Positions 1 through 64,000 of a DNA stretch of 64,000 nt are shown piece after piece (position 1 is the stretch's first letter; every line of letters begins with the position of its first letter). A model generated the notes under the pieces. That model ran no database searches. It saw only the letters and a list, made by a program, of their open reading frames with translations, and had not been told where the DNA came from. The stretch comes from Clostridiales bacterium. GTDB lineage: Bacteria > Bacillota > Clostridia > Lachnospirales > Lachnospiraceae. The stretch covers positions 124,001 to 188,000 of the forward strand of contig JAMPHY010000003.1 in NCBI GenBank assembly GCA_023663185.1. Direction: 5' to 3'. Position numbers and translations under genes: made by a program.

Positions 1-915
1 CTTCATTCTGTCTGCCCAACTATTTTTACATACATATTTCAGTTCTTTGATATTATCATCATTTTTATCCTGTGCTTGTGCAATAATCTTCATCAATACT
101 TTCTGAACTTCCAACAATCTTTCCAACGGTAATGCGCTGGTGCCTTCCTCGTCGAACACCTCACAAAACAATGCCTGCTCTCTGTCATCCAAAACAAATC
201 CCTGCATTTTCAATGATTCCTTTTGTATCTCGGCAATTTTTTCTACCCGTTCTGCCCTGTGTTTCTCACGCGCTTTTAATGTTGTATTCGCACCATGTCT
301 TCTCCACTTTGAAAGCACCCTGTCAATGTTAGCAAGTTGTCCACATGCTGCACATTCTGTCCAAAATTTATAATCCTGCATCCCAAGAAATCCCTCGCGA
401 TAAAACAAATTATTTTTTTCTACAAATTCTCTTCTATACATAGAAGTTGCATTATGAATCCTATCCCTAAATAGCAACTCTGCCTTTATTCGCTTAGGAT
501 TGCAAATGACCTCACGTCTATATGATATAATTTTCCCACTCTCATCTATGCTTATGTCGCCCCCTCCAACCACATCTATGTCAGGATGGCTTTCCAGATA
601 ATCATATTCCAATTGCAACCTGTTTTTCATAGCGATATCGTCATCGTCCATAAGAGCAATATACTTACCTTTAGCATGACGGAGTCCTACATTGGTCGCA
701 TACGCAATTCCTCTATTGCAATCATTTTCTAACACTCTAATCCTTGAGTCGTGAAAAGCATGCACTATATCCATACTGCTATCTTCACCTTTATCATCAA
801 TAACCAACAGTTCAAAATCCTGAAGAGTCTGATTCAAAATGGATTTCACTGCTTCCCCCACATACTTTTCTGCACAATATACAGGCATTATTACACTGAT
901 ACCCTTTTCCGACAT
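1..915 (-). CDS. Family 2 glycosyltransferase, C-terminus cut by window edge
   Basis: The frame is open from an ATG at 915 to the left edge, giving at least 305 codons, so the protein end is missing. The N-terminus reads ISVIMPVYCAEKYV, then LLVIDD near residue 37, and a run of four Asp at residues 90-93 (YIALMDDDD), which is the nucleotide-sugar/metal site of GT-A family 2 transferases. It would transfer a sugar from a nucleotide-sugar donor in the cytoplasm. It opens an AT-rich minus-strand cluster of glycan-modifying genes. Donor and acceptor cannot be told. The family call is firm and the role in a surface or flagellar glycan is inference from neighbours. Confidence 0.85.
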   Translation of the reverse strand, partial: MSEKGISVIMPVYCAEKYVGEAVKSILNQTLQDFELLVIDDKGEDSSMDIVHAFHDSRIRVLENDCNRGIAYATNVGLRHAKGKYIALMDDDDIAMKNRLQLEYDYLESHPDIDVVGGGDISIDESGKIISYRREVICNPKRIKAELLFRDRIHNATSMYRREFVEKNNLFYREGFLGMQDYKFWTECAACGQLANIDRVLSKWRRHGANTTLKAREKHRAERVEKIAEIQKESLKMQGFVLDDREQALFCEVFDEEGTSALPLERLLEVQKVLMKIIAQAQDKNDDNIKELKYVCKNSWADRMK

Positions 916-1018
916 TTCTATTCGCCCCTTATATAATCCGTTAACCCAATAAAATTCAATTATCCATCAAAAAAATCTTTTTCGCGTATACCGATAATTA
1001 CATATCAATTTCAGCAAA

Positions 1019-2806
1019 CTACATATTAATACTATCTGTTTTGCACACTGTTATATTATTCTTAATTATCTTAAAATACTTCCATGTCAGTTCCTTATTT
1101 TGGATTATATTATCCGTCTCCGTCAATAATAATTCCATATAACCATCTGAATATATAATTAACTTATACCCATCATCAAAAATAAATCCTTCAAAAGCTA
1201 ATAGACATCTATCCTGTCCCATTTTTTTATATAAATAACGAAAATCCGGATTATACAATTCGTTTCTAGCAATCTTTATATAAGAATTTTGAGGCACATT
1301 ATATGCCTTTTTATTTAACAAACTCATTATTATATCATTTAAAGACATCAATGATATCAACGTCTTACATCTTCCATGTTCCATATCCGGAGAGTAAATA
1401 ATATATGGGATACGTATCCATTCTTCGTCATAAATAAGCTTCGATTTTTTTACTTCATCTATTCTACAGTTTTCATCAAGAATTAAGTTACCATGATCAG
1501 CATACACCAACATCCGACATCTCATCGCGCCAAAAATTGGAGAAACAACATCATCAAGATATCTGAGTGAATCGGAATGCTGCTTTTCATAGTTTGTTCT
1601 AAGTCTTTCTCCCTTCTGTGGCAGAAAATCAAACAACATTGCCGTACCCTCGCAAACCAATTTGCCATCTGTATATGGATTTGAAAAAGTATAATGACTT
1701 TCATACAACTCATGAATATAATAAAAACCATTTTTCTCATCTACTGCATCCAAAATAAAACTCCATATTTTTTCTGTAACAGTCTGACAAACTCCACTAT
1801 ATGTGATGTCTTCTCCATCAATATAATGCTCAGCATCTGTATAAAAATAAATATGACGTTCCTGTTTTTTTGCTTCCTGAATAAAAGAACATTCATCTTC
1901 AATAATATAATTTCTGGTATAATTAGCTGTTCTCATATCATCATTTCCACTATATACTGGTATTAAGCTTTCAAAAGTAGAAGTAGAAAACGAATACGCA
2001 TTATCAAACATAAAAGTCTTATCCCGAAAAATTTTTGCCAACTTTGGCATATTAGCTTCTTCTATATCCTGACGTCTCAAACCATCAAAACAAAACATAA
2101 CCACACTATTTTCATCTATCTTGGCGGCTGCTTCCTGTTCTTTTTTATATATCTTCTCCAAATCTATTACCAATTGTTTATATTTATACTCATGAAAAAT
2201 ATCCGCCTGCTCTCTTGCATAATTTATTGCACTTCTGAAATCCTTAATATTGATATATTTATTAATCAATGCAAAATACATCGATTCTAAATTATCTTCA
2301 TCGGTTCCAATAAAATTCTTTATTTCATTTTTCAATAAATTAATACGCTGATAATGTTGATAAGGATGATTATGATAATAATAGTCCGACTGAAGATAAA
2401 TGCCCTCTCTGTTAAATACATCATAAATATTCAGATATTTTATAGAAGAATGCTTTTTTTCCATGCTTTCAGCAATACTGTCCTTAAATTTATATGATGA
2501 AATAATCACTCCATCAATTTTATTATCCTCCATTTCCTCATCTTTTATAAACGCAAAACCACTTTCATCTGGTGAATCTGCATAATTATCAACAATGTAA
2601 TTTATTCCTTTTAACTCGAACGCAAAATCTGCCATAAGCATCTTGGTATGTCCGCCATTGCAATAGATTGCCACATTCCTACAAGACTTTATAAAATCAA
2701 CCAGAGAACTTTTTAAAATCTGATAAATCATTTTAGCATCACTAGGTCTTTCAAATTTATAAGTTTCAAATAATTTATCATACTGCTGTTCCAGCGTAGA
2801 TCTCAT
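1019..2806 (-). CDS. Sulfatase/alkaline-phosphatase-fold protein with N-terminal nucleotide-binding-like domain
   Basis: A 595-residue protein in two parts. Residues 1-150 look like a small Rossmann-type domain (NVAIYCNGGHTKMLMADF near 44-61) comparable to the N-terminal modules of the next genes. From residue 234 it resembles the sulfatase/phosphoethanolamine-transferase superfamily: VVMFCFDGLRR with the metal Asp at 241, a Ser/Thr cluster SFSTSTFES at 272-280 where the nucleophile would lie, and YADHGN with Asp437-His438. No signal peptide or membrane segment is visible, so it probably acts in the cytoplasm, unlike most sulfatases. It lies 21 bases after the TylF-like gene and is probably co-transcribed. 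It may be a hydrolase or group transferase on a glycan precursor; the substrate is unknown. Confidence 0.7.
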   Translation of the reverse strand: MRSTLEQQYDKLFETYKFERPSDAKMIYQILKSSLVDFIKSCRNVAIYCNGGHTKMLMADFAFELKGINYIVDNYADSPDESGFAFIKDEEMEDNKIDGVIISSYKFKDSIAESMEKKHSSIKYLNIYDVFNREGIYLQSDYYYHNHPYQHYQRINLLKNEIKNFIGTDEDNLESMYFALINKYINIKDFRSAINYAREQADIFHEYKYKQLVIDLEKIYKKEQEAAAKIDENSVVMFCFDGLRRQDIEEANMPKLAKIFRDKTFMFDNAYSFSTSTFESLIPVYSGNDDMRTANYTRNYIIEDECSFIQEAKKQERHIYFYTDAEHYIDGEDITYSGVCQTVTEKIWSFILDAVDEKNGFYYIHELYESHYTFSNPYTDGKLVCEGTAMLFDFLPQKGERLRTNYEKQHSDSLRYLDDVVSPIFGAMRCRMLVYADHGNLILDENCRIDEVKKSKLIYDEEWIRIPYIIYSPDMEHGRCKTLISLMSLNDIIMSLLNKKAYNVPQNSYIKIARNELYNPDFRYLYKKMGQDRCLLAFEGFIFDDGYKLIIYSDGYMELLLTETDNIIQNKELTWKYFKIIKNNITVCKTDSINM

Positions 2807-2827
2807 AGTCTATGTCTCCCCTGCTAA

Positions 2828-3727
2828 TTATATTTTTAACACCGCAATACTACAACCATCTCCAATAGGAGTCTTAGGCAAAATAAAGTTCATTTCCTTC
2901 TCAAAGTCTGCAACTGCCATCTTCACACCGGGTAACTCTGGATGGAAGTAGTCATGCAATAAAATTACACCGCCCGTCTCCATTTTATCCCAGAAGAATC
3001 TTAGACCATCTAACTGCGGTTGGTATAAATCCATATCTAAATTGACAAATGCAAATTTATCTTCTATATTACGAACACTTTCAGGAAATCTGCCCTGCAA
3101 TATTTTTACTTTTTCCGGATAAAGCATTCTTGTACTCACTGTATCAATCATTAATTCAGGAGTTTCTGCTTTAAAAGTAGAATATGTAAATGTGCCAGCT
3201 CTAAATGCATCAAATTTTTCTCTTTCATCCATGACTTCCTGATCCACAAAACCTTCAAAGGTATCACACAAATATAATGTTCTATCTTTCCAATATTTAT
3301 TAATAAACATTGCCGTTTCACCGTAATACACACCACATTCTGCTATGTTACCTTTAAGTTTGCACTCTCTTGTATAATCTGCAAAACATTTAATCCAATT
3401 TTTTCTGACTACATCAAATTCTAAAAAAGCATCCTGATACTCTGTACTCCTCTGCATAACCACAATTTTTTCATTCAAAATACCTAGTTCTATCAGTTGT
3501 GATTCCACAGCCCTAAATTGATTACCCTTTCTTATACAAATAAAAATTTTTTCAAAATCATATTCCTGTAATTGACATGGAGCAATTACTTTAATACCAT
3601 CTATTTGCCCCCCCCATTTTGTGTCATCATTATCGCACACAGCTATAATTGTCACTCCATAATACTTCTGTAATCCTCTCGCTAAAATTCTTCCATAATG
3701 TCCCGCTCCAAATACAACAGCTTTCAT
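2828..3727 (-). CDS. TylF/macrocin-O-methyltransferase family protein with N-terminal Rossmann module
   Basis: A 299-residue fusion. Residues 1-95 form a small Rossmann-like domain beginning MKAVVFGAGHYGR. Residues 105-299 are a class I SAM methyltransferase of the TylF type: AECGVYYGETA at 129-139 (SAM loop), LCDTFEGF near 153-160, FVNLDMDLYQP, and a late GGVILLHDYFHPE segment carrying the acidic metal ligands of this family. TylF-type enzymes O-methylate sugar hydroxyls. Its place among glycosyltransferases suggests that it methylates a sugar of the encoded glycan. The same domain order recurs in the gene at 6283-7326, so the module was probably duplicated inside the cluster. Confidence 0.82.
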   Translation of the reverse strand: MKAVVFGAGHYGRILARGLQKYYGVTIIAVCDNDDTKWGGQIDGIKVIAPCQLQEYDFEKIFICIRKGNQFRAVESQLIELGILNEKIVVMQRSTEYQDAFLEFDVVRKNWIKCFADYTRECKLKGNIAECGVYYGETAMFINKYWKDRTLYLCDTFEGFVDQEVMDEREKFDAFRAGTFTYSTFKAETPELMIDTVSTRMLYPEKVKILQGRFPESVRNIEDKFAFVNLDMDLYQPQLDGLRFFWDKMETGGVILLHDYFHPELPGVKMAVADFEKEMNFILPKTPIGDGCSIAVLKI

Positions 3728-3814
3728 ACTCTTTATATTCTCCTACCTTTCATAGTAATTTATTTACAAGCTTCTCTGATTTTCTCATACATGTATTCAC
3801 TTCTACACATGATT

Positions 3815-5410
3815 CTAAATTTCTTTCTCTATCTTCCTTGCAATCTTTCGATTCACCAAATCATTCAAATGAGATGGAACAGCACCGTATTCATATTCCT
3901 TATCTGTAAAATAAAGTTTGTCCATCGTGCAATCTACAACTTTGATTTGCGGAAAATTTTCTTCAATAAATTGATAGCAGTCCTCTAACATTTGATTTAT
4001 TCGTAATATTTCTTCTGCATTTTTAAATAAAACCTGACTATATATATCTCCCACCTTTGTACTAAGCATGTTTCTAACTACTACTACATTACATAATGGA
4101 AATTTTTCTTGCATACACTCCATAAATTTAAAAAAATTCTTTTTCCAAAGTTTCTCATACTCCTTACTATCTCTTTTAATAATTCTCGCCCCTGCAATAG
4201 AAATATCAGTCTCATCAAGCGCATCACTTTTTGTTATATAGCCTCCTGCCATCTGAATAATATCGAATCTTTCTTCAATAAAATCAATAAAAACATACTC
4301 AGGATTTATATCTTTAACAATATTCCAAAATGAAGATTCAATATCTCTTTGAACCATAATTTCACGATACCTATTTTTATGTATGCACTTTAATCCTTTG
4401 ACTGGATTCATAAGGCTAATTATACTAGAAAAATTAAATCTGCCATACGGATTATGCAACACATTCATATATCCGAGAATACGATTTAAATTATATCCGC
4501 CCAACGTTATATAGGAGAAATTTAATGTCCCCGGAAATTTTTCTTCTATATAAGCATAATACTTTTCAGTCAGTTGAAAAAATTCTTCTCTATCTCTGCG
4601 ATAAAATAAAGCTGCTGACAAATCAGACAATTTTCTCTTGACTATCTCCTGTAGTATTTGTTTATATTTATCATATAATCCACATATCTTAAAATTTTCC
4701 AGTAAGTTATCAAAAGCTAGCAACCCTACCGCTTTTTCATCTCCATTATTAATACGAGGCTGTTCCGAAAGAGACTTGGGTCGAAATCTCCGATAATAAT
4801 ATAATCCTTCATGTACATTTGCAATTCCACCACTCAATGCAATTAATAGCGGATACACTGCTCTAGCTTCACTATGACAATTCGGAAATGTAACTCCATA
4901 ATCCACAAAAAGAGTTTTCTTTATCATACATTTCCAAATTGCAGTAAACCCATACTTCATATGATCTTCTAACGAATATTCAAGTCCCATATTCCCAGAG
5001 CATATATGATATGTCTTTTCTCCGGTATGATTATCATACTTATACACGTCACATTCTGCCATATTAACTTTTCTCTCAATTATTGTTGTATATAATTTTT
5101 CAAGATATGTACAATCTACCCAATCATCTGAATCAATAAATACTAAGTATTCTCCTCTTGCGTTATTTATACCACAATTTCTTGCCAAAGATGGTCCTTC
5201 ATTTTCTTTTGTTATAATTCTTATTCTGCTGTCTTTCTCTGCCCACTCTTCACATTTTTTCTCAGAGCCATCTGTAGAACCATCATTTATCAATATTACT
5301 TCAAATTCAGAAAAGGTCTGACCTACCACAGATTCCATACATTGATCAATCCATTCATACACATTATATACTGGAATGATAATGCTAATTGGGATTATGT
5401 TTTTTCTCAT
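3815..5410 (-). CDS. Family 2 glycosyltransferase fused to a DUF6270-like domain
   Basis: A 531-residue protein. The N-terminal 230 residues are a GT-A family 2 transferase: ISIIIPVYNVYEWID, VILINDGSTDGS and the metal motif VFIDSDDWVD. The C-terminal ~180 residues (YVFIDFIEERFDII, then a stretch with a basic KRD segment and a late DKLYFTDKEYEYG segment) resemble DUF6270, an SGNH-hydrolase-like domain often attached to polysaccharide enzymes. That second assignment is from memory of the family pattern and is less certain. It could couple sugar transfer with acyl transfer or removal. The start follows the stop of the next gene by four bases, which indicates translational coupling. Confidence 0.78.
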   Translation of the reverse strand: MRKNIIPISIIIPVYNVYEWIDQCMESVVGQTFSEFEVILINDGSTDGSEKKCEEWAEKDSRIRIITKENEGPSLARNCGINNARGEYLVFIDSDDWVDCTYLEKLYTTIIERKVNMAECDVYKYDNHTGEKTYHICSGNMGLEYSLEDHMKYGFTAIWKCMIKKTLFVDYGVTFPNCHSEARAVYPLLIALSGGIANVHEGLYYYRRFRPKSLSEQPRINNGDEKAVGLLAFDNLLENFKICGLYDKYKQILQEIVKRKLSDLSAALFYRRDREEFFQLTEKYYAYIEEKFPGTLNFSYITLGGYNLNRILGYMNVLHNPYGRFNFSSIISLMNPVKGLKCIHKNRYREIMVQRDIESSFWNIVKDINPEYVFIDFIEERFDIIQMAGGYITKSDALDETDISIAGARIIKRDSKEYEKLWKKNFFKFMECMQEKFPLCNVVVVRNMLSTKVGDIYSQVLFKNAEEILRINQMLEDCYQFIEENFPQIKVVDCTMDKLYFTDKEYEYGAVPSHLNDLVNRKIARKIEKEI

Positions 5411-5414
5411 AACT

Positions 5415-6224
5415 TTATCCGCCTATAATGAACTTGTTTTTTTCATCTATTATTCTTATCTCTTCATAACTAAAACCACTATCTCTAAGGATTTCTTGCG
5501 TCAATACAGCTTTTTCTCCATGCAAATCATCCAAAGATATTGTGTCTGCATATATATTGCATTTAAGTTCTCTTTGCTTAAAATATCTGGCTATCACAAT
5601 GCGATGAAATCCATCAATTATCTGATATTGTGTATTAATTAATATTCTACTATTTTTATCAACTCCATGTTCTGTCCAATTACAAATTAATTTGCAAAAA
5701 TTTTCTAATCGTTTTTCTGCCGTTTTTCTTTCACAATGCAACGAATTCGCTCTTATATATATATCATACCCTATTTCACTTTTTCCAAAATATTGTTCCA
5801 ATGCCATATAACGCACTGCAAGAGCATACTCTTTCTTGTAATTTCTCATAATTCTATCTAAATCAACATATATACCTGTTTCTATCGGGCTTCCCATAAG
5901 CAATTCATGCATAAAAGGATAAATCCATATATATTTCCTGATCTCTCTTTGTATTAATATATGAATAATCTCATCCCTCAAACTCTCATGAACTGCAATA
6001 CAAACAATTACTTTGTTCAAATTAACAATTTCTTCAACAGTCAAAACAGGAATTCCTTCTATTTCATTTTTATTGTTTATATGAGTTGAAACAGCAAAGC
6101 ATGCAATATTATTTTTTAATCCATGTTCTTTTAATACACGAAAAAAAATCATTCCTACATGTCCAGTTCCATAAATTACAATATTATTTTGAGATAATTG
6201 TTCTAATAGCTCATTTATATTCAT
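5415..6224 (-). CDS. Rossmann-module protein with ParB/sulfiredoxin-like C-terminal motif
   Basis: The start chosen is the ATG at 6224 (MNINELLEQ) because an upstream start at 6329 would overlap the previous gene by 47 bases and adds a sequence unlike the domain; AGGA lies 13-15 bases upstream, a rather long spacing. The 269-residue product begins with a small Rossmann-type domain (NNIVIYGTGHVG) shared with neighbouring proteins. The C-terminal half contains NTQYQIIDGFHRIVIARYF, which resembles the DGxHR signature of ParB-like/sulfiredoxin-fold proteins that bind nucleotides. I do not recognise a characterised homologue. It may be a kinase-like or regulatory member of the glycan cluster. Confidence 0.6.
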   Translation of the reverse strand: MNINELLEQLSQNNIVIYGTGHVGMIFFRVLKEHGLKNNIACFAVSTHINNKNEIEGIPVLTVEEIVNLNKVIVCIAVHESLRDEIIHILIQREIRKYIWIYPFMHELLMGSPIETGIYVDLDRIMRNYKKEYALAVRYMALEQYFGKSEIGYDIYIRANSLHCERKTAEKRLENFCKLICNWTEHGVDKNSRILINTQYQIIDGFHRIVIARYFKQRELKCNIYADTISLDDLHGEKAVLTQEILRDSGFSYEEIRIIDEKNKFIIGG

Positions 6225-6282
6225 TTTTGTATAAAATCTTCCTACAAAATGCATCAACAACACATTAACAATAATTACATCA

Positions 6283-7326
6283 TTAAATATATTTACTGTC
6301 ACTCGTTTTAATAAACATCCCGTGTCCATTAATATTTCCTACGAATATTCCATCTTGTATGCTATTCCATATTTCTTCTATCATTACTGTAACTCCTTGT
6401 GTACATTCAAATCCATAATCATCAAAAACTACTATTCCGCCAATTTCCATCATTTTCCATACATAATTAAATACATCTTTTGCTGACTGATATGCATCAA
6501 CATCAATATGCACAAATCTGTATGTTTTTGTATCAAAAATTTCCGATACATCATCTGGAAAGATTCCCTTAAATATATGCACATTTTCCAGACTCAAATT
6601 ATCAATTAAATCTTTGACATATTCAAATGAAGTATCACTGTGTTCCCCGCCTTTATATAAATTATCCTTAGCACCAGTTTTTACAACACCCTCAAAGGTA
6701 TCACACAAAAAAACTTGTGCGTCTATTTGTGCATACCTTGCTGCGGCTGCAAGTAATGCTCCAGTTCCTCCTTTATATACTCCCACCTCAAGAATATCTC
6801 CTGACTTACACTTTTTAGACTGAATAAGCAACTGCCATAATTCATAGCATCTATACACGTCAACTAATGTACGATTTTTTATTATTTCATACATTCCTTT
6901 AAACTTTTTTTCTTTTCTCCATGGTGCATAGGTAGCAAATGCTACAATCAACTCATATGGATTATCTTCAGTTCCTTTTTCTAATTTATTATCGATTTTT
7001 TTAAATATTTCTACAATATTATCTTTCGAAAAATATTTCAACAAATTATGTAAAACCTCATCATATACATCTGGATTTGCACAAGTAAATAAAACCGTAT
7101 ATTCATTTCTATCCAATTCTTCACAAAATTCCAGATTTTTAATACTACTATTAAACGCAGATAATTTATTATCAATGACATAAGCTTCCCTAATCCCAAA
7201 ACTATCATTTAAAATCTGCTTTGCTATAACTCCGTATTCTCCATAAGGGTATACAATAAAATTATGCTTATTTAATTTTATCGCTTGTTCAATTGCACTC
7301 CGTATTTTTTGATAATCTGTTTTCAT
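6283..7326 (-). CDS. TylF-type methyltransferase with N-terminal Rossmann-like module
   Basis: A 347-residue protein with a strong ribosome site (TGGAGGATTACA before ATG at 7326). Residues 20-130 form a Rossmann-like module (FIVYPYGEYG, AYVIDNK). The rest is a TylF-family SAM methyltransferase: DILEVGVYKGGTGALL, LCDTFEGV, FVHIDVDAYQSA and GGIVVFDDYGFE with acidic metal ligands. It is a second TylF-type enzyme in this cluster, clearly diverged from the one at 2828-3727, so the two probably methylate different positions or sugars. Assignment to the family is firm and the substrate is unknown. Confidence 0.82.
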   Translation of the reverse strand: MKTDYQKIRSAIEQAIKLNKHNFIVYPYGEYGVIAKQILNDSFGIREAYVIDNKLSAFNSSIKNLEFCEELDRNEYTVLFTCANPDVYDEVLHNLLKYFSKDNIVEIFKKIDNKLEKGTEDNPYELIVAFATYAPWRKEKKFKGMYEIIKNRTLVDVYRCYELWQLLIQSKKCKSGDILEVGVYKGGTGALLAAAARYAQIDAQVFLCDTFEGVVKTGAKDNLYKGGEHSDTSFEYVKDLIDNLSLENVHIFKGIFPDDVSEIFDTKTYRFVHIDVDAYQSAKDVFNYVWKMMEIGGIVVFDDYGFECTQGVTVMIEEIWNSIQDGIFVGNINGHGMFIKTSDSKYI

Positions 7327-7407
7327 TGTAATCCTCCATATAAATTTAAAAAATAGACATATTATAAAAATGCTAAATTCTTACTATTTATTATACTATA
7401 TTTTTAA

Positions 7408-8457
7408 TTAAATCGCATATAACACTGTTTCTGCCTGTGCAACAGAATAATGTCTCAAGTACAGCCTATAATCAGGACGAATATCCATAATCAATTTGGG
7501 CAACTCCCATATATCGTTATCATTATGATAAATACTAATTGCTAATTTAGGTCGGCATCTTTTTATAGTTTTTTCCGCCCCCTTAATTGCTGCATACTCT
7601 GCACCTTCAATATCCATTTTTATGAATGTAATATTATCATTGATTAAATGATCCAAAGAATCTACAGGAATATATGTAGACTCTGGTTCATCTGCCAAAA
7701 TTTCTTCAGCAATATGTGATGTTCCATTTGAATTTTCAACAAAATTCAGTCTATATTTCTTATCCCAAAGTCCATAAGGAATAACCTCAAACTTTGCCTT
7801 TTCTGCTATGAGATTTCTTTCACATTGAATAATATTTTTTTCCTCTGGTTCAAATACATAAATCTTTTTATATCGATTTCTACACCATTGGATAAAAAGT
7901 TTTGACGTTTTACCATCGTATCCCCCCGCATCAACAAATACTTCCTCATCTGTACATGGCATATTGGGTAAATCAAAATATTGTCGTATACTCATATCAT
8001 CTATCATTTTACCAACATTTACAATTCTTTTCTCTGGAATTCCGTGTGATATTAGTTGTTCAAAAAGTTCGTTATAATATATCCTACTTCCTAAAAAGAT
8101 TATAGCGTGATTACCATATTTTTTCAAATATTCATCAAAAGATATTACTGGAAGCCCTTCTTTTTTCTCATATGGATACCTTGCTTTATTATCAACAAAA
8201 CAGTCAAATCCGTATTTACTATACTGTCTGGCAATACTTCGTCCCCAAAAACCAGCTCCAAAAATAACTTTTGAGGTATTAATTTGTTCAAGTTTATTAT
8301 AGAACTCCTTCCCCTCTATAGTTGTTTTTATAATATTCTCTATATATCCTTCATCACTTGTAAGGCTAAATAATAATCTGTTCCCAAAAATATATCTTGA
8401 TTCAGCATCTGCCAGTGCATTATATATTTTCATAATATCTGGTTTTATCGAATTCAT
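7408..8457 (-). CDS. FkbM-family methyltransferase with N-terminal Rossmann-like module
   Basis: A 349-residue protein. Residues 60-155 carry another copy of the small Rossmann-like module (KVIFGAGFWGRSIA, CFVDNKARYPY). The C-terminal 190 residues are an FkbM-type SAM methyltransferase: VFVDAGGYDGKTSKLF (SAM loop), YVFEPEEKN, IPVDSLDHLI, ITFIKMDIEGAEYAA and KLAISIYHNDNDIWELP. FkbM enzymes O-methylate polyketide or sugar hydroxyls and are common in capsule, O-antigen and flagellin glycan clusters. It lies between LicD and a TylF-type enzyme on the same strand, and is therefore likely to be a third glycan methyltransferase. Confidence 0.85.
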   Translation of the reverse strand: MNSIKPDIMKIYNALADAESRYIFGNRLLFSLTSDEGYIENIIKTTIEGKEFYNKLEQINTSKVIFGAGFWGRSIARQYSKYGFDCFVDNKARYPYEKKEGLPVISFDEYLKKYGNHAIIFLGSRIYYNELFEQLISHGIPEKRIVNVGKMIDDMSIRQYFDLPNMPCTDEEVFVDAGGYDGKTSKLFIQWCRNRYKKIYVFEPEEKNIIQCERNLIAEKAKFEVIPYGLWDKKYRLNFVENSNGTSHIAEEILADEPESTYIPVDSLDHLINDNITFIKMDIEGAEYAAIKGAEKTIKRCRPKLAISIYHNDNDIWELPKLIMDIRPDYRLYLRHYSVAQAETVLYAI

Positions 8458-8515
8458 ACTATTATCCTTATCCCCTACATTTTGTTATGATATCTTCATC
8501 AGATTTATTCACGCC

Positions 8516-9343
8516 TTATATATTACCACTGTTTATCATTACCTGTATTCTACTAACCGGATGCACCTTTCGCATTTCCGTCGGCGGTAATTCCATATAA
8601 TTTCCAAACTTAAAACTTAAATAACTGTCATAGTCCTTGATTCCCTGAAATATCTTTCCCTCAAATACGGTATCCTGACTGTTCTCATACCAGAAACGAT
8701 AGTAGCCATATTCATTATTCGGCGTAGGAAATAATAAAATCCTAACCATTCTTGTCTGCTTCTTATTCGCCCTAATTATCATCTTATGATAGTATGTCCG
8801 TACTTTGTTTTCCGGTATATTATCTAGCAGTTTATATATCTGACGCTTTAAAATATTCTTCTCAGCAATTTTCCCAACTTTTGACCATAATACTTTTCTT
8901 ACGCAGAAGCACTCGAAATTCTTTATACTTCGCATAAAATAATTATCCGGTACACTATCAAGCGGAAATATATCTATAAATATCCCCTGCTCATAAGGCA
9001 TATGTTCCTGATGCTCCCTAAGAAATAAAGTATTCTTTCTTCTGATTTTCCCATATCCCCATCGATATCCTCTGGTATTCCTATCATCTTGAAAATAAAA
9101 TCTCTTCGCATCAAGTTCTGTCTTGCATATATCCCTGAACTTTTCATATTCCGGTCTTAGCATCGCCACATCCGCATCATCATCCCACGGTATGTATCCG
9201 CCATGCCGCACTGCTCCGAGCAAAGTTCCGGCTATAATATTGTAATGAATATTATGCTTTTTACATATCCTATCTACTTCTATCAGCATTTCTAACTGTA
9301 TCATTTGTATTTGCCGAAGCGTTGCTGAATCAATATTAATCAT
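8516..9343 (-). CDS. LicD-family phosphotransferase
   Basis: A 275-residue protein with the full LicD pattern: a helical start, then HNIHYNIIAGTLLGAVRHGG and PWDDDADVAM, the acidic nucleotidyltransferase-fold metal site, followed by the FIDIFPLDSVPD segment. LicD proteins transfer phosphocholine, or another phospho-alcohol, from a CDP-activated donor to a cell-surface sugar. The gene upstream encodes a TagD-like cytidylyltransferase domain that could make such a CDP donor. A small RNA-like unit and a sigma-28-like promoter lie in the 209-base gap before it, so it may head its own transcript or be reached by read-through. Confidence 0.88.
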   Translation of the reverse strand: MINIDSATLRQIQMIQLEMLIEVDRICKKHNIHYNIIAGTLLGAVRHGGYIPWDDDADVAMLRPEYEKFRDICKTELDAKRFYFQDDRNTRGYRWGYGKIRRKNTLFLREHQEHMPYEQGIFIDIFPLDSVPDNYFMRSIKNFECFCVRKVLWSKVGKIAEKNILKRQIYKLLDNIPENKVRTYYHKMIIRANKKQTRMVRILLFPTPNNEYGYYRFWYENSQDTVFEGKIFQGIKDYDSYLSFKFGNYMELPPTEMRKVHPVSRIQVMINSGNI

Positions 9344-9424
9344 TTTTTACATTAACCTCTCTCAGCATCATTATATGACTGCAAACACTCTAAATATCTT
9401 TCAAACTTTTCTCCAAAAATATCT

Positions 9425-9514
9425 TAAAAAGCCATTGCATCAGGCAATGGCTCTATCAATCGTTAAATATTTCTGCCTCCATGCAACTATACACGCTCTT
9501 CTCCGTAGAACTAA
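9425..9514 (-). ncRNA. Candidate ~90-nt small RNA or attenuated leader (copy A)
   Basis: From the predicted start about seven bases after the -10 box to a perfect 9-bp terminator hairpin followed by five T. It aligns without any gap to the unit at 15664-15751 over the whole promoter-to-terminator length (about 122 bases). An internal block containing GCATGGAGGCAGAAATATT is identical in both and exposes a GGAGG. A short in-frame reading of this block has no ribosome site, so a peptide is unlikely. It lies in the leader region of licD, so an attenuator role is the main alternative. Confidence 0.5.
9427..9453 (-). terminator. Rho-independent terminator of copy A unit
   Basis: Minus-strand stem AGCCATTGC / GCAATGGCT, 9 of 9 paired, 5-base loop, followed by TTTTT. 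It lies upstream of licD, so it either ends the small RNA or attenuates licD transcription. Confidence 0.75.
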
Positions 9515-9520
9515 TATATA

Positions 9521-9547
9521 TATCGACATTTTTTAATAATTCATTAG
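9521..9547 (-). promoter_or_regulatory. Sigma-28-like promoter (copy A)
   Basis: On the minus strand CTAA, 16 bases, then GTCGATAT. This fits the FliA/SigD type (TAAA, about 15 bases, GCCGATAA) and matches two other copies at 15758-15785 and 20343-20369. It lies just after the stop of the cytidylyltransferase fusion and points towards licD. Identification is by pattern only. Confidence 0.45.
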
Positions 9548-9552
9548 GCGAA

Positions 9553-10890
9553 TTACAGTCTTCCTTCCTCTTTCATAAATCGTTCCATAATTCCAGCCAT
9601 TGAAGCAGATTCCCCTCTTGTCAGCTTAAACTCACTGTTGCTGCTTCCGCTTATCATAGAAAGAAAATCACTTATTTCGTAGCGCAGACCATCACCGAGA
9701 AAAATTTCCGAGTACTTGTCCACACGAACGGCATCTTCATAATGCACCTCAAAATACGACGTTTTCCACCACGGAGACTCTGCTACAACATATCCCTTTG
9801 TTCCGGATATCAGCAGTCTTCCCTCTGATTTCACACCAAGTCCACAGGTTGCCGTTGCAATTCCCATTGGGAATCTGAAAGATATTTTAGTAAAAATATC
9901 CAGTCCCTTTTCGTCATGAATGACATCAAAACGAACCTCATCAAATTCTTTTCCAAAAATTTTTAGTATTGGCAACATCACATAACTACCTAACTCTGTA
10001 AAACTACCACCGTATATGGTATTCGTCAGTTCCCTGCTTTCTTTCTTTTCCAGTTTTGTAAAGCATGCCTCTACATTTCTTATACTGCCTATAGTTCCGC
10101 TGCATGCTATACCGAGCAGCTTATGAAATCCCGGGCAATAAGCCGTTTTAATTCCCTCAAAAAGAATCAATCCCTTTTCTTTTGCATGAGCGAACAGTTC
10201 TTCGGCTTGGCTTCGTTTTAAAACCATAGGTTTCTCACAAAGCACATGCTTTCCATGTTCAAGCGCACCACGAATATACCCATAGTGAGTCTCATGAGGC
10301 GACGCAATATAAATAGCATCAACAGCATCATAAAACTCCTCAATTTCAGCATAAGCATTTATTTCCCACTTCTGTGCAAACCGCTCTGCGCTCTCTGTGT
10401 GCGGATTATAGACACCCTGCGTACTGATGCCGCTGACAAGTCTTGCTTCTGGAATAAAGCGTGCGGCAATTCTGCCTGTTCCAATAATCCCGATACGTTG
10501 AATTGGGCTATTCTGCTCTCTTAACATGGTGCTGGAAATATTTTTGGTACGTTCCAAATAAACCACCTTACAATAGTCATTGAGATAATCAAAGGCACCT
10601 GCCCAGTCTGAACCAATTGCAAAAATATCCACATGAAATTTGCGGATATCGTTCACTTTCTGTCCCTGAGTCTCCTCAATAATAATTTCATCCGCAAATC
10701 CAGTCTTTTTTATATTTTCAATACGTGTCACAAGCGAATCAACAACGTTAAGCTTTCCCCTTGTCTTATCATATGCCTCAGTCGTCACCCCGACAATAAG
10801 ATAATCTCCCAACTCCTTCGCTCTTTGCAACAGACGGTAATGCCCTTCGTGGAAAAGATCAAATGTTCCATATGTTATTACCTTTATCAT
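9553..10890 (-). CDS. Cytidylyltransferase (TagD-like) fused to Gfo/Idh/MocA oxidoreductase
   Basis: A 445-residue fusion. Residues 1-130 are a TagD-type nucleotidyltransferase: VITYGTFDLFHEGHYRLL (the HxGH-type nucleotide site) and the late ISSTMLRE motif. Such domains make CDP-glycerol or a related CDP-alcohol from CTP. From residue 132 it is a Gfo/Idh/MocA NAD(P)-dependent oxidoreductase: RIGIIGTGRIAARF (dinucleotide loop), HGKHVLCEKPMVL (catalytic Lys in EKP) and a C-terminal sheet domain. The fusion implies that one protein both oxidises or reduces a sugar/polyol and activates an alcohol phosphate. The downstream LicD and upstream TagF-like genes would use CDP-linked donors. The specific product is unknown. 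Confidence 0.85.
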   Translation of the reverse strand: MIKVITYGTFDLFHEGHYRLLQRAKELGDYLIVGVTTEAYDKTRGKLNVVDSLVTRIENIKKTGFADEIIIEETQGQKVNDIRKFHVDIFAIGSDWAGAFDYLNDYCKVVYLERTKNISSTMLREQNSPIQRIGIIGTGRIAARFIPEARLVSGISTQGVYNPHTESAERFAQKWEINAYAEIEEFYDAVDAIYIASPHETHYGYIRGALEHGKHVLCEKPMVLKRSQAEELFAHAKEKGLILFEGIKTAYCPGFHKLLGIACSGTIGSIRNVEACFTKLEKKESRELTNTIYGGSFTELGSYVMLPILKIFGKEFDEVRFDVIHDEKGLDIFTKISFRFPMGIATATCGLGVKSEGRLLISGTKGYVVAESPWWKTSYFEVHYEDAVRVDKYSEIFLGDGLRYEISDFLSMISGSSNSEFKLTRGESASMAGIMERFMKEEGRL

Positions 10891-10899
10891 ATTTCTTCC

Positions 10900-13479
10900 T
10901 CATTTCCTTTCGATTATTTTCTTCTTTACGCACTCATAAACATTCTTCCCACATGTTCCGTCAGTGTTTATATTAACCTTGGAAAATGCTCTTAACTGAC
11001 GTTCCCTGTCAAACTGATTTCCTGTTATATTATCATCCAACAGGTCTTGCAACGAATTTAAGGCATTCTCCACCAGACAATATTGCAGGTCTTCAGAATT
11101 TTCTGAGAACCCCGGTTCATGTGCTAATAAATCATCATAGTCAAACTCTATTTCCACTTCCTTATACTCTTTTGTAAAGACATTAATATCATATAATTTA
11201 CGTTCCGGTGCATACCAAATTCTGCAATTCGGTTCACATAAATCAGCTTGATGCCACGTAAAAATAAATCCACCCATACTACCTGTTGCATAATATCCAT
11301 TTTTTCCACGATTCTTAGAAGCAATAGGCATTTTCCATTCTATCATCTCACCTGTTTCTTCATCAAACGATAAATACATATTACCCCAGCTTGGTATAAT
11401 AACAGCCAACTTCTTATTATCCTGTTCACAAAAAACTATGTTGCCAAAAGGATGCTCATCACACTCATATTCATAGGGGAATTTCCTAACTTTATAATAC
11501 TCTGGTACGTTACTATACTCCCTGACCTCTCCTGTCTTTGGATTCCATCGTGTTATAGTCATTCCCTTTATAGGCAACAGCCACAACTCCTCCTCTTTGC
11601 CATTCCGTGCAATACTTTGTATTCCCAAATTACTTTCAGAATTAACTTTGCATATCCTTTTCTCTAAAGTATCCATATCCATGAAAAGAATCTGACTATT
11701 CACAGGAGAGGCAAATATAAGTTCATTTTCATATAATCTAATACCACCTCTTTGCCATTCATTATTCACCATCTGTACGTAAAATGGTTGAACTTCTTCA
11801 ATATAATCAATTTTTCCTGTATCCAAATGGTAACGAATAACCATGGGATATTGATAAGGAAATAGATACAGATATCTGCAACTATCATCATGCCAACAAC
11901 TTGAAAAAGCAGTTCCACGCACATTATATTTTATAAAATCAATCTTTCTGATTTTCTTATTTTCAATTATAAGCATATTTTGAGTATTACAGGGGATCAC
12001 ATATATTTTCCCCTTAATTTCAATTGCATTCGCATAATATCTTTCACCGGAATATACTGCCTCTAAATCCATATAAAATTTATAATGATAGTCATTGTTC
12101 TCAGAAAACCAAAGCTGATTATTATTTGTTACCCAATACCTATCATCCCCCCAAGCATTAAACTGTGAATTAATCCATTCACCTCTCCAGTCATCTTTTT
12201 CAGGAAGGGTATTTATATAATTATTAAGAATAAACATAGGTTTCCCAGCAACACCAAAAAGTGATGTTACACTTGTTCCCGCATCTCCAATATATACATC
12301 CGAAAGTGCTATCGTACTTTCTATGTCCGGCGTCTGATCATAGATTCCTATTTCTTTCTCGATAAACAATGTTTTCAATGCTTCATACACAGGTCTATAT
12401 TCTTTTCGCATTGAAGCAAAAGTAGATTCAAGCAGTGGATGCGGACGCCAAATAAGGCAAGCATCTTCCCTTGCCTGAAAAATTTCAAAAATATATTTCA
12501 TTTTCTTAAGGAATACCTCAGTATTTTCTAACATTCCATTAATGCTGGTATTATAGAAATATACCTTTCTGCCTTTTATTTTCTCTTGCCATTCTGCTGG
12601 CGGCCCCGGCGGATTCTGGCACTTATTAATCACACTGTCAAACTTAGGCGAGCCTAAAGCAAGGAACTTTTTATCTGGTATATTCTTATCAAAATATTCC
12701 CTGAATTTTTCTGTTTGAATTACTATATAGTCTGCATTAATATAAGCTGGGCACAAGCTCTGTCCTTCGTTCATCCCGCCCGCTGTCGCATAATAAGGAA
12801 TATATATAAGGCAGTCCGTGAATTTCTTTATATTATCTGAATAAAAAAATGGATGTATACTTGTAACATGATTAGCATAATCATATGGATTATGAATATA
12901 TATCATATCTGGACGATGAACATCAAAATCAAACTCGTCATATTTTGTAACCCGTACATAATCAGGATACATATCCCCTTCATAATGTACTGTTCCAAGA
13001 CTTCCGTCAGGATTTCTATCAAAATAAGGAATCGGAATCACATAGGCGTCACAGTCTGGATCTGAATCCGCTGTCTGCCACACGCTTTCCAGACTATCCC
13101 ACATACTTATCTTATACGGCAAAAAAACTGCCTCAAAGCGAACCTTTACATCATACTTTAAGCTATTGAATATTTTAATATGTTTCTGCCTAAGAGGTTT
13201 ATATACTCTATTGGCAGAAATTTCATTGTCATTTATCAAATCTTCGTGAAATTTGTATATCATCTCACAATATTCTTCCAACAATGTAACGGTCGGATGC
13301 CCCTCGCCTTCCGTTTTTTCTATCAAAGTTCCAAGAGAAATCGCACCATTCTGGCAATCTTCCAGTAATGTAACAGCACCTGAAATATTTTTCTGTTCTA
13401 TATCTTTTCTAATCTGCTCATGCGCCTGTTCTATCTGTACCAGAAGTTCTTCCACCTGCTGTTTTTGCCGTTTTCTCAT
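10900..13479 (-). CDS. TagF-like CDP-glycerol glycerophosphotransferase with C-terminal propeller-like half
   Basis: An 859-residue protein in three parts. Residues 1-90 are helical and charged. Residues 110-425 match the TagF/CDP-glycerol:glycerophosphate transferase GT-B fold: DMIYIHNPYDYANHV, IQTEKFREYF, LALGSPKFD, KVYFYNTSINGML, IWRPHPLLEST and YIGDAGTSVTSLFGVAGKP, the last being the donor-phosphate site. The C-terminal ~400 residues are repetitive beta-strand segments (IYVIPCNTQNMLIIE, LWLLPIKGMTITRWNP, FGNIVFCEQDNKKLAVIIP) that look like a beta-propeller, which is not part of classical TagF. It ends ten bases before the TagD-like fusion, so the donor-making and donor-using enzymes are coupled. 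Confidence 0.78.
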   Translation of the reverse strand: MRKRQKQQVEELLVQIEQAHEQIRKDIEQKNISGAVTLLEDCQNGAISLGTLIEKTEGEGHPTVTLLEEYCEMIYKFHEDLINDNEISANRVYKPLRQKHIKIFNSLKYDVKVRFEAVFLPYKISMWDSLESVWQTADSDPDCDAYVIPIPYFDRNPDGSLGTVHYEGDMYPDYVRVTKYDEFDFDVHRPDMIYIHNPYDYANHVTSIHPFFYSDNIKKFTDCLIYIPYYATAGGMNEGQSLCPAYINADYIVIQTEKFREYFDKNIPDKKFLALGSPKFDSVINKCQNPPGPPAEWQEKIKGRKVYFYNTSINGMLENTEVFLKKMKYIFEIFQAREDACLIWRPHPLLESTFASMRKEYRPVYEALKTLFIEKEIGIYDQTPDIESTIALSDVYIGDAGTSVTSLFGVAGKPMFILNNYINTLPEKDDWRGEWINSQFNAWGDDRYWVTNNNQLWFSENNDYHYKFYMDLEAVYSGERYYANAIEIKGKIYVIPCNTQNMLIIENKKIRKIDFIKYNVRGTAFSSCWHDDSCRYLYLFPYQYPMVIRYHLDTGKIDYIEEVQPFYVQMVNNEWQRGGIRLYENELIFASPVNSQILFMDMDTLEKRICKVNSESNLGIQSIARNGKEEELWLLPIKGMTITRWNPKTGEVREYSNVPEYYKVRKFPYEYECDEHPFGNIVFCEQDNKKLAVIIPSWGNMYLSFDEETGEMIEWKMPIASKNRGKNGYYATGSMGGFIFTWHQADLCEPNCRIWYAPERKLYDINVFTKEYKEVEIEFDYDDLLAHEPGFSENSEDLQYCLVENALNSLQDLLDDNITGNQFDRERQLRAFSKVNINTDGTCGKNVYECVKKKIIERK

Positions 13480-13506
13480 GAGATTCTTTCTCCTTTATCA
13501 TAATAA

Positions 13507-13546
13507 TACCAATAACTCCCCTATATTTCAAGGAGAGCTATTGGTA
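13507..13546 (-). terminator. Hairpin after the repeat-containing secreted protein
   Basis: Stem TACCAATA / TATTGGTA extended by CTCC / GGAG, about 20 bases past the stop at 13568. It separates the surface-protein unit from the TagF-like gene. The T-run is interrupted, so termination strength is uncertain. Confidence 0.55.
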
Positions 13547-13567
13547 AGTTTACTTTATTATCTTGTC

Positions 13568-14992
13568 TTATTTCAGTTTAACATTGACTGTCGCTGTTTT
13601 TGTTTCTCCACCTACTGTTACATAAGTAATTGTAGCCTCTCTAGCAGTTTCGCTTGGAAATTTCGTTTGATAGTTTGTTACATACTTTGTAGGTAATGTA
13701 ATTAAACCATTTTCGTCAGTAGCAGCAGCCCATGAACTTCCTAATGCATTATATCCATCATATACAGTTCCGCCATAGTCCATTTCCACTTTTTTTATAG
13801 ATGCAAGTGCATCATTACCTGTACCAACGGTATAACTAATAGTTCCAATTACAGTGCCTGTCGTAAAAGAAGGGGCAACTGTAACTGGTTTTCTCAATCT
13901 AACATCAACTGTAGCTGTTTTTTCCGCTCCACCTTCTGTAGTATAATAAACTGTAGCTTCCCTAGTCATGTCATTGGGAAATTTTCCTTGATAGTTTGAC
14001 ACATATTTCGCTGGTAATGTAATTAAACCATTTTCATCTTTAGCTGCAGGCCATGTACTTCCTAATGCATTATATCCATCATATACAGCTCCGCCATAGT
14101 CCATCTCTATTTTTGTTATAGAAGCAAGTGCATCATTACCCGTACCCTTCCTATACTTAATCGTACCAACTTCAGCACCTGTCTTAAATGTAGGATTCGG
14201 ATTTACATACAAAGCGCCAGTACCTGTTACTGCTGTTGCTCCACTGGGTGCATTCTCATTACTATAGACAGCCGTAATTCTGATGCCTTTTGTAAGTTTG
14301 GTCCAGTCTGTATTTGTATTCATGGTTCCGCTAAGCGTAAAGGCTGTGATTCCTTTATTGCTATCTGCCAACGCACTAAGAGTAAAATTGTCCTTTACAT
14401 CATTAGTTGCTGTTGCGTCTAAATCAATTGCACCAGTATACTTAGCTTTTTCAAGCACAAAATCAACCTCATTTTCACCTGCTACCAGAGTCTGTGAATT
14501 AGCATCCTCTGCCAGAGTCATTGTTACATTAGCAAGATCTGCACCCGTAGTGGTCAAATCTATATCTGCCGGAGTTGCTCCAACCTGTATTGTGCTATCT
14601 TTTGCCGGAACTAATTTCAGGTTAACTACATAATCATCCGCTGCTGCATTTGTTACGTCAGCCGGATCTGTTGCAAACGTAATCTTGTCTTCATTTAAAT
14701 CTTCTACCTTAAGAGTAACCGTAATGATTTTATCTTGCGTACTCTTGTTGATGATACCATAATTCTTGGATACAATCTGGTCATGAACGCCAGTTCCATT
14801 CTTGGTTACTTCCAGACCGCTCGGATTGAAAGCCACTACATAATTAGTCGGAACTACTACATTAGTAATATCATATGCATAAATCGGTGCATCTACAGAT
14901 ACCTCCGGTTCAGCCGCCATGCTTGTCATTGACATTCCTAATGCCATTGATGCACTTAATGTAAGCGCTAAGAATTTCTTTAAATTTTTCAT
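13568..14992 (-). CDS. Secreted protein with two tandem ~93-residue repeats
   Basis: The start is the ATG at 14992, preceded by AAGGAGG with 7 bases spacing; an upstream ATG at 15010 lacks this. The 474-residue product starts with a signal peptide (MKNLKKFLALTLSASMALG, cleavage after TSMAA). Residues ~35-270 form a domain (ITNVVVPTNYVVAFNPSGL, GIINKST, LSGTMNTNTDW) clearly shared with the protein at 18368-19459. It is followed by two tandem repeats of about 93 residues, each with TGNDALASI, VEMDYGG or IEMDYGG, VYDGYNALGS, DENGLITLP and KTATV. No sortase motif or membrane anchor is present. It is 17 bases after the anchored protein gene and probably co-transcribed with it. It is probably a cell-surface or matrix protein of unknown function. 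Confidence 0.8.
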   Translation of the reverse strand: MKNLKKFLALTLSASMALGMSMTSMAAEPEVSVDAPIYAYDITNVVVPTNYVVAFNPSGLEVTKNGTGVHDQIVSKNYGIINKSTQDKIITVTLKVEDLNEDKITFATDPADVTNAAADDYVVNLKLVPAKDSTIQVGATPADIDLTTTGADLANVTMTLAEDANSQTLVAGENEVDFVLEKAKYTGAIDLDATATNDVKDNFTLSALADSNKGITAFTLSGTMNTNTDWTKLTKGIRITAVYSNENAPSGATAVTGTGALYVNPNPTFKTGAEVGTIKYRKGTGNDALASITKIEMDYGGAVYDGYNALGSTWPAAKDENGLITLPAKYVSNYQGKFPNDMTREATVYYTTEGGAEKTATVDVRLRKPVTVAPSFTTGTVIGTISYTVGTGNDALASIKKVEMDYGGTVYDGYNALGSSWAAATDENGLITLPTKYVTNYQTKFPSETAREATITYVTVGGETKTATVNVKLK

Positions 14993-15027
14993 TTTTTTGC
15001 CTCCTTGCATAAAAATTTCATTAATAA

Positions 15028-15591
15028 CTATTTTGATACAGATATTGTTACTTTAAATCCTACGCTGCTCACCTCCTCTAAATTCTCATCCACCATCGTA
15101 TACATTACTACCGCATCATACTCGCCGGCTGGAAGCTCTTTATCAAGCTTAAAATTTTTAATCTCTGTTCCTACCGGAAGCATCGGTGATGAGTACAACA
15201 GCTCATTAGTAGTTTCTTCATACACGTCAAAATAGAGTGTATATATATTGTTCTCCACATTGGCTACATAAGCATTCGGCGCCGTTGATTTACCGTCGTC
15301 AAATGTCCATGCTGTTGTCATTTTACATTCAAACATTCCCTCGCTGACCTTTTCAGTCATCTCGTCCATAATATCTTCTACATTATCATTATCTACAAAC
15401 CCTCTGTCTAAGACGCTGGGATTAGAAGTACTTACAGTATTCCCTGACTCCTGTACCGGCTCTTCCTTCTGTTTTGTTAAAAGAATAACTATACAAACAA
15501 TCAATGCCGCTATTAATATGACAAGGGCAGCAATTATAATGATAATCACGTTTTTGTTTTTCTTTTCTGTATTTTCTTTCTGTTTAGACAT
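15028..15591 (-). CDS. Membrane-anchored extracytoplasmic protein
   Basis: A 187-residue protein with a good ribosome site (AGGAG, 8 bases before ATG). A charged cytoplasmic start (MSKQKENTEKKNK) is followed by one very hydrophobic segment (residues ~14-38), a flexible linker, and a ~110-residue beta-rich domain (YTLYFDVYEETTNELLY, LPAGEYDAVVMYTMVDEN, GFKVTISVSK) that looks Ig-like. It would sit in the membrane with its C-terminus outside. It is the first gene of a two-gene unit with the repeat-containing secreted protein, behind the sigma-28-like promoter B, suggesting that the two act together at the surface. I recognise no named family. Confidence 0.72.
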   Translation of the reverse strand: MSKQKENTEKKNKNVIIIIIAALVILIAALIVCIVILLTKQKEEPVQESGNTVSTSNPSVLDRGFVDNDNVEDIMDEMTEKVSEGMFECKMTTAWTFDDGKSTAPNAYVANVENNIYTLYFDVYEETTNELLYSSPMLPVGTEIKNFKLDKELPAGEYDAVVMYTMVDENLEEVSSVGFKVTISVSK

Positions 15592-15663
15592 AAGCTAAAC
15601 TCCTCTCTATGTAACAGCATTGCAAGTATCTTTTGGCTTATTGATTTCTCAACTCAACATACA

Positions 15664-15751
15664 AAAAAGTCCTCGCACTAGGCAACGACTCTAACAGTCA
15701 CTCAATATTTCTGCCTCCATGCAATCTTATACTGACTATTTTCTAATCTTA
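15664..15751 (-). ncRNA. Candidate ~90-nt small RNA or attenuated leader (copy B)
   Basis: It is collinear with copy A at 9425-9514 without gaps, including the GGAGG-containing conserved block and the terminator. In the terminator stem one pair changes from C-G to T-A relative to copy A, which keeps pairing; one mismatch and one wobble also occur. It lies about 75 bases upstream of the anchored-protein gene, so it could also be an attenuated leader of that operon. Confidence 0.5.
15666..15692 (-). terminator. Rho-independent terminator of copy B unit
   Basis: Minus-strand stem AGTCGTTGC / GCGAGGACT (8 of 9 pairs counting a wobble), 5-base loop, then TTTTTT. Confidence 0.7.
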
Positions 15752-15757
15752 TTATAT

Positions 15758-15785
15758 TTATCGGCATATTTTAATAAGACATTAG
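15758..15785 (-). promoter_or_regulatory. Sigma-28-like promoter (copy B)
   Basis: On the minus strand CTAA, 16 bases, then GCCGATAA, a full match to the FliA/SigD -10 consensus. It faces the small-RNA-like unit and the two-gene surface-protein operon. Confidence 0.5.
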
Positions 15786-15856
15786 AGAAATTTTCCATAA
15801 ATTATTAATAATATTATAAAATCTCAGCTTAATCTTGTCAAGCAACAAGCACAATA

Positions 15857-15887
15857 AGCCAAGCTTGGGTATTATCCCAGCTTGGCT
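15857..15887 (-). terminator. Terminator hairpin after the radical SAM gene
   Basis: Stem AGCCAAGCTGGG / CCCAAGCTTGGCT with one bulged base and a six-base loop, about 27 bases after the stop at 15914. The following T-run is weak (TTATTGTGCTT). It isolates the radical SAM/precursor pair from the next unit. Confidence 0.65.
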
Positions 15888-15913
15888 AGTATTTACTAAT
15901 TTCATTGCTTTCT

Positions 15914-17341
15914 TTAGTTTACCACGGCCATCATTCCTGCTAAATCCTCACGCAAATCACGTCTGCCGCCTGAAAGCGCAACCGCCTTTTTCATCTTATC
16001 AATTCCGCCCTGTTTATCTCCCAGTTTATAAATCGCAATCGCATATCCGCTCAAAGCATCCGCATTGCCTTCGTTAATTTCCAACGCCTTCTCATTGTCA
16101 GCCATACAGATTTCATAGTTACCGCACATATATTCTGCGTAGGCTTTAACAACATACGCTTTTTCATTATCCGGCTCAAGCTCTGTGACGCGGTTTAAAA
16201 TTATTGCAGCTTCTTGATAAATTCCCAACTTAATAAGACTTTCAGCCTTTTCAAGCAGTCCTTCGGCGTCTGCTATTTCCTGCTGCTTTTTCTTCATTTC
16301 TTTCAATTTCAGGTTATATGCGCAGTATTGGTTTTCGGAGTTTATGCTGCCATTCATGGTAAGCCGGGTATTAGGACATCCGCCCAGGCATTTGCTGCCA
16401 TAGACGCAGCTTTTACAATCCCCGCCCAAGTCTTCTTTTTTGAAGTTCCTGCGCCATGCAAAAGCATCGTCGTTTTCCCAAATATCCTTAAGCGAACTCT
16501 CCCGTATGGACTCCTTTTCAATAAATTCGTCCTCACGGATAGATGTGCAGCCGAGGATTCTACCGTCATGTAAGATTCCAAATCCCCTGATTCCTGCATT
16601 GCAGCCATCCCACAAAGATATCATATCCGTTTCATAAGATATTCTTTTGATTTCCAATTCTTTTTGGGTATAATAACCTATACAATCTGCGGGATATATC
16701 TTTATTCTGCCCTCTTTAGCCGTTTCATAGCAGAAATCTATAATATCCGTAATTCTTTCAGGTGCAAGAAGCCAGTCCGGCTTTTCCTTCAGATTTCCCA
16801 TTGGAAGACCTATCTGCACCTGCCAAGTCTTTACACCCATGCCGATTAGTTCTTCCTTTAGCTCGCCAAGAATATCTATGTTCTTATTTGTGATGGTTGT
16901 AACGGCTCCGCTTTTAATACCAAGCTCATCCATATATTGAAAGCATTTTTGAGCATTGTCAAAAGCGCCTTCTCTGCGAATCTCATCGTGGATCTCCTTG
17001 ATTCCGTCAATGCTGACTGCAAGTGTTGCAATCCCGCTTTCTTTTAGCTTTTCCGCCATATTCCCGTCAAGCAGCAGTCCATTGGTAATCATGTTCACGG
17101 CAACGCCTTGCGTGGACAGCCTTTTTACAAGCTTAGTAATATCTTTTCTGGTAAGCGGCTCACCTCCGGATAATGTAACCCATCTAAGCCCTAACCCTGC
17201 AATCTGGTCACATAAATCCAATGCTTCTTCCGTAGTCAGTTCGCCCTCTAAAGGCTCTGCGCAGGAAGAACCACAGTGTCCACACCGCATATTGCAGCCC
17301 ATAGTCACTTCCCATACACAGGTAATTGGCTGATATTTCAT
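15914..17341 (-). CDS. Radical SAM/SPASM peptide maturase with C-terminal TPR region
   Basis: The start is the ATG at 17341 (MKYQPITCVWEV) with AAGGAGG 6 bases upstream. The 475-residue protein has the radical SAM cluster motif CNMRCGHC with Cys at 16, 20 and 23, the SAM-binding VTLSGGEPL, and ATLAVSIDGIKE. A SPASM-type auxiliary-cluster region follows, with Cys at CNAGIRGFGILHDGRILGC and then CKSCVYGSKCLGGCP and NQYCAYN. Residues ~350-475 are tetratricopeptide-like helices (LEPDNEKAYVVKAYAEYM, LEINEGNADALSGYAIAIY). SPASM enzymes typically modify ribosomal peptides. The gene directly upstream, 23 bases away, encodes a protein ending in six CX3D repeats, the likely substrate. No exporter or protease gene adjoins the pair. 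Confidence 0.88.
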   Translation of the reverse strand: MKYQPITCVWEVTMGCNMRCGHCGSSCAEPLEGELTTEEALDLCDQIAGLGLRWVTLSGGEPLTRKDITKLVKRLSTQGVAVNMITNGLLLDGNMAEKLKESGIATLAVSIDGIKEIHDEIRREGAFDNAQKCFQYMDELGIKSGAVTTITNKNIDILGELKEELIGMGVKTWQVQIGLPMGNLKEKPDWLLAPERITDIIDFCYETAKEGRIKIYPADCIGYYTQKELEIKRISYETDMISLWDGCNAGIRGFGILHDGRILGCTSIREDEFIEKESIRESSLKDIWENDDAFAWRRNFKKEDLGGDCKSCVYGSKCLGGCPNTRLTMNGSINSENQYCAYNLKLKEMKKKQQEIADAEGLLEKAESLIKLGIYQEAAIILNRVTELEPDNEKAYVVKAYAEYMCGNYEICMADNEKALEINEGNADALSGYAIAIYKLGDKQGGIDKMKKAVALSGGRRDLREDLAGMMAVVN

Positions 17342-17364
17342 AAGCTTCCTCCTTTTAGGCAGCA

Positions 17365-18060
17365 TTAAAACGGAGCTGCATACATACGTGTTAAATTTGC
17401 ATTGTCCATGCATGGATAGCCATATTTAAACGCTGCATCATTGACGCTGCAAGGATAACCGTACTTAAACGCTGCATCATTGACGCTGCAAGGATAACCA
17501 TACTTGAACGCTGCATCATTGACTCCACAAGGATAACCGTACTTAAGCGCTGCATCATTGACCCCACAAGGATAACCGTACTTAAGCGCTGCATCATTGA
17601 CTCCACAAGGATAACCGTATTTAAGCGCTGCATCATTGACGCTGCAAGGCAAGCCATAGTCCTGACAAGAATTCTGCACATCAATGCCCGAACGTACAAG
17701 TCCATACGGCATCGCAATGTTTGCCTCATTCTCACTATAAGAAGCAAATTCTTCAGAGTCACTCTTAACAATCTTTACCTTCGCCGTAAAACTATCTTTT
17801 CCTGCCTCATTTACATCTGACCACTTATTCAATGTAAATAAAATATCCGCCTCTTTCTCATCCGTAGATAATGCTCCCAAATAAAATCTCTGCAAAGATG
17901 TTGAAGTATATCTGCCGCCTACACGAACATTTTCTGCTCCCATAACAATAATCTGCGGTGGAAGCTTTGAAATACACCATCCATAATTGCTAGAACCTAA
18001 ATTTGACAAAAGTTCTACAACAAAAACTTTTCCTTCCAATACAAGATACTCTTTCTGCAT
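17365..18060 (-). CDS. Candidate RiPP precursor: chagasin-like N-domain plus six CX3D repeats
   Basis: The start is the ATG at 18060, behind GGAGAAGG. The 231-residue protein has no signal peptide. Residues ~1-110 look like a chagasin/I42 protease-inhibitor-type beta domain (NLGSSNYGWCIS, VRVGGRYTSTSLQRFYLGAL, LNKWSDVNE corresponding to the family's three loops); this is a pattern judgement. After a linker, residues 139-216 are six exact-length repeats of 13 residues, C-G/S-VNDAA-L/F-KYGYP, followed by CMDNANLTRMYAAPF. Each repeat has Cys and Asp four apart (CX3D), the arrangement cross-linked as Cys-Asp thioethers in freyrasin by PapB. It is coupled to the SPASM enzyme downstream. A TATAAT lies at 18118-18123. 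Confidence 0.72.
   Translation of the reverse strand: MQKEYLVLEGKVFVVELLSNLGSSNYGWCISKLPPQIIVMGAENVRVGGRYTSTSLQRFYLGALSTDEKEADILFTLNKWSDVNEAGKDSFTAKVKIVKSDSEEFASYSENEANIAMPYGLVRSGIDVQNSCQDYGLPCSVNDAALKYGYPCGVNDAALKYGYPCGVNDAALKYGYPCGVNDAAFKYGYPCSVNDAAFKYGYPCSVNDAAFKYGYPCMDNANLTRMYAAPF
17413..17646 (-). repeat. Six tandem 39-bp coding repeats
   Basis: Six in-frame 39-bp units encode the 13-residue CX3D repeat. Units differ at a few positions (Gly or Ser after Cys, Leu or Phe before Lys), so they are not fresh identical duplications. The neighbouring reading frames also stay open through the array and give spurious long ORFs. Confidence 0.95.
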
Positions 18061-18367
18061 ATTACCTTCTCCTTTCAAATTTTATATTTGCACATTAATA
18101 CTACAATAATCGACTAAATTATATTAGATTTCGACACCAAAATCCAGCCGATTTCCCTGTTTATCCGGACAATTTTTCCTGTTTATTAAACATTTTTTGC
18201 TATGTTTATTTAGGTTTTTATTCATACAGTCAAATGATAAAATATAACACATATTTCTACTTTTATAAACAAAAATAGTGGCATCTGCTCTTTTTATAAG
18301 AGTAAATGCCACTTTATTTACAGTTATTTCAAAATAAAAATAAGTGCTATACTTTACCTCCAGGTAT
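18061..18367. other. Gap upstream of precursor gene: terminator and promoter region
   Basis: It holds the hairpin at 18277-18313 near the secreted-protein gene and, nearer the precursor, a minus-strand TATAAT at 18118-18123 without a good -35 box. A 62-codon open frame here overlaps the hairpin and is not considered a gene. Confidence 0.5.
18277..18313 (-). terminator. Terminator after the acidic secreted protein
   Basis: Stem AGTGGCAT / ATGCCACT continued by an imperfect CTCTT / AAGAG pair. On the minus strand it is followed by ATTTTTG, about 55 bases past the stop at 18368. The hairpin would end the secreted-protein transcript before the precursor gene. Confidence 0.7.
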
Positions 18368-19459
18368 TCAATCTACCCTAATCATCGCCCCTGTTCCTTC
18401 AATAATTTCTTCATCGCCAGCCGCCGTTTTATAAGTGTAAACTACAGAAAGCTTAATTCCTCCTGACAATTTCTCCCACTCAGCATTTGAATTCATAACT
18501 CCGCTGAATGTATATGCGCTTACTCCTTTTCCGTCCGGTGAAAGCTCTACTAACTCATTATCATCATTATAAACAGCCCCGGAAAGTTTGAACGCGATAC
18601 TGTTAAGCCCATCATGCAGCGGTACTGCTTGTTCCTTCGCGCCGGTCATGTCAACCTTTCGTAACGCTTCTCCTGTAATCTCGCTGTCAGCAGGTTCACC
18701 GTCTATTAATATCTGTTCTTCATTTGCAGGAACAACTTCAAGATATATTGCATATACATTTTCTTCTGCTTCTGCAGCTTCCTGCGCTGAATCAACAAAG
18801 ACTAATTCGCCTCCGTTACGGTCCTCTACAGTCAATGAAACCTTCACTATCTGATCCGTAGAGCTCTTATTCACAATGCCATATGTCCCTGATATAACCT
18901 GTTCTGTCGATATGGTATTGTTTCCTATCTTAATTGACAAACCATAGGGATTCAATGCTAAAGTATAAGATGTCGGCACTACAACATTAATGATTTCAGG
19001 TATATCCTGTCCTTCATCTATTTTTGTAACTTCCGCATTCTCTGCATCTATATCATTGTCGGCAGTATCACCGGAAATATCATTACCGGAAACCGTATTT
19101 ACTTCATCGTTTTTTTCATCTGTTTCATCATTTTCGATATTATTACTTTCTTTTTCTTCATCCTCTTCCTTCTTAGGCTCTTCCGTTTCATTATCAGTTT
19201 TGCTTCCTGTCGTGCCTGCGGAGTCTGTTTCACCTGTTATATCTTTTTCACTATTTGTACTTTCAGCACTTATGCTTTCACTGCTTACATCTGAATTATC
19301 ATCATTCACATTTTCATTTTCTGACACATTATGTAAACTGCTATCATTTTCTTCTGCAAATACTGATATTGAAAGGTTTGCAGCCAACACGCACAATATG
19401 ATTGCTATTGCTATGCCTTTTATAAGAAATGATTTTCTGCTTCTTATTATTTTACGCAT
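18368..19459 (-). CDS. Secreted protein with acidic Ser/Glu-rich linker, paralogue of the repeat protein
   Basis: A 363-residue protein with GGAGG before the ATG. A positively charged start and hydrophobic stretch (residues ~14-33, ending SISVFAEE) form a signal peptide. Residues ~37-155 are low-complexity Asp/Glu/Ser/Asn, likely an extended spacer. Residues ~160-363 match the globular domain of the protein at 13568-14992: INVVVPTSYTLALNPYGL, GTYGIVNKSSTDQIV, VSAYTFSGVMNSNAEWEKL, GTGAMIRVD. No sortase motif is visible. It has its own hairpin terminator. It is probably a cell-surface protein; the shared domain is not one that I can name. Confidence 0.78.
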   Translation of the reverse strand: MRKIIRSRKSFLIKGIAIAIILCVLAANLSISVFAEENDSSLHNVSENENVNDDNSDVSSESISAESTNSEKDITGETDSAGTTGSKTDNETEEPKKEEDEEKESNNIENDETDEKNDEVNTVSGNDISGDTADNDIDAENAEVTKIDEGQDIPEIINVVVPTSYTLALNPYGLSIKIGNNTISTEQVISGTYGIVNKSSTDQIVKVSLTVEDRNGGELVFVDSAQEAAEAEENVYAIYLEVVPANEEQILIDGEPADSEITGEALRKVDMTGAKEQAVPLHDGLNSIAFKLSGAVYNDDNELVELSPDGKGVSAYTFSGVMNSNAEWEKLSGGIKLSVVYTYKTAAGDEEIIEGTGAMIRVD

Positions 19460-19567
19460 ACTGCACCTCCGCTTCTAATAGGATATCCTTATAATTTATA
19501 TCGTTATTAATCCTATCATACTTTACCGTAAAATTCAATTTTTTCTAAAAATTACAATATACAAATA

Positions 19568-20293
19568 TCATAAATATCTCTCCGGTTCATTCAGAATAAT
19601 ATCCGTAATCCCCATCTTTTCAAGCGGTATGAAATCAAGCGCCCCGCCCGGCTGCCTATCAGGATACAAATGTCCCGACATCCATGCGCGTACATCATAT
19701 CCTGCTAATTCTTCTGCTGTAAGGTCTATTCCCCGCCAAAACGGATGAAGCGCCGCCGCCCCGCAGCCGCCTTTTAACTTATACATACAATCCGAAACCT
19801 TACTATCCAATATCCCAAGCTGCGCCTCGTTATCAAGCATTCTCAGTTTCGATAATGACTTTGCATAAAAAGTAGAATATACCACCGCATTCTGCAGTCC
19901 ACGTCTATGTACCATATTCACTATCTTTTCTTCCAGCCCTTCATATTGATAAATGCTGTTCTTTAATTCAATATTAAGTTTAAGACCTGATTTCAGTCTC
20001 CCTTCCAGCAAATCAAATACTTCCTCCATAGTCGGAATTGTCTGCGCCGGATTAGTATCAGCATATATATGAAGTCTTTTTAACTCAGAAAGAGTATAAT
20101 CCCGCACAAATCCAATGCCTTCTGTTGTACGGTCAACCCGCTCATCATGTATAACAACAAGTTCACCGTCCCGCGTAAGTTGTATATCTAACTCTATTCC
20201 TGTTAAATTTTGAATTGCTGCTGCCTTTTCAAAGGAAAGCATCGTATTTTCCGGATACATCTTGCTGCATCCTCTATGCGCCCATATTTTCAT
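19568..20293 (-). CDS. Glycerophosphodiester phosphodiesterase family protein
   Basis: A 241-residue single-domain GDPD enzyme: WAHRGCSKMYPENT carries the His-Arg-Gly and Glu residues, GIELDIQLTRDGELVVIHDERVDRTT gives the metal Glu/Asp and second catalytic His, and GLKLNIELKN the later Glu. Such enzymes hydrolyse glycerophosphodiesters to sn-glycerol-3-phosphate and an alcohol. No signal peptide, hence cytoplasmic. A sigma-28-like promoter lies about 50 bases upstream. Since LicD shares this promoter type, a link to turnover or supply of phospho-alcohol substituents is plausible but inferred. Confidence 0.9.
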   Translation of the reverse strand: MKIWAHRGCSKMYPENTMLSFEKAAAIQNLTGIELDIQLTRDGELVVIHDERVDRTTEGIGFVRDYTLSELKRLHIYADTNPAQTIPTMEEVFDLLEGRLKSGLKLNIELKNSIYQYEGLEEKIVNMVHRRGLQNAVVYSTFYAKSLSKLRMLDNEAQLGILDSKVSDCMYKLKGGCGAAALHPFWRGIDLTAEELAGYDVRAWMSGHLYPDRQPGGALDFIPLEKMGITDIILNEPERYL

Positions 20294-20342
20294 AATCCAT
20301 TCCCCATATCCACAAATTATCCAAACTGCTGCTCTATCCTAT

Positions 20343-20369
20343 TTATCGGCATCTTTTTTAATTCATTAA
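20343..20369 (-). promoter_or_regulatory. Sigma-28-like promoter (copy C)
   Basis: On the minus strand TTAA, 15 bases, then GCCGATAA, followed by ATA as in copies A and B. It lies between the AAA-ATPase-like gene and the GDPD gene and points to the latter. Unlike A and B there is no terminator before the gene. Confidence 0.5.
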
Positions 20370-20399
20370 CTTGACTTAAAGCGAGAATGCAGTAACACC

Positions 20400-22085
20400 T
20401 TACCCAATCAACACCCTTTTTCCTTCAAACGCAAAACCATATTTCTTTATCCGTTCTGTCGCAATACCTTTTTCTAACAAGGTCTCCTCATACTTTTTCT
20501 CTTCTATCTGGTCAAGAGCTGCCTGTACAGTATCCTCAAGTGTCTTTTCATCTTCTGGATCATGTACTTTAAATTCCATAATCACTGCGTTATCTTTTTC
20601 ATGATAGGGCTCCAGCATAACATCATATCTTCCGAATCCGCTTTCCCTATTCGATGTAACAACGTATCTATCTGCAAGATCTACTATCAGCCCCAGCACG
20701 AATCCATGATAAAATCGTTCCGGTTCCGCATCTCTTGAAGGTTGACGTCCTGTATCAAAATAACTAAATGTATCCAAAGCAACTTTATTCATGTAAGCAT
20801 TCATTGCCTTTTTGTTGTCCTGAAGCAATGCCTTTACGAAATCATTATAATTTGATGTATATTCGGCAAACCAGTCTTCTATCATCTGCTCAAACATCAG
20901 ACGGACCTCTTTATTCGTTAGTTTCAGGTCATACTCCGTTCTGCCGCTTTTCTCATTGAACTCAAACTTTTCCACCCGCAGATATCCGCTTGCCAGAAGC
21001 AGACTCCAGACAGCGCTGATTTTATTGTCTAGCTGACTGAAAACAATCTGTTCGTCAATCACCGTATGGAATACTCTATCCTGTAATAAGTCTTCCATAG
21101 TCATCTTAATCGTTGGACTTCCTTCTTTTATTAATTTCCCCACAAGGCTGTTGGAACTTGTATTCGCCCAATATGCTGCCAATTTCCCTGTATCAAGAAA
21201 ATTAATAATTGACCACGGATTGTAGATATCGCGCCACTTTCCAAACAGAAAACCATCATACCAATTCTTCACATCTGTCTTTCTGTCACCCATACCATAT
21301 TCCTCTAACGCATTAAACACTTCTTCCTCCGTAAAGCCAAAAGATGTGCCGTATTCGTCAGAAGTTGTCGTCACTACTTTAAGATTGTTTAAATCAGAAA
21401 AAATAGATTCCTTACTCACCCTTGTAATTCCTGTCATAATAGCGCGTTCCAACCATGGATTAGTTTTAAATGCAGAATTGAACAGGCTTCTGGTAAATGC
21501 CGTCAATTCCTGCCAGTAGCCATTCACATAAGCTTCTTGCATAGGGGTGTCGTATTCATCTAAAAGGATGATGACTTTTTTGCCGTAATAGCGATATAAA
21601 TATTCAGACAACTGATTTAATGCCAATGTTGCATCCACATCTTCCATATCAATAGTCTTCCTTCGGAAAGAATCCTTTTCCTGTTCCGTCAGGCAATCCT
21701 CCTGAAGCAGAAATGTATATCTAGCATACTCACTGGCAATTAGCTGGCATATTTTCCTGCGCGTAACATAATAGTCTGCTTCTTTCACCCCTGCAAAAGA
21801 CAGACTGATAACCGGATATGTCCCTTGCAACTCTCGGTATTTCTCTTCCTGCCAGATGTACAGGTTCTTAAATAAATCCCCTTGCCCTGCATACCCTATG
21901 GAAAAAAACTGCTCTGTCATACTCATGGTCAGCGTCTTGCCAAATCGTCTGGGTCTGGTTATCAGTGTCACTTCATCTCCGCTTTCCCACCATTCTTTCA
22001 AGAAAACAGTCTTATCGATATAAAAGTAATCGTTCTCAATAATCTTACTAAAATTCTGTATCCCGATTCCTATTGTTCTTGCCAT
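20400..22085 (-). CDS. AAA-ATPase-like / PD-(D/E)XK nuclease family protein
   Basis: A 561-residue protein with the typical start of the AAA-ATPase-like family (IENDYFYIDKTVFLKEW) and Walker A-like RPRRFGKTLTMSM, then VIILLDEYDTPMQEAY (Walker B). The C-terminal segment has a PD-(D/E)XK-like nuclease core (GFGRYDVMLEPYHEKDNAVIMEFKV). Proteins of this kind occur in many copies in Clostridia and Bacteroidetes genomes; their role is not established, with defence or mobile-element association proposed. It stands alone between the sigma-28-like promoter and pilB. Confidence 0.88.
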   Translation of the reverse strand: MARTIGIGIQNFSKIIENDYFYIDKTVFLKEWWESGDEVTLITRPRRFGKTLTMSMTEQFFSIGYAGQGDLFKNLYIWQEEKYRELQGTYPVISLSFAGVKEADYYVTRRKICQLIASEYARYTFLLQEDCLTEQEKDSFRRKTIDMEDVDATLALNQLSEYLYRYYGKKVIILLDEYDTPMQEAYVNGYWQELTAFTRSLFNSAFKTNPWLERAIMTGITRVSKESIFSDLNNLKVVTTTSDEYGTSFGFTEEEVFNALEEYGMGDRKTDVKNWYDGFLFGKWRDIYNPWSIINFLDTGKLAAYWANTSSNSLVGKLIKEGSPTIKMTMEDLLQDRVFHTVIDEQIVFSQLDNKISAVWSLLLASGYLRVEKFEFNEKSGRTEYDLKLTNKEVRLMFEQMIEDWFAEYTSNYNDFVKALLQDNKKAMNAYMNKVALDTFSYFDTGRQPSRDAEPERFYHGFVLGLIVDLADRYVVTSNRESGFGRYDVMLEPYHEKDNAVIMEFKVHDPEDEKTLEDTVQAALDQIEEKKYEETLLEKGIATERIKKYGFAFEGKRVLIG

Positions 22086-22116
22086 TGACGTCTCCTTATT
22101 TTAAGGGTACAATCCC

Positions 22117-23808
22117 TTACGAATCAAACGATACCTTAATCATTTCATTTACAGACGTAATTCCCGCCAATACATAGTCGGTTGCGCACATACGCAGGGT
22201 GTGCATGCCTTCAACAAGCGCTTTTTCCTTGATATCCTCTGCGCTTCCGTTCTTACTGATAATGCTTCTTAAAGGCTGCGTCATCTCCATAATCTCGTAC
22301 ACACCAATTCTGCCTTTATAGCCTGTGCCGTCACATCTTGGACAGCCGCCGGGGGCGTATATCGTGATATCTTCGTCGGGCTTCCTGTTTAGTAGTTCAA
22401 GTTCATCTGCATCGGCTTTTTTTGCCTTCTTGCACTCCGGGCACAAACGCCGTACCAGACGCTGTGCAATAACTCCGATAGTGGAATCTGCAATCAAATA
22501 GGGTTCAATACCCATATCTTCAAGACGGGTAATCGTACTTGCCGCCGAGTTAGTATGCAGGGTAGATACAACCAAGTGTCCGGTTATGGAAGCCTGAACC
22601 GCAATACTTGCCGTTTCCTGATCACGAATCTCACCAATCATAATTATATCAGGGTCCTGACGCAGAATGGAGCGCAGCGCGCTGGCAAATGTCAGGTTAG
22701 CTTTAGGATTAACCTGAACCTGATTAATTCCGTCGATATTTGCTTCTACAGGGTCCTCTACCGTGATTATATTAACATCTTCTCTATTTAATTCGCTAAG
22801 CGCAGTATAAAGCGTCGTAGACTTACCGCTTCCGGTAGGTCCCGTTACCAGAAGGATACCATGCGGGTTCTGTAAAATATGGTCGAATTTTTTCATATCC
22901 GCAGGTCCCAATCCTAACTGGCTCTTCTCTTTGGTAAGCGCGTTCTTGGAAGTAAGACGCATAACTACTTTTTCGCCGTATACTGTAGGAAGGATTGATA
23001 CACGGATATCAAATTCCTGTCTGTCTACAACTTGGGTAATACGTCCGTCCTGCGGCTTTCTTTTCTCCGCAATATCCATTCCGCCGATAATCTTAATTCT
23101 TGCTACCATTGCCGGAAGAAGTCTGATACTGTAAGTTGCCTTTTCATACAAAGCGCCGTCTATTCTGTAACGGATACGTACCTGACGCTCCATCGGCTCG
23201 ATATGTATATCCGAAGCTCTTTGTCTGACCGCCTGCTCAATCATGCCTTTAACCAACTGTACAATCGGAGAATTGTTGACGTCTTCGCTGTACATGTCTT
23301 CTTGTTCCACCATTTGACTTTCTTTTTCTTTGGCGTACTCTTCCAGTGCGGAATTAACTTCGGTATTTCCATAATATTTATCCAGTGCAAGCATGATGCT
23401 TCGGGTAGTTGAAACCACCGGCTCCACTTGAAGATTCGTAATAATATTTACATCGTCAATCGCCGCCATATCCATTGGATCCGCCATTGCCACACGAAGT
23501 ATATTCATGTTTTCAGGCGAATACTCAAACGGAATCATTTTATGCTTCTTCAATACATTGACGGGAATAAGGGAAATTACGTTTTCCTCAATCGTAACGT
23601 TTTGAAGGTCAATAGTACTAAGATTAAGCTGGCTGCTCAAAGCGCGCACGATATTTTCTTCCGTCACAAGACCTTCATCTACAAGTGTCTCTCCAAGCTT
23701 ACGCCCGCTGCCCTTCTGTAACTGCAGTCCCTTCTCTAACTGCTCTTCCGATATAACACCACTGTTTACGAGAACATCTCCAAGACGAAGTTTTTTCCTG
23801 CTCTCCAT
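22117..23808 (-). CDS. pilB: Type IV pilus assembly ATPase PilB
   Basis: A 563-residue GspE/PilB-type ATPase. Residues 1-150 are the MshEN-like N-domain (LRLGDVLVNSGVISEEQLEKG, LGETLVDEGLVTEENI). The core has Walker A GPTGSGKSTTLY, an Asp box, Walker B DIIMIGEIRD and a His box (GHLVVSTLHTN). A late CPECKK / CPRCDGTG zinc site identifies an extension ATPase rather than PilT. It drives pilin polymerisation at the inner face of the membrane. PilC, PilM-Q and pilin genes are not in the window. It lies in a series with dprA, comM and pilT on one strand. Confidence 0.95.
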   Translation of the reverse strand: MESRKKLRLGDVLVNSGVISEEQLEKGLQLQKGSGRKLGETLVDEGLVTEENIVRALSSQLNLSTIDLQNVTIEENVISLIPVNVLKKHKMIPFEYSPENMNILRVAMADPMDMAAIDDVNIITNLQVEPVVSTTRSIMLALDKYYGNTEVNSALEEYAKEKESQMVEQEDMYSEDVNNSPIVQLVKGMIEQAVRQRASDIHIEPMERQVRIRYRIDGALYEKATYSIRLLPAMVARIKIIGGMDIAEKRKPQDGRITQVVDRQEFDIRVSILPTVYGEKVVMRLTSKNALTKEKSQLGLGPADMKKFDHILQNPHGILLVTGPTGSGKSTTLYTALSELNREDVNIITVEDPVEANIDGINQVQVNPKANLTFASALRSILRQDPDIIMIGEIRDQETASIAVQASITGHLVVSTLHTNSAASTITRLEDMGIEPYLIADSTIGVIAQRLVRRLCPECKKAKKADADELELLNRKPDEDITIYAPGGCPRCDGTGYKGRIGVYEIMEMTQPLRSIISKNGSAEDIKEKALVEGMHTLRMCATDYVLAGITSVNEMIKVSFDS

Positions 23809-23913
23809 AACACATACCCCTTTTCCCTTATTTTATACCTTATGGCTTTAAATTTTTACATCGCAAAGTTTTGCATTATAAATGATATATTTATTTTACT
23901 CTTTTTTGAAGCT

Positions 23914-25041
23914 TTACGCAAGATGGAAATAGCTGTTCCCTGTCTGTTTCACCAATCCGCAAAGATTTAGCTTCATAAGCTGATTTAAAATCTCCGGCAG
24001 CGGAATATCGCGGTTATATTTAGATAACATCTGTTCTTTTATGATTTCAACTGATTTCGGAGCTTCTTCCAGCGTTTGTAATAGTTCATTCTGAATATCC
24101 GATAAAAGCGCCGTTTGCGACTTATTCTGCGTGTAAGATACACCTTCCATAAGCGTCTTAACGATGTCCTGCGGCGACAGCGCAATTCCTGCGCCCTGTT
24201 GTATCAGGCGGTTGCAGCCTTCACTGAGCGCGTCCGATACTCTTCCGGGCAGGGCGTATACTTCCTTCCCCTGCTCCAACGCCATATCTACGGTAATCAA
24301 TGTACCGCTTCTTTTTTTTGATTCGATTACCAGCACGATATCCGCAAGCCCACTTATAATACGATTTCTCGGTGGAAAAAGTGTGTTTTTCGGGGCTGTT
24401 TCCGGCGGATATTCTGAGCATACTCCGCCCTGTATACAGAGCCTATCGTATAGATTTCTGTTTTCATTCGGATAACAAATATCCACTCCGCACCCCAATA
24501 CGCCCAGCGAATATCCGCCTGCCTCAAGCGCCGCCATCTGCCCTATTCCGTCTATCCCCCTTGCCATGCCGCTGATAACCTGCACTCCCATAAGTGCAAG
24601 CTCGCTTCCAAACTGTATCGCCATCTGCCTCCCGTATTCCGAGCAGTTTCTTGCGCCTATTATAGCCACCGCCGGTCTCTCCTGCGCCGGCAGCTTCCCA
24701 CGATAATAAATTCCATAAGGAGAATCCGGAATGTCCTTAAGTCTATACGGATAATCCGCATGTTCGATACAAGTAAATTTAATTCCTTTATCCGCAAGCA
24801 TCGCATATTCTTTATCAATATCGAATTTATTTCTTGAGTCCACAATTCTCTCTGCGAATTTAGTCTTATTAAATGAGGGCGGCAGAGTAAGGCTTTCTAT
24901 TTTTTCCTTTTTCATTCTATACAAAGCTTCCGGCGTTCCAACTTTCTCAATTATATGCTTAATTGTCTTTGCGCCAACCCCCTCAATACTGTGCAGCCAG
25001 TGTGCATAAGGCAGACTGCTGTCTTCTATTTTTATATCCAT
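23914..25041 (-). CDS. dprA: DNA-processing protein DprA
   Basis: A 375-residue protein. An N-terminal HhH-like helical region (GVGAKTIKHIIEKVGTPEALY) is followed by the DprA Rossmann domain (AIIGARNCSEYGRQMA, ISGMARGIDGIGQMAALEAGG, LGCGVDICYPNENR, SGLADIVLVIES) and a C-terminal winged-helix-like region. DprA binds incoming single-stranded DNA and loads RecA during natural transformation. It follows comM/yifB by about 93 bases, and pilB lies next in the series, which fits a competence grouping. Confidence 0.96.
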   Translation of the reverse strand: MDIKIEDSSLPYAHWLHSIEGVGAKTIKHIIEKVGTPEALYRMKKEKIESLTLPPSFNKTKFAERIVDSRNKFDIDKEYAMLADKGIKFTCIEHADYPYRLKDIPDSPYGIYYRGKLPAQERPAVAIIGARNCSEYGRQMAIQFGSELALMGVQVISGMARGIDGIGQMAALEAGGYSLGVLGCGVDICYPNENRNLYDRLCIQGGVCSEYPPETAPKNTLFPPRNRIISGLADIVLVIESKKRSGTLITVDMALEQGKEVYALPGRVSDALSEGCNRLIQQGAGIALSPQDIVKTLMEGVSYTQNKSQTALLSDIQNELLQTLEEAPKSVEIIKEQMLSKYNRDIPLPEILNQLMKLNLCGLVKQTGNSYFHLA

Positions 25042-25134
25042 TCTATCTTTTCCTTTCCTCTATTCATATTTTTGCGAAACCCAATATTTCACAGTATGGG
25101 TTGCGCAATACATTAAATAACAATAGTTATGCAA

Positions 25135-26685
25135 TCACCTCTCCATCTTCTCAAGCTCCGTCACCCGATAGCAAAGCGCCTCAGTCAAATGCTGTTCTCT
25201 AATATCCCTATCTCCCGCCAAATCTGCGATGGTTCTCGCCACTTTTAAGACGCGGTGGTAGCTTCTTGCCGTAAGATTAAGTTTATGAAAAAAGCTTTCC
25301 ATCAGTCGTTCTTCGGATAATCCTAATTTACAGTACTTGCGAATGTCCTCTACGCCCATATCAGCGTTAAAGCGAAGCTTTGTTCCCTCAAAACGCTTCT
25401 GCTGAATCTTCCTTGCCTCAAGAATATGTTCACGCATCTGCGCGCTGCTTTCCTTCCCTGCGCCCGACGATAACTCAGACATTTTAAGCGCCGGAGCTTC
25501 CACGCAGATATCGATTCTATCAAGTATAGGTCCCGATATCCGCTCAAGATAACGGTGTATTTCATAAGGCGTGCATTTACATTTCTGCACATCAGGGTAA
25601 TACCCGCACGGACACGGATTCATGGCGCCGACCAGCATAAAATCCGCCGGATATATATAACTGCCGCTGCTTCTGGCTATCTGTATATGCCTGTCCTCTA
25701 ATGGCTGCCTTAAAATATCAATGTTTTCGCGTTTAAATTCCGGTAGTTCATCGAGAAAAAGCAAGCCCCTGTGCGCGAGTGTTATCATGCCCGGCAGCGG
25801 CGTTTTGCCTCCGCCTGCTAACGCTTGTCTGGTTATGGTATGGTGTGGGGCTATGAACGGACGTCTCGTAATAAGCACGTCTTCATGGGAAAGCAAACCG
25901 GATATGCTATAAACCGCAGAGACTTCCATGCTCTCTTCTAACGACATGGGCGGCAGAATGGTAGGAATCCTTTTGGCAATCATGGTTTTGCCTGAGCCGG
26001 GCGGTCCGACAATAAGAAGGTGGTGAAATCCTGCCGCCGCTATCTGCGCCGCTCTCTTGACTCCTTCCTGTCCGTTTACCTCTGAAAAATCCAGCTCCGA
26101 ATCATTCTGACTTCTTGCCAGCAGCGACTGTACATCTATCTTGGCAGGCTGTATCAGTTCATGACGCTTGTCCTCGTCTGCACGCAAATAGGAAAGCACT
26201 TCTTTAATATCATTGACTCCTATTATCTCAATATCCTGCACGACTGCGCCCTCGGACGCATTTTCTTTAGGAAGGATACAACGCTTTAAGCCCTGTCTTT
26301 TTGCTTCCGTGACTATGGGAAGCACGCCTTTCACGGACTTTACTTCTCCATCTAAGCCCAACTCGCCGATAACAATCGTATTTTCCACACTATCTTGCGG
26401 AAGATATTCCAACGCTGTCAAGATACCGACGGCAACAGGCAAGTCAAACAGCGCGCCACCCTTATGTATATCCGCAGGAGACAGATTTACATTGATACTC
26501 ATAGGCGGCAGGGGCAGTCCCGCATTCTTTAGCGCGACTTTCACGCGCTCCCTTGCTTCCCTGACCTCGCTGCCAAGTAACCCCACCATCTGAAAACATG
26601 GCAGTCCTTTTGACGCATCTACTTCAACCTGAATCAGATAACTTCCGATTCCGTGAATTGCGCCTGATGTAATTGAACTAAACAA
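25135..26685 (-). CDS. comM: ComM/YifB family Mg-chelatase-like AAA+ protein
   Basis: A 516-residue protein starting with TTG at 26685, placed 8 bases after GGAGG. An N-terminal Lon-like domain (FQMVGLLGSEVREARERVK, VNLSPADIHKGGALFDLPVAV) precedes the AAA+ core with Walker A GPPGSGKTMIAKR, Walker B GLLFLDELPEF and a C-terminal lid (RSYHRVLKVARTIADL). ComM is a hexameric branch-migration helicase that promotes integration of transforming DNA in Gram-negative bacteria; the role in Clostridia is less studied. It sits between pilT and dprA, supporting the same function here. Confidence 0.95.
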   Translation of the reverse strand: MFSSITSGAIHGIGSYLIQVEVDASKGLPCFQMVGLLGSEVREARERVKVALKNAGLPLPPMSINVNLSPADIHKGGALFDLPVAVGILTALEYLPQDSVENTIVIGELGLDGEVKSVKGVLPIVTEAKRQGLKRCILPKENASEGAVVQDIEIIGVNDIKEVLSYLRADEDKRHELIQPAKIDVQSLLARSQNDSELDFSEVNGQEGVKRAAQIAAAGFHHLLIVGPPGSGKTMIAKRIPTILPPMSLEESMEVSAVYSISGLLSHEDVLITRRPFIAPHHTITRQALAGGGKTPLPGMITLAHRGLLFLDELPEFKRENIDILRQPLEDRHIQIARSSGSYIYPADFMLVGAMNPCPCGYYPDVQKCKCTPYEIHRYLERISGPILDRIDICVEAPALKMSELSSGAGKESSAQMREHILEARKIQQKRFEGTKLRFNADMGVEDIRKYCKLGLSEERLMESFFHKLNLTARSYHRVLKVARTIADLAGDRDIREQHLTEALCYRVTELEKMER

Positions 26686-26855
26686 ATACCTTTCCTCCTT
26701 TTTATATATATTTTTTGTAAATATTTAGTACCCTCTTGAATTTACCGGCGATACGCCGTGATTCATACTATAGAATAATTCTTGATATGAACTATATATA
26801 CATTTATAAATTCTCTAAAATATAACAAATTATAATTATAATGAACATTCTGCAA
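26686..26855. other. AT-rich intergenic stretch upstream of comM
   Basis: Very AT-rich. A small GGCG / CGCC hairpin lies near 26746-26758. No convincing -35/-10 pair was found and no gene is apparent. Confidence 0.4.
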
Positions 26856-26994
26856 GCGGCATGGATACATATGCTTCCGTTTGAGGTCCTTGTAAAACGC
26901 CGGTACTTAGCGAGGTATTTTCGAGCTTAGTACCGCTGCGATTTTACACGGAGCGAGAGCGTACCTCAAATGGCAGCATATGTATCCATGCCGC
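26856..26994. repeat. Long palindromic element, copy 1
   Basis: Arms of 32 bases pair at 30 of 32 positions (26856-26887 with 26963-26994) and carry CATATG. The 75-base centre has a second stem, CGGTACTTAG / CTTAGTACCG, and CACGGAGCGAGAGCG. The element begins 13 bases after the pilT stop. Related copies are at 35382-35534, 48048-48095 and 50189-50276. Confidence 0.85.
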
Positions 26995-27007
26995 CCCAAC
27001 ACCTTTT

Positions 27008-28063
27008 TTAAAAAATCTTTGTCTGCATTCCGTCCGGATCAACCGCAAACTGAATTGCCATTTCCCTGTCGATTTTCCCTTCAAAATATAGCTGGGTAAT
27101 GCTCTCGTCCATCGTAATCATTCCCATCTTACGATTGGTCTGCATAACTGATACAAGTTGGTGCGATTTACCTTCACGAATCAGGTTTCTAACCGCATGG
27201 TTGGCGTGCATAACCTCGAACGCCGCCACACGCCCTCTCCCGTCCATCGTAGGTATAAGCTGCTGCGAGATAACCGCCTCTAAAACATTCGCAAACTGTA
27301 CGCGAATCTGCTGCTGCTGGTGAGGCGGGAAAACGTCGATAACACGGTCAACCGTACTTGCCGCACCTATAGTATGCAAGGTTGATAAAACAAGGTGCCC
27401 TGTTTCAGCCGCAGTAATCGCTACGCTTATTGTCTCAAAATCACGCATCTCACCTACCAGAATAACATCTGGATCTTCACGCAGCGCGGCGCGCAGCGCA
27501 TTGGCATAACTCTGCGAATCCAGTCCGATTTCTCTCTGGTTTACCATAGACATTTTATGCTGATGTAGATACTCGATAGGATCCTCCAGCGTAATTACAT
27601 GAGCGTCCCTGTTATTATTTATTTTATCTATAATCGCCGCAAGCGTGGTAGACTTACCGCTTCCGGTAGGTCCGGTGACGAGAATCAGTCCTCTTTTTCT
27701 TTCATATAAATTAATAACTGATTCCGGAACTCCCAGCACTTCCGGCGCCGGCACCTTTGTGCTCACAAGACGCAGCGCCATAGCGCAGGTTCCTCTCTGT
27801 TTATACGCATTTACACGATAACGTCCAAGTTCGGGAATAGAGAAAGACATATCATATTCTCCGCGTTCCTCAAAGCGTTCCCTCTGTACTTCCGTCATAA
27901 CCTCTAACACAATCTCCAATGTGTCCGCCGGAAGCATTTTCGGATAATCCATTGTAACAAGATTACCGTTGACACGCATTTTCGGCGGTACGCCTACCGT
28001 AATATGTACATCTGACGCGCCTGCTTCATGCGCTACCCTCATAATCTCATTTATCGTCGGCAT
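27008..28063 (-). CDS. pilT: Type IV pilus retraction ATPase PilT
   Basis: A 351-residue protein with the PilT pattern from its start (MPTINEIMRVAHEAGASD) through Walker A GPTGSGKSTTLAA, Asp box, Walker B DVILVGEMRDFET, His box GHLVLSTLHTIGA and the AIRNLIREGK-type region (HAVRNLIREGKSHQ). It lacks the PilB N-domain and zinc site, so it is the retraction motor. Retraction powers twitching and DNA uptake. The HD-GYP-like gene lies 82 bases upstream. Confidence 0.95.
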   Translation of the reverse strand: MPTINEIMRVAHEAGASDVHITVGVPPKMRVNGNLVTMDYPKMLPADTLEIVLEVMTEVQRERFEERGEYDMSFSIPELGRYRVNAYKQRGTCAMALRLVSTKVPAPEVLGVPESVINLYERKRGLILVTGPTGSGKSTTLAAIIDKINNNRDAHVITLEDPIEYLHQHKMSMVNQREIGLDSQSYANALRAALREDPDVILVGEMRDFETISVAITAAETGHLVLSTLHTIGAASTVDRVIDVFPPHQQQQIRVQFANVLEAVISQQLIPTMDGRGRVAAFEVMHANHAVRNLIREGKSHQLVSVMQTNRKMGMITMDESITQLYFEGKIDREMAIQFAVDPDGMQTKIF

Positions 28064-28145
28064 CTGTAAAACCCTTCTTTCTGTATATCCATAATACCGT
28101 TTTGCCTAAATTCAGTCTTTATTTATGTTTTTATCATTAATCCGG

Positions 28146-29282
28146 CTAAATCTGCGTATCCTTCGCATAAACCTCTTCTCCGCTCTCTACTCCCTGCCGC
28201 TTAAGCATATCCATATCCATAACATAGCGGTTATCCATCGTCTTCATGATATCTTTAATTTCCAAACGTCTGTCATATGCGCGGTTACTCAAATCAATCA
28301 GTCTGTTATCGCCAAAGGTAAGCACTAAAGGCTTAAGAATATTCGCCCTATTTTCAACCAACACAAGCGCCTTAGCTCCGGTTGAAAGCTCCACGCTGAC
28401 GCCGGGAAAGAGAATATTGATGGAGTCAAGAAGCGCTTTTACCACTTTTTCATCAAAATATCGCTCGTTCTCCTGCAGGAATTTAATCGCCGCGACTTCG
28501 GAAGACGCTTCTTCGGCGTCAATCTGCACAGACGTCATCGTATCGAAGGTTTCCGCCACAGATAATATTTTAGCGCCTACAACCATTTTAGACATATCGT
28601 TCTCTTTGCCTTTTTGCAAACATTCCAGATTATTCTGCGACTGTACGCAAATCCGCTTGATATTCGGCGTAAGCGCAAACACCTGCTCAATCAGTCCAAA
28701 GCCCGCTATTTCCGCCGCCTTAATCCTTTCTTTATCAGCATCGTCCCATACGTCTTTAATCATGATTTCCTTAGGAGCGGAAAGTTTGCCGATATCATGA
28801 ACTATTGCGGCAGTAACCGCGTCAAGCTGCTCGGATACCGTAACGTTCATGGTATGCGCAATCAGCGCGCAAAGAATCGCCACGTTCAAAGAATGTTTAT
28901 AAATATAGTCGTCCTTACTGCGCAGGTTCTGCATAAAGTTGATTTTTCTATCCAAATGACCGTAATTTCTGATAATATTTGAAGTAATCGCCTGTATTTT
29001 GGTAGAACGTGATTTTAAGAGAATACTGTCCAATTCTTCACGAATTGAAAACACGCAGATGGTCTGAAAGCGCTCAAACTCAACATCGTCGCGCGACATT
29101 GGCGGCACCGGTTCTGCGGGCTCCAGCACAAAAATTCCTAACAGTCCGAAATTTTTAATACTATTGATACCCTGAACCGTAAGTTTTGAGTCCCTTTCAT
29201 ACAATAGAACTCCATCTTTATTGTAAATAGGGCGGGCAAGCCGCATACCAGTCTTTAAATCGTCCCTTTTTACAAAAATCAT
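28146..29282 (-). CDS. Degenerate HD-GYP-type protein
   Basis: A 378-residue protein with an N-terminal ~70-residue domain (LKTGMRLARPIYNKDGVLLYERD) seen before many HD-GYP domains. It keeps the HD part (YIYKHSLNVAILCALIA, AAIVHDIGKLSAPKEI), but where HD-GYP proteins have the HP-x-x-G and GYP segments this one reads GFGLIEQVFALTPNIKR, so key residues are missing. It may bind rather than hydrolyse cyclic di-nucleotides or act on another phosphate substrate. It lies between pilT and sigK on one strand, suggesting control of pili, though this is inference. Confidence 0.75.
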   Translation of the reverse strand: MIFVKRDDLKTGMRLARPIYNKDGVLLYERDSKLTVQGINSIKNFGLLGIFVLEPAEPVPPMSRDDVEFERFQTICVFSIREELDSILLKSRSTKIQAITSNIIRNYGHLDRKINFMQNLRSKDDYIYKHSLNVAILCALIAHTMNVTVSEQLDAVTAAIVHDIGKLSAPKEIMIKDVWDDADKERIKAAEIAGFGLIEQVFALTPNIKRICVQSQNNLECLQKGKENDMSKMVVGAKILSVAETFDTMTSVQIDAEEASSEVAAIKFLQENERYFDEKVVKALLDSINILFPGVSVELSTGAKALVLVENRANILKPLVLTFGDNRLIDLSNRAYDRRLEIKDIMKTMDNRYVMDMDMLKRQGVESGEEVYAKDTQI

Positions 29283-29303
29283 CGTGCTTTATCCTCCTGT
29301 CTG

Positions 29304-29933
29304 CTAGCCAAAGCCCTCCCGCAGTTTTTCCAAAGCTTTTTTCTCTATTCGGGAAACATAACTTCTGGAAATTCCCAGATACTTGCCTATTTCCCGCTGC
29401 GTAACTTCGTGATTACCTTTAAGCCCGTAGCGCATGGTTAGAATTTCTTTTTCCCGTTTATTCAACTTTTTATCCAATAGTCCGGATAAACATTTCAGAT
29501 GTTCTTCCACTTCCATCTGTTCTATAATGTCAGGCTGCTCCTGTTCGATTATGTCCAACAGGTTAATTTCATTTCCCTCTCTGTCTGTTCCAATCGGTTC
29601 ATAAAGGGAGACTTCTCTGGAAGTTTTCTTTTTTGTCCTAAGCAGCATTAGCAATTCGTTATCTATACATCTTGAAGCGTATGTGCTGAGCTTTCCTTTG
29701 CCAGCGTCAAATGAATCTATCGCTTTAATGAGCCCTATCGTTCCCGTCGATATCAAATCTTCCATGTCTTCATCAACGTTCTGATACTTTTTGGCAATGT
29801 GCGCCACCAGACGAAGATTATGTTCGATAAGCGTCTCTTTGGCAAGCAGCCTCTGCCTGTTGTCTCCTTCTTTCAACTGGCGCAGGTACGCGGCTTCTTC
29901 TTTCGCCGTCAGCGGTTGTTTAAATGTTTTCAA
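29304..29933 (-). CDS. sigK: RNA polymerase sporulation sigma factor SigK
   Basis: A 209-residue sigma-70 family factor closest to SigK: LIEHNLRLVAHIAKKY, DLISTGTIGLIKAIDSF, STYASRCIDNELLM, REVSLYEPIGTDREGNEI and the region 4 helix TQREIGKYLGISRSYVSRIEKKAL. SigK directs late mother-cell genes during sporulation. The start appears to be TTG at 29933 (frame closed by a stop just upstream). The protein lacks the ~20-residue hydrophobic pro-sequence of Bacillus pro-SigK, so activation by SpoIVFB-type cleavage is not expected. The gene is uninterrupted (no skin element). A hairpin overlaps its ribosome site. Confidence 0.92.
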   Translation of the reverse strand: MKTFKQPLTAKEEAAYLRQLKEGDNRQRLLAKETLIEHNLRLVAHIAKKYQNVDEDMEDLISTGTIGLIKAIDSFDAGKGKLSTYASRCIDNELLMLLRTKKKTSREVSLYEPIGTDREGNEINLLDIIEQEQPDIIEQMEVEEHLKCLSGLLDKKLNKREKEILTMRYGLKGNHEVTQREIGKYLGISRSYVSRIEKKALEKLREGFG

Positions 29934-29939
29934 AAGAAG

Positions 29940-29976
29940 CCCCCAAAGTTCATTTATTCTATTCTATGACTTTGGG
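29940..29976 (-). promoter_or_regulatory. Hairpin overlapping the sigK ribosome site
   Basis: Minus-strand CCCAAAGT and ACTTTGGG pair perfectly with a 19-base loop. The second arm runs into the GGGGG that precedes the TTG start, so folding would partly hide the ribosome site. Confidence 0.5.
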
Positions 29977-30032
29977 ACAGTTCAAGTGCCTTTCCATAAA
30001 AATAAAAGTTTCACGGCAGCTTGTCATTTAAT

Positions 30033-30061
30033 ATTATACAGACATATTGCACAAAATTCAA
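30033..30061 (-). promoter_or_regulatory. Sigma-A-type promoter of sigK
   Basis: TTGAAT (30056-30061), exactly 17 bases, TATAAT (30033-30038) on the minus strand, about 100 bases before the sigK start. A vegetative-type promoter is unexpected for sigK, which is usually transcribed by sigma-E. Confidence 0.6.
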
Positions 30062-30106
30062 TATAATTTTGCGTGCGTTAGTTGTGAAATTGTAAAATTC
30101 TACTTA

Positions 30107-31261
30107 TCACAACATGAACTCCGACATAACGTAATTGCTTATATCAGTTCCATAGGGGGTAAGACGGATACGTTTGTCTACGGTAAGCAGCTTGTCTTTC
30201 TGCATTTTCTCTAATACCTTACCGTATACGTCCTCTATCGGCACTCCGAATTTTTTCTTAAATTCTGCTCTTTCCACGCCCTCTGTCAGACGCAGCCCCA
30301 GAAACATAAATTCCTCCATCTGCTCATTCTTGGTAAGATACTGAATATCTTCACCGAACCTTATACGCGCTGAATGCAAATTCATACTGTCCGTCTGCGG
30401 CGCTGTTGCGGCATAGTCCTTCATTGTACGCTTATTGCTCCAGCGTACCTCGTCTACCAACGACGCCGCACCCAGACCAAAGCCTACATAGTTACCTCTA
30501 TTCCAATAACACTTGTTATGAATACATTCAAAGCCGTCCTTAGCATAATTGGAAATCTCATATCTATGATAGCCGCTATCTGAAAGCATTTTCGCCGTGA
30601 GCTCATACATCTGCCTGTCCTCGTCTTCCGTCGGAAATACCAGCTCGCTATGATGCTCATAAAACCATGTGCCTTCCTCTACAATCAGGCTGTATGCAGA
30701 AATATGCTCCGGTCCAAGCTCTGTAATCTTTTCAAGCGTCTTTTGGTATGAGTCGCAGCTTTGAGAGGGTATAGCCGATATTAAATCCACATTAATATTT
30801 TTAAAACCTGACTTCCTTGCCAGCTCATAAGCATTAAGAAATGTCCGATAATCATGGATTCTCCCAAGCATCCTAAGCTCATCGTCATCGGCGGACTGCA
30901 AACCTATGCTCAGTCTGTTTACTCCTGCATTAAGATATGATAGAAGTTTATCTCTTGTCACTGTGTCGGGGTTGACTTCTACCGTAATTTCGGGCTTTTG
31001 AGCGAGATTAAATCTAGATTTAACCGCATTGAGAAGTCTTTCCAGCAACTTCCCTTCTAATATGGAAGGGGTTCCTCCGCCAACGAATATAGAGATTACT
31101 TGAAAGTCTTTATAAAATAACGATTGTTTTTCTATTTCATTAATAAGCAGGTTAATATACGCTTCTATTTCGTTTTCTGACGCTGCATAGGATAAGAAAT
31201 CACAATACTTACATTTTCTAACGCAAAAAGGTATATGGAGATAAATACTTAAGTCTTTCAT
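30107..31261 (-). CDS. hemW: Radical SAM heme chaperone HemW
   Basis: A 384-residue protein from the ATG at 31261, three bases after the lepA stop; a TTG two codons upstream overlaps that stop. It carries the radical SAM motif FCVRKCKYCDF near residue 10, SIFVGGGTPSIL, EVNPDT and the HemN-type core (VNRLSIGLQSADDDELRMLGR), plus a shortened C-terminus. HemW homologues were long called coproporphyrinogen oxidases but lack that activity and bind heme. The lepA-hemW order is conserved in Firmicutes. Confidence 0.93.
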   Translation of the reverse strand: MKDLSIYLHIPFCVRKCKYCDFLSYAASENEIEAYINLLINEIEKQSLFYKDFQVISIFVGGGTPSILEGKLLERLLNAVKSRFNLAQKPEITVEVNPDTVTRDKLLSYLNAGVNRLSIGLQSADDDELRMLGRIHDYRTFLNAYELARKSGFKNINVDLISAIPSQSCDSYQKTLEKITELGPEHISAYSLIVEEGTWFYEHHSELVFPTEDEDRQMYELTAKMLSDSGYHRYEISNYAKDGFECIHNKCYWNRGNYVGFGLGAASLVDEVRWSNKRTMKDYAATAPQTDSMNLHSARIRFGEDIQYLTKNEQMEEFMFLGLRLTEGVERAEFKKKFGVPIEDVYGKVLEKMQKDKLLTVDKRIRLTPYGTDISNYVMSEFML

Positions 31262-31263
31262 AA

Positions 31264-33078
31264 TCAATCATCATCCAGCTTAAGAACGCTCATAAAGGCT
31301 TTCTGCGGAATTTCAACGTTTCCTATCTGGCGCATACGCTTCTTGCCTTCCTTTTGTTTCTCAAGCAGCTTCTTCTTACGAGTGATATCGCCGCCATAAC
31401 ATTTGGCAAGGACGTCTTTGCGCATAGCCTTAACTGTCTCTCTGGCGATAATTCTGCCGCCTACAGCCGCCTGAATCGGAATTTCAAAAAGGTGTCTGGG
31501 AATTTCTTCCTTAAGCTTCTCGCACATCTTCCTCCCACGCTCATACGCGCTGTCTGAATGGACTATAAAGGAAAGCGCGTCCACTTCTTCATGATTGATA
31601 AGAATGTCCAGTTTCGCAAGCTTAGACTCCTCGTAGCCTTTCAGTTCATAATCAAAAGACGCATATCCTCTGGAGCGTGATTTCAGCGCGTCGAAAAAGT
31701 CATAGATAATCTCATTGAGCGGCAGCTCATATTTAAGCAGGGCGCGCGAACTTTCAATATATTCCGTGCTGATATAACGCCCTCTTCTTTCCTGACATAA
31801 CTGCATAATCGGACCTATAAATTCCGAAGTCACCATAATTTCAGCGTCTACGACAGGTTCTTCCATATATGCTATTTCGGAAGGATCAGGAAGATTGGAA
31901 GGATTAGTCAGCTCTATCATTTCGCCACTCGTCTTATGCACACGGTAAATAACGCTCGGTGCAGTCGTTACCAAATCCAGATTGTATTCCCGCTCTAAGC
32001 GCTCTTGTATGATTTCCAGATGTAGAAGTCCTAAGAAGCCGCAGCGGAAACCAAAGCCAAGCGCAATAGAAGTCTCAGGTTCATAATTAAGCGAAGCATC
32101 ATTTAATTTAAGCTTCTCCAACGCATCCCGCAAATCCGGATATTTGGCGCCGTCAGCAGGATACATTCCGCAGTATACCATCGAATTAACCTTTTTATAG
32201 CCCGGAAGCGCCTCTTTACACGGATTGGTAACATCTGTTATTGTATCTCCAACCGCCGTATCTTTGACATTTTTAATAGAAGCCGTCAGATATCCCACCA
32301 TGCCCGCCGAAAGCTCCTCGCAAGGAATGAACTGTCCCGCTCCAAAATATCCGACTTCCACTACTTCAGCGGTTGCGCCTGTCGCCATCATTTTTATATT
32401 TGTTCCCTTACGCACTCTGCCGTCCATAACACGAAAAAATACGATAACGCCCTTATATGAATCGTATATTGAATCAAATATAAGCGCTTTTAAAGGCTCG
32501 TCCGCATTGCCCTTAGGCGCTGGAATTTTAGCCACTATCGCCTCAAGCACGTCTTCAATTCCTATACCGTTCTTCGCGGAAATAAGGGGCGCGTCCTGCG
32601 CTTCTATTCCTATTACGTCCTCTATTTCGTTTTTTACCCGCTCAGGCTCTGCACTCGGAAGGTCGATTTTATTAATAACAGGAAAAACGTCTAAGTCATG
32701 GTCAAGCGCTAAATATACGTTAGCCAGCGTCTGCGCCTCTATGCCCTGAGCCGCGTCCACCACTAAAATCGCGCCGTCGCACGCCGCAAGGCTCCTGCTG
32801 ACCTCGTAGTTAAAGTCCACATGTCCGGGAGTGTCAATCAGATTAAAAATATACTCCTGCCCGTCGTTCGCCTTATATATCGTGCGGACAGTCTGCGCCT
32901 TTATAGTAATGCCGCGCTCCCTCTCAAGCTCCATGTTATCAAGGACCTGCGCCTGCATTTCCCTGCTGGTTAAAAGCCCTGTCTTTTCTATAATTCTGTC
33001 GGCAAGCGTGGATTTACCGTGGTCTATATGCGCAACAATACAAAAATTCCTAATTCTGCTTTGGTCTATAACTGCCAT
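31264..33078 (-). CDS. lepA: Elongation factor 4 (LepA)
   Basis: A 604-residue translational GTPase of normal LepA length. Motifs: [14 protein letters not shown] (G1), DTPGHVDF (G3), NKIDLP (G4), the [12 protein letters not shown] switch region, and the LepA-specific C-terminal end ([25 protein letters not shown], read in part). LepA back-translocates or remodels stalled ribosomes. It is coupled to hemW. spoIIP and gpr, its usual neighbours in this group, are separated here by an inserted broken Rpn gene and an acetyltransferase. Confidence 0.97.
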
Positions 33079-33165
33079 CTTATTTCTATGCCTTTCTTTA
33101 TAATAATCTTTCTGTATTATAGCAAATTACGGCAGTTATGGCAAACTGCTTGGAATACTTGTTTT

Positions 33166-34138
33166 CTACGGATTACCCGCTTTAGACATTCTCTTTGCTT
33201 CTGCCTCTTGAACAAGTTTTACCGCTTTGCAATAATCATCCACTGTAATGTCCTGAATTTCACATGCCTTCTCTAATGACATATTCAATTTTTTCACTAT
33301 ATTGTCAATATCTAATATTAGTCGGCGTGAATCAGCATACTGACTACCTTCATTCCATATCTTATCGGATTCAAGTTCCAAAATTACTCCGCCCATAATA
33401 TTTCCCATCCTTTCCTTGTAATCTTCATTTCCTTTTCCTACATAATCCAAAATTCTTTGAGTCAATACGGCAAGTTCATAATACAGTCTTGGTTCATTTA
33501 TGGAATTTCCTTCTATGGTAAGCTGCTTCTTAATATATTCATACTCGCCTTTCAGCTTACCTAAGATTTCATTCTTTCCAGCTTTTATATCTTTCTCATA
33601 CCGCAGCACATAAAATGGTATAAGTATCAGGAGCCTTTTCTGAAACATCTCTTCTTTAGAAAAATTACACCATGCAGGATTGAGGAAACCGGAAAATGAA
33701 AGGTTCCTTGTTTCTTTCCCCAAATTTCTTTTTGAGTTCATTAGTTAATATATTTCTTGTCTCTTCCAGGGCAATCCTAAAATCATACTCTATCATGCGT
33801 ATAACCATTAGCCCGTCATTAGTGCTCTGGCATTCTATATGGTAAATCTTATCCCTTATCCTGAGCATTGCATCATTGATTACCTTGCCATCTAAGCTAT
33901 GGTATTCATTCCTTCCCTGAATAACCACTTCATCATCAGCATAATCAACATGGAATACTTCATTAATCAACGCTACTGCAAGCATTGGGAATCTCTGCAG
34001 AAGCGTTTTGAATACGCTGTCAAAAATGTCAGTTGTATTCTCGTTTAGATTTTCCGCTGATTTTGAATCTGTTGCTTTGCTATCTCGGATATTGTCTGCA
34101 ACAGTAAGTTCCTCGTGTTTCTTTCTTTTTTTATCCAT
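33166..34138 (-). pseudogene. Broken Rpn-family (PD-(D/E)XK) gene
   Basis: Two overlapping frames form one gene. The first, 34138-33665, has the Rpn start (DSVFKTLLQRFP, INDAMLRIRDKIYHIECQS with Asp and the nuclease ECQ-type motif) and ends after FIFRFPQSC. The second, to 33166, continues with SKEEMFQKRLLILIPFYVLRYEKD and the usual helical tail. Intact members have about 50 residues between these blocks, so a deletion plus frameshift is likely. Rpn proteins are transposase-related nucleases that promote recombination. It sits between spoIIP and lepA, genes that are usually adjacent. Confidence 0.8.
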
Positions 34139-34345
34139 AGTTTCCTCCTGTATCTTGCAGGAGTTTCTGTGAAAACCCCCGCTTTTTATTGTGTTTTGTT
34201 ATTAGCATGGGATTTTCGAAAGAGAATCTGCCATGAACACAGGCGGTTTAGCCGCACTGCATATAGAAAATAACTGATAGACGTAGTATAACATATTTAT
34301 GACCAGAAAAGCAATACCGGATTTGAATTTGTAGAAAGTGAAACG

Positions 34346-34374
34346 AGCAGTTACCATTATAGATAACTGCCCGT
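34346..34374 (-). terminator. Hairpin after the 19-codon ORF
   Basis: Minus-strand stem GGGCAGTTA / TAACTGCTC with a 10-base loop, about 10 bases after the small ORF. The T-run after it is poor, so terminator function is uncertain. Confidence 0.45.
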
Positions 34375-34382
34375 CAATGCTT

Positions 34383-34442
34383 TTATTCCTGATATGTATA
34401 ATTTTGCTGCAAAACGTTTTTGTTTTCTAATGTCATATCCAT
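34383..34442 (-). CDS. Possible 19-residue small protein
   Basis: ATG at 34442 with AAGGAGA at good distance, reading MDMTLENKNVLQQNYTYQE then TAA. Upstream is an extended -10 promoter (TGGTATAAT) and downstream a hairpin, so promoter, ribosome site, ORF and hairpin are in order. It could be a genuine small protein, or the remnant start of a gene deleted when the neighbouring Rpn gene decayed. I recognise no homologue. Confidence 0.4.
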   Translation of the reverse strand: MDMTLENKNVLQQNYTYQE

Positions 34443-34504
34443 ATTAACCGTTCTCCTTACTTCTTTCATTTATATCTACAAATAGTGTTTCCTTATTGCA
34501 CAAT

Positions 34505-34516
34505 CCTATTATACCA
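34505..34516 (-). promoter_or_regulatory. Extended -10 promoter of the small ORF unit
   Basis: Minus-strand TGGTATAAT with the TATAAT at 34508-34513, about 65 bases before the small ORF. The -35 region (AATGAA) is weak. Confidence 0.5.
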
Positions 34517-34561
34517 CAATATTAAATTTTTTCATTATGATACCTATATATAAACTGGAAT

Positions 34562-35200
34562 TTATCCTCTTAACATTTTTCTCATTACAACCATGTTTTT
34601 TTCATGAACAAATGGAGTAAAGCCAACTTTCTCATAAAAATGAATTGTTCCAGTAAAAGCTAAAACGTTAAATTGTTCTTGCTCTGTGGGATAAGCTTCC
34701 ACGAAATCATATCCCTCCTTCTCCGCATCCAAACATACCCGTTCAAGTAACTTGGTGGCTATCCCTCTGCCGCGATATTCAGGAGCTATTTCAAAACAGA
34801 CAATGGATTTAATTTGCCCTTTCTTCTGACATTCGATAGGTTCTTCATCCGCAGGCACGTTGCCTAAATCAAACTCTCCCACACGATAATAATTCATTCT
34901 GTCATTGGCATTACACCACCCAACAGACAATCCATTTTCAAAAGCCAGATATCCCTGAATCTCGCCTGACCTCACCATTTGAACGGCTGATTCACGTAAT
35001 GCCTTTTTCCAACCGTCTATCCCTCCACCATAACTTTCAGCCTTCCCCAGTAATTCTATACTAATCTGTTCTTTACTCATGTTAAACGCATTGCAATAGC
35101 ACGGATAATAAGGTGAGCCGTCTGAAAAAGCACGATTATCAAAAAAGTCAAAATATTCTTCCTCCAAATCTCGTGTTAACGCCTTAATCGTCAAATTCAT
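34562..35200 (-). CDS. GNAT-family N-acetyltransferase
   Basis: A 212-residue protein with the GNAT acetyl-CoA site SIVCFEIAPEYRGRGIATKLLERV near residues 131-153 (R-x-x-G-x-A type), preceded by the beta-sheet with ENGLSVGWCNANDRM. The late FYEKVGFTPF is also typical. The family transfers an acetyl group to an amine; the substrate cannot be predicted. The ~120-residue N-terminal part is longer than minimal GNATs. It lies alone between spoIIP and the broken Rpn gene, inside an otherwise conserved block, and so may be acquired. Confidence 0.85.
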   Translation of the reverse strand: MNLTIKALTRDLEEEYFDFFDNRAFSDGSPYYPCYCNAFNMSKEQISIELLGKAESYGGGIDGWKKALRESAVQMVRSGEIQGYLAFENGLSVGWCNANDRMNYYRVGEFDLGNVPADEEPIECQKKGQIKSIVCFEIAPEYRGRGIATKLLERVCLDAEKEGYDFVEAYPTEQEQFNVLAFTGTIHFYEKVGFTPFVHEKNMVVMRKMLRG

Positions 35201-35381
35201 TTTCCGTTTACCTCCTCAAATGCCGATTTATCTGTTCCACCACAACTTTTCATCTATTGTCACCAGTCTAACATATCAAACTACCTACATCAAGTTTTTT
35301 CTTAACGCACTCACCAATGACCAATGCCAATACGCATTCGTCAGAACATACTCACCAAAAATCTCGTACCAGTTCAGCCAC

Positions 35382-35534
35382 GGCGTCAGGGGCACATATG
35401 CTCACTGAAAAGGTCCTTGAAAGACGTCGGTACTTAGTGAAAAAGCTGCTTTTTAGCTTTTGAACTTAGTACCGCTACGCTCTTTCACGGAGCGAAAGCG
35501 CGCCTTTTCAGTGAGCATATGTGCCCCTGACGCC
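35382..35534. repeat. Long palindromic element, copy 2 (perfect 32-bp arms)
   Basis: Arms 35382-35413 and 35503-35534 pair at 32 of 32 positions. The arm sequence differs from copy 1 apart from the GCG-CA-CATATG pattern, while the centre (CGGTACTTAG, CTTAGTACCGCT, TTTCACGGAGCGAAAGCG) is conserved with copy 1. It starts 30 bases after the spoIIP stop. Confidence 0.9.
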
Positions 35535-35563
35535 CCCCTGAACAGCACGATTTTCCCCCACCC

Positions 35564-36925
35564 CTACTCCACATCCGGCTCATCCCCAATAAACACCAAA
35601 TTCAAAATATGCGCCAGCGGCTCTATCGCATTCATTATTTCTTCCACAGTATTATTCTGCGCCCCCAGCTCAATAAGTATGGATTTAGGGCGCAAATGCA
35701 GATTATAGCGATACGCTTTCAGATATATCCTTCTGGCAATCCCCGGATAATACTCATTACTCGCTATCTGGAGCTGAAATGAAAACGCAAGGTTATCTTC
35801 AATATAGGGGTTTTCCAGATATTCAATCGCCCCATTTTTCGCCGTGCGGCTTAAGCCGTTAAAAAACATAAACTGTGCTGTGGGCCTGCCCTGCAAATCC
35901 ACAACCAGTCTTTTATCTTCCGGCATTGCGTCTCTATGTAAATCAATCACAACTTCTATGGACGGATTATTTAATAACACCTGTTCTATTCCCGGAAGCG
36001 CATTACTGTACGCATAATCCCTCGATTCTGCGTCGTAGCTGACCGTATGGTGTATGACGTTATAACCGTATTTATCATGCAGTACCTGCGCAAGCTTATC
36101 TCCCGCTCCTACAATCGTAGTGGAACTGTCACCCTCTACAGAGTCCGCAAACGCCTCCTGCGAATGAGTATGATATATCAAAATCTGCGGATTTTCATTT
36201 CCCCCCTTCATGCGCATATCTTTTCTCAGCAGTTTATCCGCATCAAGAAGCTCCGCTCCCGCTTTTGTCGTCGAGTCTATGGCGTAGAAAGCCTTTACCA
36301 GTTCTTCGTAGCTTTGCAGGTTTTCCCATCTGTAACGGAACAGCGGTTCTTCTATCTCATGAAAAACTGAATAGTCCACGTTCGATTCTTCTGTCAATGT
36401 ATTTTCATTCACGCCCTCTCCTATGCCATGCTCCGCCTGAGCTGTCCCATTTTCTGCTAAAAACGCTTCTTCAAGGCTTTTATCAAGATGTATCGCATCG
36501 TCCCCGTATTCGAGCGAATCAGCATCGATATCCTTTTTATCTTCGTCCGTGCCTTCAAGCAGGAGTAATTCCTCATAGCTGCTCTCTCCCGCCGCCAGAT
36601 AAATATTGTCTTCGGGCTGTTCCATACCGTAAAGAAGCACCGGAAAATTATCCATTACAAGACGTTCAATTATATTGTAGCCATAATCTGTCTGTTCTGC
36701 CTCAATAGATGAAAGCGCCGGCAGGTAGACATTCATAATCGACTGTTCAAGCCATTGCTGTATTTTGCTGTCTTGCTCTTTTTGGGCACTCTCAAAAGCG
36801 CGGTACATTTCCCACATAAAAGACATGGCTGCCATAATACACAAAAGCGCCAGCAAAATACGCAGGATACCGCGCCCTATATGAAGCTGATTATTTTGTC
36901 TTAACCGTAACCATCTTTTTCTCAT
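35564..36925 (-). CDS. spoIIP: Stage II sporulation protein P
   Basis: A 453-residue protein with one N-terminal membrane segment (residues ~20-45, ILRILLALLCIMAAMSF), an acidic spacer, and a C-terminal SpoIIP hydrolase domain: ILIYHTHSQEAFADS with zinc His, VVIDLHRDAM with a second His, and a late ILIELGAQNN with the Glu. SpoIIP is an amidase/endopeptidase that thins septal peptidoglycan with SpoIID and SpoIIM during engulfment. It follows gpr by 63 bases, the usual Firmicute order. Confidence 0.94.
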   Translation of the reverse strand: MRKRWLRLRQNNQLHIGRGILRILLALLCIMAAMSFMWEMYRAFESAQKEQDSKIQQWLEQSIMNVYLPALSSIEAEQTDYGYNIIERLVMDNFPVLLYGMEQPEDNIYLAAGESSYEELLLLEGTDEDKKDIDADSLEYGDDAIHLDKSLEEAFLAENGTAQAEHGIGEGVNENTLTEESNVDYSVFHEIEEPLFRYRWENLQSYEELVKAFYAIDSTTKAGAELLDADKLLRKDMRMKGGNENPQILIYHTHSQEAFADSVEGDSSTTIVGAGDKLAQVLHDKYGYNVIHHTVSYDAESRDYAYSNALPGIEQVLLNNPSIEVVIDLHRDAMPEDKRLVVDLQGRPTAQFMFFNGLSRTAKNGAIEYLENPYIEDNLAFSFQLQIASNEYYPGIARRIYLKAYRYNLHLRPKSILIELGAQNNTVEEIMNAIEPLAHILNLVFIGDEPDVE

Positions 36926-36988
36926 ATATAATTTATATGCAGTATTACGGTTCAGACATGCAGAAATGATTTAACGATACCGATAAGA

Positions 36989-37861
36989 TTAGGCTTTGGA
37001 AAGGTCCAGCGCTTTATTCAATGCGTCGCAGAGAATGTGGGCAATCTGCTGCACCTGAAAATCCACGTCTTTACTTGTCACATACATGTTGTTAAGTTCC
37101 GATAAGGCGCTTGGATACTCGCCTATGGCGTCTCCTACGATTGTCGCGGCGTCTACCACGGTCGGCACGCCTATCGCCATGACCGGCACTTGAAGACTCT
37201 CTTTCGTAAGAGCGTTTCTATGGTTTCCTACGCCTGAACCGGGGTGAATACCGGTATCGGTTATCTGTATGGTGCGGTTTAAGCGTTTAGTTGACCTTGC
37301 CGCAAGCGCATCAATTACAATGACTTGGTCGGGGTGAGTCTGTTCAATAACACCTTTTATTATTTCCGCTGATTCCATTCCGGTCTTAGCCATGACGCCG
37401 GGCACCAGACTGCTTACCATGTGCATTTTAGAGCAATTATACGCCAGTTTTCCATATTCCATTACGATATGTCTATTGATGAAAAGATTATCCACCACGT
37501 CAGGACCTAATGAGTCCGCAGTTACGTCCCTGTTGCCAAGTCCTACCACGAGAATCGACTTTTCCTCCTCCGGCTCAGGCAGAAGATTTTTTATTTCCCT
37601 CGCCAGAATATCGGATATTTCCTGATGATAGTCGTCTTCCGGTTCAATCATGGCGGGAGCTTCAAGCGTCACATAGTTCCCCATAGGTTTGCCCATCGCC
37701 TTAGCGCCGTTTTTCGTTTCTATGATAACCTTCGTGATATGCACGTCACTATCTTTATCATAGTTTTCTTCTATTTTTACTCCGCGAATTTCATCTTCTT
37801 TTCCGTCAATACTTTCCTTAGCCTCTAACGCTAAGTCTGTTCTGACCTGAAACCAACCCAT
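36989..37861 (-). CDS. gpr: GPR germination protease
   Basis: A 290-residue protein with the GPR start (FQVRTDLALEAKE, containing the propeptide cleavage area), SILVVGLGNRDVTADSLGPDVVDN, GVMAKTGMESAEII, IVIDALAARSTKRLNRTIQI and HPGSGVGNHR. GPR degrades small acid-soluble spore proteins on germination and is made as a zymogen in the forespore. It is slightly shorter than the Bacillus enzyme (~370), as usual in Clostridia. Upstream lies divergent rpsT. Confidence 0.95.
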   Translation of the reverse strand: MGWFQVRTDLALEAKESIDGKEDEIRGVKIEENYDKDSDVHITKVIIETKNGAKAMGKPMGNYVTLEAPAMIEPEDDYHQEISDILAREIKNLLPEPEEEKSILVVGLGNRDVTADSLGPDVVDNLFINRHIVMEYGKLAYNCSKMHMVSSLVPGVMAKTGMESAEIIKGVIEQTHPDQVIVIDALAARSTKRLNRTIQITDTGIHPGSGVGNHRNALTKESLQVPVMAIGVPTVVDAATIVGDAIGEYPSALSELNNMYVTSKDVDFQVQQIAHILCDALNKALDLSKA

Positions 37862-37996
37862 ACCCTCATGTCCTCGTTTCTTCTTTCTGTGTTCTTAATT
37901 TATCATATGCAGTTAGCAAAGAATATGCCATGCCGCTTCGTGCAGGTAAAATGTATGATATGGCTTTAGTTTTAGCAGAAAATTTAAAAATATGTA

Positions 37997-38025
37997 TTGA
38001 CATAAATTGCGGCATATTTTACAAT
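37997..38025 (+). promoter_or_regulatory. Sigma-A promoter of rpsT
   Basis: TTGACA (37997-38002), exactly 17 bases, TACAAT (38020-38025), on the plus strand about 85 bases before the rpsT start. A strong vegetative promoter, as expected for a ribosomal protein gene. Confidence 0.85.
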
Positions 38026-38110
38026 AATATCTGTGTTTCCATTAAAACGTCCGTGTCCGGATTTAATGAAACACTTTCCTAAAAAAAGATTACAATAGGA
38101 GGTGTGCATC

Positions 38111-38374
38111 TTGGCTAATATCAAGTCTGCAAAGAAAAGGATTTTAGTAAACAGAACTAAGGCTGATAGAAATAAAGCTATCAAATCCGGCGTTAAGACT
38201 TCTGTTAAAAAGGTAAATGCTGCTATTGCCGCTAACGACAAGAACGCTGCAAAAGAAGCGCTGCTTGCTGCAACAGCTACCATTGATAAAGCCGCTTCTA
38301 AAGGTGTATTCCATAAGAATACAGCTTCAAGAAAAGTATCACGGCTGGCACAGGCAGTTAATAAGATGGCTTAA
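38111..38374 (+). CDS. rpsT: 30S ribosomal protein S20
   Basis: The start is TTG at 38111, 8 bases after AGGAGG, giving MANIKSAKKRILVNRTKA, the usual S20 start; a GTG three codons upstream overlaps the ribosome site and is unlikely. The 87-residue basic helical protein (RNKAIKSGVKTSVKKV, GVFHKNTASRKVSRL) has normal length. S20 binds 16S rRNA early in 30S assembly. It has its own promoter and terminator and is divergent from gpr. Confidence 0.97.
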   Translation: MANIKSAKKRILVNRTKADRNKAIKSGVKTSVKKVNAAIAANDKNAAKEALLAATATIDKAASKGVFHKNTASRKVSRLAQAVNKMA

Positions 38375-38421
38375 GGCTGCAAATTTATCTTATTAATTAT
38401 TATAAATTAAGAGAACTCATT

Positions 38422-38456
38422 AAAACAACTCATATTGTCCAGTGAGTTGTTTTTCT
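38422..38456 (+). terminator. Terminator of rpsT
   Basis: AAAACAACTCA / TGAGTTGTTTT with a 10-base loop, followed by TCTTT; partly bidirectional in sequence. It is 48 bases after rpsT and just before the PurF-like gene. Confidence 0.8.
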
Positions 38457-38479
38457 TTAAGGCAGAATGGAGGAATACA

Positions 38480-39886
38480 ATGGGCGGATTTTTTGGAGTA
38501 GCTTCAAAGGAAGACTGTACGTTTGATTTATTTTTTGGCACTGATTATCATTCCCATCTTGGCACAAGACGCGCCGGAATGGTAGTGTACGATAAGGAGA
38601 AGGGCTTTGACAGGGCTATACATAATATAGAAAATTCACCCTTTAGAACCAAATTTGATAAAGATGTAAACACCATGCACGGTAATATGGGAATAGGCTG
38701 TATATCGGACTATGAACCGCAGCCGTTAATTATCCGTTCACATCATGGCACCTATGCCATTACGACAGTTGGCAGGATAAATAATAAAGACGAAATCGAA
38801 AAAATGCTCTTTAAGAGCGGACATGCACATTTCATGGAACTGAGCGGGGGCGAAATCAACGCCACGGAACTTGTCGCCGCTATAATCAATCAAAAAGATA
38901 ATTTAATAGAGGGCTTGCAGTACGCGCAGGAATTAATCGAAGGTTCTATGACTATACTGCTGATGACTCCTAAAGGCATATACGCCGCGAGGGACCGTTT
39001 AGGGCGCACTCCCGTGACAATCGGTAAGAAAGACAACGCCTGCTGCATTTCTTTTGAAAGCTTTGCTTACCTGAATCTCGGCTATAACGAGCATAGGGAG
39101 CTTGGTCCGGGCGAGATAGCGATAGTCACGCCGGAAGGCGCAAGGACGCTTATTAGTGCCGGCAATGAGATGAAAATATGCACTTTTCTCTGGATTTACT
39201 ACGGCTATCCGTCCTCTTCTTATGAAGGTATCAGCGTGGAAAAAATGCGCTACAACTGCGGTTCCATGTTAGCAAAGCGCGACGACGCCAAACCTGATAT
39301 AGTAGCAGGAGTACCAGACTCCGGAACTGCGCATGCAATCGGCTACGCCAATGAGTCCGGAATCCCGTTTTCACGGCCTTTTGTCAAATACACACCTACA
39401 TGGCCGCGTTCGTTCATGCCTACCATTCAGAGTAAGCGCAACCTTATTGCCAAAATGAAACTCATTCCGGTGCATGACCTTATCAAAGACAGAAAGCTTC
39501 TGCTTATCGACGATTCTATCGTGCGCGGCACGCAGCTTCGGGAAACTACTGAATTTCTGTATCAAAGCGGAGCAAAAGAGGTACATATACGTCCTGCATG
39601 CCCGCCGTTGTTATTCGGCTGTAAGTACCTGAATTTTTCACGCTCAACATCAGAAATGGAGCTGATTACACGTCAGGTTATAAAAGATATCGAGGCAGAC
39701 AATAAATATCCGAATCTGTCGGCTTATGCAAATCCAGATTCCACGGAATATCAAGTTATGCTTGAAAAAATAAGAGAGAAGCTCAATTTCACTTCTCTGC
39801 GTTATCATCGTTTAGATGATATGATTGCCTCAGTAGGTATCGACAAATCCAAACTCTGTACATATTGCTGGGACGGCCGCGAATAG
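38480..39886 (+). CDS. PurF-like amidophosphoribosyltransferase homologue without the N-terminal Cys
   Basis: The start is ATG at 38480 behind GGAGGAA, giving MGGFFGVASKEDC and 468 residues. True PurF enzymes begin Met-Cys-Gly and use Cys1 to hydrolyse glutamine; here residue 2 is Gly, so glutaminase activity should be lost. The phosphoribosyltransferase half keeps the PRPP loop KLLLIDDSIVRGTQLRET and GVPDSGTAHAIGYA. Cysteines at KICTF, PACPP, FGCKY and a final CTYC fit the four [4Fe-4S] ligands of Bacillus-type PurF. It could use ammonia, bind PRPP as a regulator, or serve another pathway. No pur operon is nearby. Confidence 0.85.
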   Translation: MGGFFGVASKEDCTFDLFFGTDYHSHLGTRRAGMVVYDKEKGFDRAIHNIENSPFRTKFDKDVNTMHGNMGIGCISDYEPQPLIIRSHHGTYAITTVGRINNKDEIEKMLFKSGHAHFMELSGGEINATELVAAIINQKDNLIEGLQYAQELIEGSMTILLMTPKGIYAARDRLGRTPVTIGKKDNACCISFESFAYLNLGYNEHRELGPGEIAIVTPEGARTLISAGNEMKICTFLWIYYGYPSSSYEGISVEKMRYNCGSMLAKRDDAKPDIVAGVPDSGTAHAIGYANESGIPFSRPFVKYTPTWPRSFMPTIQSKRNLIAKMKLIPVHDLIKDRKLLLIDDSIVRGTQLRETTEFLYQSGAKEVHIRPACPPLLFGCKYLNFSRSTSEMELITRQVIKDIEADNKYPNLSAYANPDSTEYQVMLEKIREKLNFTSLRYHRLDDMIASVGIDKSKLCTYCWDGRE

Positions 39887-39898
39887 CCGTCCCTTTTT
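39870..39898 (+). terminator. Terminator of the PurF-like gene
   Basis: GGGACGGC / GCCGTCCC stem with the TAG stop in the loop, followed by TTTTT. Because the stop codon is in the hairpin, terminating ribosomes would cover it. Confidence 0.9.
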
Positions 39899-39903
39899 AA
39901 TTT

Positions 39904-40827
39904 CTATTGTTTCAGGAAGCCGTTGATAATCTGCTCTTCCGCCTCCGCTTCCGTAAGCCCTAAAGTCATCAGCTTAATAATCTGCTCTCCTGCAATCTTG
40001 CCGATTGCCGCCTCATGTATAAGCGCCGCATCTATATCGTTTGCCTCAAGCTGCGGAATCGCGAGTATCCTTGCTTTATCCATGATAATTGCGTCGCACT
40101 CGGTATGTCCGCTGCATTGTACATTGCCAATGATACGGGAGTCAAACTTCTGATACGAGGTATCTTTTGCCACAGAGCGCGAAACAACGTCCGCGCCGGC
40201 GCCCTCGCCGTTAAGCTCCACTTCATAACTACTAATCGCCTGCTGCTCTCCATGCGTCATTAGGCGCTCATGCACTACAAGACGCGCTCCGGCGCCGACC
40301 TTCGCTATTGTCTTTCTCTCAGTCGAGTCCACGCCCTTAATCTGCACCATTTCCATTTCCATGAAACTTCCGTCTTCCATATAGACTTCCGTGACCGGAT
40401 TTAAAATTCGCTTACCCGCACCGTCGCCTGAGCCGTAATGCTTCTCGACATACTTAACTTTGGAATTTTTTCCCAGATAAAAACGGTGTACGCCGTCATG
40501 CTGCGAATCCTGCCCGCCGCAGTTGTCTATGCCGCAGCCTGCCACGATTACCACGTCTGCGTCTGCGCCCACATAAAAATCATTATAAACCGTTTCCTTA
40601 ATACCACTTTGACTTAAAACCACGGGAATATGAACGCTCTCATTCTTAGTTCCTTCTTTTATCCGAATGTCTATGCCGCTTTTATCCTGCTTGGAGACAA
40701 TATCGATATTTGCCGTGGTATTTCTGCCCTCAAGCTGTCCGTTGGCACGGATATTATAAGCGCCTTCCGGAACCTTATGCAAGTCTGCCACTTCTTCTAA
40801 GAGACGTTTCTGTATTGTGTCAATCAT
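39904..40827 (-). CDS. SufB/SufD-family Fe-S scaffold protein, short form
   Basis: A 307-residue SufBD-core protein: a right-handed beta-helix region (DVVIVAGCGIDNCGGQDSQH, VEKHYGSGDGAGKRI, GGNxQ-like late VQCSGHTECDAI) and the conserved end (LIHEAAIGKIAGEQIIKLMTLGLTEAEAEEQII). Full SufB is ~470 residues; this short form pairs only with the SufC-like ATPase that overlaps its start by 8 bases. No SufS, SufU or SufD lies nearby. The two-gene layout matches minimal SufBC-type (SMS-like) Fe-S assembly machines described in anaerobes. It would assemble clusters in the cytoplasm. Confidence 0.88.
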   Translation of the reverse strand: MIDTIQKRLLEEVADLHKVPEGAYNIRANGQLEGRNTTANIDIVSKQDKSGIDIRIKEGTKNESVHIPVVLSQSGIKETVYNDFYVGADADVVIVAGCGIDNCGGQDSQHDGVHRFYLGKNSKVKYVEKHYGSGDGAGKRILNPVTEVYMEDGSFMEMEMVQIKGVDSTERKTIAKVGAGARLVVHERLMTHGEQQAISSYEVELNGEGAGADVVSRSVAKDTSYQKFDSRIIGNVQCSGHTECDAIIMDKARILAIPQLEANDIDAALIHEAAIGKIAGEQIIKLMTLGLTEAEAEEQIINGFLKQ

Positions 40828-41584
40828 ATGCTTTTTTCCCTCCGTTTACTTCATTTCCCGTACATAGATTTATCGCGGAGGGCGTTCCTAGAAGCTTGGG
40901 CAAAATTGCGTCCTTATTTCCCTTATCTGCAATCCTGCCGTCCACAATCACTATAATTTCATCGGCAATATTCAAAATCCTCTCCTGATGTGAAATAATA
41001 AGGATAGAGCCGTTCCCGTTCTTTTTCTGCATTCTCTCAAAAACATGTATCAAATTCTGAAAGCTCCACAAATCAATCCCTGCCTCCGGCTCGTCGAATA
41101 CGGAAAGTCTGCTTCCCCGCGCTAAGAGCGTCGCAATCTCTATACGTTTAAGTTCGCCGCCTGAAAGACTGGCGTTTACTTCACGGTTGATATAATCCCT
41201 CGCGCACAGTCCGACCTCGGAAAGATATTCGCAGGCGTCGGAAGCGGATAATTTTCTACCCGACGCAATCCGCAGCAGGTCCAGCACTTCAATGCCTTTG
41301 AAGCGCACCGGCTGTTGAAAGGCGAAGCCTATCCCTAAGCCTGCGCGCTCTGTAATGCTCTTATCCGTAATATCGACTCCGTCAAAATATATTCGTCCCG
41401 CCGTTGGCTTCTCAATTCCCGCAATCAGCTTGGCAAGCGTGGATTTACCGCTGCCGTTAGGTCCTGTAATTACCACGAATTTACGCTCGTCAACCGTTAA
41501 GCTGATATCGCGCACTATTTCTTTATGACTGTTTTCTTTATCTTCGTCTGAGACTTCAAAAGATATATTCTTAAGCTCCAGCAT
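40820..41584 (-). CDS. SufC-like ABC ATPase
   Basis: The start is ATG at 41584 (MLELKNISFEV) behind AGAGGTG. The 254-residue ATPase has Walker A GPNGSGKSTLAK, a Q-loop FAFQQPVRFKG, signature LSGGELKRIEIA and Walker B LSVFDEPEAGIDLWS, with the SufC-type DEPEAGID, and the H-loop ISHQER. It partners the SufB-like protein encoded next to it with an 8-base overlap. SufC hydrolyses ATP to open the scaffold for cluster assembly rather than to drive transport. Confidence 0.9.
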   Translation of the reverse strand: MLELKNISFEVSDEDKENSHKEIVRDISLTVDERKFVVITGPNGSGKSTLAKLIAGIEKPTAGRIYFDGVDITDKSITERAGLGIGFAFQQPVRFKGIEVLDLLRIASGRKLSASDACEYLSEVGLCARDYINREVNASLSGGELKRIEIATLLARGSRLSVFDEPEAGIDLWSFQNLIHVFERMQKKNGNGSILIISHQERILNIADEIIVIVDGRIADKGNKDAILPKLLGTPSAINLCTGNEVNGGKKAYD

Positions 41585-41716
41585 TATTGCACCTCTGTAT
41601 CTATAGTATTTTCTTTGCCTATATATCATATATCTTTTTGAGTGTGTGTGTAAAGATTTTTGTGTAAAGTTTTTATAATATTATAGTAGTTTAGCCAGCG
41701 GAGCGGCTTTTATGTT

Positions 41717-42598
41717 CTATTCCAGATTCAGCTTCTTCGTCATCATGTGAAGATTGATGAAATACATCGCCACCCCTATAATGATTGTGATAATCAATGT
41801 TAAATTCATGGTCGGGGACATCATGCCAAAAGCTGTGTATTTCCTCTTGTACGAAACGGTATTCAGCATTCTTCCATACATCGGCAAGATGGCTATAAAC
41901 GACACAAGAATCTGCTGGATAAACTGTACCGCTATATATGCTGCTATGGCTCCGATAACACGATGCTTGGCATAAAGCTGTCCGAGTGAGACGCAGCCTA
42001 AAACCGTAATGATATTAGAAATCAATGACACCAGATAAAAAACAAGCATATACGCAACATACGCGCCGAGGCTTATTCCCATATAATCTTTAAAATTGTC
42101 GAACGCCAGCGCCATTGCCCTTGACATTTCTCTGCGCATGTCAGCAATATCAGCAGCACTCGCACTGTCCTTAGCTGCGGCAATCGCCAGAATATGATCT
42201 ATACCCACATTTAAAATAACAATTATGGTCACAAACATAACCAGCACCGTAGCCAATACCATAAGGAATGAAGCAATAATTTTAACATTCAGTATCTTCT
42301 GCGCCGAAACCGGAAGCGTATGCGTCAGATAGCCCTGATCGCTGTAACAGGTCTTATAAAACCGTATCGCTACAATCAGTATCACTCCCAGTGAACAGCC
42401 TATGAGTCCGAAATAGTACAGCATGATGGAAACAACCAACGAGAATACGGAATACCCTTCAAACGCCTCATCAAATTGCGGGTTAATACTTAATATTATG
42501 CCGCATGTCAGCGCCGTCGTTCCAAGCATTACTATCAACATAACCAGTAAAGGAAATCTAAATCCCTTCCATTCGTATTTAAAAAGTTTTCCTAACAT
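41717..42598 (-). CDS. ABC-2-type transporter permease
   Basis: A 293-residue membrane protein with a cytoplasmic start (MLGKLFKYEWKGFRF) and six hydrophobic segments, at about 16-38, 48-75, 105-130, 175-205, 210-235 and 255-285. It overlaps the ATPase gene by 7 bases, so the two form one transporter. Operons with a YtrA-type GntR regulator commonly export or sense cell-envelope compounds such as antibiotics. The substrate is unknown. Confidence 0.85.
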   Translation of the reverse strand: MLGKLFKYEWKGFRFPLLVMLIVMLGTTALTCGIILSINPQFDEAFEGYSVFSLVVSIMLYYFGLIGCSLGVILIVAIRFYKTCYSDQGYLTHTLPVSAQKILNVKIIASFLMVLATVLVMFVTIIVILNVGIDHILAIAAAKDSASAADIADMRREMSRAMALAFDNFKDYMGISLGAYVAYMLVFYLVSLISNIITVLGCVSLGQLYAKHRVIGAIAAYIAVQFIQQILVSFIAILPMYGRMLNTVSYKRKYTAFGMMSPTMNLTLIITIIIGVAMYFINLHMMTKKLNLE

Positions 42599-43326
42599 GC
42601 GTACACCTCCCTAAAATAAGCGTCTACCGACTTGCCCATTTGTCCTCTTATGGACTCGACAGACGTATACAGCATAAGTGAACCATTTTTCATAAAAATC
42701 ACATCGTCTAGTACATTTTCAATATCTGATATCAGATGTGTAGATAAAATAATCGTCGAACCGGGGTTATAGTTAGTTATAATCGTGCGCAGGATATAAT
42801 CTCTTGCCGCAGGATCAACTCCGGCTATCGGCTCGTCAAGTATATAGAGCTGCGCCTGCCTGCTCATAACCAATATTAACTGCACTTTTTCCTTCGTGCC
42901 CTTCGATAAGGTCTTAAGCCTTGCTTCTATATTAATGCCAAGAGCACTCAACATCTGAAAAGCTTTATCAGCCGAAAAATCCTCATAGAAATCCGCATAA
43001 TATTCAACCATCTGCATTACTTTCATGCTGTTGTCAAGGCATGTGCGCTCTGGAAGATAAGATATAACCTTCTTAGTCTCCGCGCACGGATTTAAACCGT
43101 TTATCAGCACTTCGCCGCTTGTCGGCTCAAGCAGTCCATTTATCATCTTTATCAAAGTAGTTTTGCCGCAGCCGTTTGGTCCCAGCAGCCCGATTATTCT
43201 GCCTCTCGGTATGTTCAGACTCATATGGAACACGGACATATAGCTGCCCATGCCGGGGTAGCGTTTACAGATATCATTAAGCTGTAAAAGCGGCATTTGT
43301 TCGTAAATCATGGTATTGCTATCCAT
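42592..43326 (-). CDS. ABC transporter ATP-binding protein
   Basis: A 244-residue ATPase: Walker A GLLGPNGCGKTTLIK, Q-loop region SYLPERTCLDNSMKV, a diverged signature LSKGTKEKVQLIL instead of LSGGQ, and Walker B LYILDEPIAGVDPAAR with H-loop STHLISDIE. The signature variant is common in YtrB-like subunits. It lies between the GntR-type regulator (22 bases upstream) and its permease. Confidence 0.92.
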   Translation of the reverse strand: MDSNTMIYEQMPLLQLNDICKRYPGMGSYMSVFHMSLNIPRGRIIGLLGPNGCGKTTLIKMINGLLEPTSGEVLINGLNPCAETKKVISYLPERTCLDNSMKVMQMVEYYADFYEDFSADKAFQMLSALGINIEARLKTLSKGTKEKVQLILVMSRQAQLYILDEPIAGVDPAARDYILRTIITNYNPGSTIILSTHLISDIENVLDDVIFMKNGSLMLYTSVESIRGQMGKSVDAYFREVYAC

Positions 43327-43348
43327 TCTTTTTCCTCCCTCAAGGTAA

Positions 43349-43711
43349 TTATTTCTGTATTGTATTATTTATCAGCGTCATAGCTTCTTTATCCGAATAC
43401 CCAAGCTCACGCATATTCGCAAAAAAGTTATTTATCTGTTTCATTGCCAGTCCATGCCTAGCGTTGCCAATCATCTGCATATCTTCCGTTACAATGCGCC
43501 CGGTATTGCGCTGCGTCACGACAAGCCCGCTGTGTTCCAGTTCGGTAAACGCCCGCTGCATCGTATTCGGGTTGACATTCGCTTCCGCCGCCAAATCTCT
43601 TACGCTCGGCAGGCGGGTTCCTGCTTTGTATACGCCGCATACGATACGCACGAGTATCTTATCATATAGCTGCGTATAGATAGGACGGTCAGAATCCATT
43701 TCCCATGCCAT
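43349..43711 (-). CDS. GntR-family regulator, YtrA type
   Basis: A 120-residue protein with an N-terminal winged helix-turn-helix (RPIYTQLYDKILVRIVCGVY, LPSVRDLAAEANVNPNTMQRAF) and a short ~40-residue helical dimerisation tail instead of a ligand domain, the mark of the YtrA subgroup. These repress their own ABC-transporter operon. A perfect palindrome overlaps the operon's transcription start. It is the first gene of the three-gene operon. Confidence 0.93.
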   Translation of the reverse strand: MAWEMDSDRPIYTQLYDKILVRIVCGVYKAGTRLPSVRDLAAEANVNPNTMQRAFTELEHSGLVVTQRNTGRIVTEDMQMIGNARHGLAMKQINNFFANMRELGYSDKEAMTLINNTIQK

Positions 43712-43765
43712 ATTTGCTCCTCCTTTTTGTAGTTGTCAATTAATTGCGGAATTGTGTATTATTCA

Positions 43766-43808
43766 ATTAGTACACTAATACAATAATACATATGTGTAGG
43801 GTTGTCAA
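43766..43808 (-). promoter_or_regulatory. Promoter and operator of the GntR/ABC operon
   Basis: TTGACA (43803-43808), 17 bases, TATTGT (43780-43785) on the minus strand, directly followed by the palindrome ATTAGTGTACTAAT (43766-43779), which would cover the start of transcription. Its place fits autorepression by the GntR-type protein. Confidence 0.75.
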
Positions 43809-43867
43809 TAGGGATTTGTAAAAAGTTTCTATATTTTATTTTATGTGTGAAGTGAATATTTAAAAAG

Positions 43868-43916
43868 TCCTATAAATTTATGGTTTATAGGACTTGCATG
43901 GTTTATTGCATAGTTA
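43868..43916 (-). terminator. Terminator-containing 49-bp direct repeat, copy 1
   Basis: It contains the hairpin TCCTATAAA / TTTATAGGA and lies 16 bases after the hicB stop. The same 49 bases recur without change at 44650-44698. Confidence 0.8.
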
Positions 43917-43931
43917 CTTCTTTTTTACGGC

Positions 43932-44309
43932 TCAAACAATTTGTTGTAACCCTGTATTAGATATAACATTTCCGTCAACATATGCCTGAATTGCCTTTTC
44001 AACTGTACTATTTAACGTCATTCCATTTTTTAAAGCATAAAGCGCAATCCTTTTATGCAAATCAGGCTGTATCCTAATGTTAAAAGTTCCCTTATATTCT
44101 TTATCCGGATTCTTACCTACTTCCTGACAAAACTCCAAATAATCATCAACTGCTGCATGAAATTCCTGCTCAATTGTTTGTGGATCCTTGCTTTCAAAAT
44201 TAATAAAATCATTTATTCCTTCTATTTTTCCACTAAGTACAAATGTTTCAGCATCAAACTCAATTGTTGTATGATATCCTTTATATTCCAAAATGTTTTT
44301 TTTATTCAT
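43932..44309 (-). CDS. hicB: HicB-family antitoxin
   Basis: A 125-residue protein. Residues 1-60 are the partial RNase H-like HicB fold (NILEYKGYHTTIEFDAETFVLSGKI, DPQTIEQEFHAAVDDYLEFC). The C-terminal part is a ribbon-helix-helix DNA-binding region (GTFNIRIQPDLHKRIALYALKNG). It overlaps hicA by 4 bases. HicB binds and blocks the HicA mRNA interferase and represses the operon, and here the toxin gene comes first. A palindrome next to the hicA promoter is the likely operator. Confidence 0.9.
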   Translation of the reverse strand: MNKKNILEYKGYHTTIEFDAETFVLSGKIEGINDFINFESKDPQTIEQEFHAAVDDYLEFCQEVGKNPDKEYKGTFNIRIQPDLHKRIALYALKNGMTLNSTVEKAIQAYVDGNVISNTGLQQIV

Positions 44310-44563
44310 AATTCACCTATACCTTTTAAGTAATCAACCAAGTCACTTACTGCACCCTTATCCATATTATCGTCCGGATGTGGTTTATGAAGCAAAATTG
44401 CCGTCTTATCGCTTTCTCTATAAAAACGCACTCTCGAACCAGACGTCTTTCCTTTATTATACTCCTCAAATCCCATTTTACCCAATAAATATCGTGCTTC
44501 TGTATAAGTATAATCCTTAGGTTTCTGTAATATTCGTTCTTTAGCTTTATCAAATTTACTCAT
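44306..44563 (-). CDS. hicA: HicA-family mRNA interferase toxin
   Basis: An 85-residue protein with the HicA dsRBD-like fold: YTEARYLLGKMGFEEYNKG, GSRVRFYRE and LLHKPHPDD, the His-rich end of the conserved core. HicA cleaves mRNA independent of the ribosome until bound by HicB. The active-site His of characterised HicA proteins usually follows a Gly (G-x-H); here LLHKPH is the clearest His motif, so activity is likely but unproved. Confidence 0.88.
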   Translation of the reverse strand: MSKFDKAKERILQKPKDYTYTEARYLLGKMGFEEYNKGKTSGSRVRFYRESDKTAILLHKPHPDDNMDKGAVSDLVDYLKGIGEL

Positions 44564-44584
44564 TATTTATAGCATCATCTCCTT

Positions 44585-44632
44585 GCAACTAATTTATAGT
44601 TGCATATTATATCTTTTTCTCACTTTTGTCAA
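44585..44632 (-). promoter_or_regulatory. Promoter and operator of hicAB
   Basis: TTGACA (44627-44632), 15 bases, TATAAT (44606-44611), and immediately downstream the perfect inverted repeat GCAACTA / TAGTTGC (44585-44603). The position fits HicB ribbon-helix-helix binding. Confidence 0.75.
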
Positions 44633-44649
44633 CCTTTTTCATTAACTAT

Positions 44650-44698
44650 TCCTATAAATTTATGGTTTATAGGACTTGCATGGTTTATTGCATAGTTA
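44650..44698 (-). terminator. Terminator-containing 49-bp direct repeat, copy 2
   Basis: Identical over 49 bases to 43868-43916. Its end overlaps the stop codon of the PBECR4-like gene (44696-44698). Confidence 0.8.
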
Positions 44699-45058
44699 AG
44701 TCGAACTGTCATTATAATTTTCGGGTTTCCTAAGATACTCATACTCTTTTGGGAACTTAATTTTTGTCCAATTAACTTTCTTTGCTTTATATACAATTTC
44801 GGAATATTTTTCGTCATTGATCGACAAACGTTTTGACAGACACCTCATATAGAAAGTATCCGATGGCAATCGCTTTCCTTCCTGAAACTTTACACCTGTC
44901 AAATGCATAAAATTCTTGGATTCAAATTGCATTTTTATTGCAATAATCTTATTCATACCCGCATTTGTACAAATTAAAAGCAAATTTCTATTTTCCAAAT
45001 TTTTCTGATATTGTTCTGCAGATAAAAACAATATTTTTAGCGCTTCCGTTTTTTTCAA
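44696..45058 (-). CDS. PBECR4-like nuclease, candidate toxin of a type III-like TA unit
   Basis: A 120-residue protein starting with TTG at 45058, 9 bases after AAAGGA. It resembles the PBECR4 family of BECR-fold nucleases (AEQYQKNLENRNLLLICT, NFMHLTGVKFQEGKRLP, DTFYMRCLSKRLS); the call rests on the F-x-HLTGVK signature and is not certain. It does not begin like ToxN/AbiQ-type toxins. Upstream on the same strand lie a sigma-A promoter, three structured repeats and a terminator, the order seen in type III toxin-antitoxin loci. Its C-terminus is basic (KKVNWTKIKFPKEY). No protein antitoxin is adjacent. Confidence 0.6.
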   Translation of the reverse strand: MKKTEALKILFLSAEQYQKNLENRNLLLICTNAGMNKIIAIKMQFESKNFMHLTGVKFQEGKRLPSDTFYMRCLSKRLSINDEKYSEIVYKAKKVNWTKIKFPKEYEYLRKPENYNDSST

Positions 45059-45075
45059 TTATTCATGTCCTTTGT

Positions 45076-45140
45076 TATTATAAATTTTAAAAGGAGACAC
45101 ATACATCGCAATGTTGTGTGTCTCCTTTAATGACTGATTT
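45076..45140 (-). terminator. Terminator between repeat array and nuclease gene; copy of the gdhA terminator
   Basis: The stem AAAGGAGACACA / TGTGTCTCCTTT is followed on the minus strand by TTTTAAAATTT. It shares 29 identical bases on one flank and the other stem arm with 46428-46492, while the loops differ. In type III TA units a terminator in this place limits toxin expression. Confidence 0.8.
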
Positions 45141-45263
45141 TATCGTTGTCCGCCAACTCACAAGTCTTAAATCTTGCATCTCTTTCGGATTTTATCGTTG
45201 TCCGCCAACTCACAAGTCTTAAACCTTGCATCTCTTTCGGATTTTAGATGTCAGCCCATCAGC
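45136..45263 (-). ncRNA. Structured tandem repeats A-C, candidate RNA antitoxin
   Basis: Two 52-base repeats (from 45136 and 45188, one or two base differences) and a partial third. Each has a small hairpin: GTTG-CAAC at 45145-45157 and 45197-45209, GATG-CATC at 45247-45260, so paired bases change together. Each is followed by an A-rich TAAAATC on the transcribed strand. The TTGATA-N17-TATAAT promoter lies just upstream and the terminator just downstream; the transcript would be about 190 bases. Confidence 0.55.
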
Positions 45264-45289
45264 AGATTGACGTCTGCTCTCCTACATCT

Positions 45290-45318
45290 ATTATATTCAA
45301 AATATAATACATTATCAA
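45290..45318 (-). promoter_or_regulatory. Sigma-A promoter of the repeat RNA
   Basis: TTGATA (45313-45318), exactly 17 bases, TATAAT (45290-45295), on the minus strand, reading into repeats C, B and A, the terminator and the nuclease gene. Confidence 0.75.
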
Positions 45319-45338
45319 CTACTTTTTAATAATCTGCT

Positions 45339-45470
45339 GATTTTTCTGTTGTCTGCCAACTGTCCGTCCTATCATATGCGGCATAAATATGGAGTTTTTC
45401 TGTTGCTCCCCAACTGTCCGTCCCATCATATACGGCATATTTATCAGATTTTTATGGTGTCAGCACACCT
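45339..45470 (-). repeat. Second repeat group D-F, same hairpin pattern
   Basis: Two 54-base units and a partial third (T-runs at 45341, 45395, 45449) with hairpins GTTG-CAAC, GTTG-CAAC and GGTG-CACC. They lie upstream of the promoter at 45290-45318, so are not part of the same transcript. They read open in the frame of the 61-codon ORF after its stop, which leaves an old coding repeat possible. Confidence 0.6.
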
Positions 45471-45637
45471 GAAAAGACATCTGTCTTTCTAGAAATAGCA
45501 ATGCCCATCTCCTCGTTTTCCTGATACAACTCATCAATTAAGGATTTTCCTTCAAAATCCGGTACATCTTCTTTTGTAAATTTTGATAAATAATTTTCTA
45601 TCAACTTATCTTTAAATATCTTCTCTGTATTATTCAT
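45452..45637 (-). CDS. Small hypothetical protein, 61 residues
   Basis: ATG at 45637 with AGGAC four bases upstream. The product is charged and helical (KIFKDKLIENYLSKFTKEDVP, read in part; SLIDELYQENEEMGIAISRK) and ends SGVLTP where repeat F begins, so its 3' end lies in the repeat. It may be a truncated gene whose end was replaced by the repeats. No family recognised. It sits between the PIN toxin and the repeat groups. Confidence 0.5.
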   Translation of the reverse strand: MNNTEKIFKDKLIENYLSKFTKEDVPDFEGKSLIDELYQENEEMGIAISRKTDVFSGVLTP

Positions 45638-45676
45638 AAGTCCTGCCTTTGTCCATAAAATATATTAAAAATTGTA

Positions 45677-46081
45677 TTAATCCGACAAGTATTTTTCACA
45701 GAAGTCTTTTGCTGTTACAATCTGAATATTTTCATATTCCTTTAGTACAAGTAAATCTTTATCTCCACTGACAATATATAAAGCATTGGAATCTTTTGCA
45801 CACCCTAGAAACTTATCATCAGCAGAGTCGCGACATATTTCAACATGCGTAACCGGTTCAATTATTTCTAATGCCTTTATCAGTGGACTCAAAATCGCTC
45901 TATTGATATTCCCCTGTTTTCTATCAATCATTTCCTGCACAATTTCCTCATATTCGTCTATAATTTCTGCCGTCGCACAAGCAGTAATTTGCTTACCAAC
46001 AACAGCACTGAGAATTTTTCTAGGAAATCCACCGAAAAAAATGCCTGAAATCAATACATTTGTATCTATCACTATTCTCAT
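45677..46081 (-). CDS. PIN-domain toxin
   Basis: A 134-residue PIN nuclease: MRIVIDTNVLISGIFFGG with the first Asp, a middle TAEIIDEYEEIV with acidic residues, CRDSADDKFLGCAKDSNALYIVSGDKDLLVL with the remaining acidic site, and IVTAKDFCEKY. PIN toxins cleave RNA with Mg2+ or Mn2+. It overlaps by 4 bases the AbrB-like gene upstream, which encodes the likely antitoxin. All expected acidic residues are present. Confidence 0.9.
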   Translation of the reverse strand: MRIVIDTNVLISGIFFGGFPRKILSAVVGKQITACATAEIIDEYEEIVQEMIDRKQGNINRAILSPLIKALEIIEPVTHVEICRDSADDKFLGCAKDSNALYIVSGDKDLLVLKEYENIQIVTAKDFCEKYLSD

Positions 46082-46344
46082 ACTTGTTTCTTCTTTCTGA
46101 CTGATTTGATTATATCATCAACATCATTTTCATTATATCCGACAGACATTGCCCACTCCCTCGCCTCGTCCAGCGAAGCTTCAAATTCTTCTACCGAAGG
46201 AAGTTTCAAAGTTTTAAGCATAATAACATCTCCTGAAGTATATGCTACTAATTTATCTCCTGTATCAATCGACAAGAGTTTGCGAATGTTGACTGGCAGA
46301 GAAATCTGCCCTTTTGAAGAAACTGTCAATATTTGTGTATTCAT
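46078..46344 (-). CDS. AbrB/MazE-like (SpoVT-AbrB) antitoxin
   Basis: An 88-residue protein. Residues 1-47 are a swapped-hairpin AbrB DNA-binding domain (QILTVSSKGQISLPVNIRKLLSI, GDKLVAYTSGDVIMLK). The C-terminal part (VEEFEASLDEAREWAMSVG, DDIIKSVRKKK) is a helical toxin-binding tail. It precedes and overlaps the PIN gene. A perfect palindrome upstream is its likely operator. Confidence 0.9.
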   Translation of the reverse strand: MNTQILTVSSKGQISLPVNIRKLLSIDTGDKLVAYTSGDVIMLKTLKLPSVEEFEASLDEAREWAMSVGYNENDVDDIIKSVRKKKQV

Positions 46345-46363
46345 TTGCCTATGCTCCTTTTTG

Positions 46364-46420
46364 GTAAGAATTTCTTACTTATATTATGCCATATAACAAA
46401 AATATATACAATAAAAACTT
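46364..46420 (-). promoter_or_regulatory. Promoter and operator of the AbrB/PIN pair
   Basis: A -35-like TTGTAT, 17 bases and CATAAT on the minus strand, then the perfect palindrome GTAAGAA-T-TTCTTAC (46364-46378) between promoter and ribosome site (AAGGAGC). Confidence 0.65.
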
Positions 46421-46427
46421 ACTTTGC

Positions 46428-46492
46428 TATTATAAATTTTAAAAGGAGACACATACTTCAAAGTGCATGTGTCTCCTTTAATGACTAATTTT
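46428..46492 (-). terminator. Terminator of gdhA, duplicated at 45076-45140
   Basis: Stem AAAGGAGACACAT / ATGTGTCTCCTTT followed on the minus strand by TTTAAAATTT, about 40 bases after the gdhA stop. It is probably the original of the two copies. Confidence 0.85.
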
Positions 46493-46519
46493 CACGTTTT
46501 ATATGTGAATTTTACATCT

Positions 46520-47857
<1,338 letters not shown>

Positions 47858-47927
47858 TCATGTCCTCCTTTAACTGTAATGTTACAGACTTTCCACCAGT
47901 CTGCACTAACTGCATTGTCCACGTTCC

Positions 47928-47956
47928 ATTATAGTATGTCCACAGTAAATTCACAA
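47928..47956 (-). promoter_or_regulatory. Sigma-A promoter of gdhA
   Basis: TTGTGA (47951-47956), exactly 17 bases, TATAAT (47928-47933), about 75 bases before the gdhA start. Confidence 0.7.
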
Positions 47957-48047
47957 GCCCGATTTTATATGCTGATGCGTAAAAATTTCATGCGCATTTT
48001 TATACAAATTGTACAATAATGCACAGATAATTGTATGCGTGTATACA

Positions 48048-48095
48048 GTTCAGGCGACAGGTATATGGGCGCATATGTTCTCATGCCGCCTGAAC
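48048..48095. repeat. Short palindromic element, copy 4
   Basis: GTTCAGGCG / CGCCTGAAC outer stem; the right half (CATATGTTCTCATGCCGC) matches the arm pattern of the long palindromes, but the conserved centre is missing. It begins three bases after the stop of the 48099 gene; TTTTT follows on the plus strand. Confidence 0.6.
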
Positions 48096-48098
48096 TTT

Positions 48099-48530
48099 TT
48101 ACAGGTAGTCCTTCATCTGCTCAATGCTCTTTTCTTCAAAATCCATAAGTTCCTTCGCCAATTCCACAGAACGCTCATCTGCGAAAGAATTGTGTTTGAC
48201 AGTCTTATACATGCTGGTGAGTCCCTTGTTCGAGCCTTGTATCATCATTTCTGCCAGATGGCTTGTGCTTGTATTAAGTATGGTTCCTAAATGAAGGCTG
48301 CCGCGCAGCGCCATATCCGCCGCCTGATTGCTTCTGTATGGGCTGCTCTGCTCTTCTACAAGCTGTTCTACGGCATCGTTATGGATTTTAGCATATCCTA
48401 GTGATTGTTTGGAGAGTTTCAGGGTAAATTCATCGTCCTGCGTCTTATCCAGTAGAGTGTCTATGGTGGTCATCGCTATCTGTGTGTTTTTTTGGATTTC
48501 CTTTAAAATTGAAATATCGTCCCGTCTCAT
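48099..48530 (-). CDS. Hypothetical helical protein
   Basis: The start is taken at ATG 48530 (MRRDDISILKE); an upstream ATG at 48575 adds 15 residues and has less support. The 143-residue product is largely helical and charged, without membrane segments or Cys (ISILKEIQKNTQIAMTTIDTLL, QAADMALRGSLHLGTILNTS). It could form a four-helix bundle, and the repeated His/Met residues are not in a metal-binding pattern I recognise. It lies alone between gdhA and the SH3b gene, flanked by hairpins. Confidence 0.65.
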   Translation of the reverse strand: MRRDDISILKEIQKNTQIAMTTIDTLLDKTQDDEFTLKLSKQSLGYAKIHNDAVEQLVEEQSSPYRSNQAADMALRGSLHLGTILNTSTSHLAEMMIQGSNKGLTSMYKTVKHNSFADERSVELAKELMDFEEKSIEQMKDYL

Positions 48531-48593
48531 TCTATAACCTTGCTCCTTTCTCAATCCGCGAATTTGTGCACTCAAGACATCTTCGATATCTGC

Positions 48594-48630
48594 AAAAAAA
48601 AGAGTACAGGGGGTATCCTATACTCTTTAA
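48594..48630 (-). terminator. Terminator of the SH3b protein gene
   Basis: AGAGTA / TACTCT stem with a 14-base loop, followed on the minus strand by a run of seven or more T. It is about 75 bases after the stop at 48704. Confidence 0.8.
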
Positions 48631-48703
48631 TCTTGCCATATTTTGTTTTCTTTAATCTGCTATTTAAAGATTCAGTTTAATTTGCTTTGAACGGCAGGAA
48701 TTT

Positions 48704-49945
48704 TTACTCCACATAATCAGATTTTACATACGCCGGGTGTCCGTTATACATTATCTTGGTCCAGCCGTTATCCTGCTGTTCTATCATGTCAAGTTTTTGT
48801 CCTTCGTAAGCAAGTCCTAGTTTATTGCTGTTTTCGCTTGCTTCGCTTCTAATTCTGACGTTGGCTGTCGCCGTAACGGTTCCGGTAACGATATTATTTT
48901 CTCCTCCGGCGTCGGTTCCTGTGTCTGACTGTGTTCCGGAAGCCATTTCCTCAAACTCGACGTCTTCCAAATACATGCTCTTGATATAGGCAGGAGAGCC
49001 TTCATATTCAACCTTGCTCCAACCGTTGTCAATCTTTTCCAGCAGCTTAAATTCATCTCCGACCGCCGCTTTACCGAGCTTATCGGCTGTCTCGCTGTCA
49101 GACGAGCGGATATTGACTACTTCCATAGCCCTGACTTTTGTCGCTACAGTAACGGTTTCCGGCTCTTGTGTACCTTCTTCTCCGCCTGCCATAGCTGCTT
49201 CTGCCGCGTTGTTCTCTTCTGCAAGCGCTAACGCTTCCCCGACGTTTTTCTCTATTTCCTCTTTGAAATCAGTAAGGAAACTTTTCAGCTCTTCGTCTCC
49301 AGCCACCATGTTATTATATTCTACGTTGATTTTATTGCTCAAATCTATAACGTCTTCCTGCAGGCTTGCTATCCGCATATATTCCAGCTCGCTCTCATCG
49401 CTGCTGTCGCTATAATTAATATAATATCTGCCGTTTGCATCGACGCAGACATATCTAACCTCCATGCCCGGTATCGCATTTTCATAGTCCTTGAACTTCT
49501 CCTGAAGGGCAATATACACCAGATATGAATTTTCCACAGGACCCGGCTTAGTATAAATATCCAATGTCGGAAAATCCTCCAGATATTTACTGGTTTCTTC
49601 AATCCTGAGTGCCTCTGAGTCATCAAGAACGTCCACAAGACTGCGAATCGTATCAAGATCCCCTTCTACCTGCGCGGCGTAATATCTCTCAATCAGCTCT
49701 TTAATCTCAGGAATATCATTCTCTTTAAGCAGCATATCCGGCGCTTCTGTTGTTGCCGAGTCATTTTCCAGCACTTCTTCAACCACTATGTTATTTACTT
49801 CAATTTTTTCTTCCTGTGTATCCTCTTTCTTATTGGCGCTAACTGAGATAAAAACGGTAATCATAACACAGACCGCCAAAACCGCAGGCATGACAAACTT
49901 GGCATTTTTCACAAACCATGTTTTAACACTTTCCAATTTCGCCAT
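48704..49945 (-). CDS. Membrane-anchored protein with two SH3b domains
   Basis: The start is taken at ATG 49945 (MAKLESVKTWF) behind AAAAGGGGG; an ATG at 49981 is also possible. The 413-residue protein has one membrane segment (residues ~15-37, FVMPAVLAVCVMITVFISV), an acidic linker, a ~130-residue extracytoplasmic NTF2-like domain (LIERYYAAQVEGDLDTIRSLVD, YINYSDSSDESEL), and two C-terminal bacterial SH3 domains (VVNIRSSDSETADKLG, ANVRIRSEASENSNKLG). SH3b domains bind peptidoglycan stems, so it probably acts at the cell wall. Confidence 0.85.
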   Translation of the reverse strand: MAKLESVKTWFVKNAKFVMPAVLAVCVMITVFISVSANKKEDTQEEKIEVNNIVVEEVLENDSATTEAPDMLLKENDIPEIKELIERYYAAQVEGDLDTIRSLVDVLDDSEALRIEETSKYLEDFPTLDIYTKPGPVENSYLVYIALQEKFKDYENAIPGMEVRYVCVDANGRYYINYSDSSDESELEYMRIASLQEDVIDLSNKINVEYNNMVAGDEELKSFLTDFKEEIEKNVGEALALAEENNAAEAAMAGGEEGTQEPETVTVATKVRAMEVVNIRSSDSETADKLGKAAVGDEFKLLEKIDNGWSKVEYEGSPAYIKSMYLEDVEFEEMASGTQSDTGTDAGGENNIVTGTVTATANVRIRSEASENSNKLGLAYEGQKLDMIEQQDNGWTKIMYNGHPAYVKSDYVE

Positions 49946-50019
49946 AGTATCCCCCTTTTTATCACTATTTGCTGTATCCATAATCTACGACCTTTCCTTA
50001 TTGTAGCAAATGATGTAAA

Positions 50020-50091
50020 TGCACCCGACAGGAATCGAACCTGCATCAAAGGCGTCGGAGGCCTACGTTCTATCCGTTAGACTACGGGTGC
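50020..50091 (-). tRNA. tRNA-Arg, anticodon CCG
   Basis: The acceptor arms GCACCCG / CGGGTGC, a D-arm GTCTAACGGATAGAAC, an anticodon arm with loop CTCCGAC (anticodon CCG), and a T-arm with GGTTCGATTCC fold as a 72-base tRNA with discriminator A. CCA is not encoded. The CCG anticodon reads the CGG Arg codon. Confidence 0.95.
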
Positions 50092-50188
50092 ATATGTTAC
50101 AAATTTGTTACATCATTATTTACATAATATCATACATACCGTATATTGTCCAGTAAAATCGAAAAGGTAAAATTTTGCTAATATTTGA

Positions 50189-50276
50189 GCGTCATGGGAA
50201 CATATGATTTCCCTTGCAGCACGCTCCCGCTCCATGAAAAATCGCAGCGGCGGGGAATCATATGTCCCCATGCCGC
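50189..50276. repeat. Palindromic element, copy 3
   Basis: Arms of 25 bases pair at 22 positions (50189-50213 with 50252-50276) and carry CATATG. The centre ACGCTCCCGCTCC...AAAATCGCAGCGG matches half of copy 1 read on the other strand. It begins about 33 bases after the stop of the DUF5688 gene. Confidence 0.8.
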
Positions 50277-50308
50277 TTGCGAGCTTATTCTATAATTTTT
50301 TAATAACC

Positions 50309-51214
50309 CTACATCACGCTTATTTCATGTGAAAATCTGTCATAGTAGTAAACATTATAGGACAGCCTTTCTTCCGGCTCGACCTGTGTATCGTTGACGT
50401 CTCTTACCATTTCCTTATAAAAATCCTTCTCCGTAAGCCCGTCGTCCGGCACCAGCAGAACTTCATGCACAGAACTTGGCAGGATAATCAGATTTTTATT
50501 AAGCTTGCCTGTCAGCGTCTTTAATGAGTCAGAATACAAAAGCGCCGACGCGCCGTAAAGCCTGTCGCGGTTGCTTAACACATACATTGCCACATCAGGC
50601 ACATCTTCCGGTCTGATTCGTTTTGAGGTATTCTTCGTCACTATTTCGCTTATCATCTGATTAATGGGAAGCATTTCTTCCGGACAGAGCCTAAGCATAT
50701 TTGCGCCTGCATTTTTATACAGCTCTGAGCAGGTGGTGTTCCACATATTAAGATGGCTGTTGTGAATAAGGATAGTCGCCTTTCCAAAGCGTTCATCTTC
50801 AAATGAATAGTAAAATACCAACGCAAGATCATTCCACTCAATATACGGAATATCTGCCAAAAGTGTCCGATTACTTTCACGATGGATAAGTTTATATAAA
50901 ACCCTGTCTTTCACTTTGTCAAAATGCGAGAAAAACTCCATATCCATGCGTATTTCCTTAGCATTGCGCCGATATACGCATAAAATGTCATATACGATAT
51001 CCCCGAACATTCTGCCTTCTTCGTAATCTTCATAAAAGTCGTCAATATATATCGCAGGAGACACATTGCTCCCTTTTTTGCCGATTATGACTGCATGAAG
51101 GCAGACTCCATTATTCTTGGATACTTCTTTATATTCGATATTATAGTCTGCGCCCAACGCTTCTTTAACTGCATCACATATTCTCTGTCCAAATTGTTCA
51201 ATTTTCAATGTCAT
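50309..51214 (-). CDS. DUF5688 family protein
   Basis: The start is ATG 51214 (MTLKIEQFGQRI), with GAGAGGA at good distance. The 301-residue protein shows the pattern of DUF5688, a family common in Lachnospiraceae (VCLHAVIIGKKGSNVSPAIYID, read in part; RVLYKLIHRESNRTLLADIPY; LRLCPEEMLPINQM). No catalytic motif is evident, no membrane segment, function unknown. It follows efp with a terminator between. Confidence 0.75.
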   Translation of the reverse strand: MTLKIEQFGQRICDAVKEALGADYNIEYKEVSKNNGVCLHAVIIGKKGSNVSPAIYIDDFYEDYEEGRMFGDIVYDILCVYRRNAKEIRMDMEFFSHFDKVKDRVLYKLIHRESNRTLLADIPYIEWNDLALVFYYSFEDERFGKATILIHNSHLNMWNTTCSELYKNAGANMLRLCPEEMLPINQMISEIVTKNTSKRIRPEDVPDVAMYVLSNRDRLYGASALLYSDSLKTLTGKLNKNLIILPSSVHEVLLVPDDGLTEKDFYKEMVRDVNDTQVEPEERLSYNVYYYDRFSHEISVM

Positions 51215-51255
51215 ATTGTCCTCTCTTTCCTTCTCTCCGGACAATAAAAATAACG

Positions 51256-51292
51256 CAAAAAAGACAATGAAGCATAACGTCTCATTGTCTTA
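51256..51292 (-). terminator. Terminator of efp
   Basis: AAGACAATGA / TCATTGTCTT perfect stem with an 11-base loop, followed on the minus strand by TTTTTT; 24 bases after the efp stop. Confidence 0.92.
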
Positions 51293-51314
51293 TAGGCTTA
51301 TAGAAATAAATGTA

Positions 51315-51872
51315 TTATACTCTTGAGAGATACTCGCCGGTTCTGGTGTCAATCTTAATCACTTCACCCTGATTAACGAATAAAGGCACCATAACTTTGG
51401 CTCCGGTCTCTACGATTGCGGGCTTGGTTGCACCTGTGGCGGTATCGCCCTTAAATCCCGGTTCGGTATCTGTAATCTCAAGTTCTACGAATAACGGCGG
51501 CTCGATGGCAAAAACACTACCATTATAGGAGCATACCTTAACCATTTCATTCTCTTTAACGAACTTCAAGGCGTCACCCACTGTCTCTGCGTTCAAAGCA
51601 ACCTGATCATAGGTCTCTGTATCCATAAAGTTGTACAAATCACCGTCTGAGTATAAATACTGCATATCTTTTCTATCAATACGTGCCTGTGGGCATTTCT
51701 CAGTAGGTCTGAAAGTTCTCTCTACCACGCCTCCATTGATAACGTTTTTCAGCTTAGTTCTGACAAAAGCCGCACCTTTGCCGGGCTTTACATGCTGGAA
51801 CTCAATAATCTGATAAACGCTGCCTTCTAACTCAATGGTAATGCCATTCCTGAAATCGCCTGCCGATACCAT
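51315..51872 (-). CDS. efp: Translation elongation factor P
   Basis: A 185-residue protein of normal EF-P length, start ATG 51872 behind AGGAGG. The modification loop reads [16 protein letters not shown], with Lys (rather than Arg) at the tip, near residue 32. The middle and C-terminal OB domains end [11 protein letters not shown] relieves ribosome stalling at polyproline. No epmA/epmB-type modifying genes are nearby; many Firmicutes use a different modification or none. Confidence 0.97.
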
Positions 51873-52006
51873 AAAATAATCCTCCTAAATTCTCACAAAT
51901 ATAATTCTTTTCTAGTTTATACTATAAATTGCCTTTTTTCAACCTCTAATGATAAAAAAAATAAAAAATTTCGGTTAGCGTGCAGGCGGCATTGCTTCAA
52001 GTATAG

Positions 52007-53278
52007 TTACTTTACTAAAATTTCCTCATACCGTATATTTTCATCACGGTACAACTGTGTCAACTTTAAATCTGCGTCGTTATAGCAGACTCTTCCGTCT
52101 TCGCCATATACCGCAAAAATCCCTTTTTCCTTAAGCTCTGACAACTTTTCTTCCAAAAGACTGTCTGAAATATACACGGGTATTATTTTTAAGAGGATTT
52201 CAGCGCAGCTTAAATTACTGCCGTAGCAGACTAAATCGCTGACGGAACTTTTGCATGTGCCGTCTTTTGTGTCAAGATAGGGGGTGCGAATTGTGCCGTC
52301 CGAATATGCGTAATAATACGGCTGCGTGCTGTTTAACGCATAATCATGCAGATATACCATACCAAGCGGACCTGTATACTGTATACTTGCCGCCGGATAA
52401 ATCATAGTGCCCGCCCTGTCATAGAAAGTATAGGCATATTGCTCACCGCTATTGTCAAGATTTCTGGTAAAGCCGTCCACGCTTGAAATACAACCATGTG
52501 AAAAGCCCGCGCTAAGCATTTCCTGCGCCAGATAATCTATGATAAAAGCATTTTTAAACCAGTAAAAATCAATAAAACTTGTAATCTCATTCTCTTTTGC
52601 AAACTGCATATACTCGTCCGCTACCCGTAGACGAATTTTATTCTCTCCTAGCAGCTCTAAATCCACCATCTTCGTATCATTGGCAAATGCGGCGACGGCA
52701 CTGTAATAGTCCGCCGTGTCCGCATTAAGATAAGGATCGTACTCCGCCGCCTGATATTCTTCCGTACAGTTAAATATGCCGTCATACTGCTCATATATGG
52801 GCGCAAGGTACAGGCTTCTGTCTCCCGCGCTCTGAATAAGCGAGAATGCGTCGTACAAAACATCGTCCACCACAATTTCTTCATTAGGGTGCCTATTGAT
52901 GTAGTAGATATTATGGACATTCTCATATTCCACATCATTTGTGAAAATGCGAAAAGCATACTCGGTGTCTTCGGAATAGCGTGCCGTAAGCTCTTTGCCC
53001 TCAGTCGCTGCCGATACTCCGTCTTTACCAAGATAGTACATAAAGACAAAATCGCCGCCGCAGTTTAATTCAGAAGATGTGACTTCAATTTCATTCCAGC
53101 CCGCGTCTTTTGACGACATATGCGCCACGCCATAAGCAAGAAAAAAAGCCCCGACCAACAAAAAAATGACCGCAAGAGTCAGCCGCAGCCGCTTATGTTC
53201 ATCGGAAAGCTCTATCTTTTCAACCGGTTTGGGAGTAGGAAGATTGCTCTTCCTGCCCCCTCTTCTAGTTTCTCTCAT
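52007..53278 (-). CDS. Membrane-anchored protein with possible ApbE-like domain
   Basis: A 423-residue protein: basic cytoplasmic start, one membrane segment (residues ~31-52, RLTLAVIFLLVGAFFLAYGV), then a large extracytoplasmic domain. The order of motifs in residues ~245-390 (AFIIDYLAQEMLSAGFSHGCISSVDG, YLHDYALNSTQPYYY, DTKDGTCKSSVSDLVCYGS, CAEIL) recalls the flavin-transferase ApbE, but the Gly-Gly and Asp-Pro-x-Thr-Gly residues are not kept, so the relation is speculative. It ends 1 base before the OppF start region of the opp cluster's last gene and may be part of that unit. Confidence 0.55.
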   Translation of the reverse strand: MRETRRGGRKSNLPTPKPVEKIELSDEHKRLRLTLAVIFLLVGAFFLAYGVAHMSSKDAGWNEIEVTSSELNCGGDFVFMYYLGKDGVSAATEGKELTARYSEDTEYAFRIFTNDVEYENVHNIYYINRHPNEEIVVDDVLYDAFSLIQSAGDRSLYLAPIYEQYDGIFNCTEEYQAAEYDPYLNADTADYYSAVAAFANDTKMVDLELLGENKIRLRVADEYMQFAKENEITSFIDFYWFKNAFIIDYLAQEMLSAGFSHGCISSVDGFTRNLDNSGEQYAYTFYDRAGTMIYPAASIQYTGPLGMVYLHDYALNSTQPYYYAYSDGTIRTPYLDTKDGTCKSSVSDLVCYGSNLSCAEILLKIIPVYISDSLLEEKLSELKEKGIFAVYGEDGRVCYNDADLKLTQLYRDENIRYEEILVK

Positions 53279-53279
53279 A

Positions 53280-54578
53280 TTATATTACCGCCAATATTAT
53301 AAACAAGATAAATATCACAACAATCACCGCTAAGGTAATCAAACCTGCGATGGCGCCGCCTTTACATGCCTTGTAGTTGCGGATATGGTTGTGCTTCTTA
53401 AAGATAACCGCCGCAATCAAGCCTAAGATAGGCAAGAAAAATGATAAAAGCTTATAAAGGAAATTGCCGGTATCGTGGATAGGCGGAAGTTTAATCTCAT
53501 CTTCCGAAGCTTCCGTATCCTGCATGCCGCTTGCCGCCTTTTCACCTGAAAGGGAAATGGTAACGGACTTAACAGGCTCTCCCTTGTCCCTGATTGCCTT
53601 ATACTCCTCAATCTCCTTCTTGCTGCCGTATACATAGTGGTCGTGTCCGATATTGACTAACTCCGGCTCTTCGCTACTGTAATCGTGAATCGAAGGGTCG
53701 TAAGTATATAACACCTTATTTTTCTCCAGCTTAGGATCCGGAATCGGAATCGCTGAAATCAGGGAATGGGTATAGGGGTGCAGCGGGTAGTTAAAAAGCT
53801 CCTCGGACTCTGCAATCTCTACGATTTTTCCCTTATAAATAACTCCGATACGGTCGGAAATAAACCGTACAACCGAAAGGTCATGTGCAATAAAGAGATA
53901 TGTAATCTCTTTTTCCCGCTGGAATTTCTTCATCAGGTTCAGCACCTGCGCACGAATAGACACGTCCAGCGCGGAAATAGGTTCGTCCGCCACGACTAAC
54001 TCCGGCTCCATAACCATAGCCCTTGCGATACCGATACGCTGACGCTGCCCGCCGGAAAACTCATGCGGATATCTTGTCAGATGTTCGGGCAAAAGACCTA
54101 CTTCGTTAATCATTTTTTCCACCTTCTGCTGGCGGTCAGCCTTGCTTGTATAAAGATGGAAATTGTAAAGTCCTTCGGAAATAATATAATCTACCGTCGC
54201 CCTATCATTCAGAGAAGCTGCCGGGTCCTGAAAGACCATCTGGATATTACGGATTACCTTACGGTCCAGGGCGTGGGGGATTTTCCCTGAAATGCGTACG
54301 CCTTTATAGAGAATCTCGCCCGCCGCTAAAGGATTGACGCGGATAACGGCACGTCCTACGGTGGTTTTACCGGAGCCGGATTCTCCTACCAGCGAGAAGG
54401 TCTCGCCCTTATAAATATCAAAGGAAACATTCTGTACTGCCTTGACTGCATTATCTTTTTTTCCAAAAGTTATATCTACGTTCCTGACTGAGAGCAGGAT
54501 TTCCTTTCCGTTTTCATCAAGCGGTCCATGTTCGGGAAAAACGGTGGCGGTATTTGTTTTTGTATTTGACATTGACAC
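53280..54578 (-). CDS. oppF: Oligopeptide ABC transporter ATPase OppF with C-terminal membrane tail
   Basis: GTG at 54578 lies 7 bases after GGAGG and is preferred over ATG 54572. The protein has Walker [28 protein letters not shown], signature [15 protein letters not shown], Walker [15 protein letters not shown] and a typical oligopeptide C-domain ([13 protein letters not shown]). Unusually, ~120 residues follow, ending in two hydrophobic segments ([17 protein letters not shown] and [20 protein letters not shown]), so this ATPase is predicted to be membrane-attached. It overlaps oppD. Confidence 0.9.
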
Positions 54579-54580
54579 GG

Positions 54581-56338
54581 TCACACCTCCTGAATATTGT
54601 ATGCATGCATTAGCCGCTCATGAAGATTGCATATTATCTCCGGTTTCTCAATCTTAGGAGCATCGGAATCTAAAAGCCATGTCTTGGCAAAATGCGTATC
54701 GCTGACCGGAAACATCGGCGGTTCCAGCAGGGTATCTATTTTCATGCAATATGGATTTCGGGGGGCAAAAGCATCTCCCGTAATTTCATTATACAGTGAA
54801 GGCGGCGTACCCGTAATCGAATACAGTTCGGTATTACGCTCAGCCAACTGCGGCAGCGACGATAACAACGCCCATGTATAAGGGTGGCGCGGATCATAGA
54901 ATACGTCTTCTACCGTTCCTAACTCCACAATCTGTCCGCCGTAAATTACCGCCACTCTGTCGGCAACATTCGCTACGACTCCAAGATCGTGCGTGATAAA
55001 GACAATCGTATAATTAAATTCTTTCTGCAAATCCTTAATCAACTGTAAAATCTGCGCCTGTATGGTTACGTCAAGCGCCGTGGTCGGCTCATCGCAAATC
55101 AAAATCTTAGGCTGGCAGGAAAGCGCAATCGCGATAACAATACGCTGGCGCATACCGCCGGAATACTGGAAGGGATAATCGTCATATCTTGCCGCCGGGT
55201 TAGGTATGCCTACCTTATACATCAAATCCAAAGCCTGCGCCCTTGCCTGCGCTTCCGTACAGTTCTGATGTTTCATAATGATTGATGAAATCTGCTTGCC
55301 AATCGTAATTATAGGATTAAGGGACGTCATAGGGTCCTGAAATACCGTAGCTATCTTCTTTCCACGCACCTGCGCCCAATCCTTAGGGAACTTCATATAA
55401 GCCAAATCCAGAATACAATAACCTGTAAGTTCATTTTCTGTCTCACTTACATATTTTACCCTCGGTATAATGCCGTCGAAAATGCTGTTATGCTGCGCTT
55501 CGTCATTCCAGTCGATTCCAAGCTGCATTGCCTTTTTGAAGGCGTCCAGCAAATCATTCTTAAGCTTATTACGGCGAATCAAGCCGCCCCTTGCTACAGA
55601 TAAGTATATTTCTTTTGCCAGCTTATCGTTCCTGTCGGAAACTTCCTTAGAAATCTCCCCGCTAATAAGTTTATTATATTTTTCTTTAAGTTCAGCTTCA
55701 CGCTTAGCGTACTGCTCATTATATTTGGTATCGTGTTCGGCTTCTTCCCTGCGCTTATTTGCCGCTTCTTTATTGCGTGCTTCCAGTTCTTTAATCTGTG
55801 TATCAAGCGCCGTTATCTGCTCCTGTGCTTTTTTAAACTCTTCCTTATTTACGGAGCGGTCAAGCGTTGTCTTATGATTATATATTTCCGTGCGCTGGAA
55901 AGTCAGCTCTTTTAATTCCTTCTCCTGCGCCGCCCGCTCGTCTTCGCTTATTTCGTAACGCTCCTTTTTCTCTGCTTCAAGGGCAAGGATTTCACGATAT
56001 ACTGACGCACCCGGCTCCAACTTGGCAAAAGTATCAAGTTTCTCCTTAATGGAAGCTATGCTGCGACGTGCGCTATCATTTAACTGTGCGCGTGTAGCCG
56101 CAAGTTCATCATCATTGAATACGATATGTCCGTTGCTTACAAATCCGTTGGAATCAAGCATTCCCGCAAAGGTTTTGGTAAAAACGGACTTACCTGAGCC
56201 GGACTCGCCTACGATGGCAATCGACTCATTCTCATAGATATCAAGGGAAATGCCCCTGATTGCCGTAAGCGTCCTGCCGCGGACACGGAATTTTACATTC
56301 AGGTCTTTTACCGATAATAATACTTTTTTATCTTCCAT
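54581..56338 (-). CDS. oppD: Oligopeptide ABC transporter ATPase OppD with large coiled-coil insertion
   Basis: A 585-residue ATPase, against ~330 normally. Walker [13 protein letters not shown] at 44-55 and Q-loop [10 protein letters not shown] at 333-342 are separated by about 285 residues instead of ~50. The insert (about 80-325) is highly charged, Glu/Lys-rich and probably coiled coil ([19 protein letters not shown]). The remainder is normal: [37 protein letters not shown], and the C-terminal Cys/oligopeptide domain. ATP hydrolysis should be intact. Confidence 0.93.
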
Positions 56339-56348
56339 GCTCTACCTC

Positions 56349-57329
56349 CTACATATGCGTGCGGGGATCAGATGCGTCGCCCAGATTCTGTCCCACCACA
56401 TAGAGTACAATCGTGATAATGGAAACAACCGCTACCGGACTCCAGAATTCCAGCTCCCAGCCCGGAGTAACCATAGATGCCTCCGCCGAATAAATCATAC
56501 GTCCAAGCGACATCTCGCTCATACCCATGCCAATATAAGATAAGAACACCTCATAGGATATGTATGACGGAAGTTCCGTAGCAAGCAGGGTAACAATTAT
56601 AGAAGTCATAAAGGGCAGGATATTTTTCAAGGCAATCTTAAACGTAGACGTGCCAAGGCAACGTGAGGCAAGGTTATACTCCCTGTCGCGAATTATAAGC
56701 ACCTGAGTACGAATAAAATATGCAATGCTGAGCCAGCCGACTATCGTAAGCGCAAGCACCATCGTCCAGAAGGAAGGCGTAAACAGCATGGAAAGCACCG
56801 ATATAATCAAAATCATCGGCACATTTCCGATAATATTATAAACTTCTGTCATAATCATATCTACTTTTTTAGAAAAGCCCCAGACCGCGCCAAGCAGTAC
56901 GCCGACAGTCATATTGATTGCCGCACAGATAAACGCGAGTGAAATCGAAATCTTCGCACCGTTCCAGACCGCGTCAAAGGTAGGCTCTCCTACTGCTCCC
57001 GCGCCCAGAATCCACTTAAGCCCTTTCCCGAAATGCGCCATTGCCGCTGTGGGAGACAGGTGCTTTGCCTCGGTATCCAATAAGTTTGCATAAGGATCAT
57101 AATTCGTAACCGTAGGATATATATAAGCAAACGCAACCACAAACAGCAGCAGGCCCAATATTACGATATTTACTTTATTTCTAAAGAACACGCGGAATAC
57201 CGATTTCCAATAGGAATACCTCGGAGCCGCTATTTTCTCAGACTCCGTATCGCTGTGCTGTATACGGCTGAACAACTCTTCATTATTTAAACCGGTCTTA
57301 CGTTTCAATTCTTCATACATTCCTATCAC
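56349..57329 (-). CDS. oppC: Oligopeptide ABC transporter permease OppC
   Basis: A 326-residue permease with a ~50-residue cytoplasmic start, a first membrane segment (NIVILGLLLFVVAFAYIYP), an external loop, and a DppC-type permease core (ISLAFICAAINMTVGVLLGAVWG, the EAA-like loop RCLGTSTFKIALKNILPF). Start may be the second Met (MYEELKRK, 9 bases downstream). It overlaps oppB by 4 bases. Confidence 0.93.
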   Translation of the reverse strand: MIGMYEELKRKTGLNNEELFSRIQHSDTESEKIAAPRYSYWKSVFRVFFRNKVNIVILGLLLFVVAFAYIYPTVTNYDPYANLLDTEAKHLSPTAAMAHFGKGLKWILGAGAVGEPTFDAVWNGAKISISLAFICAAINMTVGVLLGAVWGFSKKVDMIMTEVYNIIGNVPMILIISVLSMLFTPSFWTMVLALTIVGWLSIAYFIRTQVLIIRDREYNLASRCLGTSTFKIALKNILPFMTSIIVTLLATELPSYISYEVFLSYIGMGMSEMSLGRMIYSAEASMVTPGWELEFWSPVAVVSIITIVLYVVGQNLGDASDPRTHM

Positions 57330-58906
57330 CTGCCTTTTGATGTAAATGAAATTCTGGGATCTACGCTTGCTATCAAAACATCCCCAAGAATAATCGATGC
57401 TACCGTAAGCAGAGCATAGAACAGCGCCACGCCTACTATTACGCCGTTATCATATTTATTGATAGCCTGAGTAAGCAGATTACCTGCGCCCGGTACTAAG
57501 TATACACGCTCGGTAATGATGGCTCCCGTCATAGCAAAAAGGATGCTGCCCGGAATACCGTGTACCAGCGGAATTGCCGCATTTTTCCAGATGTGCTTTG
57601 CAAAAATCTCCGTCTCGCTAAGACCACCGGAGCGGGCAAACTTAACATAATCGCTGTTCATCTGGTCTATCATATATCTGCGCATCCATTTCATCAAATT
57701 GGCAATGCTTGGCAATGCCAATGATACGATAGGCAGAACATACATAAGTTTGCTTGTCGAATCCATATTAAACAACGTAGGCAGTTTAAATACGCTGCCG
57801 CCGATTGCCTTAAATAAGAAGATATAAGCAAGCGAAGGAACGGCAATTATAAATACAATATATATGGTTCCGATTTTATCTAAAACGCCGTCTTTAAACC
57901 GCGCCATCAAAAGACCGATGGGCAGTCCGAGTACATAGGCAATTATAGTCGATATAATACCGATTACAAAAGAATATCCCAATTTGGACATATTTGCTTT
58001 AGCTGTAATCGTGTTAGTGTAATCATCAATAAACCGGGCGGAATATATCTCACTTAAGCCCAAAGAACCCTCCGCATATGTAGCTGTATGCAAGTCGTCT
58101 GCGCTCTGTTCGACATGTCCTGTGGGATAGCTTACTGTGCTAAGCACATATGTACCCTGAGACGCAGTCATAGTCTCGAATACGTCTATGCCACGGTTTA
58201 CCGTATAAGATTCTCCGAGATTTATCGTTAAGAAATTCTGGTGAATCCACGGGAATTTATTATCAAAATACAATAAATATTTATGTTTAGTCCCATTTCC
58301 AATGATTGCAGGAGAAAACTTTTCACCACCATAGAGCGGATCATGTAATGTAAAGGTAAGTTTCCGCTCTCCGATATCCGTATATTCATCAACATAATGA
58401 ATATTATCAAAGACAAACATTCCTGTAAAATAAGAGATAACGCGGGTATATAAAGGCTTATCCCTGGTAGCGAAAAGCGCCGGCTGTCCACCGTCCTTCA
58501 CCCTGCCGTTGCTCTTTTTATCCGCTTCAAGACGCACAATGGTATAGCCCTGGCTCTCATATTCTTCCGTGAACTTCTGAATATATTCCGCCGCAATCTC
58601 TGAATCCTTCTCCGGCGTATGTCCGATAAGCGCCGCCGCACCTCTGTCCTCTTCGGAAAGCTCTCCCTTTTTTACCAATCTTGTAATATAGTCGGAATAG
58701 TTCACATAATCCACATAGCCAAACGCCTGATAACGGCTCTGCTCATACGTCGTCCTTGCATTACTCTGAGTCTTGGTGTAATTACTGTCACCGGCAAAAA
58801 TATTGCCCCTGTCCATCAAAGAATAGACAAGTATCATGATAAGAACCACCACGCATATCGCAGAGAGTATACCCTTTATAATTCGTTGCACAATATATTT
58901 TGCCAC
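57326..58906 (-). CDS. oppB: Oligopeptide ABC transporter permease OppB with large external insertion
   Basis: A 526-residue permease, against ~310 normally. After the first membrane segment (residues ~10-30, IIKGILSAICVVVLIMILVY in part) comes a ~280-residue extracytoplasmic insertion (beta-rich, GERKLTFTLHDPLYGGEKF), then the five remaining segments with FVIGIISTIIAYVLGLPIG and EAA-like loop FARSGGLSETEIFAKHIWKNA. The external domain could contact the also enlarged OppA. Part of oppABCDF. Confidence 0.93.
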   Translation of the reverse strand: MAKYIVQRIIKGILSAICVVVLIMILVYSLMDRGNIFAGDSNYTKTQSNARTTYEQSRYQAFGYVDYVNYSDYITRLVKKGELSEEDRGAAALIGHTPEKDSEIAAEYIQKFTEEYESQGYTIVRLEADKKSNGRVKDGGQPALFATRDKPLYTRVISYFTGMFVFDNIHYVDEYTDIGERKLTFTLHDPLYGGEKFSPAIIGNGTKHKYLLYFDNKFPWIHQNFLTINLGESYTVNRGIDVFETMTASQGTYVLSTVSYPTGHVEQSADDLHTATYAEGSLGLSEIYSARFIDDYTNTITAKANMSKLGYSFVIGIISTIIAYVLGLPIGLLMARFKDGVLDKIGTIYIVFIIAVPSLAYIFLFKAIGGSVFKLPTLFNMDSTSKLMYVLPIVSLALPSIANLMKWMRRYMIDQMNSDYVKFARSGGLSETEIFAKHIWKNAAIPLVHGIPGSILFAMTGAIITERVYLVPGAGNLLTQAINKYDNGVIVGVALFYALLTVASIILGDVLIASVDPRISFTSKGR

Positions 58907-58951
58907 TTTCTTATCCCTCCATGAAATGTCCTTCCCATTCTATACAATGAA

Positions 58952-58978
58952 GTGCGGAGAAGTAAGACTCCCCCGCAC
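58952..58978 (-). promoter_or_regulatory. Hairpin between oppA and oppB
   Basis: GTGCGG / CCGCAC stem with a 15-base loop and no T-run, in the 105-base gap after oppA. Such hairpins often stabilise the oppA end of the transcript, giving more binding protein than permease. Confidence 0.55.
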
Positions 58979-59011
58979 CTCCATCAGTGCTTTAAGTTTT
59001 CACTGTGCAGC

Positions 59012-61306
59012 TTAATACAAGCCAAGATTTTTACACATATAACCATAAGGCTGGATAGTATCAAGGTAAGACTGTGCATCACCATAATCAGGTCCCCAGC
59101 CGCTTGCAGCCGGAGAAGTATCATAGTTTGCTTCATTACCGGCATTGAAACGATAATTTGAATAGGTATAGTTAGTCTGGTCGTTAAATTCTACCAAGTC
59201 AACAACTACTTCCCCATTAAATACGCTCTCAATTGACTGCTTGTAAGCATTCGCCCTGTTAGAATAGTATTCTGCGAAAGAACCCCACGGTACATCGATA
59301 TGAATCGGATTTTCCGCAGAAACTTCTACGCCGATTTCTGCCAGTTCAGCGATTGCAGTCTCTAAATATGCTTTTGCATTATCAGGATTATACCATCCAT
59401 CAAAACCATCACCAGAACCTACTCCATCGTCAGCCGAAGAATCCCATACCATAAACGGTATCCCATCAGCATCTAACTGAGCCTGAACAACTGCGCCATA
59501 GTAAGTGCCAGCCGGGAAAGTAACGCTCTCACCGTTGATGTCAACTGACGTGTCTGCTGTAAGCTGCTGGAATGTACCCGGCACATAAGAGTTTCTAAGG
59601 TTCGTATACTTAAGTTCTTCACCTACGCTGGTTGCATTGAATGCACCCCTATCAAACGCCATCGCCAAAGCAAGACGGAAGTTCTGGTTGTTCAAAGCTT
59701 CCCTGGTTCTTTCCTTATCTTCATCTGTCTGTGCGGAAACGCCTACGGTAGTGTCGTTGTGGTTAGTCCATGTTCCACGGTTGACATTCATCCAGCCGCA
59801 GTAGGTTGTACCACTAGTAGACGATGTATAATGATATAAATCAAAGTATGTCTCTGTCTCGCCTTCCGGAATATCCTGCTTTGCCTGAACAAGTGCGGAA
59901 GATGAAAGCGAACAAGCAGCAGAAGTATTGTCTTTTGTATCATTATAAGCACGAAGCGGGTCTGAACCGTCATTGTAGTAAATATTTATCTTCTGAGTAT
60001 TTACTGCATCTGCATTCCAATATAAAGGATTTGCTTCATAGCTGGTAATATTGTCCTGTGTATAGTTGGTGATCAGATAAGCGCCGCAGTATGCAATGTG
60101 GCTCGGATCTGTACCGTAGTTGCCAGGCGTATATTCATCGCCTTCTACTGAGAAAGTACCGCCCTGAGACTTATAGAAGTCACGGTTAAGCGGAGCAAAG
60201 CAGCCATATCCCATCATGGTTTCAAAAGCCGGGAAAGGAGCTTCCAATGTGTATACCAGAGTATAATCATCTTCTGCTTTAACGCCCACCTCAGAGAAGT
60301 CTGAGATTTCGCCGTTAATCCATGCGTCATAGTTCTTAATGCCGCAACCGTCCGTGCTGGTCATCAGATATCCAAGTTCGTCGTTGTTATCTATAACGTG
60401 CTGCATGGAAGCAACCCAGTCGTCCGCTGTAACTTCGCCGATTTCACGTCCCTGCTGGTCTACCCACTTCACACCCGGACGGATATGGAAAGTATAGGTA
60501 AGACCATCATCAGAAACTTCATAGCTCTCAGCCAGCGCAGGCTGTAACTGATTCAAAGCATCATATTCCAACAAACCTGAATAAGTACATGAAATGAAGT
60601 AAGAATCACTTGTCATACTTGTAGCAATAACGTCCCATGTTACAAGCTGATAACTAATCTCATAATTGTATGTGTCATTCAGTGTGTATCCTTTTTCATC
60701 AAGGAAAGCCTTTGCATTAGTGAACCATTCGTCAGCAGTTGAGCTCCCCCCCCAGATAGAAACAAGCTCTGCCCTGTCTTCTGAACGAAGCAGCTCGTTA
60801 GTAACCAGATATGTGTACCATTTGTACTCGTCAAGCCCCCAAAGAACTGTGGAACCGCTACGCGGTACAATTCGCGTCATAGCATATCCGCCGCCTTGGC
60901 TCTGGACAGGCTGGAACACACCTGACTCTAACAGTTTCGCCTCAGCGACAGCCATCAAAGTCATACGCCTGTCAAGGTCTGTAACCTCTTCTTTTGCAAT
61001 CTGATAATATTCATTGAATTCTCCCAGGTTATAATCATACAGTTCATCGCATTTCTCGTCATAACCCAGAGTGTCGATAGTAGCCCAATCGGGACCTACA
61101 TATCCGCCTTCTTCGGTGTCTTCACCTTCTGTTTCAGTGTTCTCAGTGGTTTCAGTATTTTCTGTACCACTGGTTTCACTTCCTGTATTTGCGTTGGCGT
61201 CATTAGTGGTATTATCGCCTGAATTGGTATCGGTATTATTACCGCATGCCGTCATACTTAATACCATCGAAGAAGCCAGCAAAACAGCAAGCAATTTTCT
61301 TTTCAT
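59012..61306 (-). CDS. oppA: Oligopeptide-binding lipoprotein OppA
   Basis: A 764-residue lipoprotein, longer than the usual ~550. Residues 1-20 are a lipoprotein signal with lipobox SMTAC. A Thr/Glu/Asn-rich linker follows, then the SBP family 5 domain (LQPALAESYEVSDDGLTYTFHIRPGVKW, read in part, the family signature) and VYTLEAPFPAFE. An extra segment of ~150 residues precedes the signature (residues ~70-220). It delivers peptides to OppBC outside the membrane. First gene of the operon, behind a strong promoter with palindromes. Confidence 0.94.
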   Translation of the reverse strand: MKRKLLAVLLASSMVLSMTACGNNTDTNSGDNTTNDANANTGSETSGTENTETTENTETEGEDTEEGGYVGPDWATIDTLGYDEKCDELYDYNLGEFNEYYQIAKEEVTDLDRRMTLMAVAEAKLLESGVFQPVQSQGGGYAMTRIVPRSGSTVLWGLDEYKWYTYLVTNELLRSEDRAELVSIWGGSSTADEWFTNAKAFLDEKGYTLNDTYNYEISYQLVTWDVIATSMTSDSYFISCTYSGLLEYDALNQLQPALAESYEVSDDGLTYTFHIRPGVKWVDQQGREIGEVTADDWVASMQHVIDNNDELGYLMTSTDGCGIKNYDAWINGEISDFSEVGVKAEDDYTLVYTLEAPFPAFETMMGYGCFAPLNRDFYKSQGGTFSVEGDEYTPGNYGTDPSHIAYCGAYLITNYTQDNITSYEANPLYWNADAVNTQKINIYYNDGSDPLRAYNDTKDNTSAACSLSSSALVQAKQDIPEGETETYFDLYHYTSSTSGTTYCGWMNVNRGTWTNHNDTTVGVSAQTDEDKERTREALNNQNFRLALAMAFDRGAFNATSVGEELKYTNLRNSYVPGTFQQLTADTSVDINGESVTFPAGTYYGAVVQAQLDADGIPFMVWDSSADDGVGSGDGFDGWYNPDNAKAYLETAIAELAEIGVEVSAENPIHIDVPWGSFAEYYSNRANAYKQSIESVFNGEVVVDLVEFNDQTNYTYSNYRFNAGNEANYDTSPAASGWGPDYGDAQSYLDTIQPYGYMCKNLGLY

Positions 61307-61512
61307 AATTTTTTCCTCCTTCTTTTATTTTCTTCCATATTACTACGTCGGGCACATCTCTTATGCGCATTTATATTTATGCTCATGCTATATGTGCTCG
61401 GCACGCTGCACGTATTGTATTCTGACTGGTGGATACTAAGATTAATAAATAAGGGATTGAAGAATATTTCCTTAAAAATATGTCAGTCACTCCCTCGTGG
61501 ATATTTGAATAC

Positions 61513-61579
61513 TTGTATACAATCTGTACAGTACACAATACGTATTGTATATTCTACAACAATCGGTGCGGAATGTCAA
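61513..61579 (-). promoter_or_regulatory. Promoter and palindromic operators of the opp operon
   Basis: TTGACA (61574-61579), exactly 17 bases, TAGAAT (61551-61556). Over the start of transcription lies the perfect palindrome ACAATACGTATTGT (61535-61548), then CTGTACAG (61524-61531) and TTGTATACAA (61513-61522). A repressor responding to nutrients is likely but cannot be named. The leader to oppA is about 240 bases. Confidence 0.75.
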
Positions 61580-61592
61580 GGGGTTTTTGTTG

Positions 61593-61650
61593 GGGGATAT
61601 TGGGATATTTGGGATATTTAGAATATTAGGATATTGGGTGATATTGGCAT
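61593..61650. repeat. Degenerate GGATATT short tandem repeat
   Basis: About six imperfect units of GGGATATT / GGATATT type just upstream of the opp promoter. The rest of the 61307-61754 gap is AT-rich and holds no gene I can support. Confidence 0.7.
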
Positions 61651-61754
61651 AATATAAAAGGGCGCTTATTGATAAATTTTGCACCCTTGTTGTTTAATAA
61701 TATTTAATTGAATTGATATAATTCTATTCTTTATTAATTCTATTCTTTTTAACT

Positions 61755-61937
61755 CTATTCTTTTATTCTGTCTAACTCTGTGAGATTTACGCCTGACGCT
61801 GCAAGAATAACTTTTAAATCAATGTATCTTTCTTTCATTGCCTTATAAACTTCTGTTTCTTTTCCAGCTATCATCATATAACGTTGTATTCTCGAAAATT
61901 CTTCCACGGAAAGTTTTAACATCTCGCCTTCTGTCAT
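61755..61937 (-). CDS. Small hypothetical protein, 60 residues
   Basis: ATG at 61937 with GGAGG 8 bases upstream. The product is helical and charged (EMLKLSVEEFSRIQRYMMIAGKE, read in part; AASGVNLTELDRIKE). No family recognised. It could be a small regulator, or the tail of a longer lost gene, but the ribosome site is strong. Confidence 0.6.
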   Translation of the reverse strand: MTEGEMLKLSVEEFSRIQRYMMIAGKETEVYKAMKERYIDLKVILAASGVNLTELDRIKE

Positions 61938-62082
61938 ATGCTCGCCTCCAATATGTGAAATAGTTACTGTGTTATATTCAATATAACATAATCGGACGAT
62001 AAAGTCTATTAATTTTAGTGCGGACTATTTTACTGATATTGCCATTTCACATTCATGCACATATGGATTGTGAATAGCAACA

Positions 62083-62558
62083 TCACTTGTAATACTTCTC
62101 TACCTGCTCTTTTGATACATTCCTGTATGCTTCGTTCTTTATAACTGCCTGATGTACTGCGTCAATGCTCGGCAAAAGAAGGCTTAACGATACTATAAGG
62201 GCACGCAGACCTTCTTCCCTACCTTCTGCCTTGCCTTCTTCCTTACCTTCTTCACGCAATGAGTTCTCATATTTTTTGATATCAAATTTTTCTAAAAGCA
62301 TACCCACTACCTCCGCATATTCGCTGAGTACCCTGCATTTTCCCAGAAGTTCTTTATTTTGTCCAAAATTAATGTTGAGCATTCTCACGGTCAGTTCTAC
62401 TCCCGCAGCGTCCTTTCTTATCTCAAAAGCGTCCGACAAGCGCAGCGTCTGTTCTTCCGGAATATCCTTCTCTCCATTGTAGAAAACAACGCATTGCGCA
62501 ATTCCAATAAAGCTTCCTTGTCGTTTACATTTGTCTTTTGACTCTTTTCAGTCTGCAT
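62083..62558 (-). pseudogene. Broken Rpn-family gene, second copy
   Basis: ATG at 62558 behind GGGAGGA starts MQTEKSQKTNVNDKEALLEL, then the frame shifts into CVVFYNGEKDIPEEQTLRLSDAF and the usual Rpn middle (VRMLNINFGQNKELLGKC) and tail with EEGKEEGKAEGREEG. An intact gene would have ~130 more residues, including the nuclease core, between these parts, so it has an internal deletion with frameshift, as in the copy at 33166-34138 but in a different segment. The remaining 118-codon frame may still be translated but lacks the catalytic part. Confidence 0.75.
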
Positions 62559-62764
62559 ATATTATCCTCCCATTTACTACCGGCAGGATATTGGTACAAG
62601 ATTGTGTAAAAAGTCACATTGCGGGTACATCTCTTCGCACCTTCCCATTCCTGCCATATTCATTTAATTTCTAAGAAAATCTGACAGAAACTGTCTGAAT
62701 GTGCACAATACGCACCCATAGAATTTTCCTGATATACCTATCATAAATGATACACTTTTATTTG

Positions 62765-64000
62765 TCAATATGTATGACAGGTAAAATATACCAGTTGATA
62801 TTCTTTGGCAATCGCGCCAAGAAGTTTAATAGCTCCTTTCATTTTATCATCATCGAGATTGACAAATGGATCGTCGAAAATAATGAAGGGCTTTTCTCCT
62901 TCATACATCGCGTCTATCAAAGCCATGCGCATACAGATACCAACCATATCTTTATAGCCCGTACTTAAGAAATCCGTTTTTCTCGGCATTCCTTGTTCCA
63001 TGACGGACATATCCAAGTTCGCGTCAAGCTGGTAGTTTAACGCCTCTATCCCCGATAAAATGCTGAAATATTTATCAAATCCGTCTTTTATGGGCTTCGT
63101 GTATCTTGCCGTCAGCGAGATTTTAGCCTGCTCAAGATATATTTTCGTCTTTTTCAAAATATTCAGCTTCTTTTCATTAGCCGCATATTGCTCAAGCAGT
63201 TCCGCAAGCTCTCTTTCCAAGTCCGCAATACCGTCCCTCTTCTCTTGAAGCTCTTCAAGCCTGCGCTCATAGGATAGTATACCGTTATGGTTCTTCTCAA
63301 GTTCTTCCGAAATCGCGCTAAGACGTTCTTCAATCTCAGTCAGGGAAGCTGTGTCCTCTTTTTCTTCTGTATTCTTGAGCTTTTCGATGTCGGCATTCTT
63401 TTCTTCAAATTCCCTTTTTAACTCCGCTGCGCGACTGTACTCTCTCAATGCACTGTTATATTCACGCAGCGCATTGCTGATATTTTGAAGCTGGGCGTGC
63501 ATATCCTGCTCCGGCTCCATTTCCAAGCCGCATATAAATTCTTTGATACTCTCCGTGTTCCTTATATATTCGCCATACGCCGTCTCATATTTCCCGCGCT
63601 TTTCTTTAAGCCGCTTATAGTCCGCCGCGGCGTTTTCAAGCTTGTGCAGGGCGTTGATGTAGTGGGGGATAGTGTCGGCGCTGTTTGGTAGGCTGGTTGT
63701 GTGTCGCAGCGTTAATACGCCTTCTGCGCTTTTCCCGGAGTCTAAGCCAGAGTCAAATCCATATCCATGCAAGAAGTCCTCTATATCACCGCATATCTCA
63801 TCATACTGCCTGAGCATATTTTCGGTTTCTATATTTTGCGACTTTTTTCTTAAAATCTCATATTGTCTGATACCCTCGCCCAGCCTGTATAAATTATCGG
63901 CAACGCTTAGTTCGTCATATTCAACGCCGTATTTTTCACAAAACTGCCGTATCTCGTTCTCGGTATCGAAGATGAACTTCTCGTCGTCCGCTATTGCGCT
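62765..64000 (-). CDS. SbcC/YhaN-like ATPase, N-terminus cut by window edge
   Basis: The frame is open to base 64000, so at least 411 residues, and the start lies outside. The visible part is a long coiled coil (ENADIEKLKNTEEKEDTASL, LERELAELLEQYAANEKKL, in part), followed by the C-terminal ATPase lobe: FLSTGYKDMVGICMRMALIDA (signature) and PFIIFDDPFVNLDD (Walker B, D-loop), ending YFTCHTY. Such proteins (SbcC, YhaN) tether or process DNA ends, with an SbcD-type nuclease partner that may lie upstream beyond the window. Confidence 0.85.
   Translation of the reverse strand, partial: SAIADDEKFIFDTENEIRQFCEKYGVEYDELSVADNLYRLGEGIRQYEILRKKSQNIETENMLRQYDEICGDIEDFLHGYGFDSGLDSGKSAEGVLTLRHTTSLPNSADTIPHYINALHKLENAAADYKRLKEKRGKYETAYGEYIRNTESIKEFICGLEMEPEQDMHAQLQNISNALREYNSALREYSRAAELKREFEEKNADIEKLKNTEEKEDTASLTEIEERLSAISEELEKNHNGILSYERRLEELQEKRDGIADLERELAELLEQYAANEKKLNILKKTKIYLEQAKISLTARYTKPIKDGFDKYFSILSGIEALNYQLDANLDMSVMEQGMPRKTDFLSTGYKDMVGICMRMALIDAMYEGEKPFIIFDDPFVNLDDDKMKGAIKLLGAIAKEYQLVYFTCHTY

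Follow-up and report, generated by a model that had tools for sequence, protein, structure and literature searches.

A radical SAM/SPASM/TPR enzyme and a chagasin-like protein with a repeated Tyr-Gly tail: a candidate splicease-like gene pair in Lachnospiraceae

In a bacterium of a gut-type family, a two-gene pair on the minus strand encodes a radical SAM/SPASM enzyme and, in front of it, a protein ending in repeated X-Tyr-Gly (XYG) units. The pair recurs in other genomes, its XYG motif is conserved, and the enzyme stands near maturases that are associated with XYG peptides. We consider it likely from these comparisons that the pair is splicease-like, the enzyme acting on the XYG sites in the tail of its partner. 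The stretch of DNA analysed, called the window here, has a length of 64,000 nucleotides and contains the following features of the pair:

17365..18060, minus strand: substrate protein of 231 aa with chagasin-like N-domain and XYG-array tail (ATG at 18060, stop ending at 17365)
17728..18060, minus strand: N-domain of the substrate, residues 1-111 (alignment and profile comparison)
17365..17727, minus strand: tail of the substrate with eight YG (PYG, DYG and six KYG) and a final MYA (motif counts)
17400..17649, minus strand: 39-bp tandem array coding for YGYPC[GS]VNDAA[LF]K units (TRF)
15914..17341, minus strand: radical SAM/SPASM/TPR enzyme of 475 aa, counted from ATG 17341 (ORF open to 17413)
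17273..17296, minus strand: radical SAM cluster motif CNMRCGHC (CX3CX2C), enzyme residues 16-23 (translation; Pfam Radical_SAM, 3.5e-25)
16406..16603, minus strand: SPASM domain (PF13186, 6.4e-7)
15989..16267, minus strand: TPR-like C-terminal tail of the enzyme (Pfam and PDB sequence matches)

A preliminary description of this DNA had reported six 13-residue CX3D repeats at the end of a 231-residue protein and a SPASM radical SAM enzyme 23 bases downstream. The repeats are present (ORF translation, TRF) and both open reading frames lie where they had been placed, the gap of 23 bases referring to an enzyme start at ATG 17341. This ATG, preceded by AAAGGAGG, is the likely start and yields a protein of 475 aa; the longest open reading frame of the enzyme has 499 aa and begins within the upstream substrate gene. 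There is no further small gene in the pair, and a consensus scan found no terminator 3' of the enzyme gene. Exporter and protease genes had been described as absent. In agreement with this, Pfam detected neither a peptidase nor an ABC-type exporter in any of the 10 ORFs listed around the pair at 10-26 kb, 4 of which have no Pfam family above its cut-off. The ten include a type II/IV secretion ATPase (PF00437) at 22117-23808 on the minus strand, the sole secretion-type gene noticed near the pair. An AAA-ATPase-like and PDDEXK_9 protein is encoded at 20400-22085, also on the minus strand. Two related secreted-looking proteins with the motif NVVVPT..NP.GL (18368-19459 and 13568-15010, both minus strand) flank the pair with one further ORF between, and a relative occurs near the pair of locus L031, too.

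The Radical_SAM and SPASM domains of the enzyme exceed the Pfam cut-offs. The TPR tail, already assigned in the preliminary description, is recognizable from many Pfam matches, each of them below the cut-off, and from designed TPR proteins in the PDB which match it by sequence (8bu0_A, 1e-11; the top row reaches 4.6e-18, but without a single passing stretch). The best NCBIfam model for the enzyme is the nif11-class maturase 3, TIGR04103 (4.6e-63; 213.3 bits, under the cut-off of 725), which we take to equal IPR026482, the PlpX family. The second is the GDL-motif maturase TIGR03913 (8.6e-60; 202 bits, under the cut-off of 592). Members of these two families stand beside XYG or XYA peptides, but the window enzyme scores well below both equivalog cut-offs, and inspection of the Nostoc member of TIGR04103 (420 aa) showed no TPR tail. 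A tree was calculated from 36 of the enzymes fetched, with SCIFF maturases as the only outgroup, so that members of another SPASM family might prove closer. The five SCIFF maturases, each of which exceeds the TIGR03974 cut-off, separated at 100/100, and the window enzyme grouped with the enzymes of L046, L018, L029 and L044 within 21 rows (87/92); L028 formed a long branch. Six phage records contain distant radical SAM matches with an identity of at most 29%.

The tail of the window substrate is built from six 13-aa units C[SG]VNDAA[LF]KYGYP and thereby contains six CX3D. There are seven YGxPC in the array and eight YG in the whole tail (residues 119, 135, 148, 161, 174, 187, 200 and 213), and the last motif is MYAAPF. 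CX3D never occurred six times in 2000 shuffles of this tail, nor did YG or Y[GA]xP occur eight times, a significance for which, with any unit motif, tandem duplication alone suffices. The codons for Tyr, Gly, Cys and Lys vary synonymously among the six units. Those for Val-Asn-Asp-Ala-Ala are identical in 6 of 6 units, so that the array of the window alone does not tell which residue is selected. A Pfam match of the substrate to OTU1_UBXL (6.7e-7) was rejected as a repeat artefact, no stretch passing by itself, and matches in the genomes G046, G147, G283 and G295 were dropped; they cover the repeat part only and lie within other repeat proteins (by look).

The enzyme search gave 13 loci and, in additional genomes, further ones, resulting in 18 distinct loci including the window with an enzyme identity of at least 52.9% (L072, cut by the locus end, has 73% over 275 residues); the duplicates L006/L015/L038, L005/L016, L007/L017, L031/L087 and L042/L088 were counted once. 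A protein with the same N-domain is encoded beside the enzyme in 16 of the 18 loci, 15 times upstream and once downstream (L042). The remaining two, L040 and L041, exhibit a short upstream XYG peptide and a downstream ABC transporter gene, which was Pfam-checked in L040 and assigned by likeness in L041. Thus, the association of substrate and enzyme proposed in the preliminary description holds beyond the window. Substrate homologues in genomes without the enzyme, named there as the observation that would speak against it, were not found: every genome with the N-domain carries the enzyme as well (4 of 4 among 299 genomes searched, 2 of 2 among 344). The pair is rare, being present in 4 of 77 genomes of the genus. 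In L036, L037, L039 and L043 a LytTR response regulator and a GHKL histidine kinase are encoded divergently upstream of the substrate (BLAST; domains checked in L037 only, 2902-4955). This Agr-like arrangement may regulate the substrate-enzyme pair.

Thirteen homologous tails were used for motif counts (L042 was included despite its X run, and L033, whose ORF is interrupted by a run of N, was not; L072 and L089 came to light afterwards and stand outside the 13, and whole-protein counts of L089 were not used). These tails contain 102 Y[GA]xP motifs, with Lys as X in 81. Y[GA]xP is enriched over shuffles in 13 of 13 tails, at most 2 of 2000 shuffles reaching the observed number. In L042 (7512-8231) the repeats read IYAYP and are devoid of Cys, and L089 (881-1489) has KYGYPY, KYGYPF and LYAYPP alongside KYGYPC. 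The XYAYP units of L042 and L089 point to a possible tolerance of the enzyme for Ala in the position following Tyr. In some units of L032 and L089, Cys gives way to Tyr or Phe. Judging by these tails, the recurrent element is XYGxP with frequent Cys, not CX3D.

XYG and XYA peptides were also detected beside other related enzymes. Among 11 loci (L018, L019, L029, L040, L041, L044, L046-L050), the enzyme adjoins an ORF containing XYG or XYA in nine, and L019 and L050 are without a credible one; the count is suggestive, not clean, since several of the short ORFs were spotted through their YG. The enzyme of L044 follows an NHLP peptide (TIGR03793) with TAYG, a second NHLP-like ORF having neither YG nor YA, and upstream of the L046 enzyme is a peptide whose last residues are VMYGTGVRM. 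L029 contains a peptide with AYAVVP and a GG leader (by look) with an adjoining C39 peptidase gene, L018 a divergent 87-aa ORF with six YG adjoining a C39 peptidase-ABC gene. The DUF1843 peptides of two GDL loci carry XYG or XYA near the N-terminus in 5 of 6 cases and MYM in the sixth. No Cys is present in 7 of the 9 XYG/XYA peptides of these relatives (L046 read from an inner Met). A leader-like motif, FVKxxE[IL], was noticed in the short relatives of L040, L041 and L046. An enzyme encoded on a Nostoc plasmid reaches 853 bits with TIGR04103, over the cut-off of 725, and its gene directly follows that of a Nif11 peptide (TIGR03798) ending in LYGLPPELF; two further RiPP precursors of this locus are without YG.

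Ten more distant enzymes, with 33-38% identity to the window enzyme, stand outside the 11-locus count. Six of them (L022, L024, L025, L026, L027 and L030) adjoin proteins with a VYAGP motif in two to six YAGP-type copies each, e.g. L022:2502-3287 on the minus strand. [IV]YAPP proteins adjoin two others (L021, L023), and none were seen in L020 and L028. By their motifs, the VYAGP and [IV]YAPP proteins are perhaps another repeated XYA substrate family.

The N-domain of the substrate had been described as chagasin-like. This stands as a remote profile match; a Pfam match over the cut-off does not support it, as the window N-domain has none to PF09394 (chagasin I42), and in 1 of 14 relatives I42 appears at E 0.14, below the cut-off. 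Comparison by hhalign of 15 N-domains with 13 I42 domains (alignment A2, for which 13 of 16 I42 loci were taken; the weak L069 and L070, and L083, were left out) gave 72.6% with a score of 31.7. The controls were lower, 150 column shuffles yielding at most 20.3 (0 of 150 as good) and two reversed profiles 10.8 and 11.4. In this comparison the I42 loop NPTTGYxW is aligned to GSSNYGWC of the N-domain, and Y26-G27-W28 is invariant in the 15 aligned N-domain sequences. Because of the profile score above the controls and the loop alignment, the N-domain is probably a remote relative of chagasin. Chagasin I42 inhibitors have an immunoglobulin-like fold and inhibit C1 peptidases. Unlike them, the window N-domain is joined to an XYG array, and the substrate has no signal peptide (by inspection). 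No PDB relative of the N-domain was found by sequence, and the literature searched contained no paper combining chagasin and radical SAM.

According to excerpts of PMC10533398, PMC11002830 and PMC10373908, PlpX acts together with PlpY at XYG, where the removal of tyramine (C8H9NO) gives rise to a ketoamide, one splicease precursor can be spliced several times, splice tags such as RPLYGLPI are in use, and the ketoamide products inhibit proteases. The excerpts of PMC11002830 assign PlpX to IPR026482. Splicing is reported as widespread, with 939 predicted systems, in the excerpts of PMC10533398. The tag table given there lists many XYG contexts which are not spliced, so that XYG alone is no proof of splicing.

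Transferred to the window pair, the enzyme would cut tyramine out of the substrate backbone at up to eight repeated XYG sites; relatives have up to 15 YG. The chagasin-like N-domain would take the place of the leader and stay on the product, a protein whose tail would carry Lys ketoamides in line, ..AALK(CO)GYPC... Both this chemistry and the number of sites used are what we infer from motifs and family relationship. The TPR tail of the enzyme might replace the partner protein PlpY. A search of the window and the loci with a single query, a 71-aa Nostoc ORF taken as PlpY-like by position, revealed no PlpY-like ORF (best E 0.80), but would miss a diverged partner. A ketoamide tail could serve as multivalent inhibitor of, or bait for, a protease cleaving after Lys, and we put forward such a protease-directed role only tentatively. 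The bacterium's own genome (94.8% complete) yielded no peptidase of the C11 or C1 family; the target would thus be outside the cell or of another family. The complete picture of a protein-scale inhibitor, combining a chagasin-like domain, an expandable Lys alpha-ketoamide tail, a PlpY-free TPR splicease and Cys-masked ketones, is rather unlikely to be right in all its parts.

Several observations count against or are not covered by the splicease-like explanation. With 213 of the 725 bits that TIGR04103 requires, the enzyme stays far below that cut-off, which counts against it. So do the negative PlpY search, the lack of C11 and C1 targets in the own genome and the absence of an exporter beside the pair. 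A protein-sized product without an adjoining dedicated exporter, as considered in the preliminary description, is supported; the Cys-Asp cross-linked tail that went with it is not. Finally, in the main clade Cys follows Y[GA]xP in 73 of the 102 motifs, and this frequent Cys at +4 of Tyr needs more than splicing as an explanation.

A rival reading is another radical modification at YGYPC, e.g. a Tyr-Cys or Tyr-Lys cross-link, with XYG as the site but the tyramine kept. Y[GA] precedes the tail Cys by four residues in 84 of 102 cases, which is tighter than XYG alone needs. Moreover, SPASM enzymes form many kinds of bonds (excerpts of PMC8326336). However, XYG or XYA is kept without Cys in the unit in L017, L042, L018 and L047, and the annotated family nearest to the enzyme is taken to be the one (IPR026482) in which excerpts of PMC11002830 place PlpX. 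We regard a cross-link at YGYPC as unlikely.

The preliminary description had proposed a candidate ranthipeptide with Cys-Asp thioethers. In a ranthipeptide-like reading, each Cys would be joined through its thiol to the Asp beta carbon, or the Glu gamma carbon, at +4, and the tail would hold as many as six thioether rings. The window pair shares a radical SAM/SPASM enzyme and six CX3D in the substrate with ranthipeptides such as freyrasin (PapA/PapB) and SCIFF. Excerpts of PMC9413430 describe CSANDA, which resembles CSVNDA of the window, as minimal motif of PapA, and a loose acceptance of Cys-Xn-Asp/Glu, including Cys-X3-Glu, by PapB. In the 13 tails, 45 of 102 Cys have Asp at +4 and 65 of 102 have Asp or Glu. 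Nevertheless, CX3D is unevenly kept in the relatives: it lies above shuffles in 7 of 13 tails (reached by at most 7 of 2000) and not clearly above them in L032, L037, L038, L017, L039 and L042, where 86 to 2000 of 2000 shuffles reach it. The tail of L017 has four YGYP, no YGxPC and just one CX3D/CX3E, and L042 has neither CX3D nor CX3E. The Cys-Asp spacing is lost in several units of L038 and L072. L072 has 15 YG, and 7 of its 14 Cys begin a CX3D; its CGDTP and CGEPV units interrupt the spacing. Related enzymes adjoin Cys-free XYG peptides, and the window substrate lacks a short leader. The enzyme itself falls outside the family by score and tree. It reaches 68.9 bits of the 340 required by the PapB model, and TIGR03974 is absent from its best 25 NCBIfam models. 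The same genome has a SCIFF (ranthipeptide) maturase of its own on contig 16, away from the pair, with 778 bits for TIGR03974 and 282 for the PapB model, and this type separates in the tree. Enzymes over the PapB cut-off for inclusion in the tree were found in none of 149 genomes. The sulfur cross-link reading is thus less likely than tyramine splicing, and we give thioether rings very little credence. Tyramine splicing followed by a reversible Cys addition to the ketoamide, masking it until a target or a redox change is met, would make use of the YGYPC thiol, which in 73 of 102 motifs is at +4 of the spliced Tyr, but with Cys missing from units of L017 and L042 this is highly improbable.

Tyramine splicing remains the preferred reading, and its closest known counterpart is the PlpX/PlpY system of Pleurocapsa spliceotides. 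Judging from the excerpts cited above, both share a radical SAM/SPASM enzyme beside an XYG substrate with several possible sites, and a YGLP context is shared with the published tags (excerpts of PMC10533398). In contrast to PlpX/PlpY, the window substrate has a chagasin-like domain instead of a Nif11/NHLP leader and a Lys-Tyr-Gly-Tyr-Pro-Cys array, the enzyme has a TPR tail, and neither a PlpY-like ORF nor an adjoining ABC exporter or protease was found. The chemistry would hence be of a known kind, and the variant lies in the chagasin-like carrier, the expandable KYG array and the TPR tail, no PlpY-like ORF having been found. No paper on such a pair is among the literature matches listed; the main survey, Scott et al. 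2022, is outside the scope of that search, and since splicing is reported as widespread, the family of the pair may already be in its list.

The analysis shifts the finding from thioether peptides to backbone splicing, two readings which differ by 135 Da versus 2 Da per site. If splicing holds true, a splicease without separate PlpY would be of use in protein engineering. A spliced tail would line up reactive groups of a type that is known for blocking proteases. Lachnospiraceae would then possess proteins in which an inhibitor-like scaffold bears a long series of beta-amino acid ketoamides, a multivalent warhead of natural origin that differs in length from strain to strain.
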